Shown here one piece after another: positions 1-64,000 of a DNA stretch of 64,000 nucleotides. Position numbers and translations under genes: made by a program. Positions within the stretch are counted from its first letter, which is position 1; each line of letters begins with the position of its first letter. The notes below the pieces were generated by a model, which was not told where the DNA came from, searched no databases, and saw nothing but the letters and a program-made list of their open reading frames with translations. This DNA comes from Diaminobutyricimonas sp. LJ205 (lineage in GTDB: Bacteria; Actinomycetota; Actinomycetes; Actinomycetales; Microbacteriaceae), in assembly GCF_009755725.1 (NCBI RefSeq), contig NZ_CP046619.1:1116001-1180000 (forward strand), read 5' to 3'.

Positions 1-215
1 CCGAGCTTCGGCGGCTCGGCTATAAGACGTACCGCAGCTGGTCGAACTTCGTGCTGTTCGGCGGGGTCGCCAACCCCAACGAACTCTTCGAGACCCTGCT
101 TGCGCAGGACATCATCATCCGTGACCTCGGCATCGACGGCCACCTCCGGGTCAGCGCCGGCACCGAAGCCGAGACGACGGCGTTCCTCGAGGCGATGGCT
201 AGGATCGAAGCATGA
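1..215 (+). CDS. hisC: Histidinol-phosphate aminotransferase, C-terminal end (partial)
   Basis: The 5' part lies outside the window; the visible frame begins at base 3 and gives about 70 residues ending in a TGA at 213-215. The residues SNFVLF and [10 protein letters not shown] match the C-terminal domain of class I/II PLP aminotransferases of the HisC type, where the Arg of the RVS motif binds the substrate carboxylate or phosphate. The enzyme transaminates imidazole-acetol phosphate to histidinol phosphate. The stop overlaps the hisB start (ATGA), as in other actinobacterial his operons, which supports the assignment. Confidence 0.85.
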
Positions 216-820
216 GTGCACAGCCCCGCGTCTCGCGGATCACACGCGAGACCAGTGAGTCGAGCATCGAACTGGACTTGAACCTCGACGGAACCGGGGT
301 CAGTGCCATCAGCACGACGGTCCCGTTCTTCGACCACATGCTCACCGCCTTCGCGAAGCACTCCCTCGTCGATTTGACCATCAAGGCCAAGGGCGACATT
401 GAAATCGACGTGCACCACACGGTCGAGGACATTGGCATCTCGCTCGGCAAGGCGATCAAGGAAGCTGTCGGCGACAAGGCCGGGATTTCCCGCTACGGCG
501 ATGCCCACGTGCCGCTCGATGACGCCCTCGCTCGCGCCGTCGTCGACATCTCCGGACGGCCGTACCTCGTGCACACCGGTGAACCCGCCGGCTTCGAACA
601 CCACCTGATCGGCGGTCACTTCACCGGTTCGATGGTTCGGCACGTGTTCGAGGCCATCGCCCTCAACGCCGGCCTGACCGTGCACCTCACGGTGCTCGCC
701 GGTCGTGACCCCCACCACATCGCCGAAGCCGAGTTCAAGGCGTTCGCACGCGCCTTCCGGCAGGCTGTGGCCTCCGATGCCCGCGTCAGCGGGATCCCGT
801 CAACCAAGGGTGCTCTGTAA
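212..820 (+). CDS. hisB: Imidazoleglycerol-phosphate dehydratase
   Basis: A 202-residue protein, normal for monofunctional bacterial HisB. It dehydrates imidazoleglycerol phosphate to imidazole-acetol phosphate, the sixth step of histidine synthesis. The N-terminal segment [19 protein letters not shown] and the metal-binding His motifs ([42 protein letters not shown]) are all present. The ATG overlaps the hisC stop by 4 nt, so translation is probably coupled. hisH follows after 4 nt. Confidence 0.97.
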
Positions 821-824
821 CCAA

Positions 825-1457
825 GTGACCACACCATCCGTCGTCGTCCTTGACTACGGCTCGGGCAACATCCATTCCGCGGCGAAGGCCCTGGAAGCAG
901 CAGGCGCCCGCGTCGACGTGACCGCCGACCGGCAGAAGGTCGCCGAGGCCGACGGTCTGCTCGTCCCCGGCGTCGGCGCGTTCGCCGCCGTCATGCAGCA
1001 GCTGCGGGCCGTGCGCGGCGACGAGCTCATCGATCGCCGGCTGGCCGGCGGTCGCCCGGTGCTCGGCATCTGCGTCGGCATGCAGGTGCTCTTCGAACGC
1101 GGCGTCGAACGCGGAACCGACACTGAGGGTCTCGGCGAGTGGCCGGGAACGGTCACCCAGCTCCAATCCGAGGTGCTGCCACACATGGGTTGGAACACGG
1201 TCGAGGCCGCGGAGGACTCCGTGCTCTTCGACGGTATCCAGAATGAGCGTTTCTACTTCGTCCACTCGTATGGCACACCGGAGTGGACCCTCGAGATCGA
1301 ACCGCCGTTTCCGCAGGCGAAACTCACCTGGGCGGAACACGGCAGCCGGTTCCTGGCCGCCGTCGAGAATGGGCCGCTGTCGGCCACCCAGTTCCACCCG
1401 GAGAAGTCCGGCGAGCCCGGCATCCGGCTCCTGAGCAACTGGCTGCGCAGCCTGTAA
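825..1457 (+). CDS. hisH: Imidazole glycerol phosphate synthase, glutaminase subunit
   Basis: 210 residues from a GTG at 825, chosen because it begins the conserved [18 protein letters not shown] segment and lies just after hisB; the frame is open further upstream but there it overlaps hisB. It is a class I glutamine amidotransferase with the nucleophile Cys in [14 protein letters not shown] and the His-Glu pair in [10 protein letters not shown] near the C-terminus. HisH passes ammonia to HisF, which is not in the window. The partner gene downstream is hisA. Confidence 0.95.
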
Positions 1458-1490
1458 GCCTCTTCCGCGTACTGGAGTACGATTCTGTAT

Positions 1491-1508
1491 TTGTGCCCGA
1501 AGGCACAA
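1491..1508 (+). other. Small perfect hairpin between hisH and hisA
   Basis: TTGTGCC and GGCACAA form a 7-bp perfect stem around a CGAA loop in the 72-nt gap between hisH and hisA. It lies downstream of a possible -10 (TACGAT at 1478-1483). It could be a 5' mRNA stabiliser or weak attenuator for hisA. There is no T tract, so intrinsic termination is unlikely. Confidence 0.4.
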
Positions 1509-1529
1509 CCTCCTGAGATCAAGGACATC

Positions 1530-2279
1530 ATGAGCGAGTTCAACACGACCCCGGCCCTTACCTTGCTGCCGGCGGTCGATGTGGCAGATGGAAAAGCGGT
1601 CCGCCTCACCCAGGGCGCGGCCGGCAGTGAAACCAACTACGGAGAGCCGGCGGATGCCGCCGAAGAATGGGTCGCCCAGGGCGCCGAGTGGATCCACCTC
1701 GTCGACCTCGACGCCGCCTTCGGCCGTGGCAACAACCGCAATGTCATCAAGCGGGTGATCAAGAGCATCCCGAAGCACGTGAACATTGAACTGTCCGGCG
1801 GGATCCGCGACGACGCCAGCCTTGAGGCCGCGCTCGCCACCGGCGCCAAGCGCATCAACCTCGGCACCGCGGCGCTCGAGAACCCGGAGTGGGCAGCCCA
1901 CGTCATCTCCGAGTACGGCGAGGCAATCGCCGTCGGCCTGGACGTGCGCGGCACCACGCTCGCCGCTCGCGGCTGGACGAAGGAAGGCGGCGACATCTGG
2001 CATGTCATGGACCGCCTCGAGCTCGCCGGCTGCAGCCGTTACGTCGTCACCGACGTCACCAAGGACGGCACCCTTCAGGGACCAAACATCGAGCTGCTGC
2101 AGCAGGTGCTCGACCGCACTGACAAGCCGGTGATCGCCTCAGGCGGCATCTCCAGCCTCGATGACATTGCCGCGCTGCGCGAACTTGTGCCGCACGGACT
2201 CGAGGGAGCCATCGTCGGCAAGGCGCTCTACGCCAAGGAGTTCACCCTGGCCGAGGCGCTCGACGTCGCCGGCAGCTGA
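1530..2279 (+). CDS. priA: HisA-family isomerase (PriA-type in actinobacteria)
   Basis: 249 residues from ATG 1530, preceded by AAGGA. It is a (beta-alpha)8 barrel with the catalytic Asp in [10 protein letters not shown] and a second in [16 protein letters not shown], plus the phosphate-binding ELSGGIRDD and [10 protein letters not shown] loops. HisA isomerises ProFAR to PRFAR in histidine synthesis. In many actinobacteria this protein (PriA) also performs the TrpF reaction; whether it does here depends on the absence of trpF elsewhere, which the window cannot show. It follows hisH and precedes the sseB-like gene by 5 nt. Confidence 0.93.
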
Positions 2280-2284
2280 GGCTG

Positions 2285-3046
2285 ATGGCTCTCGCCGACT
2301 CAGCGGGCGTTCCCTGGGAAGGGCGGCACTTCGAGCAGAACGTGCACGCCGCCGATGATGGTTCCGCGCCCCCGGCGCTGATCGAGGCGCTCCGCCGGTT
2401 CCACGAGGGCAGCGCCGACGCCTCCGTCGTCGTTGATGCCTTCCGCGACTCGCGGCTGCTCATCCCGCTCGTCGCCCACCTCGGTGAGGCCGGCGAGAAC
2501 GAGCACGGACACCTGATCGACAAGAGCCAGGAACTCTCGATCGTGACCGTCGCCGGACCGGACGGCCGCAATGTGCTCCCGGTGTTCTCATCGGTGACGG
2601 CAATGAGCAGATGGAATCCGGATGCCCGGCCGGTGCCAGCCGACGGGATGCGCGTCGCTCTTGCCGCAGCGCACGAGCAAACCGACCTGGTCGTGCTCGA
2701 CCCGCTGTCGGACACCGAGTTCGTGCTGCGCAGGCCGGCGCTGTGGGCCATCGCGCAGTCGCAGCCGTGGCTGCCGAGCCACCTGAACCCCGAGGTGGTC
2801 GCCGCGATGCGCGCCAGCGTCAGCGAGGAACCGGCGGTCACCGACATCCAGCTCGCCTCCGGCGATCCGGCGGGAACCCTGGCCGGCCCGGAGCTCACCG
2901 TGCGCCTTGCCCTGATTGACGGGCTGGCGAAGCCCGCGCTCGACGCCACCCTGTCACGCCTTGCCTCACGCTGGGCGGCAGACGAGGTCATCGCGACCAA
3001 GGTGGATTCCCTGGCACTGCAGTTGGTGGCATCCGCGCACGATTGA
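2285..3046 (+). CDS. SseB family protein
   Basis: 253 residues, translated 5 nt after priA. The segment with SRLLIPLVAHLGE, followed by DGRNVLPVFSSVTAMSRWNPDARPVPADG, matches the SseB N-terminal domain (originally enhanced serine sensitivity protein B). The biochemical function of the family is not established. Location after priA and before infC is common in actinobacteria. No transmembrane segment or signal peptide is visible, so it is probably cytoplasmic. Confidence 0.8.
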   Translation: MALADSAGVPWEGRHFEQNVHAADDGSAPPALIEALRRFHEGSADASVVVDAFRDSRLLIPLVAHLGEAGENEHGHLIDKSQELSIVTVAGPDGRNVLPVFSSVTAMSRWNPDARPVPADGMRVALAAAHEQTDLVVLDPLSDTEFVLRRPALWAIAQSQPWLPSHLNPEVVAAMRASVSEEPAVTDIQLASGDPAGTLAGPELTVRLALIDGLAKPALDATLSRLASRWAADEVIATKVDSLALQLVASAHD

Positions 3047-3114
3047 CACCCCTTCGGGGGCGGGAGGACAATCGGAGCCAGCATGCCCGACGTGTGCAGA
3101 ATGCAGGTGCTCCC

Positions 3115-4536
3115 ATGCGTGAAACGACGGTCGATGAAGCCGCTTCAGGCGGCGAACTGAGCCACTGGCAATACGGGCCACTTCTCGAGAGCACGGCCGA
3201 GCGCGCCAAACGCTGGCTGGACGGCGTGCCGGATCGGCCGGTTCCACCGCACTCCGGGATCGAGGAAGCCAAGAACGCGCTGGGCAGGAGCCTTCCCGAC
3301 AACGGGCATGACGCCGCACGCGTGATCGAGAAACTGGTAGCGGGCGTTGAGCCGGGCCTGATGGCCATCCAGTCGCCGCGGTTCTACGGCTGGGTCATGG
3401 GCGGAACGCACCCGGTGGCGCTCGCGGCCGACTGGCTCGTCAGTTCCTGGGACCAGAACGCGGGTATGCGCTCGGTCACCCCGGGAGTAGTCGCCGCCGA
3501 AGAGATCGCGGGGGAGTGGGTCCTCGAGGTGTTGGGGCTGCCAGCTGGTTGCGCGGTCGGCTTCGTCACCGGCGCAACCGTAGCCAGCTTCGTCGGACTG
3601 TCCGCGGCCAGGCACCACGTGCTGGCGAACGCGGGGTGGGACGTCAACCGTGACGGCCTCTTCGGGGCTCCCCACATCAACTTCGTCGTCGGGCAGGAAC
3701 GCCACAGTGCTGTCGACCTGGCCGGGCGCTACCTCGGCCTCGGCGCCCCGATGGTGATCCCGTCCGATGCGCAGGGCAGGATCCGGGTCGACCTGCTTGC
3801 CGATCACCTGGCCGACGTCGACGGGCCGACGATCGTGTGCCTGCAGGCCGGCAACGTGCACTCCGGGTCGTTCGACGACTTCCTCGGCGGCATTGAGATC
3901 GCCCACCAACGGCAGGCGTGGGCGCATATCGATGGTGCCTTCGGGCTCTGGGCGGCCGCCTCACCCCGGTTCGATTCACTGGTGGACGGGTTCCGGCGTG
4001 CCGACTCGTGGGCGACCGACGCGCACAAGACTCTCAACGTGCCCTACGACTGCGGAGTGGCAATCGTTGCCCACCCGGAGGCGCTGGCCGCGGCGTTCGG
4101 CGTCGAAGCCAGCTACTTGGCCACTGCGGAAGATGGCGCCAATCCGTACGACCTGGTCCCGGAGCTCTCCCGGCGTGCCCGTGGCGTGCCGGTGTGGGCG
4201 GCACTGCGCTGGCTCGGACGTTCTGGGGTGACCAAGCTGGTCGAGCGCCTCGCCGACGGTGCTGCAGGGCTCGCCGAGGGATTCCGTACTCTGCCGGGAG
4301 CGAAGGTCCTGAACGAGGTCGTCTTCACCCAGGTTTGCCTTGCCCTGCGCGACGACGCCACGACGATCGGCGTTGGCCAGTTGTTGCGCGACGAGGGCCT
4401 GGTCTTTGCCTCGCCGTCGAGATGGCACGATCGGGCGATCCTGCGTTTCTCGGTCAGCAATTGGGCGACGGATGCCCAGCAGGTCGAGTTGACCGTCGAC
4501 GCCGTACGGCGCGCACTCGCGAAGTGGGAAGGCTAG
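3115..4536 (+). CDS. PLP-dependent decarboxylase / aminotransferase-like protein
   Basis: 473 residues from ATG 3115. Upstream in-frame codons exist but lack the family signature. It belongs to the group II PLP decarboxylase fold (glutamate, aromatic amino-acid or cysteine-sulfinate decarboxylase-like). The PLP aldimine Lys is in WATDAHKTLNVPYDCG, and the cofactor-binding Asp-Ala lies in HIDGAFGLWAAAS about 70 residues earlier. GFVTGATVASFVGLSAARHH corresponds to the PLP phosphate loop. The substrate cannot be inferred from sequence alone. It stands alone, convergent with the DUF1844 gene (4 nt between stops). Confidence 0.8.
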   Translation: MRETTVDEAASGGELSHWQYGPLLESTAERAKRWLDGVPDRPVPPHSGIEEAKNALGRSLPDNGHDAARVIEKLVAGVEPGLMAIQSPRFYGWVMGGTHPVALAADWLVSSWDQNAGMRSVTPGVVAAEEIAGEWVLEVLGLPAGCAVGFVTGATVASFVGLSAARHHVLANAGWDVNRDGLFGAPHINFVVGQERHSAVDLAGRYLGLGAPMVIPSDAQGRIRVDLLADHLADVDGPTIVCLQAGNVHSGSFDDFLGGIEIAHQRQAWAHIDGAFGLWAAASPRFDSLVDGFRRADSWATDAHKTLNVPYDCGVAIVAHPEALAAAFGVEASYLATAEDGANPYDLVPELSRRARGVPVWAALRWLGRSGVTKLVERLADGAAGLAEGFRTLPGAKVLNEVVFTQVCLALRDDATTIGVGQLLRDEGLVFASPSRWHDRAILRFSVSNWATDAQQVELTVDAVRRALAKWEG

Positions 4537-4540
4537 CCCG

Positions 4541-4870
4541 CTAGTTGACCGGCCCGGTGTACTTCTCACCGGGTCCCTTGCCGGGCTCGTCCGGGAACGG
4601 CGACGCCTCACGGAACGCCAACTGCACCGTGCGCAGCCCGTCGCGGAGCGCCAGCGCGTGGTGGTCGCCGAGGAACGGCGCGGAGGCCGTGACCAGCCCA
4701 GCGAGAGCGGTGATCAGCTTGCGAGCCTCATCCAGATCCGTGGCAGCGTCGCCCTCCTCGGCCAGGCCGCACTTCACCGCTGCGGCGCTGAGCAGGTGGA
4801 TGCTGACGGTGTTGATGACCTCGACGGCTGGTACTTCGGCAATGTCGCGGATCTCGTCAGGCTCGCTCAT
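4541..4870 (-). CDS. DUF1844 domain protein
   Basis: 109 residues on the minus strand. The helical segment INTVSIHLLSAAAVKCGL, followed by DLDEARKLITALAGLVTAS and ALRDGLRTVQLAFREAS, is the DUF1844 pattern. This small protein is conserved next to infC in actinobacteria. Function unknown. An AGAGGAA ribosome site precedes the ATG. It is divergent from infC across a 248-nt intergenic region. Confidence 0.85.
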   Translation of the reverse strand: MSEPDEIRDIAEVPAVEVINTVSIHLLSAAAVKCGLAEEGDAATDLDEARKLITALAGLVTASAPFLGDHHALALRDGLRTVQLAFREASPFPDEPGKGPGEKYTGPVN

Positions 4871-5118
4871 TCTTCATTCCTCTGCTAGTCTTGTGCGGGC
4901 TCCGGGGCTTCTCCCCGGTACGAAAGTGGAGATTCTCCCACCCGCGCTTGACCGCTACATAAGGTTACCGGGTAGTTACACCCCGCCGGTCCGCACCGAA
5001 AGGAGCAGGCAGGCAGCTAAAGGGTGTGAGCGCCGCTGTGCGCGTGTATCTTTCCTCTCGTGGTTTCCGGCACCCGTCGGATTCCGGCTCGGTGTTTTCG
5101 TAGAACGAGGAGATACGT
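4871..5118 (+). promoter_or_regulatory. infC operon promoter and 5' leader (candidate)
   Basis: The 248-nt gap between DUF1844 and infC holds no gene. A candidate promoter is TTGACC (4948-4953) with TAGTTA (4973-4978) at 19-nt spacing or GGTAGT at 17 nt. That would leave a 5' leader of about 130 nt with several GC-rich hairpins. In many bacteria infC-rpmI-rplT leaders are bound by L20 or affected by IF3, but I cannot identify a known L20 leader structure here. Confidence 0.35.
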
Positions 5119-5712
5119 ATTAGCGATCCCAGAACGAACGACCGTATCCGCGTCCCCGAGGTCCGCCTCGTAGGACCGGCTGGCGAACAGGTCGGCGTGG
5201 TCAAGATCGAGGTAGCCCTGCGCCTGGCGCAGGAGGCCGACCTTGACCTGGTGGAAGTTGCCCCCAACTCCAAGCCGCCGGTTGCCAAGATCATGGATTA
5301 CGGCAAGTTCAAGTACGAGGCTGCGCAGAAGGCGAAGGATGCCCGGCGCAACCAGGCGAACACCATCCTCAAGGAGGTTCGGTTCCGCCTCAAGATCGAC
5401 AAGCACGACTACGAAACAAAGCGCAAGCGCGCAGAGGGATTCCTCAAGGGCGGCGACAAGGTCAAAGCCATGATCCTCTTCCGCGGGCGCGAGCAGTCCC
5501 GCCCCGACCAGGGTGTGCGCTTGCTCCAGAAATTTGCCGAAGATGTCGCGGAGTTCGGAACGGTTGAATCGAACCCCACCATTGACGGTCGAAACATGGT
5601 CATGGTCATTGGCCCGCTGAAGAACAAGGCGGACGCAAAGGCGGAGGCTAACGCGAAGCGTGCCAGTGATAAGGCACACGACACAGAGACAGCAGAGGAA
5701 GAGAATGCCTAA
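5119..5712 (+). CDS. infC: Translation initiation factor IF-3, non-canonical ATT start
   Basis: 197 residues if started at ATT 5119. The reading frame [20 protein letters not shown] directly after ATT is the conserved IF3 N-terminus, and AGGAG (5108-5112) is 6 nt upstream. The first in-frame ATG (5293) lies inside the protein and would remove most of the N-terminal domain. The N-domain (LALRLAQ-like helix, [23 protein letters not shown]) is followed by the linker and the C-domain. IF3 discriminates against non-AUG starts, so an AUU start gives autoregulation, as in E. coli. The gene overlaps rpmI by 8 nt. Confidence 0.93.
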
Positions 5713-5899
5713 GCAGAAGACGCACTCCGGCGCCAAGAAGCGCTTCAAGTTGACCGGATCCGGCAAGATCATGAAGCAGCAGGCCGGCATGCGCCACAAC
5801 CTGGAGGTCAAGTCGACCGACCGCAAGCGTCGTTTGAACGCGGACCAGGTCATCGCTCCGGCCGACGTCAAGTCGATCAAGAAGCTTCTCGGCAAGTAA
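5705..5899 (+). CDS. rpmI: 50S ribosomal protein L35 (bL35)
   Basis: 64 residues from ATG 5705, which overlaps the infC end by 8 nt. The start [20 protein letters not shown] is the canonical L35 N-terminus, and the rest is rich in Lys and Arg. It is a component of the large ribosomal subunit. The gene sits between infC and rplT, the standard order, and is preceded by AGGAAGAG within the infC end. Confidence 0.97.
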
Positions 5900-5913
5900 G
5901 GGATTAAAGACAA

Positions 5914-6306
5914 ATGGCAAGAGTAAAGAGGGCGGTCAACGCCGCCAAGAAGCGTCGCGTTATTCTTGAGCGGGCCGAGGGCTACCGCGGTCAGCGGTCG
6001 CGCCTGTACCGCAAGGCCAAGGAGCAGGTCACTCACTCGCTGGTTTACAGCTACCGTGACCGCCGGGCCAAGAAGGGCGAGTTCCGTCGCCTCTGGATCC
6101 AGCGCATCAACGCCGCGGCGCGTGCGAACGGTATGACTTACAACCGTCTCATCCAGGGCCTGAGCCTGGCTGGTGTCGAGGTCGACCGTCGCATCCTCGC
6201 CGACCTCGCGGTCAACAACCCCGAGACCTTCGCGGCTCTGGTGCAGACTGCGAAGAAGGCGCTTCCGGCCGACACGTCGGCTCCGAAGGCTGACGCTGCA
6301 GCGTAA
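5914..6306 (+). CDS. rplT: 50S ribosomal protein L20 (bL20)
   Basis: 130 residues. The N-terminal [35 protein letters not shown] and [19 protein letters not shown] are diagnostic of L20, an early assembly protein of the 50S subunit. The last 15 residues form an Ala-rich tail typical of actinobacteria. It is the last gene of the operon and is followed by a strong terminator. Confidence 0.97.
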
Positions 6307-6316
6307 GCACTCTTCA

Positions 6317-6354
6317 AGAAGACCCCCTGTCGCTCCGGCGGTAGGGGGTCTTCT
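6317..6354 (+). terminator. Intrinsic terminator after rplT
   Basis: AGAAGACCCCCT (6317-6328) pairs perfectly with AGGGGGTCTTCT (6343-6354), a 12-bp stem with a 14-nt loop, ending the infC operon. The downstream T content is modest (TTCTCGTTAC), as usual in high-GC actinobacteria. Confidence 0.85.
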
Positions 6355-6360
6355 CGTTAC

Positions 6361-6366
6361 TAGACT
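6361..6366 (+). promoter_or_regulatory. -10 box TAGACT for a leaderless start
   Basis: TAGACT ends 6 nt before the ATG at 6373, so transcription should begin at or within one base of the start codon. There is no Shine-Dalgarno sequence. Confidence 0.55.
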
Positions 6367-6372
6367 GAGCCC

Positions 6373-7182
6373 ATGATCGATAACCCCCGCTCGCCGCGCG
6401 TGCGAGGGGTGGCAAAACTAGCCAAGCGCGACGCGCGCTCGAAGACCGGGCTGTTCCTGCTGGAAGGGCCCCAGGCCGTCGCCGAGGCGCTCGCCTATCA
6501 CTACGAGTTGCTCGTCGAGTTGTACGCCACCGAGGCCGCGATCGAGCGGTACACCGACATCGCACAAGCAGCCGTTGACGGCGGCGTCGACGTCGAGATC
6601 GTCTCGGAGCAGGTGCTCGCCACGATGGCCGACACCGTCACTCCGCAAGGCATCGTCGCGGTCTGTCGGCAGTTCCCGACATCCGTTCGCGACATCTTCA
6701 AGAGCGGCCCGAAGCTCATCGCAATCCTCGAAGAGGTGCGGGATCCGGGCAACGCAGGCACGATCATCAGGGCAGCGGATGCTGCCGGCGCGGATGGCGT
6801 GATCTTCACCGGCCGCACGGTTGACGTGTACAACCCCAAGGTGGTGCGGTCGACGACCGGGTCCTTGTTCCACATGCCCGTCGCCATCAGCCCCGACCTC
6901 GAGTCCGTTCTCGAGCGTGCCCGGCAGGCCGGAATCCAGATCCTCGCCGCCGATATCAAGGGCGACGACCTCCTGGCCGCAAGGACCGCAGGCGTACTTG
7001 ACCAGCCCACCGCCTGGTTGTTCGGCAACGAGGCGCGTGGGCTTTCCGACGAGCACTTCGCTTTGGCAGACCGGGCAATCAGCGTGCCGATCTACGGCAA
7101 GGCCGAGTCGATGAACCTCGCCACCGCCGCCTCGGTATGCCTCTACGAGAGCGCCTTCGCGCAGCGCACGCAGGCTGAGTAG
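6373..7182 (+). CDS. SpoU/TrmH-family RNA 2'-O-methyltransferase
   Basis: 269 residues. An N-terminal RNA-binding segment (RVRGVAKLAKRDARSKTGLFLLEGPQ) precedes the SpoU SPOUT domain with its three motifs: LEEVRDPGNAGTIIRAADAAG (motif 1, catalytic Arg), AWLFGNEARGLS (motif 2), and SVPIYGKAESMNLATAASVCLYE (motif 3). It should methylate ribose 2'-OH in rRNA or tRNA from S-adenosylmethionine. Its place between rplT and pheST is common in actinobacteria and suggests an rRNA target. Exact target unknown. Confidence 0.9.
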   Translation: MIDNPRSPRVRGVAKLAKRDARSKTGLFLLEGPQAVAEALAYHYELLVELYATEAAIERYTDIAQAAVDGGVDVEIVSEQVLATMADTVTPQGIVAVCRQFPTSVRDIFKSGPKLIAILEEVRDPGNAGTIIRAADAAGADGVIFTGRTVDVYNPKVVRSTTGSLFHMPVAISPDLESVLERARQAGIQILAADIKGDDLLAARTAGVLDQPTAWLFGNEARGLSDEHFALADRAISVPIYGKAESMNLATAASVCLYESAFAQRTQAE

Positions 7183-7218
7183 CCGGTTCCGCTGCCGCTG
7201 GTCGAGCCTGCTCTCCGC

Positions 7219-7260
7219 TGGTCGAGCTTGTCGAGACCTCGGTCTCGACAAGCTCGACCA
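7219..7260. repeat. Perfect 20-bp intergenic palindrome
   Basis: TGGTCGAGCTTGTCGAGACC and its exact reverse complement are separated by 2 nt (TC), between two convergent genes. A degenerate partial arm (GGTCGAGCCTG) precedes it at 7200-7210. It can act as a bidirectional terminator and looks like a REP-type element. A related half-copy occurs at 50808-50827. Confidence 0.8.
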
Positions 7261-7270
7261 ACGAATCGGG

Positions 7271-8335
7271 TCAGCTCATCGAGACGAGGATCTTCACCTC
7301 GTTGTCCTTGTTGGTGATCAGGCGCTGGAAGCCCTGTTCGATGATGTCGTCGACCGTGATCTTCGACGTGATGAACGGCGCCAGGTTGACCTTGCCGCTC
7401 TGCACCAGCTCGATCGCCTCAGCGTGGTCGTTCGCGTAGCCGATGGAGCTGCCGAGTTCGCGGTCGCCGAAGGTGAGTTCGCCGGCGATGTTGATCTCGA
7501 CGGGCTTCGTGTGGATGGCGACGACCTCGAGACGACCGCCGGCGCCCAGCACCTCGAGCAGTTGGTGCACGACGACGCCGACACCGGCAGCGTCGAACGC
7601 CAGGTCAGCGCCCGCGCCGCCGCTCTGCTCGGCGACGATGGCCTTGAGGTCCTCGGTCGAGGGATCGACCACGACATCCGCGACGCCGGCCGACGCGGCC
7701 TTCTCGCGGCGTGCCTTCGAAACCTCGCTGACGATCGTCTTCACGCCCTTGGCCTTGAGCACGGCAGCCACGAGCAGGCCGATCGGTCCGGCACCGCCAA
7801 CCACGGCGACCTGGCCCGCGGTTGCGCCCGCGTGCTTCACCGCGTGCAGCGCCACCGAAAGCGGCTCAATCATCGCAGCCTGGTCGAGCGGCATATCGCC
7901 GACCGGGTGCACCCAGCGCTGCTCGACGACGATGTGCTCGCTGAGACCGCCGCCGAGACCGGAGATGCCGATGAAGCCCATCTGCTCGCAGAGGTTGTAC
8001 TTGCCTGCCTTGCAGGCGGCACAGGTGCCGTCGACCATGAGCGGCTCGACAACAACCGAGTCGCCGACATTGATGCCCTCGACGCCCTCGCCGATCTCCT
8101 CGACGACACCGGAGAACTCGTGACCGAGCACCACGGGCAGTGTCTCGCCTGACAGCGGATGCGGGGAGTCGAGCGTAGGCGCCGGAGGCATCGGTCCCTC
8201 GTGGAAGAGGTGCAGGTCGCTGCCGCAGATGCCGTTGAAAGCTGGGGCGATCTTCACCGTCCCAGGTCGCAGCGTGGGCTCTTCCACCTCCTCGACTCGG
8301 ATGTCTTCCTTGCCGTAGTACATGGCGGCCTTCAT
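7271..8335 (-). CDS. Zinc-dependent medium-chain dehydrogenase (2,3-butanediol dehydrogenase-like)
   Basis: 354 residues from an ATG at 8335 with GGAAAGGAAG upstream; longer in-frame starts lack homology. Catalytic zinc ligands are in GICGSDLHLFHEG and GHEFSGVVEEIGEGV. The structural-zinc segment DGTCAACKAGKYNLCEQMGF follows. The Rossmann glycine motif is VVGGAGPIGLL. The N-terminus MKAAMYYGKEDIRVEEV and overall pattern best fit (R,R)-butanediol dehydrogenase / sorbitol dehydrogenase-like enzymes acting on secondary alcohols with NAD. Substrate is inferred only. It is monocistronic and convergent with the methyltransferase. Confidence 0.8.
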   Translation of the reverse strand: MKAAMYYGKEDIRVEEVEEPTLRPGTVKIAPAFNGICGSDLHLFHEGPMPPAPTLDSPHPLSGETLPVVLGHEFSGVVEEIGEGVEGINVGDSVVVEPLMVDGTCAACKAGKYNLCEQMGFIGISGLGGGLSEHIVVEQRWVHPVGDMPLDQAAMIEPLSVALHAVKHAGATAGQVAVVGGAGPIGLLVAAVLKAKGVKTIVSEVSKARREKAASAGVADVVVDPSTEDLKAIVAEQSGGAGADLAFDAAGVGVVVHQLLEVLGAGGRLEVVAIHTKPVEINIAGELTFGDRELGSSIGYANDHAEAIELVQSGKVNLAPFITSKITVDDIIEQGFQRLITNKDNEVKILVSMS

Positions 8336-8553
8336 TACGTACTTCCTTTCCTGCGGGTACCTTGTGGGTGCCTCAACCGTAGGTCGCGGTTCTGAAGATT
8401 CCTTCAACGACGCCGTTCGGCCACTCACTACCAGTACTCTCAACAGCAGGGCAGCGACGGAGCTGCAACCGAGGACGACTCGCAAGTTAAGGATTTGTTA
8501 CGAAGCGCGCCACGGTTTGACCCATATCAGCCGAACATGGGAATGTAATCAGC

Positions 8554-9291
8554 ATGGAACCACTCGTCGTCATCGACAGCGTCAACAAGCATTACGGCGA
8601 ACTACATGTTCTGAAGAACATCACAACGACCGTCAACAAGGGCGAAGTCGTCGTCGTGATCGGCCCAAGTGGCTCCGGCAAATCCACCCTCTGCCGCGCG
8701 ATCAACCGGCTCGAGACCATCGACTCGGGAACGATCACGATCGACGGCAAGAAGCTGCCCGCCGAGGGCTCCGGTCTCGCCAAGTTGCGTGCCGATGTCG
8801 GGATGGTCTTCCAGTCGTTCAACCTGTTCGCGCACAAGACCGTGCTCGAGAACATCACCCTCGGCCCGCGCCGGGTGCGGAACATGTCCAAGGCCGATGC
8901 CGACAAGCGGGCGATGGAACTGCTTGACCGGGTCGGCGTCGCCAACCAGGCGAAGAAGATGCCGTCGCAACTCTCCGGTGGTCAGCAGCAGCGCGTCGCC
9001 ATTGCCCGATCGCTGGCGATGGACCCCAAGCTCATCCTGCTTGACGAGCCGACTTCGGCGCTCGACCCGGAGATGATCAACGAGGTGCTCGAGGTCATGA
9101 TCGGCCTTGCCCACGAGGGCATGACCATGGTGGTCGTCACGCACGAGATGGGCTTCGCCCGCAAGGCCGCGAACCGCGTGCTGTTCATGGCAGACGGCGA
9201 GATCGTGGAAGAAGCAACCCCTGAAACCTTCTTCACCAACCCTCAGTCTCCGAGAGCGAAGGACTTCCTCTCGAAAATCCTCACCCACTAA
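8554..9291 (+). CDS. gluA: Glutamate/polar amino acid ABC transporter ATPase
   Basis: 245 residues. Walker [10 protein letters not shown] lies at residues 37-45, the signature is [19 protein letters not shown], and Walker B is [14 protein letters not shown], followed by the H-loop [10 protein letters not shown]. This is the polar amino-acid uptake (PAAT) subfamily ATPase. It is the first gene of a four-gene set in the same order as gluABCD of Corynebacterium glutamicum, so it likely energises glutamate import. The spacing to the binding protein is 36 nt. Confidence 0.92.
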
Positions 9292-9327
9292 CCGGTGGGT
9301 GATCACCACAGCACCAAGGAGGGAACC

Positions 9328-10212
9328 ATGCGACTCAAAAAGGGTCTCGTGATTTCAGCAATCGCCGCGGCCAGCATGCTGACGCTTGCCGCTTGTACCG
9401 ACTCGGGCGCGCCCAGCGCCGAGCCTGAGGTCGAAGACGTCGAGTTCGAAGCGGGCACCACGATGGCCGAGCTCAATGAGGCGGGCTCGATCACCATCGG
9501 CACCAAGTTCGACCAGCCGTTGTTCGGCCTGGTTGGCCCGGACGGTACCCCGGTCGGTTTCGACGTCGAAATCGGCAAGATCATTGCCGCGGAGCTGGGC
9601 ATCGCCGCCGACGACATCGAGTGGGTCGAGACCGTGTCCGCGAACCGCGAGCCGTTCATCCAGAACGGCCAGGTCGACATCGTTGTCGCGACGTACACGA
9701 TCAACGACACCCGCAAGGAAGTCATCGACTTCGCAGGCCCCTACTACGAAGCCGGTCAGGACCTGCTCGTGCTCGAGGGCAATGCCGAAGGCATCGAGGG
9801 CCCGGAGTTCTTCACCGAGAACCCCGACAAGAAGGTCTGCACCGTCACCGGTTCCACCTCGGCCACCAACATCGCCGAACACGCGACCGCTGAGGGCCAG
9901 ATCCTCACCGCCGAAACCTACTCGGCGTGCCTCGAGCCGCTGCGCAACGGTGAGGTCGTCGCCGTCACCACCGACAACGTGATCTTGGCGGGTCTCGCCG
10001 ACCAGAACCCTGGCGAGTTCGAGGTCGTGGGTGCCCCGTTCACCGCTGAGCCCTACGGCATCGGCCTTGAAAAGGGCGACGACGCGTTCCGCAACTTCAT
10101 CAACGACACCCTCGAGGCTGCCTACGAAGACGGCCGTTGGGAATCCGCGTGGGAAGCCACCGCGGGCAAGGTGCTCGACCTGCCGGAACCGCCGGCAGTC
10201 GACCGCTACTAA
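9328..10212 (+). CDS. gluB: Glutamate ABC transporter substrate-binding lipoprotein
   Basis: 294 residues from ATG 9328 with an AAGGAGGG site. The N-terminus is a lipoprotein signal peptide ending in the lipobox LAAC (Cys about residue 22), so it is anchored outside the membrane. The mature part is a family 3 periplasmic binding protein: SITIGTKFDQPLFGLVGPDG, GFDVEIGKIIAAELGI and FAGPYYEAGQDLLV are characteristic of glutamate-type GluB proteins. A strong hairpin lies after the gene, before the permeases. Confidence 0.92.
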   Translation: MRLKKGLVISAIAAASMLTLAACTDSGAPSAEPEVEDVEFEAGTTMAELNEAGSITIGTKFDQPLFGLVGPDGTPVGFDVEIGKIIAAELGIAADDIEWVETVSANREPFIQNGQVDIVVATYTINDTRKEVIDFAGPYYEAGQDLLVLEGNAEGIEGPEFFTENPDKKVCTVTGSTSATNIAEHATAEGQILTAETYSACLEPLRNGEVVAVTTDNVILAGLADQNPGEFEVVGAPFTAEPYGIGLEKGDDAFRNFINDTLEAAYEDGRWESAWEATAGKVLDLPEPPAVDRY

Positions 10213-10227
10213 GTAATCAACACTGAA

Positions 10228-10264
10228 CGGATGGCCCGCTCGCAACACCCGGGCGGGCCATCCG
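10228..10264 (+). terminator. Hairpin between gluB and gluC (partial terminator)
   Basis: CGGATGGCCCGC (10228-10239) pairs with GCGGGCCATCCG (10253-10264). A stem-loop after the binding-protein gene commonly protects upstream mRNA and reduces permease expression, giving excess binding protein. There is no T tract, so readthrough is expected. Confidence 0.65.
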
Positions 10265-10309
10265 CCAGCACGCAACACCACGCACTCAACAACAGAAGAG
10301 GAGGTGCCG

Positions 10310-10957
10310 ATGGACGCGGTCATTGAATATCTGCCGGAGTTCGGCCAGGCATTCCTAGTCACGCTCAGCCTCCTCGTGTACTCGGGACTCGGCGCTCTCG
10401 TCATCGGAGTGATCATTGCGGCGTTGCGGATCTCACCGGTGGCGTCGTTGCGGGTGTTCGCGACGGCGTACACCGAGCTGTTTCGCAACATCCCGCTCAC
10501 CCTCATCCTGTTCTTCTGCGCGTTCGTCCTTCCTTACCTTGAAGTCGACCTCGCGTACTACAACCTCGCTCTCATCGGCCTCACGGCGTACACCTCGCCC
10601 TTCGTGGCTGAGGCGATTCGTTCCGGCGTGAACGGCGTGCCAGTCGGCCAGGCGGAGGCTGCGCGAAGTATCGGTCTCGGCTTCGGCCAGGTGCTCAGCC
10701 TCATTGTCATGCCGCAGGCGATCCGTATGGTCATTCCACCGCTCATCAACGTGTTCATCGCGCTGACCAAGAACACGTCGGTCGCTGGCGCATTCTTCGT
10801 CGTCGAAATCTTCAACGTCGCCCGCACCGCGTCCAACGACCGCGGCGACGAGGTCGTGCCGATCCTTCTGGCTGCGGCGCTGCTGTATCTCGTGATCACT
10901 GTTCCGCTCGGCCTCATCGCCGGTCGCATCGAGAAGAAGGTGGCGGTGCTGCGATGA
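10310..10957 (+). CDS. gluC: Amino acid ABC transporter permease
   Basis: 215 residues from ATG 10310; AGAGGAGG (10297-10304) is 5 nt upstream, while the alternative GTG at 10304 would overlap that site. About five membrane helices are visible. The HisMQ-type permease signature EAARSIGLGFGQVLSLIVMP (EAA loop) contacts the ATPase. It pairs with the next permease as a heterodimer. The genes overlap by 4 nt (ATGA), so they are translationally coupled. Confidence 0.9.
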   Translation: MDAVIEYLPEFGQAFLVTLSLLVYSGLGALVIGVIIAALRISPVASLRVFATAYTELFRNIPLTLILFFCAFVLPYLEVDLAYYNLALIGLTAYTSPFVAEAIRSGVNGVPVGQAEAARSIGLGFGQVLSLIVMPQAIRMVIPPLINVFIALTKNTSVAGAFFVVEIFNVARTASNDRGDEVVPILLAAALLYLVITVPLGLIAGRIEKKVAVLR

Positions 10958-11871
10958 CCTCCGTGCTCTATGACGCCCCCGGGCCCCGCGCCAAGCGGCG
11001 GTCGGTGCTCATTTCGATCGTCGGTGCCGTGCTCATCGTCGGCGGCTTGGTCTGGCTTATCTTCACGCTCGGCCAGCCGCGCGTTTCCGCGAACGGCTCC
11101 GTCCAACCTGGAATGTGGGATCCCAGCCGCTGGGACATCTTCCTCGACGTGCAGGTCTGGCGGTTCCTGGGAGAGGGTGTGCTCGCGACCCTGCGGATGT
11201 TCGCAGTCGCGGCGGTCTTCGCGATCATCATCGGCATCCTGTTCTCCTTCGGACGCGCTGCCGCACGTCAATGGATTCGCGTGCCGGTCACCGTGATCCT
11301 CGAATTCTTCCGCGGCATGCCGGTGCTGCTGATGATGCTGTTCATCCTGCTGGTGTTCGCTACCGGTGCCTACTGGGCCGGCGTCTGGGCGCTCGCGGTC
11401 TACAACGGCGCGATCATCGGTGAGGCCCTGCGCGCCGGAATCCAGTCGCTGCCCAAGGGACAGCGCGAGGCAGGGCTGTCGATCGGACTCACCCCGCTTG
11501 AGACCCGATTCCGGATCGAGTTCCCGCAGGCGTTCAGGCAGATGCTGCCGATCATCCTCGCGCAGCTGGTCGTGCTGCTGAAGGACACCGCGCTCGCCTA
11601 CATCGTCGGCTACCCCGAGTTGCTGCGGAACGCGACCCAGTTCCTCGCGAACTTCTACGGCAACCGCTACTTCTTCTCGCTGTTCTTCGTCGCCTTGGGC
11701 ATCTACCTGATCATGAACCTCACCCTGTCGTGGTTTGCTCGGTTCGTGGCCAAACGCACCGGGCCGAAGCTCGGCAAGGCGGCCGGACCGGGACCTCGCG
11801 TCGCGGGTGTTGAAGGCACGCAAGCGATCACGATGCCCAGCGCGACCGGTGAGGCGCAGCCCGGTCTCTGA
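10954..11871 (+). CDS. gluD: Amino acid ABC transporter permease
   Basis: 305 residues, longer than gluC because of an N-terminal helix with an extracytoplasmic loop and a hydrophilic C-terminal tail of about 40 residues. The EAA loop is QREAGLSIGLTPLETRFRIEFPQ, and TLRMFAVAAVFAIIIG begins the conserved permease core. It is the last gene of the transporter operon. The tail resembles the extended C-terminus seen in corynebacterial GluD. Confidence 0.9.
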   Translation: MTSVLYDAPGPRAKRRSVLISIVGAVLIVGGLVWLIFTLGQPRVSANGSVQPGMWDPSRWDIFLDVQVWRFLGEGVLATLRMFAVAAVFAIIIGILFSFGRAAARQWIRVPVTVILEFFRGMPVLLMMLFILLVFATGAYWAGVWALAVYNGAIIGEALRAGIQSLPKGQREAGLSIGLTPLETRFRIEFPQAFRQMLPIILAQLVVLLKDTALAYIVGYPELLRNATQFLANFYGNRYFFSLFFVALGIYLIMNLTLSWFARFVAKRTGPKLGKAAGPGPRVAGVEGTQAITMPSATGEAQPGL

Positions 11872-11879
11872 GCCCCGAC

Positions 11880-11885
11880 TAAACT
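11880..11885 (+). promoter_or_regulatory. -10 box TAAACT upstream of pheS
   Basis: TAAACT ends 8 nt before the GTG at 11894; no Shine-Dalgarno sequence is present. This suggests a leaderless or near-leaderless pheST mRNA. Confidence 0.45.
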
Positions 11886-11893
11886 TGGGCCTC

Positions 11894-12934
11894 GTGCCAG
11901 AACCGACTCCAATCTCTGACCAGGCCGTCTCAGCGGCCGTCGAGTCCGCCTTAGCCGCGATCGCCGCAGCAACGGACTCTGCCGCCCTCAAGGACGTGCG
12001 TTCAGCGCACCTCGGTGACTCGTCGCCGCTGGTGCGCTTCAACGCCCAGCTCCGCGACGTGCCGAACGACCAGAAGGCCGCACTCGGCAAGCTGGTCGGG
12101 CAGGCACGCGGTCGGGTGAACCAGGCCTTCGCCACCCGCGAGGCCGAGATCACTGCCCAGGAGGAGACCGCCAGGCTGGCCGCCGAAGCGGTGGATGTCA
12201 CGGCTCTCGCCTCCCGCTGGACGCCAGGCGCGCGGCATCCGCTCACCCTGCTCATGGAAGAGATGGCGGACGTCTTCGTCGGCATGGGCTGGGAGGTCGC
12301 CGAGGGCCCCGAGCTTGAGAACGAGTGGTTCAACTTCGACGCGCTGAACTTCGACGAGGATCACCCGGCGCGCGCCACCCAGGACACCTTCTTCGTCGAC
12401 CCGGTCGAGAAGCACCTGCTGATGCGCACGCACACCTCGCCCGTGCAGGTTCGCTCGCTGCTCGGCCGCGAGCTGCCGGTTTACATCGTTGCGCCGGGCC
12501 GCGTGTACCGCAGCGACGAGCTGGATGCCACGCACACCCCGGTGTTCAACCAGATCGAGGGCATCGCCATCGACAAGGGCCTCACCATGGCGCACCTGCG
12601 CGGCACGCTCGAGCACCTCGCCCGGTCGATGTTCGGCGAGGACGCCAAGATCCGCCTGCGCCCGAACTACTTCCCGTTCACCGAGCCGAGCGCCGAGATG
12701 GATGTCTGGCAGCCGAACGCCAAGGGTGGCGCCCGGTGGGTCGAGTGGGGCGGCTGCGGCATGGTCAACCGGAACGTGCTGCGCGCGGCCGGCATCGACC
12801 CGGACGAATACCAGGGCTTCGCCTTCGGAATGGGCATCGAGCGCACGCTGCAGTTCCGCAACGACATGAACGATATGCGCGACATGGTCGAGGGCGACAT
12901 CCGCTTCTCGCAGCAGTTCGGAATGGTGGTCTGA
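11894..12934 (+). CDS. pheS: Phenylalanine-tRNA ligase alpha subunit
   Basis: 346 residues from GTG 11894; the open frame reaches further upstream but overlaps gluD. The N-terminal coiled coil (KDVRSAHLGDSSPLVRF) is followed by the class II catalytic core. Motif 1 lies near RHPLTLLMEEMADVFVGMGW, motif 2 around LRPNYFPFTEPSAEMDV, and motif 3 in FAFGMGIERTLQFRNDMNDMRD. It forms the alpha2-beta2 PheRS with PheT. The stop overlaps the pheT ATG by one base. Confidence 0.96.
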   Translation: MPEPTPISDQAVSAAVESALAAIAAATDSAALKDVRSAHLGDSSPLVRFNAQLRDVPNDQKAALGKLVGQARGRVNQAFATREAEITAQEETARLAAEAVDVTALASRWTPGARHPLTLLMEEMADVFVGMGWEVAEGPELENEWFNFDALNFDEDHPARATQDTFFVDPVEKHLLMRTHTSPVQVRSLLGRELPVYIVAPGRVYRSDELDATHTPVFNQIEGIAIDKGLTMAHLRGTLEHLARSMFGEDAKIRLRPNYFPFTEPSAEMDVWQPNAKGGARWVEWGGCGMVNRNVLRAAGIDPDEYQGFAFGMGIERTLQFRNDMNDMRDMVEGDIRFSQQFGMVV

Positions 12935-15438
12935 TGCGCGTCCCAGTCTCGTGGCTTCGTGAGGTTGTCGACATCCCCGCGGACGCGACCGCCGAGGACA
13001 TCCAGGCCGCGCTCGTGCGCGTCGGCCTCGAAGAGGAAGCGGTGCATCGCAGCGAACTGAGCGGCCCGATCGTGGTCGGCGAGGTTCTCGAGTTCGTCGA
13101 CGAACCGCAGTCGAACGGCAAGACCATCCGCTGGGTCCAGTTGAACGTCGGCGAAGCGAACGGTGGTGTCCGCAGCGTCGTCTGCGGCGCGCACAACTTC
13201 CTCGTCGGCGACAAGGTCGTGGTCACCCTGCCCGGCGCAGTGCTGCCGGGGCCCTTCCCGATCGCCGCCCGCAAGACCTACGGCCACGTGAGCGACGGCA
13301 TGATCGCATCGGCCCGTGAGCTCGGCCTCGGCGAGGAACACACCGGCATCCTGCGCCTGACCGAACTCGGCCTCGACCCTGAGCCCGGCACCGACGCGCT
13401 GCCGTTGCTCGGCCTCGACGACTACGCGTTCGAGGTGAACGTCACCCCCGACCGCGGCTACGCGCTGTCGATCCGCGGCATCGGCCGCGAGTACGCGAAC
13501 TCCACAGGCGCGGCCTTCCGCGACCCGGCGGCCACCCCGGCGATCCGCGAACTCTGCGAGGCGCCGATGACCCGGTCCTTCCCGGTCACGGTCGCCGACC
13601 AGGCGCCGATCCGCGACCGGATCGGCTGCCAGGTGTTCGTCACCCGTGTCGTGACCGGCATCGACGCCACCCGCCGCACCCCGGCGTGGATGGTGTCACG
13701 GCTGAAGCTGGCCGGCATCCGGTCCCTGTCGCTGCCGATCGACGTGACCAACTACGTGATGCTCGAACTCGGCCAGCCGATCCACGGCTACGACCTCGAC
13801 AAGCTCACCGGCGGCATCACCGTGCGGCGGGCGAACCCGGGGGAGAAGCTCACCACGCTGGATGCTCAGACCCGCACGCTGAGCACCGAGGACCTGCTGA
13901 TCACCGACGACTCCGGCCCGATCGGACTGGCCGGGGTCATGGGCGGGGCGACCACAGAGATGTCGGATGCCACCACCAACGTGCTGATTGAGGCGGCCAA
14001 CTTCGACCCGGTGTCGATCGCCCGCACCGCCCGCAGGCACAAGCTGCCGAGCGAGGCCTCCAAGCGCTTCGAGCGTGGCGCCGACCCACTGGTCGCCGAG
14101 GCCGCCGCCGCCCGCGTGGTCGAACTGCTGGTCGAGCTGGCCGGTGGCACGGCCGAGCCGACCGGCTCGGTGCTGCACACCGCCGCGAAGCCGCAGCCGA
14201 TCCTGCTGCGTGACGGCTTCGTCGACCGCATCATGGGTGCTTCCTACACCGACGATGAGATCAAGAGCTCGCTCGAGGCGATCGGCACCACCGTCGTGCC
14301 CGTCGACGGCGGACTGTCAGTCACACCGCCGAGCTGGCGGCCCGACCTCTCCGACGAGCCCACCCTCGCCGAGGAAGTCGCCCGCATCGTCGGGTACGAC
14401 CGGGTGCCGTCGGTGCTGCCGGTCGCACCTCCCGGGCGTGGGCACACCCGCGCCCAGAAGCTGCGCCGGGCTGCGGCGCAGATGCTCGCCGCCAACGGTC
14501 TCACCGAGGTACAGGTGTACCCGTTCCTGTCCGAGACCGCGCACCGCCGGTTCTCGGGGGATGCCCCCGCAGTGAAGCTCGCCAACCCGCTGGACGCCGA
14601 GGTGCCGTACCTGCGTCGCACCCTCTTGCCCGGCCTGGTCGATACCGCGCGCCGAAATCTGTCCCGCGGCCTCACCGACCTGGCGCTGTTCGAGATCGGC
14701 ACCGTGTTCCTGCCCGAGGCCGGCCGTGAGTACGGCAGCGGGCCCCTGCCGGTCGGCAACGCGCACCCGGGGGAAGCCCGGCTCGCCGAGCTGAACGACA
14801 GTATCCCGCCGCAGCGTTGGAGCGTCGGCGCATTGCTGCTCGGCGACCAGATCGTCAAGCAGCCCGGCATCCGTCCGGTCGGCACCGGCATCGCCGACGC
14901 CGTCACGGTCGCCCAGCAGCTCGCGGCCGCCCTCGGCGTGACGATCCGGATCGAGCAGGGCAACCACCCGGCGATGCACCCGGGTCGCACCGCAGAGATC
15001 TTCGCGGGCGACACCGTCGTGGGCGTGGCGGGAGAGCTGTTGCCGGCGCTGGCCGAGGAACTCGACCTGCCGCGCGTGGTCGCCGTGCTCGAACTCAACC
15101 TCGATGCGCTGATCGAGGCCGGGGCGACCGAGGTGCAGACCTCCGTGATCTCCGGCTTCCCGGCAGCGACCCAAGACCTCTCGTTGGTCGTCTCGCGTTC
15201 GGTTCCCGCCGGTGAGGTGCTCGACGCGGTCGCCGAGGGAGCCGGCGGGCTGCTCGAGGACATCCGGCTGGTGGACGACTACCGCGGCACCGGGGTCACC
15301 GATGACAGCAAGTCGTTGACGTTCGCGCTGCGGTTCCGGGCATCCGATCGCACCCTGACGGCGGCCGAGGCCAGCGAGGCGAAGCTCGCGGGCGCGGCTC
15401 TGGCGGGGGAGCGGTTCGGCGCCACCATTCGCGAGTGA
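12934..15438 (+). CDS. pheT: Phenylalanine-tRNA ligase beta subunit
   Basis: 834 residues from ATG 12934. Domains in order: B1, an OB-fold tRNA-binding (EMAP/B2) domain around IVVGEVLEFVDEPQSNGKTI, the B3/B4 editing region with EVNVTPDRGYALSIRGIGRE, the B5 domain, a catalytically inactive class II-like core, and a C-terminal ferredoxin-like anticodon-binding domain (FPAATQDLSLVV ... DDYRGTGV ... SLTFALRFRASDRTLT). The B3/B4 site would hydrolyse Tyr-tRNA(Phe). Length is typical. Confidence 0.96.
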   Translation: MRVPVSWLREVVDIPADATAEDIQAALVRVGLEEEAVHRSELSGPIVVGEVLEFVDEPQSNGKTIRWVQLNVGEANGGVRSVVCGAHNFLVGDKVVVTLPGAVLPGPFPIAARKTYGHVSDGMIASARELGLGEEHTGILRLTELGLDPEPGTDALPLLGLDDYAFEVNVTPDRGYALSIRGIGREYANSTGAAFRDPAATPAIRELCEAPMTRSFPVTVADQAPIRDRIGCQVFVTRVVTGIDATRRTPAWMVSRLKLAGIRSLSLPIDVTNYVMLELGQPIHGYDLDKLTGGITVRRANPGEKLTTLDAQTRTLSTEDLLITDDSGPIGLAGVMGGATTEMSDATTNVLIEAANFDPVSIARTARRHKLPSEASKRFERGADPLVAEAAAARVVELLVELAGGTAEPTGSVLHTAAKPQPILLRDGFVDRIMGASYTDDEIKSSLEAIGTTVVPVDGGLSVTPPSWRPDLSDEPTLAEEVARIVGYDRVPSVLPVAPPGRGHTRAQKLRRAAAQMLAANGLTEVQVYPFLSETAHRRFSGDAPAVKLANPLDAEVPYLRRTLLPGLVDTARRNLSRGLTDLALFEIGTVFLPEAGREYGSGPLPVGNAHPGEARLAELNDSIPPQRWSVGALLLGDQIVKQPGIRPVGTGIADAVTVAQQLAAALGVTIRIEQGNHPAMHPGRTAEIFAGDTVVGVAGELLPALAEELDLPRVVAVLELNLDALIEAGATEVQTSVISGFPAATQDLSLVVSRSVPAGEVLDAVAEGAGGLLEDIRLVDDYRGTGVTDDSKSLTFALRFRASDRTLTAAEASEAKLAGAALAGERFGATIRE

Positions 15439-15476
15439 GCCGAGGCATGAATTTTTCCGGAGCGGATGTCGGGCGA

Positions 15477-15482
15477 TAGTGT
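15477..15482 (+). promoter_or_regulatory. -10 box TAGTGT upstream of the arg leader ORF
   Basis: TAGTGT lies 6 nt before a GTG at 15489, with a possible weak -35 (TTCCGG at 15455-15460). The AT-rich TGAATTTTT at 15448-15456 is exceptional in this GC-rich gap and could be half of an arginine-repressor box. Both are inferences from position. Confidence 0.4.
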
Positions 15483-15488
15483 TTCCGG

Positions 15489-15575
15489 GTGGACAACTCC
15501 CGCGAAGCCGAACTCCGACGCCTCCGCCGTCGTGTTCTTCGCGTACGCCGACTCTCGGCGACGTCGCACCGCTGA
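15489..15575 (+). CDS. Putative arginine-rich leader peptide of the arg operon
   Basis: A 28-codon frame starting at GTG 15489 and ending with TGA 15573-15575, in the 205-nt gap before argC. Ten of 28 residues are Arg (residues 5, 10, 11, 13-15, 18, 20, 21, 28), including RRLRRR and RVRR clusters. A -10 box 6 nt upstream makes it a plausible leaderless translation unit. Its Arg codons overlap two alternative hairpins: CGACG/CGTCG (15516-15532) and CGCCGA/TCGGCG (15546-15560). Ribosome stalling at low Arg-tRNA could affect argC expression. No T-tract terminator follows, so a translational or Rho-dependent mechanism would be needed. Arg codons are common by chance in GC-rich DNA, so this remains a hypothesis. 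Confidence 0.4.
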   Translation: MDNSREAELRRLRRRVLRVRRLSATSHR

Positions 15576-15643
15576 TTCGTCAGCCGGATTGCCGCGTCGC
15601 CGCCTCCGGTCGACCGTCCGCTTGTGATCCTTAAGGTTGAGAC

Positions 15644-16690
15644 ATGCCTCTTTCCGTTGCCGTTGCCGGTGCCAGCGGCTATGCGGGGGGCGAGCTGCTG
15701 CGGCTGCTCGCCGACCACCCCGATGTGACCGTCACCACTGTCACCGCACACTCCAACGCCGGCCAGCCGCTGATTCAGGTGCAACCGCACCTGCGTTCGC
15801 TGGCCCATCTCACGCTCGTCGAGACCACCCCCGAGAACCTGTCCGGGCATGATGTCGTCTTCGTCGCCCTGCCGCACGGCATGTCGGGGGAACTCACCGA
15901 GCACCTCGGCGACGACAGTCTCGTCATCGACTGCGGCGCCGACCACCGGCTGACGAACGAAGCCGACTGGGCGAAGTTCTACGGTGGCGAGTTCTACGGC
16001 GCCTGGACTTACGGGCTGCCCGAACTGCTGCTTCAGAATGGTGGTCAGCAGCGTGAGCGGCTCGCCGGTGCGAAGCGCATCGCCGTGCCCGGCTGCAACG
16101 TCACCGCGATCACCCTGGGGCTTGCCCCCGGGATCGCCGCCGGCGTGATCGAGCCCGACGACCTCGTCGCGGTACTCGCGGTCGGCACCTCCGGCGCCGG
16201 CAAGAGCCTGAAGACGCACCTGCTGGCCAGCGAGATCCACGGATCGGCGTCCCCGTACGCGGTCGGTGGCACCCACCGGCACAACCCCGAGATCCGGCAG
16301 AACCTCACCGCAGCCGGGGGAGCGGACGTGAGCATCTCGTTCACTCCGGTGCTCGTGCCGATGAGTCGCGGCATCCTTGCCACCTCGACGGCGAAGCTGC
16401 GCGACGGCGTCTCCGCCTCCGACGTGCGGGCCGCATGGGAGAGCGCCTACGCGAACGAGGCGTTCGTGCATGTGCTGCCCGAGGGCCAGTTCCCGAAGAC
16501 CGCCGATGTGCTCGGCGCCAACACCGTGCTGGTCGGCATCGCCGTCGATGAGGCGGCAGGGCGAGTCGTCGTGGTCAGCGCGATCGACAATCTGGTCAAG
16601 GGCACAGCGGGCGCCGCCATCCAGTCCATGAATCTCGCCCTCGGCCTGCCCGAGGCGACCGGCCTGCCTCTGAATGGAGTCGCCCCGTGA
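15644..16690 (+). CDS. argC: N-acetyl-gamma-glutamyl-phosphate reductase
   Basis: 348 residues. The N-terminal Rossmann motif is [17 protein letters not shown], and the catalytic Cys is in [29 protein letters not shown] and the C-terminal VDNLVKG-like [17 protein letters not shown] are family hallmarks. It reduces N-acetylglutamyl phosphate to the semialdehyde with NADPH, the third step of arginine synthesis. First structural gene of the arg operon; its stop overlaps the argJ GTG by 4 nt. Confidence 0.97.
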
Positions 16691-17838
16691 CCATCACAAC
16701 CCCGAAGGGGTTCCGTGCCGCGGGCGTCACCGCCGGCCTCAAGTTGAGCGGCGGACGCGACCTCGCGCTCATCGTCAATGACGGGCCGAGCAAGGCCGCG
16801 GCGGCGGTGTTCACGAGCAACCGTGCCCAGGCGAACCCGATCCTGTGGTCCAAGCAGGCGATCAGCGACGGTGTGGTCGAAGCGATCGTGCTGAACTCCG
16901 GCGGCGCGAACTGCTTCACCGGGGCGCAGGGTTTCCAGACCACGCACGCCACCGCCGAGGGCGTCGCCGAGCGGCTCGGCGTCTCCGCTGGCGACGTGCT
17001 GGTCTGCTCCACCGGTTTGATCGGCGAGCAGCTCGACCTCGACAAAATCCTCGGAGGGGTGCGCTTCGCGGTTGCCAGCCTGTCGCCCAAGGGCGGCGAG
17101 GACGCCGCGAAAGCCATCATGACCACCGACACCGTGCCGAAGACCGCTGTCGTCGAACGCGAGGGCTGGTCGATCGGCGGGATCGCCAAGGGCGCCGGGA
17201 TGCTCGCGCCCGCGCTGGCCACGATGCTGGTCGTGATCACGACCGACGCCGACCTCGACTCGGTGGCCCTCGACACCGCTCTGCGGCAGGCGACCCGGAT
17301 GAGCTTCGACCGTCTCGACTCCGACGGCTGCACCTCGACCAACGACCAGGTGACGCTGCTTGCGTCCGGGGCATCCGGAATCGCGCCAGACGCCGCCGCC
17401 TTCCAGGCTGCGCTCACCGAACTCTGCCTTGACCTCGCGACGCAGCTGATGGCCGACGCCGAAGGGGCGAGTCACGACATCCTGATCGAGGTTGTGAACG
17501 CCGCCAGCGAAGACGACGCCGTTGAGGTGGGCCGCTCGGTCGCCCGGAACAACCTGTTCAAGACCGCGGTCTTCGGCAACGATCCGAACTGGGGCCGGGT
17601 GCTCGCCGCGATCGGCACCACCCAGGCGGAGTTCGATCCGTATCAGGTGGATGTCTCGATGAACGGCGTGCGAGTCTGCCACGCGGGCGCGCCCGACCAG
17701 CCTCGCGACCAGGTCGACCTGAGTGGTCGCACCGTGCACGTGCACATCGACCTCAAGGCGGGCACCGAGACCGCGACGATTCTCACCAACGATCTCACTC
17801 ACGAGTACGTGCACGAGAACAGCGCGTACAGCTCATGA
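16687..17838 (+). CDS. argJ: Bifunctional ornithine acetyltransferase / N-acetylglutamate synthase
   Basis: 383 residues from GTG 16687. The protein self-cleaves before the nucleophilic Thr in the conserved [13 protein letters not shown] segment, giving alpha and beta chains. It recycles the acetyl group from acetylornithine to glutamate, so the pathway is cyclic. Other hallmarks are [19 protein letters not shown], and the C-terminal [16 protein letters not shown]. It overlaps argB by 4 nt. Confidence 0.97.
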
Positions 17839-18716
17839 CCGAGTCGGATGCCGCGGCCAAAGCCGCAACCCTGATCGAGAGCCTGCCGTGGCTGAAACGC
17901 TTCCACGGCGAGACCATCGTGGTGAAGTTCGGCGGCAACGCCATGGTCGACGAAGATCTCAAGCGCGCGTTTGCCGAAGACATGGTCTACCTGCGCTACG
18001 CCGGCATCAAGCCGGTCGTCGTGCACGGCGGCGGCCCGCAGATCTCGTCGATGCTTGACCGTCTCGGCATCCCGAGCGAGTTCAAGGGCGGCTACCGGGT
18101 GACCTCGCCTGAGGCGATGGATGTGGTGCGGATGGTGCTCACCGGCCAGGTCAGCCGCGAGATCGTCGGCCTGATCAACGAGCACGGCCCGCTCGCCTCC
18201 GGCATCGCCGGAGAAGACGCCGGACTGTTCCAGGGCCGCAAGCGCGGTGCGCTCATTGACGGCGAACTCGTTGACATCGGCCAGGTCGGCGACGTCGTCG
18301 AGGTGAATCCCGAGGGCGTGCTGGCGGAACTGGACGCTGGCCGGATCCCGGTCGTCTCGACGATCGCTCCCGACATCGACCAACCCGGAAGCTCGCTCAA
18401 CGTCAACGCCGACGCGGCCGCTGCGGCCCTGGCGGCCGCGATCGGTGCAGCCAAACTCGTGATCCTGACGGATGTCGCCGGGCTCTACCGCGACTGGCCG
18501 AACCGCGACTCGCTGATCTCGGTGATCGACACCGACGAATTGCGTGAGCTGCTGCCCTCGCTTGAGTCCGGAATGATCCCCAAGATGACCGCCTGCCTGG
18601 ACGCCGTCGAGCAGGGCGTGCCCAAGGCCGCCATCATCGACGGACGGCAGCCGCACTCCATCCTGCTCGAAGTGTTCACCACCAGTGGTATCGGAACCGA
18701 GGTAGTACCCGTATGA
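17835..18716 (+). CDS. argB: Acetylglutamate kinase
   Basis: 293 residues. The amino acid kinase fold is shown by [38 protein letters not shown]-like [22 protein letters not shown] and [16 protein letters not shown]. It phosphorylates N-acetylglutamate and is usually the arginine feedback-inhibited step in organisms with ArgJ. The start and stop overlap argJ and argD by 4 nt each. Confidence 0.97.
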
Positions 18717-19891
18717 CCCAGTACCAGGATCGGTTCGCCGACGTCATGATGAAGTCGGCACCGCGGCCGCTCCGTCAACTCGTGCGCGGCCAGGGCTGCT
18801 ACGTGTGGGACACCGACCACATGATGTACCTCGACTTCCTCGCCGGGATCGCGGTCAACTCGCTCGGTCACAGCCATCCGGTGCTGGTGGACACCATCAC
18901 GGCTCAGGCTTCGAACCTCATCCACGTCTCCAACTATTTCGCCACCGAGCCGCAGATCGCGCTTGCCGAGCGGCTGCGGCGGATCACCGGCGCGGGCGAG
19001 AGGGGCCGGGTGTACTTCGGCAACTCTGGAGCAGAAGCGAACGAGGCGGCGATCAAGCTGGCCCGCCGGAAGAACCAGAGCGGTCGCATCCTGGCACTTC
19101 ACAACGGGTTCCACGGACGCACCATGGGATCCCTCGCGCTGACCGCGAAGCCGCAGCTTCGGGAACCGTTCGAACCGATGCTGCCCGGCGTCGAGCACAT
19201 CGAGGCGACCGTGCAGGCGCTTGAGACCGCGTTCGCTGACACGCGCCCGATCGCCGCGCTGGTGGTCGAACTGATCCAGGGTGAGGCAGGCGTCGTAGAA
19301 CTGCCCGCCGACTTCATCCGCCGTGCCCGGGAGATCACCCACGAACACGACGCCCTGCTGATCGTCGACGAAATTCAAACCGGAGCCGGCCGCACCGGCA
19401 CCTGGTTCGCCTACCAGGCGCATGACATCGTGCCCGACGCGATCACCGTCGCGAAAGGGATCGGCGGCGGCGTCCCGATCGGCGCGCTGGTCACCTTCGG
19501 TGCCGCGTCCGACCTGTTCAGCCTGGGCCAGCACGGCAGCACCTTCGGCGGCAACCCGCTGGCGACCGCCGCCGCGAACGCGGTGCTCGGCGAGATCGAG
19601 GACGCCGGACTGGTTGAGAACGCCGCGCGCCGAGGGCAGCAGTTGCGCGAAGCGATCCTCGGCATCGGCCACCCGCTGATCCATGAGGTTCGCGGCCGAG
19701 GTTTGCTGCTTGGGGTCGGGCTTACCCGCCCCGTCGCCCACGCCACCGTGGACAAGGCGCTGGAGCTCGGACTGATCGTGAACGCTGCCAACGAGTCCAG
19801 CGTGCGCATCGCGCCGCCCCTGATCATCGGCGACGCCGAGATCGAAATCTTCACCGACATCTTCACCCGAGCCCTGGAGGCAGCCGAATGA
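18713..19891 (+). CDS. argD: Acetylornithine aminotransferase
   Basis: 392 residues. A class III PLP aminotransferase: the PLP contact loop [18 protein letters not shown], the cofactor Asp in [19 protein letters not shown], the aldimine Lys in [17 protein letters not shown], and [15 protein letters not shown]. It converts N-acetylglutamate semialdehyde to N-acetylornithine and may also act on succinyl-diaminopimelate intermediates. Overlaps argB and argF by 4 nt each. Confidence 0.96.
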
Positions 19892-20821
19892 CCCGTCACC
19901 TATTGCGCGACGACGACCTGACCCCAGCCGAGCAGACCGCGATCCTTGATCTGGCGCTCGAACTGAAGGCCGATCGATACTCCCGCAAGCCGCTCGACGG
20001 CCCGCAGACGGTGGCGGTGATCTTCGACAAGTCGTCGACGCGTACACGGGTGAGCTTCGCCGTCGGCATCGCCGACCTCGGCGGCAGCCCGCTGATCATC
20101 AGCACCGAGTCCAGCCAGTTGGGCGGGAAAGAGACCCCGTCCGACACCGCGCGGGTGCTCGAGCGGATGGTGTCTGCCATTGTCTGGCGAACCTACGGCC
20201 AGGCCGGCCTCGAGGAGATGGCCGCGAACACCACGGTGCCGGTGATCAACGCGCTGAGCGATGACTTCCACCCCTGCCAGTTGCTCTCCGACCTGCTCAC
20301 CATCCGGGAGCACAAGGGCACGCTGCAGGGGCTGACCGTCGCGTTCCTCGGCGACGGCGCCTCCAACATGGCGCAGTCCTACCTGCTCGCGGGCGCCACC
20401 GCGGGCATGCACGTGCGCGTCGCAGCTCCCACGGAATACGCTCCGGCGGCCACGGTGGTGGCTGACGCGACGGCGATCGCGGCGTCGACCGGTGGCTCGG
20501 TGAGCGTCCTCACCGACCCGCAGCAGGCCGCGGCCGGCGCGGATGTGATTGTCACCGACACCTGGGTGTCGATGGGCAAGGAAAGCGAGAAGGCCGAGCG
20601 ACTCGAGACCTTCGGCGGCTACCGTGTCGACGCCGACCTGATGGCCCTCGCCACGACCGACGCACTGTTCATGCACTGCCTGCCCGCCGACCGCGGCTTC
20701 GAAGTCACCGCCGACGTGATCGACGGCGAGCAGAGCGTCATCTGGGACGAGGCCGAGAACCGGTTGCATGCCCAGAAGGCGCTGATGGTCTGGCTGCTCG
20801 AGCAGAACGGCGCGAAGACCA

Positions 20822-20829
<8 letters not shown>
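19888..20829 (+). CDS. argF: Ornithine carbamoyltransferase
   Basis: 313 residues. The carbamoyl phosphate-binding motif is SSTRTRVSF, the ornithine-side motif is [20 protein letters not shown], and [15 protein letters not shown] is conserved. It makes citrulline from ornithine and carbamoyl phosphate. In many actinobacteria argR and argG follow argF; here argH follows directly with an 8-nt overlap, and neither argR nor argG is present in the cluster. Confidence 0.97.
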
Positions 20830-22223
<1,394 letters not shown>

Positions 22224-22230
22224 TCGCCGG

Positions 22231-22276
22231 TGGTTGAGGAGCGCCGCGAGCGAAGCGAGTGACGCGTCTCGAAACC
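22231..22276. repeat. REP-like intergenic palindrome, copy A
   Basis: The element begins TGGTTGAGGAGCGCCGCGAG and ends GCGTCTCGAAACCA. Outer arms GGTT/AACC and inner GC-rich arms make an imperfect hairpin. It lies 7 nt after argH. Near-identical copies occur at 42685-42729 and 50357-50403, plus a half copy at 49188-49214. Confidence 0.75.
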
Positions 22277-22343
22277 ATCCAGTGCACAGGGTTTGATCGA
22301 GTAGGCGGATTACCCTCGTGGGTGGAACCTCGAGGGAAGGTTC

Positions 22344-22385
22344 GCGGACGAGGGAGCAGTACCCGCAGCACGACAAGACTGACTC
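22344..22385 (+). promoter_or_regulatory. Guanidine-III (ykkC-III) riboswitch
   Basis: The 42-nt segment matches the ykkC-III consensus: ACGAGG (22348-22353), GTACC (22359-22363) and GACAAGAC (22372-22379). P1 is GCGG/CCGC (22344-22347 with 22363-22366), where the Thermobifida fusca example as I recall it has CCGG/CCGG, a compensatory change. The pseudoknot pairs GAGCAGT (22354-22360) with ACTG-A-CTC (22378-22385), seven pairs with one bulged A, again different bases from the recalled example but same pairing. The SMR gene's ribosome site (GAAGG, 22388-22392) follows immediately, suggesting control of translation by guanidinium. Confidence 0.9.
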
Positions 22386-22398
22386 AGAAGGGTTTGTC

Positions 22399-22713
22399 GT
22401 GGCTTGGCTGGTATTGATCGCCTCGGGTGTGCTCGAGGCAGTGTGGGCGTCCGCGTTGTCGGCGTCGAAGGGGTTCCGTCGGCCGGGACCATCCGTGCTG
22501 TTCGTAGTCGCCATGGTCGCGAGCATGGCCGGGCTGGCCTTCGCCATGACCGAGCTTCCGACCGGTACCGCATACGCCGTGTGGGTCGGGATCGGCGCGA
22601 CACTCACGGTGGTTTGGGCGATGATCACCGGCAAAGAGCGAGCGTCGATCGCCCGGATCCTGCTGCTTCTGCTGCTGGTCGCCTGTGTCGTCGGCCTGAA
22701 GGTGGTGAGCTAG
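22399..22713 (+). CDS. SMR-family exporter subunit 1 (probable guanidinium exporter, Gdx type)
   Basis: 104 residues from GTG 22399, 6 nt after GAAGG. Four membrane helices, with the essential Glu in helix 1 (IASGVLEAVWASALSASKGF) and the conserved TGTAYAVWVGIGATLTVVWA in helix 3. Proton-coupled small multidrug resistance family. The riboswitch directly upstream indicates guanidinium (Gdm+) as the natural substrate. The next SMR gene starts immediately after the stop, so a heterodimer is likely. Confidence 0.9.
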   Translation: MAWLVLIASGVLEAVWASALSASKGFRRPGPSVLFVVAMVASMAGLAFAMTELPTGTAYAVWVGIGATLTVVWAMITGKERASIARILLLLLLVACVVGLKVVS

Positions 22714-23103
22714 ATGGCTTGGTTCATCCTGCTGCTCAGCGCCGTCTTCGAGGCAGTCTGGGCGACCGCGCTCGGGTACTCGAACGGGTTCACTGAGCTC
22801 GTGCCGACGATTGTCTTCGCCATCGCCCTGACCGCGAGCATGTTCGGCCTCGGCTGGGCGATGAAGCAGATCCCGATCGGCACCGCCTACGCGGTCTGGG
22901 TGGGAGTCGGCGCGGCACTCACGGTCAGCTACGCGATGCTCGCCGGCGATGAGGCGTTCTCGATCTGGAAGGCGCTCTTCATCGGCGGCATCATCGTCGC
23001 GGTGATCGGACTCAAGCTTGCCCGCCCGCCCAAGCGCGCCGACTCGCTCGACGAGGAGACTCGCGGGAACGAGGTCGCGGGGAGCGTCGAGTCGCGTCGG
23101 TAG
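22714..23103 (+). CDS. SMR-family exporter subunit 2
   Basis: 129 residues; the ATG immediately follows the TAG of subunit 1. Helix 1 again carries the essential Glu (LLSAVFEAVWATALGYSNGF), and helix 3 has GTAYAVWVGVGAALTVSYA. A hydrophilic C-terminal tail of about 25 residues (after ARPPKRADSLDEE) is absent from subunit 1 and probably faces the cytoplasm. Paired SMR genes of unequal length often insert with opposite topology. Confidence 0.9.
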   Translation: MAWFILLLSAVFEAVWATALGYSNGFTELVPTIVFAIALTASMFGLGWAMKQIPIGTAYAVWVGVGAALTVSYAMLAGDEAFSIWKALFIGGIIVAVIGLKLARPPKRADSLDEETRGNEVAGSVESRR

Positions 23104-23106
23104 CCT
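23101..23106 (+). promoter_or_regulatory. -10 box TAGCCT, leaderless glycosylase start
   Basis: TAGCCT overlaps the stop of the second SMR gene and ends 6 nt before GTG 23113. No Shine-Dalgarno sequence is present. Confidence 0.5.
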
Positions 23107-23112
23107 GAGCAC

Positions 23113-23706
23113 GTGTTCGACCGGTCACTGCTCAGCCGACCCGCCCTCGAGGTGGCGCCGCTGCTGCTCGGCGCGGTGCTCCGCAAAGGCCCGGTCGCGG
23201 TGCGGATCACCGAGGTCGAGGCGTATCTCGGCGCGGTCGATCCGGGGTCGCATGCCTTCCGCGGCAAGAGCCGCCGCAACGCCGTTATGTTCGGCGAACC
23301 CGGTCACCTGTATACGTACTTCACCTACGGCATGCACACGTGCGCCAACGTCGTCTGTTCGCCTGAGGGCGAGGCATCCGGATGCCTGATCCGCGCGGGC
23401 GAGGTCGTCGATGGGATCGACCTGGCCCGGGAACGGCGCCACACCAGCAAGGGCGACGCAGACCTGGCGAGGGGGCCGGCGCGGCTGGCGGTCGCGCTCG
23501 GAATCACGCTTGCCGACGGCGGTTGCGACCTCGAATCCGGCCCGGTCACGCTGCGGATGACGGGCGCCCCGGCTGCTCAGTACGAGACCGGCCCGCGCAC
23601 CGGAGTCTCCGGGCACGGCGGCACGGCGGAATTCCCGTGGCGGTTCTGGATCCCCGGCAACCCGACCGTATCGCCGTACAAGGCGCACGTCCCCAAGAAG
23701 CGCTGA
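23113..23706 (+). CDS. DNA-3-methyladenine glycosylase (AAG/Mpg family)
   Basis: 197 residues from GTG 23113. Hallmarks are ARVLLG-like APLLLGAVLRKG, RITEVEAYLGAVDPGSHAFRGKSRRNAVMFG, LYTYFTYGMHTCANVV and LIRAGEV. The Glu of TEVEAY is the general base that activates water, and the Tyr of the YTYFTYG segment intercalates into the flipped-base site. It removes alkylated purines in base excision repair. Own leaderless promoter likely. Confidence 0.92.
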   Translation: MFDRSLLSRPALEVAPLLLGAVLRKGPVAVRITEVEAYLGAVDPGSHAFRGKSRRNAVMFGEPGHLYTYFTYGMHTCANVVCSPEGEASGCLIRAGEVVDGIDLARERRHTSKGDADLARGPARLAVALGITLADGGCDLESGPVTLRMTGAPAAQYETGPRTGVSGHGGTAEFPWRFWIPGNPTVSPYKAHVPKKR

Positions 23707-23729
23707 CGACGAGCGCTGACGCCAGACCG

Positions 23730-24278
23730 CTACAGTCCGACGAACACCAGCGTCCCGCAGATCGCTGCCCAGGTCAGACTGGCCAGCGTGCCGATGATGA
23801 ACCGTTCGCGCACCTCGGGTTCGCGCAGTTCTGAGTAGCGGCCGACACCCTTGATGGCAACGATCACCGCGAGTGCCTCGGGGTAGCCCACGGCGATCGC
23901 GGCGACGAGACCGAGCCGTTCGAGAAAGCCGATCGTCGCCCCGCCGCGCAGCACCTCTTGCGGGTTGTGCTCGCGCAGCACCATGATTCCGCCGTGGCTG
24001 CCGGGCGTGGAGCCGGTCGCCAGGCGCAGCACGAGCGCCGCGATCGGCCCACCGGCGACGACCCCGATCAGCGCGTAGGCGAGATCGATGAGACCGGGCA
24101 GAACGGGCACGGGAGAGGGGGCGAGTCCGCCGAACCAGACCAGCAGCACACCGAGCCCGACCGGCACGATCGGAAGCGCCGCCAGCCGGCGGAACCGAGT
24201 GCGGGTAGCCAGCACCGCGAGCACAGCTCCGGCGGTCGCCAGCACCGCGACCACGATCCAGGTGATGAGCAGAAGCAT
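23730..24278 (-). CDS. Conserved membrane protein in a satD-type pair
   Basis: 182 residues with about five hydrophobic segments (LLLITWIVVAVLATAGAVLAV, LPIVPVGLGVLLVWFGGL, LAYALIGVVAGGPIAALVL, and two near the C-terminus). A charged loop with REHNPQEVLRGGATIGFLER and GRYSELREPEVRERFIIGTLASL is conserved-looking and would face the cytoplasm. It starts 12 nt after the satD-like gene, so the two are cotranscribed. Function unknown. Confidence 0.7.
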   Translation of the reverse strand: MLLLITWIVVAVLATAGAVLAVLATRTRFRRLAALPIVPVGLGVLLVWFGGLAPSPVPVLPGLIDLAYALIGVVAGGPIAALVLRLATGSTPGSHGGIMVLREHNPQEVLRGGATIGFLERLGLVAAIAVGYPEALAVIVAIKGVGRYSELREPEVRERFIIGTLASLTWAAICGTLVFVGL

Positions 24279-24290
24279 CCGGTTGTCCCC

Positions 24291-24896
24291 CTAGCCGACG
24301 GAATCGTGGTGCGCCTGCATGAGCCTACCGAGGGCCACTGTCGCTGCCTGCTCGGCGCGCAACTGAGCCACCTGAGCCCGCTTGCTCGCAGCCTGAGGTG
24401 TGATCCCAAGCCGCTCGGCCGCCTGCGCCTGCGTCAGGCCGGTGGTCGTCAGGTCATACAGCTCCCACCCCTCGGCGCTGCGCCGCTCGCGCAGCAGCAT
24501 GACCAGATCGAGCACCGCCTCGAGGTCGGCGCCGGCGGGACTGGTGGGGGAGTCCGGGTCGCTCACAAGCGCGACGCGGGTGGGACGTTTCTTCGCCCGA
24601 TCGATGGCAACGCGGGCCGCGATGAATGCGGCGCCGGATGCCTCGCGGGTCGACTGCGGCAGCGGCAACTCGACCGGGCCGACACCGCAGCCAACACTCC
24701 ACCAGCCGGATCGTGTGAGCTCGAGCACAACGGACAAGGCGGTGTCCGCATCTCCCGTCGCCAGCTGCAGTTCGTCACCTGCCGTCCGTTCGGCGGCAAG
24801 CGTCAGCGCAAAGCGCGTGTTGATTCGCTCGAGCGCTGCGCGCACGCGGTCCACCGAATCGCGGCTGCCCACCTGATCTGCGGTGATGACGAACAC
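24291..24896 (-). CDS. SatD family protein with C-terminal HTH
   Basis: 201 residues. The N-terminus FVITADQVGSRDSVDRV and ERTAGDELQLAT are the SatD pattern (named from the streptococcal sat locus; function unresolved). The C-terminus LTQAQAAERLGITPQAASKRAQVA is a clear helix-turn-helix, so it may bind DNA. A well-formed promoter and an inverted repeat lie directly upstream, consistent with autoregulation. Confidence 0.8.
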   Translation of the reverse strand: MFVITADQVGSRDSVDRVRAALERINTRFALTLAAERTAGDELQLATGDADTALSVVLELTRSGWWSVGCGVGPVELPLPQSTREASGAAFIAARVAIDRAKKRPTRVALVSDPDSPTSPAGADLEAVLDLVMLLRERRSAEGWELYDLTTTGLTQAQAAERLGITPQAASKRAQVAQLRAEQAATVALGRLMQAHHDSVG

Positions 24897-24914
24897 GGAT
24901 GCCTCCCAGTCAGG

Positions 24915-24942
24915 CCTATAGCATTGATCTCGTTCTAATCAA
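24915..24942 (-). promoter_or_regulatory. satD promoter with overlapping inverted repeat
   Basis: On the minus strand, TTGATT (24942-24937) and TATAGG (24920-24915) are 16 nt apart, about 12 nt before the transcription start would reach the ATG at 24896. TTGAT and ATCAA arms (24924-24942) form an interrupted palindrome over the promoter, a plausible operator. Confidence 0.6.
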
Positions 24943-25031
24943 CCCTACAAGCATGATCACATCCAGATCAACCGTGCAGGCTAGATGGCCCTAACGAGGC
25001 TCAGGTGGCCCGATCGGAGCGAGCCCGCTGC

Positions 25032-25037
25032 TAGCGT
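25032..25037 (+). promoter_or_regulatory. -10 box TAGCGT upstream of tyrS
   Basis: TAGCGT ends 7 nt before the tyrS GTG at 25045; no Shine-Dalgarno sequence is seen, so a leaderless mRNA is likely. No T-box is visible in the 148-nt intergenic region. Confidence 0.5.
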
Positions 25038-25044
25038 TATTGCC

Positions 25045-26346
25045 GTGCCAGCAGCATCAGGACTCCAGGACCAGCGGAATGATCCGACCTTCGACGATGT
25101 CTGGGATGAGATCGTCTGGCGGGGACTCGTTCACGTGTCGACCGACCGGGCCGAACTGAAGGAGCTGCTGGCGGGGGATCCGATCACCTACTACTGCGGC
25201 TTCGATCCCACCGCGCCCAGCCTGCACCTCGGCAACCTGGTGCAGATCCTGCTGCTGCGTCGGCTGCAACTGGCCGGCCACAAGCCCCTTGGACTGGTCG
25301 GCGGATCCACCGGCCTCATCGGCGACCCGCGGCCGACCGCCGAGCGCACGCTCAACACCCCGGACACGGTAGGCGAGTGGGTCGGCTACCTCCGTGGCCA
25401 GATCGAGCGCTTCCTCAGCTTCGAGGGCGACAACGCGGCGCGCATGGTGAACAACCTCGACTGGACCGCGCCGATGTCGGCGATCGACTTCCTGCGCGAG
25501 GTCGGCAAGTACTTCCGTGTCGGAACCATGCTGAAGAAGGATGCCGTCGCGGCCCGGCTCAACAGCGAGGCCGGCATCAGCTACACCGAGTTCAGCTACC
25601 AGATCCTGCAGGGCATGGACTTCCTCGAGCTCTACCGTGCTCATGGCTGCGTGCTGCAGACCGGCGGCAGCGACCAGTGGGGCAACCTCACCAGCGGCAC
25701 CGACCTCATCCACAAGGCTGAGGGAGTGAGCGTGCACGCGATCGGCACCCCGCTCATCACCAATTCCGACGGCACGAAGTTCGGCAAGAGCGAGGGCAAC
25801 GCGGTCTGGCTGGATGCCGAGCTGACCAGCCCGTACGCGTTCTACCAGTTCTGGCTGAACACGGATGACGCCGACGTCATCGCCCGGCTCAAGGTCTTCA
25901 CCTTCCTCAGCCGCGCCGAGATCGAGCGGCTCGCCCAGGCGGTGGCCGATGAGCCGTTCCGCCGTGAAGCACAGAAGACGCTCGCCTACGAGGTGACCAG
26001 CCTGGTCCACGGTGAAGAAGCAACCCGGGACGCGATCGCCGCGTCCGCCGCGTTGTTCGGGCAGGGCGATCTCGCCGAATTGGATGCCGCCACCCTCGAC
26101 GCCGCGCTCCGTGAGCTTCCCAACACCCAGGCGGCCGCTGATGTGCCGGTCGCGCGCCTGCTGGTTGACACCGAACTCACCGGCAGCCTCGGAGAATCCC
26201 GGCGCGCGATTGCGCAGGGCGGCGTGTACGTGAACAACCAGAAGGTGACGGATGACGCCGCCACAGTCGGCGCGCATCTGCTGCATGGCCGCTTTGCCGT
26301 GCTTCGCCGCGGCAAGAAGACGCTTGCTGGAGTCTTCGTCGACTGA
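25045..26346 (+). CDS. tyrS: Tyrosine-tRNA ligase
   Basis: 433 residues from GTG 25045, chosen over upstream codons because of the leaderless -10 box and the start of similarity near NDPTFDDVWDEIVWRGL. The HIGH-like motif is in FDPTAPSLHLGNLVQ, and the KMSKS-like motif is KFGKSEGNAVWL. Tyr recognition uses YQILQGMDFLELY and GGSDQWGNLTSG. The C-terminal S4-type RNA-binding domain is SRRAIAQGGVYVNNQKV. A short 33-nt gap leads to the methyltransferase. Confidence 0.96.
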   Translation: MPAASGLQDQRNDPTFDDVWDEIVWRGLVHVSTDRAELKELLAGDPITYYCGFDPTAPSLHLGNLVQILLLRRLQLAGHKPLGLVGGSTGLIGDPRPTAERTLNTPDTVGEWVGYLRGQIERFLSFEGDNAARMVNNLDWTAPMSAIDFLREVGKYFRVGTMLKKDAVAARLNSEAGISYTEFSYQILQGMDFLELYRAHGCVLQTGGSDQWGNLTSGTDLIHKAEGVSVHAIGTPLITNSDGTKFGKSEGNAVWLDAELTSPYAFYQFWLNTDDADVIARLKVFTFLSRAEIERLAQAVADEPFRREAQKTLAYEVTSLVHGEEATRDAIAASAALFGQGDLAELDAATLDAALRELPNTQAAADVPVARLLVDTELTGSLGESRRAIAQGGVYVNNQKVTDDAATVGAHLLHGRFAVLRRGKKTLAGVFVD

Positions 26347-26379
26347 CCGGCGGTAGCTGCCAACTGACAAGGGAGTCAC

Positions 26380-27159
26380 ATGCAGGTCTCGGGCACGCTC
26401 GGCGGGGAAGTCCTGACACGCCTGCGTGCCGCCGGTTGTGTGTTCGCCGAGCAAGAGGCGGCACTGCTGATCGAAGCGGCCGCTACGGATGCACAGCTCG
26501 AGGCGATGCTGGAAAACCGGGTCGGTGGCAAACCGCTTGAACAGATCCTGGGATGGGCCGAGTTCGCGGGCTTGCGGATCATTCTCGAACCGAACGTGTT
26601 CGTCCCTCGGCTGCGCACCGAGCTGCTCGTCGCCGAAGCGCTGCGACGGGCTCGTCCGGGCCACCTCCTGGTCGACCTGTGTTGTGGATCCGGCGCGGTG
26701 GCCGCAGCGCTCGAGTCGGGCCGGCCTGATGCACGGGTGATGGCGGCGGACATTGATCCGGCAGCGGTTGCCTGCGCCCGCCGCAATCTGGTCGGCCCGG
26801 TGCTGGAGGGCGACCTCTTCGAAGCCCTGCCGGCTGCTATCCGCGGTGGCATCGACGTGCTGGTCGCCAGCCCGCCTTACGTTCCGACCGACGGAATCCG
26901 AACCATGCCTCCGGAGGCCCGTGAACACGAGCCTCTAATTGCACTCGACGGGGGTCCGGATGGCATGACCATCCTGCGTCGGCTGACCGAGCATGCCGGC
27001 GAGTGGCTGGCGCCCGGCGGCTCGGTCCTGCTGGAGACGAGCCTCAGGGAAGCGGAAACCATCGCGGCGCTTCTCGACCGCGAGGGACTGCTTGCCAGCA
27101 TTGCCCGGGACGACGAACGCGACGCGACAGTGGTGATCGGCGAGTTGCTGCCCTCCTGA
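26380..27159 (+). CDS. PrmC/HemK-like protein N5-glutamine methyltransferase
   Basis: 259 residues from an ATG preceded by AAGGGAG. The SAM-binding motif I is LVDLCCGSGAVAAALES, and the catalytic motif is VASPPYVPTD, where canonical PrmC has NPPY; the Asn is replaced by Ser. GKPLEQILGWAEFAGLRI resembles the PrmC N-terminal linker, but the N-terminal helical domain is short. This is probably the putative N5-glutamine methyltransferase paralogue seen in actinobacteria, not the main release-factor enzyme. Confidence 0.8.
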   Translation: MQVSGTLGGEVLTRLRAAGCVFAEQEAALLIEAAATDAQLEAMLENRVGGKPLEQILGWAEFAGLRIILEPNVFVPRLRTELLVAEALRRARPGHLLVDLCCGSGAVAAALESGRPDARVMAADIDPAAVACARRNLVGPVLEGDLFEALPAAIRGGIDVLVASPPYVPTDGIRTMPPEAREHEPLIALDGGPDGMTILRRLTEHAGEWLAPGGSVLLETSLREAETIAALLDREGLLASIARDDERDATVVIGELLPS

Positions 27160-27739
27160 AGAGCCCGGAATCACTGGCCATTCCGGCCCGAAAAACGAAG
27201 CCGAATCGCGACACGCCCGGGATGCGGCACCGGTTTGCGGAGGCTGTGGGAGCGACGTAATGTATTCCCTTGTCACCCCAAAGGTGCGGGAAGCGGAAGA
27301 GCTTCCCGGCCTCAAGCGGGACCGCTTCCTACACAAAGACCAGACTTGAAGTCTTCTTCTTGAACCCTCGGTTCGATGTGTCTAGGATTACAACTCCACT
27401 CAGCCAGAAGTGTCGAGATGCAACCGGAAACGGCGCGCCTCACACCAAAGAATGAGTGGTAAGCTAAGGAAGTTGCCTCGAGGGCAGGCCGGTTGATTAC
27501 AGACTGGTTGTAACTCGGGTGCGTCCGATCCTTGAGAACTCAACAGCGTGCACAATGTCAAATGCCAAAAACCTCGACTCTAACTTCGGTTAGTGAAGAG
27601 ATTCCTTTGGAAAACATTTAAACAACAAAGCAAGTCAGTAATGATTTGTTCTGTCAGTTTCAAACTTGTGTCTTGTCCGCCTATTCCGGTGGCTGGGCAC
27701 ACTAGATGTGCCGGATGTTCGCATCCGTGCAATCAAACA
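27160..27739 (+). other. rRNA operon upstream region and leader
   Basis: No gene is supported here. It holds a hairpin CCGGAAT/ATTCCGG (27165-27186) after the methyltransferase gene, the rRNA promoter at 27360-27388, and an actinobacterial leader motif TTGAGAACTCAACAGCGTGC (27532-27551). An AT-richer stretch (27590-27680) before the 16S gene probably carries antitermination and RNase III processing sequence. Confidence 0.6.
27360..27388 (+). promoter_or_regulatory. rRNA operon promoter
   Basis: TTGAAC (27360-27365) and TAGGAT (27383-27388) are separated by exactly 17 nt, the best sigma-70-like match in the region. It would give a leader of about 345 nt before the 16S gene. Confidence 0.65.
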
Positions 27740-32868
<5,129 letters not shown>

Positions 32869-33020
32869 AATCACCACTCACACCAGTGTTGTAAGGCTGC
32901 GGTGTGGGGCTGTTGCTTGCGTCCACTTTGTGGTTCTCGATTTACGGTCGGGAACCGCGCACACAACCCGCTGACATGGTCAGCACCTGTTGTGTCCGCG
33001 AACGAACATAAATCCATAGT

Positions 33021-33138
33021 GTTTCGGCGGCCATAGCGAGAGGGAAACGCCCGGTCACATTCCGAACCCGGAAGCTAAGACTCTCTGCGCCGATGGTACT
33101 GCAAGGGCGACCTTGTGGGAGAGTAGGTCACCGCCGGA
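33021..33138 (+). rRNA. rrf: 5S ribosomal RNA
   Basis: About 118 nt, beginning TTTCGGCGGCC and ending GGTCACCGCCGGA, which pair as helix I. The internal GAACCCGGAAGCTAAG and GATGGTACTGC segments are standard. It lies about 150 nt after the 23S gene. Confidence 0.95.
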
Positions 33139-33149
33139 CTTCTTTTGTG

Positions 33150-33177
33150 AAATGGCCACCCGATAGGGTGGCCATTT
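33150..33177 (+). terminator. rRNA operon terminator
   Basis: AAATGGCCACCC and GGGTGGCCATTT form a perfect 12-bp stem around GATA, followed by CTGTTT, 12 nt after the 5S gene. Confidence 0.9.
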
Positions 33178-33211
33178 CTGTTTAACAGACCAGTTACAAG
33201 GAGCGATTCCC

Positions 33212-34810
33212 ATGAACGATGCGGGCGAGCGACCCAAGCGTCCCGGCGGAACGCCCGATGGACGTCGATCCGATTCCGGTGGACCGGCCCGCGGCAAGCC
33301 GCACGGTGCCGGTAAGCCTTCGCGCGGCGGCGACAAGCCGTTCCGCAGCAGCGACAAACCGTCCCGCGGCGGTGATGATCGTCCACGTCGCGATGCCGAC
33401 CGCACTGAGCGTCCGCGTCGAGACGGAGAACGCACTGACCGGCCGCGCCGTGAGGGTGACCGTACGGAGCGTCCGCGCCGCGATGACGGGCACTCGGCTC
33501 GTCCGTACCGCGACGGTGACGCGCGTCCGCGTCGGGATGGCGATGCCCGACCGGCCCGAGAGGGTGGTTACCAGGGGCGCCCGCCGCGCGAGGGGGATCG
33601 CACTGAGCGTCCCCGTCGGGATGGCGACCGCACCGAACGTCCGCGCCGCGACGGTGCCGGTCATGGTGATCGTCCGCAGCGGAGTGACCGCCCGTACGGT
33701 GACCGTCCGCAGCGCAGTGATCGTCCGCATGGCGATCGCCCGCAGCGCAGCGACCGGCCCTACGGAGATCGTCCTCAGCGGAGCGACCGCCCTTACGGTG
33801 ACCGTCCTCAGCGCAGTGACCGTCCGCAGCGCAGTGATCGCCCGCAGGGCGATCGTGCACAGCGCAGTGACCGCCCCTACGGTGATCGTCCGCAGCGGAC
33901 TGATCGGCCGCAGGGCGACCGGGCTCAGCGCAGCGACCGCCCCTACGGTGACCGTCCGCAGCGGACCGACCGCCCCTACGGTGACCGTCCGCAGCGGACC
34001 GATCGCCCGCACGGTGACCGTCCGCACCGCGGGGGACATGCCGAGCGCGCTGGCCGGGAACGTGTTTCGTCCTTCGAAACCGACCCGTACGACACCAAGT
34101 CGGTGCGCCCTCGTCACGATGACCCGTTCATCCCCGACGACGTCGAGGCCAAGGAACTTGATCGCATCGCCCGCAATGAGCTCAAGACCCTCAGCAAGGA
34201 GAACGCTGAAGCCGTCGCTCGGCACCTGGTGATGGTCACTCGGCTGATTGAAGAGGACCCCGAGCTAGCGCACCAGCACGCGACATCCGCAGCCCGTCGA
34301 GCAGGCCGAATCGGTGTGGTGCGCGAGACGCTCGCGATCACCGCGTACACCACCGGCGACTTCACCTTGGCCCTGCGCGAGCTGCGCACCTACCGCCGGA
34401 TCACGGGCCGCGACGACCAGCTACCGATGATGGTCGACAGCGAGCGGGGCCTCGGCCGTCCCGACCGCGCCCTCGAGCTGGGCCGTTCCGTGCCGCGTTC
34501 CGAGTTGCCGGTTCCGGTGCAGGTCGAGCTCGCGATCGCCATGTCCGGCGCTCGCCTGGACCTCGGGCAGACGGATGCCGCGCTCGGCGAGCTGCAGATC
34601 CCGCAGCTTGATCCGACCACCGCGTTCTCGTACAGCCCCGCGCTGTTCGACGCGTACGCCACCGTGCTCGAGGAGCTCGGCAGGCACGAGGAAGCGGCCG
34701 AGTGGTTCCGCCGGTCCGAGCACGCAACCGAAGCGCTTGGCGCACCGCAGTCAGAAGAGGAGGACTTCGTTGAAGTTTCTGAAGAGGAAGTCGACGAAGA
34801 CGACGAGTAG
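33212..34810 (+). CDS. Low-complexity Arg/Asp-rich repeat protein with TPR-like C-terminus
   Basis: 532 residues; ATG preceded by AAGGAG. Residues 1-290 are disordered and extremely rich in Arg, Asp, Pro and Gly, with a tandem block of the 11-residue unit [11 protein letters not shown] at about residues 152-274. The C-terminal 240 residues (from [21 protein letters not shown]) form a helical array of TPR type ([49 protein letters not shown]) and end in an acidic tail. Similar N-terminally variable TPR proteins sit upstream of HAD-tlyA-recN in Microbacteriaceae. Function unknown; the charged repeat suggests nucleic-acid or condensate interactions (inference). Confidence 0.8.
33667..34032 (+). 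repeat. Coding tandem repeat, 33-nt unit
   Basis: About eleven copies of a 33-nt unit (variants of GACCGTCCGCAGCGCAGTGA followed by CCGCCCCTACGGT) encode [11 protein letters not shown]. One unit is shortened to SDRPQR. Substitutions between copies are mostly synonymous or Tyr/His/Gln swaps at residue 5. Such an array can change copy number by slippage or recombination. Confidence 0.9.
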
Positions 34811-35813
34811 CGCGCCGATCGACGGCGTCGATCTGCTGCTCGCCGACCTCGACGGTGTTGTCTACAAGGGTCCGGGCGCGATCCCACATGCCGTGGAGAG
34901 CATCAACCTCGCCGCCGAGCAGGTGCGCGTCGGCTACATCACCAACAACGCCGCGCGCACCGCGGCGTCGGTCGCCGGTCACCTGGTCGAGCTCGGGTTG
35001 AGCGTCGAGACGACAGATGTGGTCACCTCACCGCAAGCCGCCGTGCGTCTGCTGGCTGACCTGGTGCCGGCCGGCGCCACCGTGCTGGTGGTCGGGGGAG
35101 AGGGCCTGGTGCACGAGGTCGAGCTGGCCGGGTTCATCGTCACGCGTTCCGCCGATGACAACCCAGCGGCCGTCATCCAGGGGTTCCACCCCGAGGTCGG
35201 CTGGAAGCAGTTGGCCGAGGCCTCCTTTGCCCTGCACGACGGCATCCCGTGGGTGGCAACCAACACCGACTGGACGATTCCGGTCGCGCGCGGCATCGCC
35301 CCGGGCAACGGTACCCTCGTGTCGGCCGTGCACCTGGCCGTCGGACGGCTGCCGGTGACCGCCGGTAAGCCCGAGCCGGCGATCTTCGAGGCCGCGATCG
35401 AGCGTTTCGGTGCCGAGAAGCCGCTCTTCATCGGCGACCGGCTCGACACCGACATCCGTGGCGCCAACAAGGTGGGCATCGACTCGGTGCTCGTACTCAC
35501 CGGCATCGACGGGCCGAAGCAACTGCTCGCCGCCCCGAAGGATGACCGGCCGACGTTCATCCTCGACGACCTGCGTCAGCTGCACGAGCCGTACCCCGAC
35601 GTCACCCGCGACGCCGACGGCGTCGTGAAGGTCGGTGGCGCGCGTGTCGCGATGCGCGGCAACCGTGTCGACGTGCTCGCCGACACCGGCCACGCCACCG
35701 ATCTGCTGCGTGCGACCACCCGTGCCATCTGGGACTCCGGCCTCGCGATCTACGGCATCGACGTGCCCGACACGGTCTTCGACCGGCTCGGCATCGCACG
35801 CCCGCTGCGGTAG
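34770..35813 (+). CDS. HAD-IIA family hydrolase (NagD-like)
   Basis: 347 residues from TTG 34770, which follows AGAGGAGGA with 7-nt spacing and overlaps the previous gene by 41 nt in another frame. Motif I is [13 protein letters not shown], motif II lies in [12 protein letters not shown], and motif IV is [17 protein letters not shown]. The cap is of the C2 type. It probably dephosphorylates a small metabolite such as p-nitrophenyl phosphate-like or sugar phosphates; substrate unknown. A C-terminal 80-residue extension is typical of the actinobacterial form. Confidence 0.88.
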
Positions 35814-35822
35814 CGTGCCGGT

Positions 35823-35828
35823 TACGCT
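35823..35828 (+). promoter_or_regulatory. -10 box TACGCT, leaderless small gene
   Basis: TACGCT ends 6 nt before ATG 35835, which would be the first base of the transcript for the small gene and tlyA. Confidence 0.5.
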
Positions 35829-35834
35829 GACAGG

Positions 35835-35993
35835 ATGGATGCCGAGCACGAAACCGATCCGGAAGAGATGCTCTCCCGGCTGAGTCTCATCGAAGACCAA
35901 CCGCTCGAGACGCGAGCGGTTGCGTTCTCCCAGTTGCACGACGAGCTGAAGGCCGTGCTCGACGCGGGGGACTCCACGCGCACGCATGGCTGA
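35835..35993 (+). CDS. Small acidic protein upstream of tlyA
   Basis: 52 residues, beginning MDAEHETDPEEMLSRLSLIE and containing the helical segment RAVAFSQLHDELKAVLDAG. It is preceded by a leaderless -10 box and its stop overlaps the tlyA ATG by 8 nt, so translation is coupled. Short proteins of this type occur before tlyA in related actinobacteria. Function unknown. Confidence 0.7.
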   Translation: MDAEHETDPEEMLSRLSLIEDQPLETRAVAFSQLHDELKAVLDAGDSTRTHG

Positions 35994-36777
35994 CCGCCTC
36001 GACGCCGTCCTCGCTGATCGGGGGCTCGCCCGGTCGCGCACGCACGCCGCCCGGCTGATCGGCGACGGGCTGGTCACCGTGAACGGTGAACCAGTCGTGA
36101 AACCGTCGCACCGGGTCGCCGACACCGACCTCATCGAGGTGGCCACGGCCGACCATTACGTCAGCCGCGCCGCGCACAAACTCATCGGCGCGCTGGACGC
36201 ATTCGACGTGCGGGTCGAGGGTCGGCTCGCCCTCGACGTCGGAGCGTCCACCGGCGGGTTCACCCAGGTGCTGCTCGAACGCGGAGCCCGCTCGGTGATC
36301 GCGCTCGACGTCGGCCACGGCCAGCTGGCCGAGGACATCCGGCGCGATCCGCGGGTCGCGGTGGTGGAAGGCTTCAACGCCCGGTTCATGTCCGCCGAGA
36401 CGTTGGCCGAGGCCTCCGGCATCGGCGAACGTCCCGAGCTGGTCGTCGGCGACCTGTCGTTCATCTCCCTTGGCCTCGTGCTGCCTGCCCTCGTCGCCTC
36501 CGCAGCGGAGGGCGCAGACTTCGTGCTGCTGATCAAACCGCAGTTCGAGGTCGGGCGCACGGGCATCCGCGAGGGCATCGTGCACGACAAGGCACTGCGT
36601 GAGGACGCCATCACCGGAGTGCTCTGGTCAGCCTGGGACGCGGGGCTCGGCACTGCCGGACTCGCTCCGTCGCCGATCGCCGGCGGCGCAGGCAATCGCG
36701 AGTTCCTGGTCTGGCTGAACGCGGCATCAGGTACCAATCCGACAGAATGGAACTCGCGCGCTCACGAAATTGCGTGA
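35986..36777 (+). CDS. tlyA: TlyA-family rRNA 2'-O-methyltransferase
   Basis: 263 residues. An N-terminal S4 RNA-binding domain (DRLDAVLADRGLARSRTHAA) precedes a FtsJ-type Rossmann methyltransferase with LALDVGASTGGFTQVLLERG and the catalytic Lys in LLIKPQFEVGR. TlyA methylates 16S C1409 and, in mycobacteria, 23S C1920; capreomycin and viomycin bind the modified ribosome. It lies between the small gene and nadK, the conserved tlyA-nadK-recN cluster. Confidence 0.93.
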   Translation: MADRLDAVLADRGLARSRTHAARLIGDGLVTVNGEPVVKPSHRVADTDLIEVATADHYVSRAAHKLIGALDAFDVRVEGRLALDVGASTGGFTQVLLERGARSVIALDVGHGQLAEDIRRDPRVAVVEGFNARFMSAETLAEASGIGERPELVVGDLSFISLGLVLPALVASAAEGADFVLLIKPQFEVGRTGIREGIVHDKALREDAITGVLWSAWDAGLGTAGLAPSPIAGGAGNREFLVWLNAASGTNPTEWNSRAHEIA

Positions 36778-36804
36778 GCACCGACTGACGAGGGAAGGAG
36801 CGCC

Positions 36805-37746
36805 GTGACAAGCACCGCCGAACGATTCTTCCTCGTCGTTGCGCACACCGGACGCGAGGACTCGCTTGAGGCGGCTGTCGCGGTCTGCCGACAGCTCATC
36901 AGCGCCGGCACCGTTCCCGTGCTGACCCTCGACGAGCGCGAGCAGATGCTCGCCGTCGCGCCGGACCTCTCATCCACTCTCGTGCTCGGCGCGAGCGTCG
37001 GCATCGGCGAACTGGAACTCGTGATCGTGCTCGGCGGCGACGGCACCATCCTGCGTGCCGCCGAACTGGCGCGCGGTTGCACAGCGCCCTTGCTCGGCGT
37101 GAACCTCGGACACGTCGGATTCCTCGCCGAAAGCGAGCGCAAGGACCTGACCACCACCGTGGAGCGTGCGCTCGCCCGCGACTACCTCGTCGAGGAGCGG
37201 ATGACGCTCTCTGTACGGGTGAAGGTCAACGCCGAGGTGGTCTTCGACACCTTCGCGCTGAATGAAGCGACCGTTGAAAAGGCGAGCCCCGAGAAGATGC
37301 TCGAGGTGGTCATCGAGGTCGACGGTCGTCCATTGTCGAGTTTCGGCTGCGACGGAGTCGTCATGTCCACCCCGACGGGGTCGACTGCCTACTCGTTCTC
37401 AGCCGGCGGGCCAGTGGTCTGGCCAAGTCTCGACGCGATGCTGCTCGTGCCGCTGAGCGCCCACGCCCTGTTCGCCCGGCCGCTCGTGGTCGGACCCGAC
37501 TCGGCCTTCGCCGTCGAAGTGCTCGGCCGTGCCCGCGCCACCGGCGTGCTGTGGTGTGACGGTCGACGCACCTACGACCTTCCGGCCGGCGCGCGCGTCA
37601 TCGTGCGACGCTCCTCGGTGCCGGTGCGGCTGGCCCGGCTGAACCCCGGCCCGTTCACCGACCGGCTGGTGCACAAGTTCAACCTTCCGGTGGAGGGCTG
37701 GCGTGGGCCGCTCAGCGAGGTGCGGAAGGAGACGCCGCGGGCATGA
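36805..37746 (+). CDS. nadK: NAD kinase
   Basis: 313 residues from GTG 36805, preceded by GAAGGAGC. The catalytic GGDGTILRAAELARG, NLGHVGFLAE and the GCDGVVMSTPTGSTAYSFSAGG motif identify the ATP/polyphosphate NAD kinase that makes NADP. The end overlaps recN by 4 nt. Confidence 0.96.
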   Translation: MTSTAERFFLVVAHTGREDSLEAAVAVCRQLISAGTVPVLTLDEREQMLAVAPDLSSTLVLGASVGIGELELVIVLGGDGTILRAAELARGCTAPLLGVNLGHVGFLAESERKDLTTTVERALARDYLVEERMTLSVRVKVNAEVVFDTFALNEATVEKASPEKMLEVVIEVDGRPLSSFGCDGVVMSTPTGSTAYSFSAGGPVVWPSLDAMLLVPLSAHALFARPLVVGPDSAFAVEVLGRARATGVLWCDGRRTYDLPAGARVIVRRSSVPVRLARLNPGPFTDRLVHKFNLPVEGWRGPLSEVRKETPRA

Positions 37747-39464
37747 TCGAGGAAATCGTCATCCGGAACCTCGGAGTGATCGGCGAAGCCCAGCTGCCGC
37801 TCGGCTCAGGGTTCACCGCGATCACCGGCGAGACCGGCGCAGGCAAGACCATGGTCGTCACCGCGCTCGGGCTGCTGCTCGGCAGCCGCGCCGACAGCCA
37901 GGTCGTCCGTGCCGGCAGCGGCCAGGCCACCGTCGAGGGACGCTGGCAGGTCGACGAGACCGGGATCGCCGCCGAGCGCGTGCGTGACGCCGGGGGAGAG
38001 GTGGAACCGTTCGGCTCGGAGAATCGTGCGGAACTGCTGCTCACCCGCACCATTACCGAAGAAGGTCGCAGCCGCGCCACTGCGGGCGGGCGTTCGGCGC
38101 CGATCGGCGTGCTCACCGAACTCGGTGAGCACCTGGTGGTCGTGCACGGTCAGTCCGACCAGATCCGGCTGAAGTCCCAGACCGCCCAGCGCGACGCCCT
38201 CGACCGGTTTGCGGGCAGCGCGGTGCAATCGGTGCTCACCGACTATCAGCAGGCGTACCGCAGTTGGCAGGCTGCCCGCGAGGAACTCGACCGGCTCACC
38301 GCCGAGCGCGATGATCGGGCACGGGAGGCAGAGCAACTTCGGCAGGCGATTGATGAGATCCAGGCATCCGCCCCCGAACCGGGCGAAGACACCGCCCTCG
38401 CCGAGCGCGCCGAGCGGCTCAGCAACCTCGAAGACCTGCGGATCGCGGCGGTCACCGCCCATGGTGCCCTGGTTGACGACGACTCGTCGTCCGAGGGCAT
38501 GGACGCCACCGCTCTCGTCGAGCAGGCCCGGCGTGCGCTCGACCGGGTCGCCGGTCACGACCCTGCCCTGGCCCCTGTGGTCGAAGCCCTGGCTACGGTG
38601 TCCTTCCAGCTGGCGGATGCCGCCGTGCAACTGTCCGGCTACCTGGACTCGCTCGACGCCGACGGCAGTCGCGAGCTGGAGGTGGTGCAGGAGCGTCGCG
38701 CGGTGCTCGCCACGCTCATCCGCAAGTACGGCCCCACCCTCGATGATGTGATCGACTACCTCGACACCGGCAGCGCTCGCCTGCTCGAGCTCGACAACGA
38801 CGGCGACCGGATTGAACAGCTGCAGGATGTCGTCACCGCCGACTTCGCCGTCCTGGAGCAGCTCGGCGACTCGCTCACGCGGGCTCGCAGCGCCGCGGGG
38901 GAGCGGCTCGCGGCCGAGGTGACCGAGGAACTCGCCGCACTGGCGATGCCCGACGCGCGACTCGTCGTCGAGGTCGCCGACAAGGGCGAGTTCACGCTGG
39001 GCGGCAAGGATCAGGTGCAGTTGCTGCTGCAGCCGCACCCAGGCGCATCGCCCAGGCCGCTCGGCAAGGGAGCATCCGGCGGCGAGCTGTCGCGCGTGAT
39101 GCTCGCCATCGAAGTGGTCATCGCGGCGAACGATCCGGTGCCGACATTCATCTTCGACGAGGTCGACGCCGGGGTCGGCGGCGCCAGCGCGATCGAGATC
39201 GGTCGGCGCCTGGCGCGACTCGCCGACACGGCGCAGGTCATCGTCGTCACCCACCTCGCCCAGGTTGCCGCCTTCGCCACGAATCACCTGCGCGTGGTGA
39301 AGGACAGCGACGGTGCGGTCACCGCCTCCAGCGTGCGACAACTCGACGGAGACGAGCGCGTGGAGGAGATGGCACGCCTGCTGAGCGGGCTCTCCGATTC
39401 CGAGAGCGGGCTCGCCCACGCGCGCGAATTGCTCGAACTCGCCGAGACGCGCACACGCGGCTGA
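37743..39464 (+). CDS. recN: DNA repair protein RecN
   Basis: 573 residues. SMC-like: N-terminal Walker A ITGETGAGKTMVVTALGLL, a long coiled coil (about residues 155-370), and C-terminal ABC signature ASGGELSRVMLAIEVV with Walker B FIFDEVDAGVGG. RecN acts at double-strand breaks with RecA. Translation is coupled to nadK, and pyrG follows from its own promoter. Confidence 0.95.
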   Translation: MIEEIVIRNLGVIGEAQLPLGSGFTAITGETGAGKTMVVTALGLLLGSRADSQVVRAGSGQATVEGRWQVDETGIAAERVRDAGGEVEPFGSENRAELLLTRTITEEGRSRATAGGRSAPIGVLTELGEHLVVVHGQSDQIRLKSQTAQRDALDRFAGSAVQSVLTDYQQAYRSWQAAREELDRLTAERDDRAREAEQLRQAIDEIQASAPEPGEDTALAERAERLSNLEDLRIAAVTAHGALVDDDSSSEGMDATALVEQARRALDRVAGHDPALAPVVEALATVSFQLADAAVQLSGYLDSLDADGSRELEVVQERRAVLATLIRKYGPTLDDVIDYLDTGSARLLELDNDGDRIEQLQDVVTADFAVLEQLGDSLTRARSAAGERLAAEVTEELAALAMPDARLVVEVADKGEFTLGGKDQVQLLLQPHPGASPRPLGKGASGGELSRVMLAIEVVIAANDPVPTFIFDEVDAGVGGASAIEIGRRLARLADTAQVIVVTHLAQVAAFATNHLRVVKDSDGAVTASSVRQLDGDERVEEMARLLSGLSDSESGLAHARELLELAETRTRG

Positions 39465-39473
39465 GCGCGGCGC

Positions 39474-41196
<1,723 letters not shown>

Positions 41197-41198
41197 GC

Positions 41199-41759
41199 GT
41201 GACGGAACTCGTCGACGAACCTCTGGATGTTGAAGTACTCAGCTCTGAGCGAGTCTTCCGCGGGGCCGTCTGGGACATCGCCCGGGAGACTTTCCGTTTC
41301 GGCGACGGGGTGCTCACCCGTGAACTGATGCGGCATCCGGGCGCCGTCGCGGTGCTCGCGATTGACGATCAGGACCGTGTCCTACTGATCCAGCAGTACC
41401 GGCATCCGGTCGGTCGCCTCGAATGGGAACTGCCCGCCGGTCTGCTCGACGTCGACGGAGAATCCCCGCTGGACTCGGCCAAGCGCGAACTCGCCGAGGA
41501 AGTCGACCTGGTCGCCACCGACTGGTCGCTGCTCGCCGAGTTCGACTCGACCCCGGGTGGCAGTGACGAGGCGATCACCGTCTTCCAAGCCACCGGCATC
41601 AGCCCGGCGCCCGAGGTGTTCGCGCGCACAGCGGAGGAGGCGCACATGATCACCCGCTGGGTGCCGTTCTCCGACGTGGTTGCCGCCGTGCTCGACGGCC
41701 GGGTGCGGAACGCCATCCTGCAGATCGCGGTGCTCACCGCCCATGCCCGCGCCCGCTGA
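41199..41759 (+). CDS. Nudix hydrolase, ADP-ribose pyrophosphatase type
   Basis: 186 residues from GTG 41199. The Nudix helix is [24 protein letters not shown], matching GX5EX7REUXEE with the terminal G replaced by D (EEVDL instead of EExGU). An N-terminal beta domain ([19 protein letters not shown]) and [16 protein letters not shown] fit ADP-ribose pyrophosphatases. It probably hydrolyses ADP-ribose. The last 17 nt overlap xerD. Confidence 0.88.
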
Positions 41760-42675
41760 GAGCAATCCGAGCGGACTCGACCGGGCGGTCGACCGCTACC
41801 TGCGGCATGTCGCGATTGAGCGTGGCCTGGCGACGAACACCGTGTCCGCGTACCGGCGCGACCTGACCGCGTACCTGGCGTATCTCGAGACGATCGGCAT
41901 CGATTCACCGCAGGCGATCACCGCGGCATCCGTCACCGACTTCAGCGCCTCACTGCGCAACCGTGCCGAGAAGCCACTCACCGCCTCGTCACTGGCCCGG
42001 CTGCTGTCGACGCTGCGTGGATTCCATCGCTTCCTGCTCGACGAGAACCTAGTGGAAACGGATGTCGCCGCCGACCTGCGACCGCCGAAGCTGCCGTCCC
42101 GCCTGCCGAAGGCGATCACCGTCGACCAGATGAGCGCCGTGCTGGCCGCAGTGGATGGCGACGATATCCAGGCCCTCCGGGACAAGGCGCTGCTCGAACT
42201 GCTCTATGCGACCGGGGCGCGGATCTCCGAGGCGGTGGCGCTGAACGTTGATGATGTTGCCGACGGCGACGTGGTGCGGCTGTTCGGCAAGGGCAGCAAG
42301 CAGCGGCTGGTTCCGGTCGGCAGTTACGCCCGTGCCGCGATCGACGCCTACCTGGTGCGTGCGCGGCCGGTGCTGTCAGTGCGCGGAACCGCGACGCCGG
42401 CGCTGTTCCTCGGCGTGCGCGGACAGCGAGTGTCGCGGCAGAACGCGTGGCTGATCATCCGGGCGGCCGCCGAGAAGGCGAAGCTGGGGATCGAGATCTC
42501 GCCGCACACCTTCCGGCACTCGTTCGCCACGCACCTGCTCGAGGGTGGTGCCGACGTGCGCGTGGTGCAGGAGCTGCTGGGGCACTCCAGCGTGGCGACC
42601 ACGCAGATCTACACCCTGGTCACCGCCGACACCCTGCGCGACATGTACACCACGGCGCATCCGCGGGCCCGCTGA
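41743..42675 (+). CDS. xerD: Tyrosine recombinase XerD
   Basis: 310 residues from ATG 41743. The N-terminal SAM-like core-binding domain is [19 protein letters not shown]. The catalytic domain has Arg in [20 protein letters not shown], Lys in [14 protein letters not shown], HxxR in [14 protein letters not shown], and [11 protein letters not shown] with the nucleophile Tyr. It resolves chromosome dimers at dif with XerC. Location between the Nudix gene and parA-scpAB is standard. Confidence 0.94.
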
Positions 42676-42684
42676 CTACCGCGG

Positions 42685-42729
42685 TGGTTGAGGAGCGACG
42701 GAGCGCAGCGACGCCGCGTCTCGAAACCA
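42685..42729. repeat. REP-like intergenic palindrome, copy B
   Basis: Starts TGGTTGAGGAGCGACGGAGC and ends GCGTCTCGAAACCA. It has the same ends as copy A (22231-22276) and differs in the central loop. It lies 9 nt after xerD. Confidence 0.75.
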
Positions 42730-42803
42730 AACCTTCAACCAATGGTCGAGGTGGCCTCGGCGTGCCGCCCGTGTGGCGTCCGGGGGTCGTGGTATGCGCT
42801 CGA

Positions 42804-42809
42804 TAGAAT
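42804..42809 (+). promoter_or_regulatory. -10 box TAGAAT for the parA-scpAB operon
   Basis: TAGAAT ends 7 nt before ATG 42817; no ribosome-binding site is present, so the mRNA is probably leaderless. Confidence 0.5.
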
Positions 42810-42816
42810 CGTCCGC

Positions 42817-43704
42817 ATGACTGGAAAGCGGGAGATGACGGCAGAACGGCCCGGAACTGAAACGGCAGCCGTCGGTCCCACCGGCCGCGCGCTGCGGGCT
42901 TTCCCCGTTCCCGAGCCGCTCAAGAGTCACGGACCCGCGCGGATCATCGCGCTCTGCAACCAGAAGGGCGGCGTCGGCAAGACCACGACGACGATCAGCC
43001 TCGGGGCAGCCCTCGCCGAGTACGGTCGCAAGGTGCTGGCCATCGACTTCGACCCGCAGGGTGCCCTGTCAGCCGGCCTCGGGGTGCAGACCCACGACGT
43101 CCCGACCGTCTACGACCTGCTGCTCGGCACCGTGAAGGACGCCAAGTCCGTTGTCGCCCAGACCGCGGTCCCCGGGCTCGACGTCATGCCCGCGAACATC
43201 GACCTGTCCGCCGCCGAGGTCCACCTCGTAAACGAGGTCGCCCGCGAACAGATCCTCGCCCGGGTGCTCCGCCAGGTGTCCGGCGACTACGACGTCATCC
43301 TCGTCGACTGCCAGCCCTCGCTCGGGCTGCTCACCGTGAACGCGCTGACCGCCGCGCATGGCGTGCTGATCCCGCTCGAGTGCGAGTTCTTCGCGCTCCG
43401 CGGAGTCGCGCTGCTGATCGAGACCATCGAGAAGGTCAAGGACCGGCTGAACCCGGCGATCGAGCTCGACGGCATTGTGGCAACCATGTTCGACTCGCGC
43501 ACCCTGCACTCTCGTGAGGTCCTGGAGCGGGTCGTCGACAAGTTCGGCGACCAGACCCTGGAGACGGTCATCGGTCGCACGGTGAAGTTCCCGGATGCGA
43601 GCGTCGCCTCGCTGCCGATCACCCACTTCGCGCCGGAGCACCCGGCCGCCGAAGCGTACCGTCAGCTCGCCCGAGAGTTGATCTTCCGTGGCGCAGCCGC
43701 CTGA
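42817..43704 (+). CDS. ParA-family ATPase
   Basis: 295 residues from ATG 42817. The deviant Walker A is CNQKGGVGKTTTTISLGAAL, the Walker A' is LAIDFDPQGALSAGLG, and Walker B lies in DYDVILVDCQPSLGLLTVNAL. It is a chromosomal ParA/Soj-like protein, but no parB lies beside it; it is grouped with scpA and scpB instead, so it may serve chromosome organisation along with condensin. The end overlaps scpA by 17 nt. Confidence 0.9.
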   Translation: MTGKREMTAERPGTETAAVGPTGRALRAFPVPEPLKSHGPARIIALCNQKGGVGKTTTTISLGAALAEYGRKVLAIDFDPQGALSAGLGVQTHDVPTVYDLLLGTVKDAKSVVAQTAVPGLDVMPANIDLSAAEVHLVNEVAREQILARVLRQVSGDYDVILVDCQPSLGLLTVNALTAAHGVLIPLECEFFALRGVALLIETIEKVKDRLNPAIELDGIVATMFDSRTLHSREVLERVVDKFGDQTLETVIGRTVKFPDASVASLPITHFAPEHPAAEAYRQLARELIFRGAAA

Positions 43705-44512
43705 CGCGGCCGTTCAGCCCGAGACAGAGCCTGCTGGATTCTCGCTCACGCTGAGCAATTTCAGCGGCCCGTTCGACCTGCTGCTCTCGCTCATCGCGAA
43801 GCACGAACTCGACATCACCGAGGTGTCGCTCAGCCGCGTCACCGACGAGTTCATCAGCTACCTCAAGGGTCTCGACACCGAAGAGGAGCTCGATCAGGCC
43901 AGCGAGTTCCTGGTCGTCGCAGCCACCCTGCTCGACCTGAAGATCGCCGGGCTGCTGCCGCAGGGCGAACTGGTGGACGCCGAGGATGTCGCGCTGCTCG
44001 AAGCGCGTGACCTGCTGTTCGCCCGTCTGCTGCAGTACCGGGCGTTCAAGGAAGCGGCGCAGTGGTTCTCCACGCAACTGGATGCCGAGTCGGGTCGACA
44101 CTTCCGGGCGGTGCGACTCGAGGAGAAGTACCGCCAGCAGACCCCGGAGCTGGTCTGGACCCTCACCGTCGACGACTTCGCCGCGCTGGCGACGCTCGCG
44201 TTCACGCCGCGTGAGATTCCGACGGTCGGGCTCGACCACCTGCACGCGCCGCTGATCAGCATCCGCGAGCAGGCCGCGCACGTGGTCGCCCTGCTGCGCC
44301 AGGGCGAGCCGATGACCTTCCGGCAGCTGATCGCCGGGGCCGACCAAAAGGGTGTCATTGTGGCGCGCTTCCTGGCGGTGCTGGAGTTGTACCGGCACGC
44401 CTCGATCTCGTTCGACCAGCTGGAACCGCTCGGCGAACTCACCATCCGCTGGATTGCCGACACCTGGTCGGACGACAGCCTCGCGAACCTGGGAGCCGAT
44501 TATGGAAGTTGA
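43688..44512 (+). CDS. scpA: Segregation and condensation protein A
   Basis: 274 residues from GTG 43688. The kleisin N-terminal segment FSLTLSNFSGPFDLLLSLIAKHELDITEVSL binds the SMC neck, and the C-terminal winged helix (LAVLELYRHASISFDQLEPLGEL) binds the SMC head. It works with ScpB and Smc, which is not in the window. It overlaps parA and scpB. Confidence 0.94.
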   Translation: MAQPPDAAVQPETEPAGFSLTLSNFSGPFDLLLSLIAKHELDITEVSLSRVTDEFISYLKGLDTEEELDQASEFLVVAATLLDLKIAGLLPQGELVDAEDVALLEARDLLFARLLQYRAFKEAAQWFSTQLDAESGRHFRAVRLEEKYRQQTPELVWTLTVDDFAALATLAFTPREIPTVGLDHLHAPLISIREQAAHVVALLRQGEPMTFRQLIAGADQKGVIVARFLAVLELYRHASISFDQLEPLGELTIRWIADTWSDDSLANLGADYGS

Positions 44513-45137
44513 CAGTGACATTTTCGCCGAAGCGGGCGGCGTCGCTGGCGCTCCGTCGGCCGCCGGCGATTCTGAAAGGAACACCCCGCCTCAGCCAATC
44601 GAACGAACCCTCGAGGCTATCCTCATGGTTTCCGATGAGCCGCAGAGTTTGGTGACCTTGGCAACTGCGGTGGCGCGGCCCGTCAAGGAGGTCAAGGCCG
44701 CCATTGACCGGCTCGTCGCCGACTTCGACGGTGAGGACGGCGGCATCCGTCGCGGTTTCGAACTGCGCGAAGTCGGCGGCGGCTGGCGCATCTACGTGCG
44801 CAGCGAGTTCGACGACACGGTGCGCGACTTCGTGCTCACCCAGAACCCGACCAAGCTGTCGCAGGCGGCGCTCGAGACGCTGGCCGTGATCGCCTATAAG
44901 CAACCGATCAGCCGCGGCCAGATAGCCTCGATCCGCGCGGTCAACGTCGACTCGGTGGTGCGCACCCTGCTGGGCCGCGGCTTGATCACCGAGGCCTACA
45001 CCGACAGCGAGACCGGGGCGATCCACTACGCCACCACCGACTTGCTGCTCACGCAGCTCGGCATCAACAGCGTCGAGGAGCTGCCGCCGATCTCGCCGCT
45101 GCTGTCCGATGGAACGGAAGGTTTCGATGACATCTGA
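44502..45137 (+). CDS. scpB: Segregation and condensation protein B
   Basis: 211 residues from ATG 44502, overlapping scpA by 11 nt. Two winged-helix domains are recognised by ERTLEAILMVSDEPQSLVTLA and KLSQAALETLAVIAYKQPISRGQIASIRAVN. ScpB dimers bind the ScpA centre. An acidic N-terminal tail of about 30 residues precedes the first domain. The rluB start lies inside its 3' end. Confidence 0.94.
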   Translation: MEVDSDIFAEAGGVAGAPSAAGDSERNTPPQPIERTLEAILMVSDEPQSLVTLATAVARPVKEVKAAIDRLVADFDGEDGGIRRGFELREVGGGWRIYVRSEFDDTVRDFVLTQNPTKLSQAALETLAVIAYKQPISRGQIASIRAVNVDSVVRTLLGRGLITEAYTDSETGAIHYATTDLLLTQLGINSVEELPPISPLLSDGTEGFDDI

Positions 45138-45912
45138 AGCAACAGGCGAGCGCCTGCAGAAAGTGATGGCCGCCGCCGGTGTCGCCTCACGGCGGGTCTG
45201 CGAGCAGTACATCGCCGAGGGTCGCGTGGCCGTGAACGGCGAGATCATCACTGAGCCCGGTCGGCGGGTCGACCCGTTCACCGACCGGGTGACTGTCGAC
45301 GGCACCGCCATCCAGCTCGACACCAGCCGTCGTTACGTGATGCTGAACAAGCCGGTCGGCGTGGTCAGCTCCATGAAGGACGAGCAGGGACGGCCCGACC
45401 TCACCCGCTACACCAACCGCTACGAAGAGCGACTGTTCAACGTCGGACGGTTGGATGCCGACACCAGCGGCCTGCTCATCCTGACCAACGACGGTGAACT
45501 CGCGCACGTGCTCGCCCACCCGTCGTTCGGCGTCGAGAAGACCTACATCGCCAAGGTGCAGGGGGAGGCCACCCCGACCACGATGAAGAAGCTCATGGCC
45601 GGCATCGAACTCGAGGACGGCCTGATCGCCGCAGACAAGGCCCGCATCATCGGTGCGGCCAGCCGGGGCCAGACCATGGTCGAGATCACCCTGCACTCCG
45701 GCAAGAACCGGATCGTGCGGCGGATGCTCGACGCGGTCGGGCACCCGGTGCTGGAGCTGGTGCGCCGCCAATTCGGCCCACTGCACCTCGGCACCCTGCC
45801 GGTCGGGCAGGCGCGCGATCTCAGTAAGGTGGAACTCGGCAGACTGCTCACCATCGCCCGGGCAGAATCCAACCCAGCGTCCGACCTCGAATCTGACCCA
45901 GCTAAGGAATGA
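45127..45912 (+). CDS. rluB: 23S rRNA pseudouridine synthase (RluB family)
   Basis: 261 residues from ATG 45127 (GGAAGG is 5-6 nt upstream; the alternative ATG at 45109 has no site). N-terminal S4 domain ERLQKVMAAAGVASRRVCEQYI, then the synthase domain with catalytic Asp in FNVGRLDADTSGLLILTNDG and the end motif KNRIVRRMLDAVGHPVLELVR. It isomerises a uridine near U2605 of 23S rRNA. Overlaps scpB by 11 nt and tyrA by 4 nt. Confidence 0.92.
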   Translation: MTSEATGERLQKVMAAAGVASRRVCEQYIAEGRVAVNGEIITEPGRRVDPFTDRVTVDGTAIQLDTSRRYVMLNKPVGVVSSMKDEQGRPDLTRYTNRYEERLFNVGRLDADTSGLLILTNDGELAHVLAHPSFGVEKTYIAKVQGEATPTTMKKLMAGIELEDGLIAADKARIIGAASRGQTMVEITLHSGKNRIVRRMLDAVGHPVLELVRRQFGPLHLGTLPVGQARDLSKVELGRLLTIARAESNPASDLESDPAKE

Positions 45913-47006
45913 CCGTGACCGATCGCCGGCTCGCCGAACAGGTGCGCGTCGTCGGCAGCGGACTGCTCGGCACCAGCATCGGTCTCGGGCTCGTCGAGAA
46001 GGGTGTCGACGTCATCCTCGATGACGTGTCGCCCTCCTCACAGCAGCTGGCGATCGACTACGGCGCCGGCCGGGCTCCCGCTGACGGCGACAACCCGGGA
46101 CTCATCGTCGTGTGTGTGCCACCGGATGTCACCGCCCGCGTCGTCGCCCGCGAATTGGCCACCCACCCGCACGCCCTGGTCACCGACGTCGCCAGTGTGA
46201 AGGCAGCGCCGCTGCAGCAGTTGCGCGTCCTCGGCGCCGACCTCAGCCGCTACCTGGGCACCCACCCGATGGCCGGGCGCGAGCGCGGCGGCCCGATCGC
46301 CGCGCGCGCCGACCTGTTCATCGGCCGGCCCTGGGTGCTCGCCGGCCACGACGGCATCACCTACCGTCGGGCCGCTGCGATCGAGGACATGATCCTCGAC
46401 CTCGGTGCCGTTCCGATCGAGATGTCGGTCGAGGAGCACGACCGCAGCGTCGCGCTGGTCTCGCACGTTCCCCAGGTGGTGTCCTCGCTGATGGCCGCCC
46501 GGCTGAACGAGGGGCAGAATGCCGCGCTCACCCTCGCCGGCGGCGGATTGCGCGACGTCACCCGAGTGGCCGCGAGCGACCCGGCACTGTGGGTGCAGAT
46601 CCTTGGCGCCAACGCCGCGCCCACCGCCGACGTGCTCACGCAGCTGAGAGACGATCTGGACACGGTCATCACCGCGCTGCGCGAGCCCGCGGCATCCGGT
46701 TCCCGCCGAGCCATTGCCGAGACGATCGCGGCCGGCAACACCGGTGTCGCGCGTATCCCCGGCAAGCACGGCCAGGACCGCCGATTCAGCCAGCTCGTGG
46801 TGATGGTCGATGACCGTCCCGGGCAGCTGGCCCGCCTGCTCACCGACATCGGTGAGGTGGGCGTCAACATGGAAGACCTGCGGCTCGAGCACTCGCCGGG
46901 CGCGCAGATCGGTCTCGCCGAGATCTCGGTCGTGCCCGAGGCGGAACACCGTCTCGTGCAGGAACTCGAGGCGCGGGGCTGGAAGATCGCTGGAGCATTT
47001 GCATGA
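45909..47006 (+). CDS. tyrA: Prephenate dehydrogenase with ACT domain
   Basis: 365 residues. The N-terminal NAD-binding motif is [21 protein letters not shown], the catalytic region includes [13 protein letters not shown] (His) and [19 protein letters not shown], and the C-terminus is an ACT domain ([20 protein letters not shown]) expected to bind tyrosine or phenylalanine. It makes 4-hydroxyphenylpyruvate for tyrosine synthesis. It overlaps both neighbours by 4 nt. Confidence 0.92.
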
Positions 47007-47668
47007 GCACGTTCGTAATCGCCGTTGACGGACCCGCCGGCAGCGGCAAGTCCTCGGTCAGCCGGGCCGCTGCCCGTGAACTCGGGTTCGCGTACCAGGA
47101 CACCGGTGCCGCGTACCGCGCCTTCGCCTGGTGGTGTCTCGAGCGCGGTGTCGACATGCTCAACTCGATTGAAGCGATTGAAGCGCTCGACACCTTCGAG
47201 TACGAGATCGGCACCGACCCCGACAACTACTTCGTGCGCGTCGGCCACGAGGATGTCACAGACGACATTCGCGAACCCCGGATCTCCGCCGCAGTGAGCG
47301 CCATCGCGCGCATTCCCGAGGTGCGTGCGCACCTCACCGACCTGTTCCACCAGATCATCCGCGCCTCCGAGCGTGGCGGCATCATCGTTGAAGGCCGGGA
47401 CATCACCACGGTCGTCGCCCCCGAGGCGCAGGTGCGGATTCTGCTGACCGCCGACGCGGAGGTTAGAATGGCGAGGCGCTCAGCGGAACTTGTCGGCGAA
47501 GACTCGGCGAAAACCGCGGAGCAGCTGGCCCGCCGTGACCACCAGGACTCCCAAGTGGTGGACTTCATGAACGCGGCGCCCGGCGTGGTGACCATCGACT
47601 CCACGCACCTCGACTTCGATCAGACCGTGCACGCGGTCACCGAGCTGGCGCAACAGGTCGCCCGCTAG
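47003..47668 (+). CDS. cmk: Cytidylate kinase
   Basis: 221 residues. P-loop [22 protein letters not shown], substrate-binding [13 protein letters not shown], and [31 protein letters not shown] define CMP kinase. It phosphorylates CMP and dCMP. Slightly short compared with E. coli. Between tyrA and der, as in most actinobacteria. Confidence 0.95.
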
Positions 47669-47680
47669 AACAGGACTTCC

Positions 47681-49186
47681 ATGGCAGAGAACGACTTCCC
47701 CGAGTACGACGAGCATCTCGGTGAACGACTCGCCGCGCTCGGCGACGATGAGGCCCACCAGCGGGCAACCGCCCTGCGCGCCGGCCTCAACGACTACGAG
47801 CTCGACGAGGACGACTTCGAGATCCTCGACGCCGTCACTGAGGACGCCGACGCCATCACTTACCTGCCGGCGCTGCCGGTGCTGGCGATCGTCGGACGGC
47901 CGAACGTCGGCAAGTCCGCGCTGGTGAACCGCATCCTCGGCCGCCGCGAGGCCGTCGTCGAGGACACCCCAGGTGTCACCCGTGACCGGGTGTCGTACAA
48001 GGCCGAGTGGAATGACCGCAAGTTCACCCTCGTCGACACCGGCGGCTGGGAGCCTGACGCGCGCGGCATCAACGCCTCGGTGGCGGCACAGGCCGAGGTC
48101 GCGGTCGACCTGGCCGACGCGGTGCTCTTCGTCGTCGACGTTAACGTGGGCATCACCGCCACCGACGAGCACGTCGTGCGGATGCTGCGGAACACCAAGA
48201 AGCCGGTCATCGTCGCCGCGAACAAGGTGGACGACGTGCGTCAGGAAGCGGATGCCGCGGCCCTGTGGAACCTCGGACTCGGTGAGCCCCGGCCGGTGTC
48301 AGCCCTGCACGGCAGGGGCGTGGCCGACCTGCTCGACCACCTGCTGACGATTCTGCCGAAGGTCTCCGCCGTCGCGAAGGAAGAGGTCGGTGGCCCGCGT
48401 CGGGTGGCGATCCTCGGTCGTCCGAACGTCGGAAAGTCCAGCCTGCTGAACAAGGCCGCTGGTGAAGAGCGAGTCGTCGTGAACGAACTCGCCGGCACCA
48501 CGCGCGACCCGGTCGACGAGCAGGTCGAGATCGCCGGCAAGGTGTGGCGCTTCGTCGACACCGCCGGCATCCGTCGTCGCGTGCACCTGCAGCAGGGTGC
48601 CGACTTCTACGCGTCGCTGCGCACCAGTGCCGCGCTGGAGAAGGCGGAAGTCGCAGTCGTCATGATCGACGTGTCCGAGCCGATCAGCGAGCAGGACGTG
48701 CGGATCATCGACCTCGTGCTCGAGTCCGGCAGGGCGCTGGTGCTGGCGTTCAACAAGTGGGACCTGCTCGACGACGACCGTCGGCGGTACCTCGAGCGGG
48801 AGATCGAGCAGGATCTCGCGCACGTTTCCTGGGCGCCGAGAGTGAACATCTCGGCCCGCACCGGTCGGCACATGGAGAAGCTGGTCCCCGCGCTCGAGCA
48901 GGCGCTCGACTCGTGGGATACCCGCATCCCGACCGGCAAGTTCAACGCCCTGCTCGCCGAGCTCACCGCGGAGCACCCGCACCCGGTGCGTGGTGGAAAG
49001 CAGCCGCGCATCCTGTTCGGCACGCAGGCAGCGACGCGTCCGCCGACGTTCGTGCTGTTCACCACCGGTTTCCTCGATCCCGGCTACCGCCGGTTCATCA
49101 CCCGCCGTCTGCGTGAGGTGTACGGCTTCGAGGGCACCCCGATCATCGTGAACATGCGAGTCCGAGAGAAGCGCAAGCGCACCTGA
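47681..49186 (+). CDS. der: GTPase Der (EngA), ribosome assembly
   Basis: 501 residues with two tandem G domains. G1-a [14 protein letters not shown] with DTPGVTRD and NKVD; G1-b [18 protein letters not shown] with DTAGIRRR and NKWD. A KH-like C-terminal domain ends in [12 protein letters not shown]-like [12 protein letters not shown]. An acidic N-terminal extension of about 60 residues ([19 protein letters not shown]) is typical of actinobacteria. Needed for 50S maturation. Confidence 0.96.
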
Positions 49187-49187
49187 T

Positions 49188-49214
49188 CGAAGCGAGTGAC
49201 GCGTCTTTAAACCC
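49188..49214. repeat. REP-like element, half copy D
   Basis: CGAAGCGAGTGACGCGTCTT followed by TAAACCC, the right half of the element at 22231-22276, between the convergent der and GNAT genes. Confidence 0.6.
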
Positions 49215-49217
49215 TCG

Positions 49218-49805
49218 TCACAATTCGAGCGCCATCAGCACCCGATAGCTCTTCGGCCGAGCGACCTCAACGAACCCCTCGGCGGCGAACAGCGACACGG
49301 TACCGACGTACAGCGATGCCGATGACGCACCCTGCCGTTCAGCGGTGTCAACCGGATACGCCTCGAGCAGTCTCGCCCCTTTCGCACGGGCGCGATCAAC
49401 CGCGGCATGCAGTAGGGCTCGTCCGATGCCGCGACGTCGAAAGCCGACCCGTACGACGAAGCAGGTGACCGCCCAGACGGATTCATCCTCCGCGGGCTCG
49501 CTGCTCGCCGATGCCACCTGGGTGCGCAACAACCTGCTGTACTGCGGCCGAGGTTCGACTGCGCACCAACCGACAGGTTCGTCGTCGAGGTAGGCGATCA
49601 CCCCGGGAGCGGGACCGCGCAACACTTGATCGTGCAGCATCCGGCTCGCCTCCTCCTTCGGCATGGAGTCGAACTGCGCGTTGGGCAGCTTGAACCACTG
49701 GCACCAGCATCGCGCAGGGTCGCCGCGGGTGCCGAACACGGTACGCACGTCGTCCCAGGGCACCTCGTCGACCGGGACAGTGCGGACCGCAGCATCCGTC
49801 GTCAT
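49218..49805 (-). CDS. GNAT family N-acetyltransferase
   Basis: 195 residues from an ATG at 49805 (minus strand), preceded by a leaderless -10 TATCGT. Motif A for acetyl-CoA is FVVRVGFRRRGIGRALLHAAVDRARAKGARLLEA. The N-terminal TRGDPARCWCQWFKLPNA segment is found in a subset of actinobacterial GNATs. Substrate unknown. Divergent from the Nudix gene. Confidence 0.87.
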   Translation of the reverse strand: MTTDAAVRTVPVDEVPWDDVRTVFGTRGDPARCWCQWFKLPNAQFDSMPKEEASRMLHDQVLRGPAPGVIAYLDDEPVGWCAVEPRPQYSRLLRTQVASASSEPAEDESVWAVTCFVVRVGFRRRGIGRALLHAAVDRARAKGARLLEAYPVDTAERQGASSASLYVGTVSLFAAEGFVEVARPKSYRVLMALEL

Positions 49806-49811
49806 GCGTCC

Positions 49812-49817
49812 ACGATA
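49812..49817 (-). promoter_or_regulatory. -10 box TATCGT for the GNAT gene (minus strand)
   Basis: ACGATA on the plus strand reads TATCGT on the minus strand, 6 nt before the ATG at 49805. Confidence 0.45.
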
Positions 49818-49838
49818 ACGACGACCACCGACCGCGCT

Positions 49839-49844
49839 TAGGCT
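49839..49844 (+). promoter_or_regulatory. -10 box TAGGCT for the Nudix gene
   Basis: TAGGCT ends 6 nt before ATG 49851, giving a leaderless start. Confidence 0.5.
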
Positions 49845-49850
49845 GGGGGA

Positions 49851-50336
49851 ATGACTTCCATCCCCGGTGGGCTGCACCGCAATCCGGGGGATGCGTGGGT
49901 CCAGGGGCCGGACGGCTCCCGGTATTGGGGACGTTTCGGTGCGGCCGGACTGCTCGTGCACGACGCAGGACGCGGCATCCTGCTGCAGCATCGGGCTGTC
50001 TGGAGCCATTTCGGAGACACCTGGGGACTGCCCGGCGGCGCACGGCATGAAGGTGAGACGGCGCACGACGCCGCGCTGCGGGAGGCGAACGAGGAAGCCG
50101 GAGTGCCGGCCGATGCGGTAACCGTTCGGTTTGAAAGTGTGTTCGACTTGGGGTTCTGGTCGTACACCACGGTTGTCGTCGACGCCGTTCGCACCTTCGA
50201 GGTGCAGATCAGCGATCCGGAGAGTCTCGACCTGCGCTGGGTTCCGGTTCCGGATGTCGCGTCCCTGCCCTTGCACCCGGGCTTCGCCGCCTCGTGGCCA
50301 GCCCTGCAGCAGCGCCTCGTCCTCCCCGCCAGCTGA
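49851..50336 (+). CDS. Nudix hydrolase (MutT-like)
   Basis: 161 residues. The Nudix box is GGARHEGETAHDAALREANEEAGV, complete with Gly, Glu and the REXXEE core. The sequence before it (HDAGRGILLQHRAVWSHFGDTWGLP) fits small MutT-like enzymes that hydrolyse nucleoside diphosphates linked to another group. Substrate unknown. Between divergent GNAT and convergent DUF1304. Confidence 0.88.
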   Translation: MTSIPGGLHRNPGDAWVQGPDGSRYWGRFGAAGLLVHDAGRGILLQHRAVWSHFGDTWGLPGGARHEGETAHDAALREANEEAGVPADAVTVRFESVFDLGFWSYTTVVVDAVRTFEVQISDPESLDLRWVPVPDVASLPLHPGFAASWPALQQRLVLPAS

Positions 50337-50356
50337 GCCGCGCCGCCCTTGCCGGG

Positions 50357-50403
50357 TGATTGAGGAGCGCCGCGAGCGAAGCGAGTGACGCGTCTCGAAA
50401 CCC
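50357..50403. repeat. REP-like intergenic palindrome, copy C
   Basis: Starts TGATTGAGGAGCGCCGCGAG and ends GCGTCTCGAAACC; almost identical to copy A. It lies between the stops of the convergent Nudix and DUF1304 genes. Confidence 0.75.
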
Positions 50404-50408
50404 CTCTG

Positions 50409-50783
50409 CTACATCAACGCCGCAACCACAATCGCGGCCGGAAGCACCATCTGGGCAATCGCGCTGAGCCAGAGTTTCGGTTCGCTCACCCAGAGCACAA
50501 CCCCGAGAATCGCCTGTCCGACGCCGAGCACCACGAGCAGCGTCCGAGCGGCCATCTCATCCACGGCGTAGCCAATGATCACCGCCGCGAAGAAGCTCAG
50601 CCCATAAACGATGTTGTAGAAGCCGACGTTGACGGTCCACAGCCGAACCGCCTTGTGGTGCTCGGGGCGGATCCGGAACATCCGGTAGAAGCGTTGATCG
50701 CGGTAGAAGAACGCCTCAAGCACACCGATCCCGATGAGCAGCAGCCCTTCCACAATTGCCAGCACCTGCACGACGGCGTTCAT
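50409..50783 (-). CDS. DUF1304 family membrane protein
   Basis: 124 residues from an ATG at 50783 (minus strand). Four hydrophobic segments, starting NAVVQVLAIVEGLLLIGIGVLEAFFY and including NVGFYNIVYGLSFFAAVIIGY, fit DUF1304. A TAGCTT -10 box ends 7 nt upstream. Function unknown; inner-membrane location expected. Confidence 0.85.
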   Translation of the reverse strand: MNAVVQVLAIVEGLLLIGIGVLEAFFYRDQRFYRMFRIRPEHHKAVRLWTVNVGFYNIVYGLSFFAAVIIGYAVDEMAARTLLVVLGVGQAILGVVLWVSEPKLWLSAIAQMVLPAAIVVAALM

Positions 50784-50790
50784 ATTGCGG

Positions 50791-50796
50791 AAGCTA
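50791..50796 (-). promoter_or_regulatory. -10 box TAGCTT for the DUF1304 gene (minus strand)
   Basis: AAGCTA on the plus strand is TAGCTT on the minus strand, 7 nt before the ATG at 50783. Confidence 0.4.
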
Positions 50797-50913
50797 CTCC
50801 AAACCGTTGGTCGAGCCGGCCGAGACCCATACCGGCGTCGCAGCAGCCATACCTTGCGCGCGCATCCTGCCCTCCTCGCTGCGCTACTATGGACAGGTTG
50901 CCGTTCGCGGTGA

Positions 50914-50990
<77 letters not shown>

Positions 50991-51034
50991 AAGGGTTGTT
51001 CTAAGTACTGTTCTAAGAACACCCGGAAACGAGA

Positions 51035-51060
51035 ACGCTCCTGAGGAAACTCAGGAGCGT
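51035..51060 (+). terminator. Terminator after tRNA-Pro
   Basis: ACGCTCCTGAG and CTCAGGAGCGT form a perfect 11-bp stem with a GAAA loop, followed by TTCGTCGTTT. Confidence 0.9.
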
Positions 51061-51139
51061 TTCGTCGTTTGTCGGGATCTCACGCATGGGTGTTGCCGCG
51101 TTGCGCGCCGTCCCGCTGACGGTTTGGCCTTAAATGCCG

Positions 51140-51163
51140 AACGCGCCCGTTTTCGGGCGCGTT
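51140..51163. terminator. Hairpin between tRNA-Pro and the transposase-like gene
   Basis: AACGCGCCCG and CGGGCGCGTT form a perfect 10-bp stem around TTTT, with TTGATTGTT after it. It can serve as a bidirectional terminator. The other sequence between 51061 and 51221 shows no gene. Confidence 0.7.
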
Positions 51164-51221
51164 TGATTGTTCGGCGTGCGGGGTGTTGCCCTCTCGGGCG
51201 GTGTCAGATTGTCGCGAGTGG

Positions 51222-53153
51222 CTAGGTTCGCAGTGGTGACGACAGTTGTTCCATCAGCTGGAGCTCCAGCACGGACTCGCGGGGTGTGGTCTTGGTGTAG
51301 GGGTTGTACCAGACACGGTCCCGGCGGCGTACGGATTTTTGTTTGGGTGGTTCGCCGGTGTTGGTCTTTGCTTCGGCTGCACGTTCGTCGTGGAGGAACG
51401 CCGCGATTTTCCGCAAGTTGAAGTTGGTCAGGAGCATGGTGACAAACACCTGCGCGGCGGCGAATCCTCGGACCCGGCGTCGGGACGACTCACCAATGGC
51501 TTCCTTCCCCGGGTCTTTGATGCCGGCGTTCAAGGATTCGATGCTGTTGCGAGCGTGCTTGTGGAAGGCGTCCCATTCTTTGCTGCGGTAGGCGAAGCCC
51601 TGCTTGCCTTGGATGCCGTCCTGGACGTTCAGTGATACGGAGTGTTGGCGGCAGATCTCTGGAAGGAAATCGATGGGCGGTGCGTCCTCTTCCTCGACGC
51701 GGGGGCGTTCTTTGTCGGCGACTGTGGGCAGTGGTTTTCCGGCTTTTCCCATTAGCAGTTCGAAGACAGGGCAGGTGACGGTTGGGCTGTTGCCGCGGGC
51801 GGGGCAACTTACAGGCTGGCGGCCTTCGGCATCGGGCTTCTCTTTGCTGCGGACGAGGAAGGCGCCGCGTTGATGTCGGCGTTCTTGGAAGATGTCCTCG
51901 TCGATGCGGCCCGCGAGCAGGTCTTTGGTTGCATTCTTGAGCGGAGTCGGTGTCCCGGGGCAGAATCGGCCGTCCTCGATGAACTCGACTCCCTTCTTGC
52001 TTCCGCGCACACCGAGTCTGTCGGGGCGGTAGTCGGTGGATGCGGTCCAGCCGAGAGCGTCCGCAGGAAGGTGCAGGCGCTCAGGCCTGGCGTTTGCCCA
52101 GTACTGCTTGTCCGCATCCCCAAGGCCAGGGGGTAGTTCCGTGCCGAGCGCTGCTCGCATGAGTTCGACGGCTTCTTCGGAAACGCCGACGTTGGGCATG
52201 CTCATCGTGGCGGCGACGGCGAGCTTCGGGAATCGGACTGCATCGGGGCGCTCCGAGTCGACGCGGACGGCGATGTTGATCATCCAGCCCCACTCGAGGT
52301 CCTCCTTTGAATTCTTGGCGTCTCCAGGGCCCGTGGTGTCGGTCTTCCCTTTGGCCACATCCACCCGGTTGCCTTTCCTTGGGTACCAGCCGGCGTGAAT
52401 GTCGACCGGGCCAGGAGTGGGGTTGTCGACACGGCCCGCGATCTCGTCGCGGGCGCGATCAGCGAGGGTATTCCTGGAGAACCCCTTCTTGGTGGGGGGT
52501 TCGATGAATGTTTGATCGAACGAAATGTCGAGCTTGTTCGTCGCCCGCTGAATTCGCCGCGGCTGTTCCTTGAACGTCATGCGTAGGAAAGCGTTCATGA
52601 AGAGATCCAAGCGGCGCTTCATGGTTTGTTCACGTTCATCGTCGTGATGCTTCAGCGCCTGTTGCACCTGTGTGTACGTCAACGAAACGTACCGTTTCAT
52701 CGGATAGGGGTCCATCAAGTCGACCATCCGGTGGAAGGCGTTGTTGGTGTTCTTCTCCCACTTCGTGGTCTCGGTGGTGCGAGTGACGAATGAAGACATG
52801 ACCGAAGGGAGGCCGAGCAGATCGCGGGACGCCGGCGTCAGCCGCTCTTGAAAGAGCGCTGCAAGATTCCGCATGAAGAGGGGCGAGTGTTCCTGAGCGA
52901 GGAGGAGCAGGCCGACGAGAAGCGCGGGTGGATGGATTTTTGCCGGCTGGCCGCCCATGCCCGATAACGGGTGGTCGATACTGTGCCATTCGGTCAACAT
53001 CTCAAGCACGCCGGACTTCTGGACTCTGCTGTATGCGGCCTGGACGTGCGCGTCGCTGATAACCGAGCGCAGCCGGCCGCGTGCCTCCACTTCCTCGGCC
53101 CGGAACGCGCCGAACAGATCGGTGTCGCTGAAGGTGTGGCTATCCGTGGCCAT
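51222..53153 (-). mobile_element. Large DDE-transposase-like protein of a putative mobile operon
   Basis: 643 residues on the minus strand. The N-terminal IHPPALLVGLLLLAQEHSPLFMRNLAALF resembles the entry domain of IS1182/IS5-type transposases. A possible first acidic residue is in LDISFDQTFIEPPTKKG, and a C-terminal ARNSIESLNAGIKD with VTMLLTNFNLRKIAAF looks like the catalytic Glu helix and following end. The remainder (WYPRKGNRVDVAKGK and EWGWMINIAV) forms a long insertion. It starts 2 nt after the upstream recombinase-like gene. No terminal inverted repeats are evident, so a simple IS is not supported. Confidence 0.6.
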
Positions 53154-53155
53154 GC

Positions 53156-54148
53156 TTAGGCCACCTCTTCGCCGATGATGCGGCCGATGTGGTCGTCAGC
53201 TCGGTGTTGGATGCTGTGCTCAAGATAGGGCTGGAGTGACAGCAGCGTTGCGAAGCCGGTGATTTCAAGCAGGACCTGCATGGGCAGTTCTGCGTCGATC
53301 TGGGCGACGATCCAGCCAGAGCGCAGGCGCGCCGCGGACGGACGGAGCGGTCCGGGGTTGTCTGACAGGAAGCGCTGTAGGCCGTTCGGCTTGTATTCCG
53401 ACAGGCGGTAGGCGTGGAAGAGGTCACCGCGGGTTCGATTGCCGATGCTCTCGGCCAAAGTACGTGCCCATTTGCTGTGGACTGGGACACGGCGTGCCCG
53501 GTCGCCGCGCACGTTCACGAAGAGGCGACCGGTTACGAACTCGACATCCTGCACCTGGGCGTCCATGAGCTCTTGTGCGGACAGGCCGGCTCCACCGGAG
53601 AGTGCGAGCAGTGCCCTGGCGTTCTGCCGTTTCAGAGGTGTGGTTAGCGTGTTCGCCCACGCGAAGAGCGTGGCTTCTTCCGCGGGCGAGTAAGGACGCG
53701 CGGAGCCGGTCTGTTCTGGCATCCGAAGCCGTTGGACGTGAATGTCACCGAGCTTGTCGGCCATGGCCGACAGTTGGCGGGCCGTGTCGTACCGGTAGGT
53801 CTCCGAGCGCTTGGCAAGGTCCTCGGCAAGGTAGCGGTGCACGAGCTGGGTCTTGAATACCCGCGGGATAGTGAGGTCGCAGCCCGTGACCGTCCAGACC
53901 CAGGACACGTACAAGGCAGTCATGGTCATCAGCCGCCGTGCATTGATGGCCGTAGTGGGTGCCATTGCCAGGACACACTCGACGACGAACGGTTGGACGT
54001 GCGTCCACGCGGACTTCCGGCGTTGGGGCTTGTAGCCGGTAATGATCCGCCGAGTCTGATCGGGCAGATCGGCGGCCAGCTCGGGAGGCGCGTCCGGGCT
54101 GGTTCGGGGGTGGGCAGGGGTCGTCGGAGCGTTCTGGAGAGGGGACAC
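53156..54148 (-). CDS. Degenerate tyrosine-recombinase-like protein 2
   Basis: 330 residues from GTG 54148 (minus strand). The fold order of a phage integrase is visible: a core-binding-like helical region, then ARALLALSGGAGLSAQELMDAQVQDV where box I Arg is replaced, VRGDRARRVPVH in place of the Lys hairpin, SAARLRSGW in place of HxxR (only Arg kept), ITGFATLL in place of the GH motif, and a Tyr in LQPYLEHS. It should be a poor or inactive recombinase. It lies between the two other genes of the operon and may be an accessory DNA-binding subunit. Confidence 0.6.
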   Translation of the reverse strand: MSPLQNAPTTPAHPRTSPDAPPELAADLPDQTRRIITGYKPQRRKSAWTHVQPFVVECVLAMAPTTAINARRLMTMTALYVSWVWTVTGCDLTIPRVFKTQLVHRYLAEDLAKRSETYRYDTARQLSAMADKLGDIHVQRLRMPEQTGSARPYSPAEEATLFAWANTLTTPLKRQNARALLALSGGAGLSAQELMDAQVQDVEFVTGRLFVNVRGDRARRVPVHSKWARTLAESIGNRTRGDLFHAYRLSEYKPNGLQRFLSDNPGPLRPSAARLRSGWIVAQIDAELPMQVLLEITGFATLLSLQPYLEHSIQHRADDHIGRIIGEEVA

Positions 54149-54261
54149 GTAGTACTGGTGTGCGGCGGAATTCGTCGAAAAGCCGGTTCCACCGGAAATT
54201 TGCTATGTCTCGGCCTCTCCTCCATGACGTTTCCGCAGGTCACCGGCCGGTTTGAGTCGTT

Positions 54262-55188
54262 TCAAAAATTTTCCGGGTGAATGTGATCCGGAAGGAATTG
54301 CACGGACTTATCGAGCGCCGAGTAGTGCTTGAGCCCGGAGATCGCCAGGAGGTCGGAGGCGGGGGTACCGGCGGCAAGATGTTGCACAAGCCACGTGGCA
54401 CGCATCCGAGTCGGGCGGACATCGAGTGTTGTCCGGGATCTCGTGAGAAAGTCCGTGACCTGGCCCGGGGTCGTGCTCGACCTGCCTGGTCGGAAGAACC
54501 AGTCGTCCGGTTCGAGTGCCGTTGCCACCGTCTCGAGACAGCGCACCCAGTCCGACCAGATTGGGACGACTCTCGGCCGGTCCCGCCACACGACGACAGA
54601 AGCAGAGAGCCGAGTGGAAGATCCGTCGAGACTGATGTCGCTGGTGCGGACGTCGAGTAGTTCGCGAGTGGCGAGGCCTGCGCCGAGTCCGAGACAGAGC
54701 AGGGCGAGCGCGTTGCGGCAACGGTTCGGCGTAGTTTGTGTGTTTGCCCACGAGTAGAGCGACGCAATCTCGGCCTCCGTGTAGGGAGCCGTCGGAGCGG
54801 AGCGGGGAATTGCCCGGTGCCCTCCCGCGAGTTCGGCCGGGTTCAGGACTTCGGTCATTCGCCAGAGCGTGGATCGTAAGGTTGCACGACTGCCGCGAGC
54901 TGCGCCCGGCATGCCGAGATGGACGAACTGCTCCACCATCGAACGTCGAAACAGTCGTTTGCGCTCCAACGGGGTGCCCCGCGCTTTCCAACACCAGAGC
55001 ACGAACGGGGTCGCCGCGGCAAACAGATCACGATCGCTACGCCCGCACATCGGTCCACTGTCGTGGACTGCGTCCTCAACGAAGGACCCAATCACGTTCC
55101 AGTACGGCAGGGCCAGGATCGGTAGATACCCGGGGCGTGCCCTCGTGTGAGCCGGTTCAGCGTCATTCGGCTCGTTGTCTTCGCACAT
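54262..55188 (-). CDS. Degenerate tyrosine-recombinase-like protein 1
   Basis: 308 residues from an ATG at 55188 with AAGGAG 5 nt upstream; a longer frame to 55242 lacks a site. It is similar in order to the following gene: ALALLCLGLGAGLATRELLDVRTSDI for box I, RPRVVPIWSDW, and PTRMRATWLVQHLAAG for box II (His replaced by Thr, Arg kept). The C-terminus SGLKHYSALDKSV lacks a clear nucleophile Tyr. The two proteins probably arose by duplication. First gene of the three-gene minus-strand operon, 113 nt before the next. Confidence 0.55.
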   Translation of the reverse strand: MCEDNEPNDAEPAHTRARPGYLPILALPYWNVIGSFVEDAVHDSGPMCGRSDRDLFAAATPFVLWCWKARGTPLERKRLFRRSMVEQFVHLGMPGAARGSRATLRSTLWRMTEVLNPAELAGGHRAIPRSAPTAPYTEAEIASLYSWANTQTTPNRCRNALALLCLGLGAGLATRELLDVRTSDISLDGSSTRLSASVVVWRDRPRVVPIWSDWVRCLETVATALEPDDWFFRPGRSSTTPGQVTDFLTRSRTTLDVRPTRMRATWLVQHLAAGTPASDLLAISGLKHYSALDKSVQFLPDHIHPENF

Positions 55189-55342
55189 GGGAACTCCTTC
55201 GGTGCTCGCCGGACTTTGCGGTGCAGCGCCTGATTTAGGCATGTGCCTGCTTGTCTACCCACGTTGAGAGCGGCGGCGAAGCCATTGGAGCGTTAACGAA
55301 ATGCGCTGCTTTTCTGCGCATTCCTATGTCGGGGCCCGGTTC

Positions 55343-55348
55343 TACAGT
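55343..55348 (+). promoter_or_regulatory. -10 box TACAGT for the HTH gene
   Basis: TACAGT ends 6 nt before ATG 55355, so the HTH gene is probably leaderless. The opposite-facing recombinase-like operon starts about 170 nt away. Confidence 0.45.
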
Positions 55349-55354
55349 TGGGCC

Positions 55355-55834
55355 ATGGGTGTCCCTCGTTACAGTCCCCGAGACTTTTGTGACCAGCCGA
55401 AACAGTTCGGGAAGTCGCCGAATGTCACTTTTCGGGCAAAGGCGCTGGCCGATTCAGAGCTGCTCAACACGCCAGGCGATAAATTCCGCCGAGACCGAAT
55501 GGAAGCGTTGGTGAGCGCAGCGCGCATGCAGCACGACTATGCGCGCGCCATTCGCAAGATCCTGCAGACGAAAAACCTTTCGCAGCTCGCCTATGGACTG
55601 TCAGTCGGAGTGAGCCGACGCAGGATCGTTGCCATGCTCACAGGCGAGGCTGTGATGCACCTCGAAGACATTGCATGGGCGGAGCATGCGCTGGGCTCTG
55701 TTGCAGGGCTCGTGCGGTTCAATGAGAGACGGCAACGGCTGCTGGAGACGCGGCGGCTCATCGACGAAATCCTCTCGGAGGAGGGCGGCGATGACTGCGC
55801 CACGGGGACGTTGCCTTCGACAGATCCAGGGTGA
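55355..55834 (+). CDS. HTH protein next to the DUF2384-like gene
   Basis: 159 residues from ATG 55355; an in-frame ATG at 55301 also exists. The central segment KNLSQLAYGLSVGVSRRRIVAMLTGEAVMHLEDIAWAEHAL looks like an Xre-type helix-turn-helix. The N-terminal 45 residues and C-terminal helix (NERRQRLLETRRLIDEIL) match nothing I recognise. It overlaps the next gene by 44 nt in a different frame. Together they resemble a regulatory or toxin-antitoxin-type pair, though no RES toxin is present. Confidence 0.55.
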   Translation: MGVPRYSPRDFCDQPKQFGKSPNVTFRAKALADSELLNTPGDKFRRDRMEALVSAARMQHDYARAIRKILQTKNLSQLAYGLSVGVSRRRIVAMLTGEAVMHLEDIAWAEHALGSVAGLVRFNERRQRLLETRRLIDEILSEEGGDDCATGTLPSTDPG

Positions 55835-56441
55835 CATGGCGGCTTCAAACCAATGTCGCGGAAACGATCTCGTTGGCCTCGAGGAGGTGTTCGGTGTCGA
55901 TCTGAGCACGGCGCTCAAAGACTTCCGCGCGGTCTCCTCGCCGCAGGATAGGGCCACAAAGTGGCTAGCGGCTTCTGTCCGGCAGCTCACCGCCGCTCGG
56001 AAGGTCGGAGCGGTCTTGGAGGCAGAACCTGTTGTCGTTTCTACGGGGATTCTGCGATCGCTGCGTGACACCGAGCGATTCTGGCGGGAAGTCAACGAGG
56101 AATTCGGGCTACTCGGGAGCACCGAGGTGGCGCTGCTGCTCGGCTCACGGTCGGGGCGTTCATATGCCGCTCGTCTCCGATCTGCAGGGAAGCTTCTCGC
56201 CGTCAAGCGTATGAACAAATATCTCTACCCGGGGTTCCAGTTCGCGAACGGTCAAGTCCGTCCCGTGATCAGCCGGCTCGTCGCGGCGTCGAAGGACCTG
56301 GGAAAATCCGAGTCAGGGGTCATCGTCTGGCTGATGTCACCGACGAGCTACTTGAATGACCGGCGCCCGGTCGACTTGCTCGATAGCGACCCCCAGAAAG
56401 TGCTCGAAACGGCACGACACGCGTGGGGGGTCGAGTGGTGA
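55791..56441 (+). CDS. Xre/MbcA/ParS (DUF2384)-like antitoxin-type protein
   Basis: 216 residues from ATG 55791 (GGAGGAGGG just upstream, inside the previous gene); an alternative start is ATG 55836. The C-terminal part (GSTEVALLLGSRSGRSYAAR, YLYPGFQFANGQVRPVISRLV, SGVIVWLMSPTSYLNDRRPVDLLDSDPQKVLETA) fits the Xre/MbcA/ParS toxin-binding pattern, with the Trp-Leu and Arg-Pro-x-Asp-Leu-Leu core. The N-terminal 90 residues are unassigned. Usual partners of such proteins are RES-domain toxins, but none is adjacent. Confidence 0.65.
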   Translation: MTAPRGRCLRQIQGDMAASNQCRGNDLVGLEEVFGVDLSTALKDFRAVSSPQDRATKWLAASVRQLTAARKVGAVLEAEPVVVSTGILRSLRDTERFWREVNEEFGLLGSTEVALLLGSRSGRSYAARLRSAGKLLAVKRMNKYLYPGFQFANGQVRPVISRLVAASKDLGKSESGVIVWLMSPTSYLNDRRPVDLLDSDPQKVLETARHAWGVEW

Positions 56442-56544
56442 CATGGACCGCTGAAAGCATCCGCCGTTCTGCCCCAGATCGTCATTTGACGTGTCATTCC
56501 ATGCCGAGCAGGTGCCAGTCGCGCACAGTCAACGGGATACTGCG

Positions 56545-57546
56545 ATGACCAAATCGACGGATGATGAAGGCTTCTACGAAGCACTCGCGAACAGGCTCAC
56601 TGACCCGACCGTCGAGCTCCAAACTTCGAACGGATTAACGGGAGAGGCCGCCGCCGCGGAGGGCAGAGAGCTGCTCGAGGGGACGACGATACCCGCGTGG
56701 CAGACTTCACTTGCCACAGAACGAAACCCGGAGCTCGCGCTCGATAACGAATCACGCGTGGCGATCGCCGGCGACTGGCACCGAAATGTCAGCTGGGCCC
56801 AGACGGTGATCCCCGCCTTGGTCCGCATCGGTCCGGATATTCGCACGATCTTGCATCTCGGCGATTTCGGGATCTGGCCCGGGCGTGAGGGCAAAGGATT
56901 CTTGCGGTCTGTCGACCGATCGTGCGCGGGCGCCGGGATCGAGCGGGTGTTTGTCACACCGGGTAATCATGAGGATTGGGGGCGCCTTCACGGACTATTC
57001 GCATCGCGCCCTCATCGGGTTCTTCAGCTCAGTGAGATGGTGTGGGTCTTGCCGCGCGGGTTTCGTTTCACGCTGGCCGGGACGAGCTTCCTTTCGTTCG
57101 GCGGGGCGGCTTCTGTGGACTTCGAAGATCGTGTGCCGGGCCTCACTTGGTGGATTTCGGAGATACCGACCGAGGCAGACGTTGAAGCAGCAATTGTTGG
57201 CGGCCCCATTGATGTGCTCCTCACTCACGAAGCCGTGAATGGTGGGACGGCGCAAGTCGAGAAGGTGCTTCGCGCGAATCCAGGAGGATGGCCGGCCCAG
57301 GCCCTGTCTTACTCTTCGGTGTCCCGAGCGCGGGTAACGCGTGTTTGGGATGCGGTCCGACCGGAGGTCCTAGCGCACGGGCACATGCATCTGCAGGGCG
57401 AAATCCGTTTAGCGGACGGGCGCCGGGTTTACTCGCTGGCCGCTGACACCCAAGCAGGCAACATGGGCATTCTCGATCTACGAACGCGGCGTTGGGACTG
57501 GTTGCCGCTCGATCGGCACGGTCGCCAAGGCGCGCCGCAGCCGTGA
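56545..57546 (+). CDS. Metallophosphoesterase with antitoxin-like N-terminal segment
   Basis: 333 residues from ATG 56545. The calcineurin-like motifs are complete: VAIAGDWHRN, LHLGDFGIWPG, VTPGNHEDWG, LLTHEAVNGG and LAHGHMHLQG, so a dinuclear metal centre is expected. The first 55 residues (EALANRLTDPTVELQTSNGL, then TGEAAAAEGRELL) look like the N-terminal stretch of ribbon-helix-helix antitoxins and are not part of the phosphoesterase domain. Substrate unknown: phosphodiester, cyclic nucleotide or nucleic acid are all possible. Confidence 0.75.
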   Translation: MTKSTDDEGFYEALANRLTDPTVELQTSNGLTGEAAAAEGRELLEGTTIPAWQTSLATERNPELALDNESRVAIAGDWHRNVSWAQTVIPALVRIGPDIRTILHLGDFGIWPGREGKGFLRSVDRSCAGAGIERVFVTPGNHEDWGRLHGLFASRPHRVLQLSEMVWVLPRGFRFTLAGTSFLSFGGAASVDFEDRVPGLTWWISEIPTEADVEAAIVGGPIDVLLTHEAVNGGTAQVEKVLRANPGGWPAQALSYSSVSRARVTRVWDAVRPEVLAHGHMHLQGEIRLADGRRVYSLAADTQAGNMGILDLRTRRWDWLPLDRHGRQGAPQP

Positions 57547-57691
57547 CCAATTGACAGTGAACGCGATGGACCCGGGGTGGGTTGAGTGCGCGGCCCGATC
57601 GCTCGTTATTGCCAGCGCTCGGGGCTCGTGCGTTGGGCGCGTCAACGGCAGGGTCCGCGCTCCAACTGCGTCTCGTGCGACGATGATCGTC

Positions 57692-58111
57692 ATGGCAGGG
57701 AGTCATCCGAGTGACGATATGCACGTCCGCGATTTCGTCCGTGTGCTACGTCGGCTCGAGCCGCACCTTCCGATTTCGGACGCATACGAGCGGGACCGCC
57801 CACAGCTCAGGGGGGTGTGGTGGTCGAGTCAGAAAGAACACATGACCCGCTGGTTCAGTGACCAACAGGGCCGCGGCTCGGGTGCGTTCACCCGCAACGA
57901 GCCCAACACGAGCGCGCGCACGACATACAACCGACTGCTGTGCCCGGCGGCGTTCGTATGGATGGCTGAGGCGTTGGGAGAGGACTCCGCTGTCGTACTG
58001 ACCGCCGCAAACGCTGCGAGGAACGAGCCGAGTGCACGGAAGCGTCCTGGCTTGTTGCGCAAGCATCTGCCGTGGCAGCGGATCTCGCAACTCGCGCAAA
58101 TGGTTCGCTAG
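57692..58111 (+). CDS. Conserved hypothetical protein beside the phosphoesterase
   Basis: 139 residues if started at ATG 57692; ATG 57683 and ATG 57719 (DFVRVLRRLEPHL follows) are alternatives. Motifs YERDRPQLRGVWWSSQKEHMTRWFSDQQ, SGAFTRNEPNTSARTTYNRLL and PAAFVWMAEALGE look conserved. No catalytic residues or membrane segments are recognisable. The aromatic Trp-Trp-Ser and His-Met-Thr pattern may mark a small enzyme or binding fold. Function unknown; I cannot assign a domain. It follows the phosphoesterase by about 145 nt. Confidence 0.5.
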   Translation: MAGSHPSDDMHVRDFVRVLRRLEPHLPISDAYERDRPQLRGVWWSSQKEHMTRWFSDQQGRGSGAFTRNEPNTSARTTYNRLLCPAAFVWMAEALGEDSAVVLTAANAARNEPSARKRPGLLRKHLPWQRISQLAQMVR

Positions 58112-58433
58112 CAGCCGGATGGCGCTGGCTCAGCCGCCGTCATCGGAGTGCGATGCATTAGAAGCATCACCATTTCATTCGAACGCGTGTCGGTACTGCG
58201 GTTTCAGTGAGGCGAGTCAGTCCTCGGCTGCGCTTCAGGGACGAAGGCGAACTGCGAACTGCTGGCCGGGGGCTTATTTCCGGCAGGCATAAGCGGCAGC
58301 CCATTCGCCGCCACGATGCCCGCACTGTGCTCGATCGCGCATATGAGATGGCGGCAGGCAACACCCCCTTTCTGGGGTGGAATGATCCTTCCTCTCATCC
58401 CATACGATCAGCGTGTCATCTCAACTGTGATGA
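58112..58433 (+). other. Intergenic region before the HExxH gene
   Basis: No gene convinces me. It holds a 6-bp hairpin CACCCC/GGGGTG (58362-58379) and a -10-like TACGAT (58403-58408). The most promising ATG (58430) would begin MTVHESEE, in a frame one base off the HExxH frame. No short peptide gene with a RiPP precursor look is visible. Confidence 0.5.
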
Positions 58434-58550
58434 CTGTTCACGAATCGGAAGAGTGCAAATGCCGCGCCGGACTTCGACCGGTCCAGCCGCCTGCTGACCG
58501 ACTTCGTACAGTCTCGGCTCGACCTATTTACGTCGCTCGCGGAGGCGCTG

Positions 58551-59675
58551 TTGCCCGTGTTGGGTGGGCAACAACACGAGTCGGTGGTTCGCAGCCTAGA
58601 GTTCCTGCGCCTTGAGGATTCGGCCAGCATCGTCCGGCGCTTCACATCACCTCTGTTTCTGAACTGGTTCTCCCGGTTCGGGCGAGTACAGCGATGGGAG
58701 GCCGACGACCACGTCCTCGCGTACCAACTCGCTCGCTGGAACAATATGACGGTCAGCCCCACGTTTTGGCAGCTTGGCGACGAGATTCCCATGGCTGTCG
58801 ATGGGGGTTTGGTGCTCACGGCCGATCCACGGATAGCGTTGCCCGTGCCCTCGGAGTCTTCAGCTTCCGGGGTTCGTTTGCGGGCGAGCGGCGATGAAAT
58901 TACCCTCTTCGACAGCAACGGAGTATCGCTCGGCGCGCGCGGCTGGGACGATCTGCTCACCGGCGCCGATGGATATTGTCTCCTTCCGGGAGACGTCGTC
59001 GTCGGTCGAAACGACCTTGATCCGCTACGGCTCAGGATTAGGTCGGACGTTGCCCCCGAGCGCTATGGCACGGTGCTAGAGGCGGCTGACCCGTCAGCGG
59101 AGGCGTACCCCGACTTCGATCCTCACCAGCTGTTGCGTGGTGCTGCGCTGCTCGCCGTTGCCTGGCCCGAGGAGTACGCCGAGTTAAAGTTGATGGTGCA
59201 AATCGTGGTCCCAAGGGGGATTCCGGCCGGATGGGAGCGACCGCGCCACAGCTTCACCGTGGGGTCATACCAGGGTGCAGTGTGGTTGGCACTTGACCCC
59301 GACTCCGCAATCGTCGCGGAAGGGCTCGTACACGAAAAAGGCCACATCAAGTTGCGTTATATCCAAGACCAATGGCCGCTGTTGGACCAGACACGCAGCG
59401 ACGAGCTTTTTACGGTCGGCTGGCGGACCGATCCGCGTCCGTTGGTCGGCGTACTCGAAGGGGTCTTCGTCCATTCGCAGATCGCGGAACTGCTGGCTCG
59501 GATTATAGGTGGCGGGTACGGAACCCCATCGCAGCTGGAGGCGCGCGCAATTTACCTCGACGAGGTACGCGCTGAGGTGAGCGAGGGGCTCGAGATGCTG
59601 AGCGGCCACAGCGCGCTTACCGATTTCGGAATCGAGCTTCTCCGATCGATCGAGGCGCGTGCGTTCCCGAGTTGA
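58551..59675 (+). CDS. HExxH-type putative peptide beta-hydroxylase
   Basis: 374 residues from TTG 58551, but coding-like sequence in the same frame reaches back to 58434 (residues DFDRSSRLLTDFVQSRLDLF) without any ATG or GTG start. The metal motif is HEKGH (residues 261-265) in VAEGLVHEKGHIKLRYIQDQ. It is followed by WPLLDQTRSDELFTVGWRTDPRPLVGVLEGVFVHSQIAELL, the pattern of HEXXH-motif peptide-modification proteins (TIGR04267), now linked to 2-oxoglutarate- and iron-dependent beta-hydroxylation of RiPPs. No precursor, radical SAM or export gene is adjacent. The real start and target are unclear. Confidence 0.7.
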   Translation: MPVLGGQQHESVVRSLEFLRLEDSASIVRRFTSPLFLNWFSRFGRVQRWEADDHVLAYQLARWNNMTVSPTFWQLGDEIPMAVDGGLVLTADPRIALPVPSESSASGVRLRASGDEITLFDSNGVSLGARGWDDLLTGADGYCLLPGDVVVGRNDLDPLRLRIRSDVAPERYGTVLEAADPSAEAYPDFDPHQLLRGAALLAVAWPEEYAELKLMVQIVVPRGIPAGWERPRHSFTVGSYQGAVWLALDPDSAIVAEGLVHEKGHIKLRYIQDQWPLLDQTRSDELFTVGWRTDPRPLVGVLEGVFVHSQIAELLARIIGGGYGTPSQLEARAIYLDEVRAEVSEGLEMLSGHSALTDFGIELLRSIEARAFPS

Positions 59676-59991
59676 CACACTGGGGCGCCGGTTGGTGGCC
59701 TATCGCTGTCATCATGAACGAGCCAGTCGCTCGAATCGCTGCGAGATGGGCATCGCCGCCGTCGAAAATCAGACTCCAGTTCGCCCGTCCGAGTCAAGTA
59801 GCGCAGCGCTGCCACAATACGTAGGCCGAAGTCCCGAGACGCATCAAATCCGACAAATCTTCCGATTTTCCCGCCGAAAGAGTGAAGAAGTTTCCTGTCA
59901 CTCTTTCCGTGCAGGCTAGTCCGCAGTAAATTCGGTCAGAAAGCACCATGCCCCGCAGTTCGAACATCTCCGTATGCGGATTGGGGATCTC
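59676..59991 (+). other. Intergenic region before the large membrane protein
   Basis: No gene supported. It contains the hairpin described separately (59876-59907) and a lower-GC stretch with AAATCTTCCGATTTTCC. A promoter for the next gene may lie in AGTAAATTCGG (59926-59936), but no -35 can be defined. Confidence 0.4.
59876..59907 (+). terminator. Perfect 10-bp hairpin downstream of the HExxH gene
   Basis: GAAAGAGTGA (59876-59885) pairs with TCACTCTTTC (59898-59907) across a 12-nt loop. No T tract follows directly. It may be a terminator, an operator or a processing site before the membrane-protein operon. Confidence 0.4.
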
Positions 59992-62385
59992 ATGTCGCAG
60001 CGAGTGAGGGTGGCTCCACGCGCCGCGTGGCTGGTGTGCGTGCTCGCGCTCGGGACGATCCTCGCATCAGGACCTGCCGCAGAGGGGGCGGCATCGACGC
60101 AGGATGAAGAAGTCTTCTCCGAAGTGTGCGACCTCGCGGGTCGGCTAAGTCAGGAGGACTCCGCGGCCGCAATCGAGCTGATTCTCGCTGCCCGTTCAAC
60201 CGAAACACCGGGTGCGTCGCAGACCCGGCGGACGGCCTGTCAGGAGGAACTCGACGCCGCGATTGCATCGAGGGCCTTCAACACGAAGCTGGAGCTCTCT
60301 GCCGGCGGCGCCTGCCTTGCCGCTCGAGCGCTGCTCGACTCGGGCCGGTCCGACGCGGCGAAAAGGATTCTCGAGGGTTCGAGCTCGCCCCAAGACGCCC
60401 GTAAGGGGTGTCCCACCCTCTTCGGTAAGACCGGAGCGCTGCCGGACGCTGCGGACGGCCCAACTCCGAAAACGTTGGGTACGGCGTGGGATGGGTTCGT
60501 CGAGAACTCCCTGACCCCGTTGGCCCCCACAGGACTGTTTTTGATTGGTAGCTGGGCGGCGCTTCTCGTGCTCGCTCGGCTCCTCGTGTTCCTCCCGCGT
60601 ATGCGTGACCGACACGATTCGACCAGAATGCTGCGCCGCGAGCACAGCATCGTCGGGGTCGTGCTCCTCTTCGCCGCGCCGCTACTCGCCTGGATGTCAG
60701 TAACTGTGGGCGCTCCATGGAGCCAGCTGTTGTTCGCGATCTTTCTGGGTGGTGTCGGCGGGTTCGGCGCTTGGATGATCGGGCGAGTGATTGCCACGAT
60801 GCCCCGACTGAGCGTTGAAATCACCGGCGACGGTGATAAGACGATTGACCGCTCGGTTGTAGCGGCCACGATCCGCGACATGATGGGCATCGGTGCGATG
60901 GGGATTGAAATCCCGGTCGGCCCAGATTTAGACAACTTGAGCGACGCGCTCACCCAACTATCCGACAAGAAGTGGATCGCAGCCCTGCAGAAGGCGTGGC
61001 TGTTCGTCACCAACGCCCGGCCGTGGGCACTCACCCTAGGGCTAAACAGCCAAGATGTCGCATCGGTGTCAATCGACCGGAACGGTCGGCAGGTGCACAG
61101 CGCTTTGATTAAAGCCGAATACGGCAGGGCTGGCGAGGAGCCGGACGAGGGCCAATACAGCGATGGCGAGCGGATCGTGGCATTCGCGGCGGGGGACCTC
61201 GTAGCAGTCATGGCAGAGCGCTACCCCGAAATGCGGGAAAAGCTTCACGGAGCGAAGATCGGGAAGAGCATCGCCCTGCAGTACATCTCCGCCAAGGGGT
61301 ATGCGCTCCGCGAGCATCGCGGAGCGGCCCTGCAACTGCTTGGCAAATCGCTGGACAGTGACCCAGGCAACACGGCCGCAGTCCTCACGATTTGGTACCG
61401 CGAGTTCCGCGATGACAGCGAACGACTGCGACTCATGGAGTACCGATCGTGGCTCCTGGACTTCTGTGGCCAGCGGACAGGAATCAACTTCTGGACGTTG
61501 TCTGAGCCATTGGATGGTATGTCGGAGCACTGGGCGAAGGACGACCTATTGTGCCGGGCGCTCGCCACGTTATCCGCGGTGAATCGCAACCTCCTTGCAC
61601 TGCCCGAGGAGTCCCCGAGCACACCCAGCCCGCTTGCGATTACAAGATTTCTGGATGCACTCCTAGTCAAACGGGGTGATCTGGGTGTCGTGGATGAAGG
61701 GCTCGCAACACGGAAGAGGTTGGTCAAGATTGATCTGCAGCACTTTGCAGGGACGCCGATTGGGGCGGAAGACACCGATCACGATGCACCTATTGCCGCC
61801 TATTCCCTGGCCTGCCATTACGCACAGATGTCGAAGAGTGCCCCCGGAACCAATTCGCTTCGAACGCAGTCCCTCCGTCTCCTTGCACGCGCCTTCACTA
61901 ACGCCGACCTCAAGGACTGGGCCGAGCGCGACGACCCCGAACTCGAGCCATTGCGTGGCTGGCCCGCGTTCGAACAGCTGTTTGAGCGCGAACGTGACCC
62001 GCGGCTCTCGCGGGCGCCGTTCCTCGCGTCTTCAGTGAAGCTCAACAAATCAGCTACGGTTGCGACGCTCGAAAGCCTGGCTGCGACCGACGTCAACGAA
62101 GCACTCGCGGCGGAAGTGGAAATTCCGATGGTGGAGCTGTGTAGCTTGCAGGAAGCGGCGAGGATTGCTGTTTTGTACGACCGCAAACCGCTTGACGGAT
62201 TCGAGTGGGCAGCCCTCGAGTGGCTCTACGCCGAAGGGTCACTATCTGCGGCGAGCCTACGGGACGCGGCTAACGACGGACGTGGTGCCGAACTATTCGC
62301 TGATCTCGCGACTCGGGGCTTCGCCGGAGCGGAGGTGGATGTGCGGGCTTGGCTCTCGACGCTATCTGAAAGCCTCACGTCTTGA
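59992..62385 (+). CDS. Large membrane protein with cytoplasmic repeat-like C-terminus
   Basis: 797 residues from ATG 59992 (GGGGAT 4-6 nt upstream; ATG 59974 lacks a site). An N-terminal signal-like helix (WLVCVLALGTILASG) precedes an extracytoplasmic region with a Cys pattern (CDLAGRLSQED, CQEELDAA, CLAARALL, CPTLFG). Three further membrane segments lie at about residues 185-265 (LFLIGSWAALLVLARLLVFL, VGVVLLFAAPLLAWMSV, LLFAIFLGGVGGFGAWMIG). The C-terminal half has helical repeats, with one TPR-like unit (GAALQLLGKSLDSDPGNTAA). No domain assigned. With the next gene it forms a membrane pair. Confidence 0.6.
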   Translation: MSQRVRVAPRAAWLVCVLALGTILASGPAAEGAASTQDEEVFSEVCDLAGRLSQEDSAAAIELILAARSTETPGASQTRRTACQEELDAAIASRAFNTKLELSAGGACLAARALLDSGRSDAAKRILEGSSSPQDARKGCPTLFGKTGALPDAADGPTPKTLGTAWDGFVENSLTPLAPTGLFLIGSWAALLVLARLLVFLPRMRDRHDSTRMLRREHSIVGVVLLFAAPLLAWMSVTVGAPWSQLLFAIFLGGVGGFGAWMIGRVIATMPRLSVEITGDGDKTIDRSVVAATIRDMMGIGAMGIEIPVGPDLDNLSDALTQLSDKKWIAALQKAWLFVTNARPWALTLGLNSQDVASVSIDRNGRQVHSALIKAEYGRAGEEPDEGQYSDGERIVAFAAGDLVAVMAERYPEMREKLHGAKIGKSIALQYISAKGYALREHRGAALQLLGKSLDSDPGNTAAVLTIWYREFRDDSERLRLMEYRSWLLDFCGQRTGINFWTLSEPLDGMSEHWAKDDLLCRALATLSAVNRNLLALPEESPSTPSPLAITRFLDALLVKRGDLGVVDEGLATRKRLVKIDLQHFAGTPIGAEDTDHDAPIAAYSLACHYAQMSKSAPGTNSLRTQSLRLLARAFTNADLKDWAERDDPELEPLRGWPAFEQLFERERDPRLSRAPFLASSVKLNKSATVATLESLAATDVNEALAAEVEIPMVELCSLQEAARIAVLYDRKPLDGFEWAALEWLYAEGSLSAASLRDAANDGRGAELFADLATRGFAGAEVDVRAWLSTLSESLTS

Positions 62386-62609
62386 TGCCCGCCGTGGCAC
62401 GCGGTCACGGACCAGCGCGGTGACGTCATCGACACCAGTATCCAATGCCGCCATGCGCTGCGGTTGCGGATCTGCCTGGCTAGTCGGGCACCGGTATCAC
62501 GAGCCGGGGAAGTGGTTTGCGTGCCGGTTGACGACGCTTCGACCGGAGTTGAGAATGTGTGGGAAGCGCATCCGAGCGAAGGAACATCCGAGCTGAGGAA
62601 GGCGATGTG
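62386..62609 (+). other. Gap between the two membrane protein genes
   Basis: 224 nt. A 47-codon frame at 62453-62596 (MRCGCGSAWLVGHRYHEPGK start, three further Cys) and an alternative frame ending in EGTSELRKAMW are both open, but neither has a clear ribosome site. Neither is claimed as a gene. GAGGAAGG (62595-62602) serves the next gene. Confidence 0.4.
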
Positions 62610-64000
62610 GTGAGCAATTCCGCAGGCGGACTGCATGGTGACGCCGAACAGACTCTTCCCGCGCTCAACGATACGCCCGGCTTCGACGCTTCATCATCAT
62701 CGACCGGGCGAGCCTACGAAAGACGAATCTGGCATCCGCTCCGGTGGACGATTGATGCGCTCGACGCGGTTGCACAGCGTGACTACCTTTTGGTGGCGTT
62801 CATGGTTGTGGTCATGATTTTGAGCGCATTGGCCGTCTACCAGGCGACGCGCGCTGACGACGCCGGTGACGACCGCGTCGGAGTACTCCGCATAATCGAG
62901 GGCGACGCTTCCCGTCAGGCGGGCTACCTGCAAACGGTCATAGCTCACGACCTCACCGTGCTCACGCCGTTCTGCGAGGCCGAAACCTCTCGACGCGACG
63001 CAATGGCTGACGTACTACGAGCCGTGCCCGACAACGCGGAGATAGCCTCGCATACGATAATGACTCGATCGCTCGAGCCGCTCCTGCTCGGCGACCCTCT
63101 CGCACAGTGCGCGTTAACCTCTACGCATTCGAAGCCAGCCACGTACGACGTGGCGCGCGCGCGCCAGACCCTGGAGAATAGTCAGCAGCTGGGCGGCGAC
63201 GCCGCCGTCCCGCCCAAACAGAAGGACTGGGCGCTTCTAACCTACGAGACCGCCGAACAGCATCTCATGATAAGCGCTCTGCTCTTCGGGCTCGCGCTGG
63301 CGCTGCTCATCGTAATCGATCTGCTAAGCAGAGCCGACGCCCGACCTCGCGTGCTTGGAGCTGGCCCGCTCACCGGTTCGCGCCGAAGTCTCCTCATTTT
63401 CGCGACGCTCGTGGCCCTGATAGCCGCCGTGTTGCTCGTGATGCGTACGGTTGTGCTGCCGATCGACGACGAGAGCCGCTACGTGACGCTTGGAGTCGCC
63501 GCTGTACTACTCGCGGCGAAAGCGCTAGCCGGCCACCGGTGGATCACGCAGCACTTTGTTCGCGCACCGGCTTCACACCCCCACTGGTGGTCTGAAGTCA
63601 TCGGAGCCGGAGTGATCGTCGTATTTTCGCTCGCGGCCCTCGGGCTGTCCAGCGTAAGTGTGCTCGAACGGGAAGCGAACGTGCGCGCCGACGCTTTGCA
63701 AGCGTCCGCGCACCAGCTCCAGCAGGTCGGCGAACAGTCGGCGCTCCGTGATCTCGCCGCCGTAGCGATTAAGGCTCGATTCGTCGCGGGGTCCGCAGAA
63801 GCAGCCACGATGCGCCTCAGTGACCCGGAACGCAGCGAGAGCATGCTGCGTGAACTCACGGAGGCTGAGAATGAACTTGAAGCGCAGATGAGCAGCTTCG
63901 ATGCAACCGTGCGCAAGCAGGTTGCGTCATCACCTCCGGCAGCATGCGCGGGACCGGATCGGGACATCGAATGGCCGCAATCTGACCCGTCCGACCTGTA
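62610..64000 (+). CDS. Multi-spanning membrane protein (partial, runs off the window)
   Basis: 463 codons from GTG 62610 with GAGGAAGG 7 nt upstream; the frame has no stop before the window end. After a 45-residue hydrophilic start comes a membrane helix (YLLVAFMVVVMILSALAVYQ), then a large loop with Cys (TPFCEAETSRRD, PLAQCALTS), and four more helices (LMISALLFGLALALLIVIDLL, LLIFATLVALIAAVLLVM, TLGVAAVLLAAKALAG, GAGVIVVFSLAALGLSSVSVL). The tail is a coiled coil (EREANVRADALQASAHQLQQ). Function unknown; probably cooperates with the preceding membrane protein. Confidence 0.6.
   Translation, partial: MSNSAGGLHGDAEQTLPALNDTPGFDASSSSTGRAYERRIWHPLRWTIDALDAVAQRDYLLVAFMVVVMILSALAVYQATRADDAGDDRVGVLRIIEGDASRQAGYLQTVIAHDLTVLTPFCEAETSRRDAMADVLRAVPDNAEIASHTIMTRSLEPLLLGDPLAQCALTSTHSKPATYDVARARQTLENSQQLGGDAAVPPKQKDWALLTYETAEQHLMISALLFGLALALLIVIDLLSRADARPRVLGAGPLTGSRRSLLIFATLVALIAAVLLVMRTVVLPIDDESRYVTLGVAAVLLAAKALAGHRWITQHFVRAPASHPHWWSEVIGAGVIVVFSLAALGLSSVSVLEREANVRADALQASAHQLQQVGEQSALRDLAAVAIKARFVAGSAEAATMRLSDPERSESMLRELTEAENELEAQMSSFDATVRKQVASSPPAACAGPDRDIEWPQSDPSDL

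Follow-up and report, generated by a model that had tools for sequence, protein, structure and literature searches.

We propose that the arginine biosynthesis operon of Diaminobutyricimonas sp. LJ205 (Microbacteriaceae) is controlled by a leaderless leader peptide that senses charged tRNA-Arg and acts in place of the repressor ArgR, a reading of the sequence that we consider likely. The peptide would be encoded by a short, arginine-rich upstream open reading frame (uORF) in front of argC. We lean, with less assurance, toward the wider proposition that the family lost ArgR and that its arg operon came under such a leaderless, arginine-sensing peptide, whose stop codon usually falls within one arm of the switch hairpin and which would operate without an intrinsic terminator. 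The original prediction had interpreted the frame as a putative leader peptide, and this interpretation is supported by the analysis reported here.

Organization of the arg Operon and Its Leader

In the window (the whole stretch of 64,000 nucleotides that was analysed; the leader elements and argC described here lie on its forward strand), the pheT stop codon at 15438 and the argC ATG at 15644 are separated by a gap of 205 nt. The argC gene (15644–16690), with Pfam semialdehyde dehydrogenase domains, heads an argC-J-B-D-F-H operon (15644–22223) in which argC is followed, in order, by the Pfam domains ArgJ, AA_kinase, Aminotran_3, OTCace, and Lyase_1/ASL_C2; the gene names were assigned because of these domains and the gene order. 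Because adjacent frames overlap by 4 nt at argC/J, J/B, B/D, and D/F and by 8 nt between argF and the next frame, the pheT-argC gap is the sole gap for argC-argH, as had been stated in the original prediction.

The argH domains (Lyase_1/ASL_C2) are spread over two overlapping frames (20822–21463 and 21249–22223), an arrangement that fits a frameshift within a C run and would reflect either a sequencing error or a genuine disruption. Immediately 3′ of argH is a Guanidine-III riboswitch (RF01763, 41 bits; 22322–22388). This riboswitch was the sole match to Rfam at gathering threshold between positions 12300 and 23500, and the leader upstream of argC matched no Rfam model.

The uORF (15489–15575), delineated by sequence, a list of open reading frames, and conservation, is putatively leaderless and comprises 28 codons from a GTG start to a TGA stop (15573–15575). 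The predicted peptide, VDNSREAELRRLRRRVLRVRRLSATSHR, contains ten Arg residues. A -10 box, TAGTGT (15477–15482), which matches the TANNNT pattern of relatives, is separated from the GTG at 15489 by a 6-nt spacer; both the frame and its -10 box are thus present as first described. Among 112 uORF loci identified in the family, this spacer is 6 nt in 94 and 7 nt in 18. Promoter geometry leads us to infer that the transcript starts at or beside the GTG.

Position counts from the 112 promoters, aligned on the -10 box, reveal a -35-like region with the consensus ATTTGC at positions -26 to -21 relative to the start of the -10 (frequencies of 70, 69, 84, 60, 80, and 58%, respectively). This element, which includes a TTG, sits 18 nt upstream of the -10. 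At least four matches to TTGACA with spacers of 16–19 nt were identified in 30% of these promoters compared to 2–20% in seven control windows. The corresponding region of the window is ATTTTT (15451–15456), a weak match in which T replaces the conserved G.

Conservation of the uORF among Microbacteriaceae

The original prediction proposed aligning the pheT-argC gap across the family and looking for a conserved short frame, and such a frame was found. We compiled loci from 90 of the 189 genomes of the family in which ArgC was matched (30 loci and 60 regions), chiefly from the upper end of the match list, where similarity is higher, and from the best 80 of 278 relatives with named contigs. Removal of 13 loci that were identical over 120 nt around the argC start reduced the dataset from 171 to 158 loci. 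A fixed search was then applied that specified TANNNT, a spacer of 6–7 nt, an ATG or GTG start, 15–45 codons, at least five Arg, and at least four Arg in the last 16 codons.

A uORF was identified in 112 of the 158 distinct loci and in 112 of the 128 with an upstream region of at least 180 nt. By comparison, dinucleotide shuffles of these 128 regions yielded 0.65 uORFs on average and three at most over 20 rounds, and the reverse strand yielded one. Since TANNNT at 6–7 nt before the start was a search criterion, it is present in all 112 uORF loci by definition, and the test lies in the peak of the spacer distribution: when spacers of 0–20 nt were scanned, only those of 6 nt (94) and 7 nt (18) rose above three. 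The length of the predicted peptides ranges from 18 to 39 aa and their start regions vary.

No uORF was detected in the 30 loci with short upstream regions, partly by construction, as these regions end at the pheT stop; rescanning of up to 330 nt upstream of argC recovered nothing but pieces of pheT. Seven near-miss loci, deviating in spacer, Arg count, or distance (L012, L024, L130, L134, L135, L151, and L158), were counted neither as uORF-bearing nor as uORF-less. Among all regions collected, two (L204 and L238) are placeholders of 10–11 bases. Four loci with 0–119 nt of upstream sequence (L013, L051, L068, and L113, the last from G197) were unjudgeable. This leaves 35 of 154 judgeable loci without a uORF. 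Because ArgR was likewise not found in the 199 Microbacteriaceae genomes searched, some members of the family appear to live with neither the uORF nor ArgR, which counts against the proposed replacement.

At the level of genera (87 genomes sampled), 26 of 46 harbored the uORF, 16 lacked it, three were represented by near-misses only, and one included both states. In a quick ArgC tree, uORF-bearing loci fell on either side of the family's first split, and a group of 14 rows resembling Rathayibacter and Subtercola was devoid of uORFs. At least eight changes of uORF label were required on this tree as drawn, partly since truncated loci, including the unjudgeable L013, L051, and L068, were scored as ‘none.’ This distribution fits an old gain followed by later losses.

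Conservation of the Arginine Codons

The Arg run of the uORF spans codons 10–21 (15516–15551), includes eight Arg, and is the presumed stalling region. Its last codon, CGA (15549–15551), served as the anchor for comparison among relatives; L120, L125, and L128, in which the anchor failed or was out of frame, were left out of the codon columns. Arg was present at columns -7, -6, and -5 in 80, 87, and 83 of 108 uORFs, respectively, and relatives share a C-terminal Arg run (e.g., RRRRGGRRL, RARRS, and RVRRLSATSHR).

In these three columns, entropy at the third codon position (1.57–1.73) exceeded that at the first and second positions (0.76–1.12). Arg is therefore kept in these columns while third bases vary, which is the pattern of Arg enrichment and synonymous change that the original prediction had put forward as a check. 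The protein-level signal is confined to the Arg run, because the three codon positions are alike when averaged over all 12 columns (1.19, 1.42, and 1.40). Nearer the stop codon, third positions are constrained too, as RNA structure would predict.

CGA, a rare and presumably slowly decoded codon, accounted for 15.9% of the Arg codons in uORFs compared to 3.3% in argC from 79 of these loci; the anchor codon, which by design was chosen as CGA in preference to other CGN codons, was excluded from this count.

Distribution of ArgR and ARG Boxes

Neither ArgR domain (PF01316 or PF02863) was detected in any of the 199 Microbacteriaceae genomes searched, including that of strain LJ205, and the two domains were identified in 9 and 8 of 14 control genomes, respectively. 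PF01316 was present in 268 of 297 genomes from the order; among the names listed, from which nine are missing, the 29 genomes without it comprised 23 Microbacteriaceae and six others. Likewise, it was present in 133 of 148 genomes from the class, and of the 15 without it, five were Microbacteriaceae; the other ten include several incomplete genomes.

We used 66 of 248 ArgC matches from other families of the order (58 regions and eight loci), 65 of which were from genomes that encode ArgR. ARG-box-like hexamers, scored with a motif that we take to represent the ARG box, were identified in the 60 nt before argC in 64 of these 66 loci, in one of the 112 uORF loci, and in none of 36 uORF-less Microbacteriaceae loci, a group that includes the unjudgeable L051. 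Conversely, no leaderless-type ORF of 8–60 codons was identified upstream of argC in any of the 66 loci from other families. Collectively, the failure to detect either ArgR or ARG-box-like sites provides an independent reason to expect another sensor of Arg in Microbacteriaceae.

ArgR-less genomes outside of the family were considered as independent cases and rejected: of six that were queried, four (G419, G565, G595, and G547) had argC, and none of these had an Arg uORF. An ARG-box-like sequence was recognized by eye in G419 and G565.

A single TGAAT half-site (15448–15452) was observed in the window within GCATGAATTT (15445–15454), 5′ of the uORF promoter and beyond the 60 nt covered by the ARG-box test. 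It presumably resembles half of an ARG box and could be a relic or a chance occurrence.

Pairing in the Leader RNA

Two competing hairpins had been described within the Arg codons, and both exist in the window: one formed by CGACG and CGTCG (15516–15532) and one with the sequence CGCCGA-CTC-TCGGCG (15546–15560), the 4-bp core of which (CGCC/GGCG) could form in about 85 of 108 relatives, where codon -1 is CGC. However, the best-conserved pairing, as indicated by comparison of arms among relatives, instead joins GGCGACG (arm A; 15557–15563), which lies within the uORF and is shared with the second of these hairpins, to CGTCGCC (arm B; 15595–15601). In relatives, a GGCGAC-like arm A follows the CGA codon, and its first G is the final base of a TAG stop codon in 80 of 111 loci. 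In 17 of the 111, including this genome, the position of the stop reads as sense and the frame extends by 18 nt. Arm B is most often GTCGCC and is located 39–77 nt upstream of the argC ATG.

Positions 1–4 of the arms were fixed by the search pattern, and L157 was excluded from the arm counts, the anchor having failed or being out of frame. At positions 5–10, A:B pairs were observed in 301 of 438 cells from 73 unique arm pairs compared to 269.1 ± 6.5 when arms were shuffled among genomes, with none of 5,000 shuffles as high; these shuffles ignore kinship. The true register yielded 593 of 730 pairs compared to 467 at most when the arms were slid by 1–3 positions. A weaker excess was observed at positions 5–9 across all 111 loci (402 vs. 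384.7 ± 5.2 in shuffles that likewise ignore kinship; 4 of 2,000 as high). The arms lack a standard pair at position 5 in 33 and at position 7 in 51 of the 111 loci.

In the window, the minimum-energy fold of the leader contains the A:B helix. The stability of this leader is not unusual (z = -1.55; 19 of 200 shuffles were equally stable). In a folding model, the mean probability of A:B was 0.53 with a stalled ribosome, 0.55 without a ribosome, and 0 with a ribosome at the stop codon, the last by construction, and the helix was absent from the model in some relatives (e.g., L005). A scan of the window from 15300 to 15800 for intrinsic terminators identified none 3′ of arm B; the sole site, where 0.4 were expected, was the hairpin at 15516–15532 inside the uORF. 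The sequence between arm B and the Shine-Dalgarno (SD) core of argC is rich in C across the family (48% C and 19% G), and the corresponding stretch of the window (15602–15631) is a candidate Rho loading site on the basis of this composition.

Two further candidates were rejected. The first, an off-structure between arm B and the start of the argC coding sequence, including its Gly-Gly-Glu codons, showed no excess of pairing over synonymous controls. The arm-A motif CGCCGANNNTNGGCGAC was uninformative as a marker of further copies of the element, as it matched 58 of 100 genomes; the genome of strain LJ205 had one match besides the uORF.

Seven uORF-less loci (L026, L114, L115, L124, L133, L148, and L160) carry an arm-B-like GTCGCCGCC (four of seven) or GCGCCGCC/GCCGCCGCC (three of seven) before argC, and in these loci the elements sit just 55–75 nt after pheT. 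The end of pheT carries GGGGCGAC in six of the seven. The pheT end may stand in for the uORF in these loci, or the resemblance may be due to chance.

Proposed Mechanism and Alternatives

Under the proposed mechanism, transcription would begin at the GTG at 15489 or beside it, and translation of the Arg-rich peptide would follow immediately. With charged tRNA-Arg plentiful, the ribosome would clear the Arg run, cover arm A (15557–15563), and stop, such that the A:B hairpin would not form. This would leave both arm B and the C-rich stretch open, and most transcripts would end before argC, most likely via Rho. With Arg in short supply, the ribosome would stall about 25–30 nt upstream of arm A, arm A would pair with arm B, and transcription would continue through argCJBDFH; translation of argC would use the AAGG site of this gene. 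A ribosome stalled at codons 13–15 is predicted to leave arm A free and one positioned at the stop to cover it. The direction of the switch, with the operon on when Arg is short, is suggested by pathway logic.

Rho is a first guess for the switch step because of the base composition from arm B to the SD core and because this genome encodes the Rho RNA-binding domain. We infer Rho-dependent attenuation tentatively, as a step that has at best an even chance of being correct.

The same leader peptide could instead act through translational attenuation, in which stalling would alter access to the argC SD rather than transcription. Leaderless polycysteine ORFs in mycobacteria, which Canestrari et al. 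(2020) describe as cysteine-responsive attenuators, offer a precedent, and the start region of argC is suggestive: the SD core AAGG, located in the window within TAAGGT (15632–15637), accompanies the uORF in 112 of 112 loci but was detected in only one of 66 loci from other families and 7 of 36 uORF-less loci of the family. However, modeled folding with a ribosome footprint revealed no consistent difference in masking of the SD between states, and this candidate was rejected. The modeled energy required to open the SD and start was 8.24 kcal/mol in the stalled state and 7.93 kcal/mol with the ribosome at the stop, about the same, and stalling made this region more open in 29% of the 111 loci and less so in 47%. 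Moreover, arm B did not pair with argC codons 9–25 beyond the level of synonymous controls (0.526 vs. 0.496; higher in 44 of 79 loci). We therefore consider a translational switch possible but doubtful.

TAAGGT is also a possible -10 box positioned 6 nt from the argC ATG, which raises the alternative that argC is transcribed from its own leaderless promoter and that the uORF is unrelated to the arg operon. A -10 box at 6–7 nt before the argC ATG is indeed common, having been identified in 101 of 112 uORF loci, 31 of 36 uORF-less loci, and 42 of 66 loci from other families, such that argC looks leaderless in most loci of the latter two groups. In the 101 uORF loci the box is always TAAGGT; because this hexamer includes the SD core, the two signals are separable in just 11 loci. 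In all 11 it is the -10 box that is gone and the SD core that is kept; uORF-less loci use different hexamers (e.g., TAGATT and TAGGCT), mostly without an SD core. An independent argC promoter would also fail to account for the Arg run or for the arm of the A:B pairing before argC, and we regard this alternative as improbable. Judged from these sequences, argC looks mostly leaderless and ARG-boxed outside of the family and mostly leaderless without a box in uORF-less members, whereas every uORF is accompanied by an SD core. TAAGGT could nonetheless function as a second, unattenuated argC promoter beside the leader, which counts against attenuation. Two uORF-less loci (L162 and L171) have an ordinary SD core before argC without a -10 box at 6–7 nt from the ATG; neither has pheT within the fetched stretch, and argC has perhaps been relocated.

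Conservation of the uORF in place might also be expected of a trans-acting small protein or of an ORF that feeds re-initiation at argC, in both cases without sensing of Arg. Leader peptides acting in trans (PMC7298713) and the idea of re-initiation (PMC4833913) have both been reported. Yet the variable start regions and lengths of the predicted peptides (18–39 aa), in which conservation is largely limited to the C-terminal Arg run, argue against a trans-acting protein, and the uORF stop, at about 60–130 nt from argC, is far for re-initiation; we consider these possibilities very improbable. Finally, the caution in the original prediction that GC-rich frames are Arg-rich by chance has some basis in the Arg content of the other two frames (15.5 and 19.5%), but the uORF frame reaches 26.9%, and the recovery of uORFs in 112 of 128 regions compared to 0.65 in shuffled sequence, together with the spacer peak at 6–7 nt, already contradicts chance as an explanation and renders it practically untenable.

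Comparison with Known Systems

By its anatomy, the arg element described here resembles a leader-peptide attenuator, and it is likely a replacement for ArgR. Searches of open-licence literature turned up no earlier description of an arginine leader peptide from Microbacteriaceae. In their survey of regions upstream of actinobacterial operons, Seliverstov et al. (2005; PMC1262725) place arginine among the amino acids without a conserved RNA regulatory structure.

The same survey predicted polycysteine leader ORFs before mycobacterial cys operons, and the leaderless polycysteine attenuators reported by Canestrari et al. (2020) are the closest relative in kind of the arg uORF, as far as these accounts describe them. 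Both comprise a run of codons for the product amino acid near the stop codon of an ORF that precedes a biosynthetic operon, both are leaderless (putatively so for the arg uORF; Canestrari et al., 2020), and no conserved terminator hairpin is described for the polycysteine ORFs in the treatment of PMC1262725. Switching by the cysteine ORFs was weakly suspected to involve Rho (PMC1262725) and is described as translational in PMC13236596, which also describes translation attenuation in general. The arg uORF differs from the polycysteine ORFs in the amino acid that it would sense, in a conserved A:B hairpin that usually overlaps the stop codon, and in its occurrence, as sampled, in Microbacteriaceae only, where it stands in the position from which ArgR is missing.

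Classical attenuators with an intrinsic terminator are known in Actinobacteria for trp and ilvB (PMC1262725) and for ilvB1 of M. tuberculosis (PMC13236596). In such attenuators a leader ORF carries sensing codons, and a ribosome at the stop codon blocks a hairpin that a stalled ribosome allows, features that the arg leader is predicted to share. Unlike them, the arg leader lacks a GC-rich hairpin with a U-tract before argC in the scan of the window. The fungal arginine attenuator peptide is likewise encoded by an upstream ORF and responds to arginine. However, it is eukaryotic, it acts by arginine-induced arrest by the nascent peptide, and it is not known to rely on a run of Arg codons that senses tRNA charging.

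The system that the leader would replace, ArgR with its ARG box, acts at the head of the same operon in other families of the order and presumably on the same signal. It differs in that both the protein repressor and its operator are undetected in uORF-bearing Microbacteriaceae, with the exception of an ARG-box-like hexamer in one of 112 loci. To our knowledge, no bacterial arginine leader-peptide attenuator was known before, and this one, if true, would be the first. It would also clearly exemplify the replacement of a repressor by an RNA- and ribosome-based switch at one operon. This replacement is testable, in that a repressor and operator are gone and a leader ORF and ribosome-binding site are gained at the same operon, and more than a hundred natural variants are at hand for dissecting how a leaderless, terminator-free attenuator might switch. 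Most of the members sampled from this large family carry the element, which stands where the ArgR/ARG-box pair of the sister families is missing.
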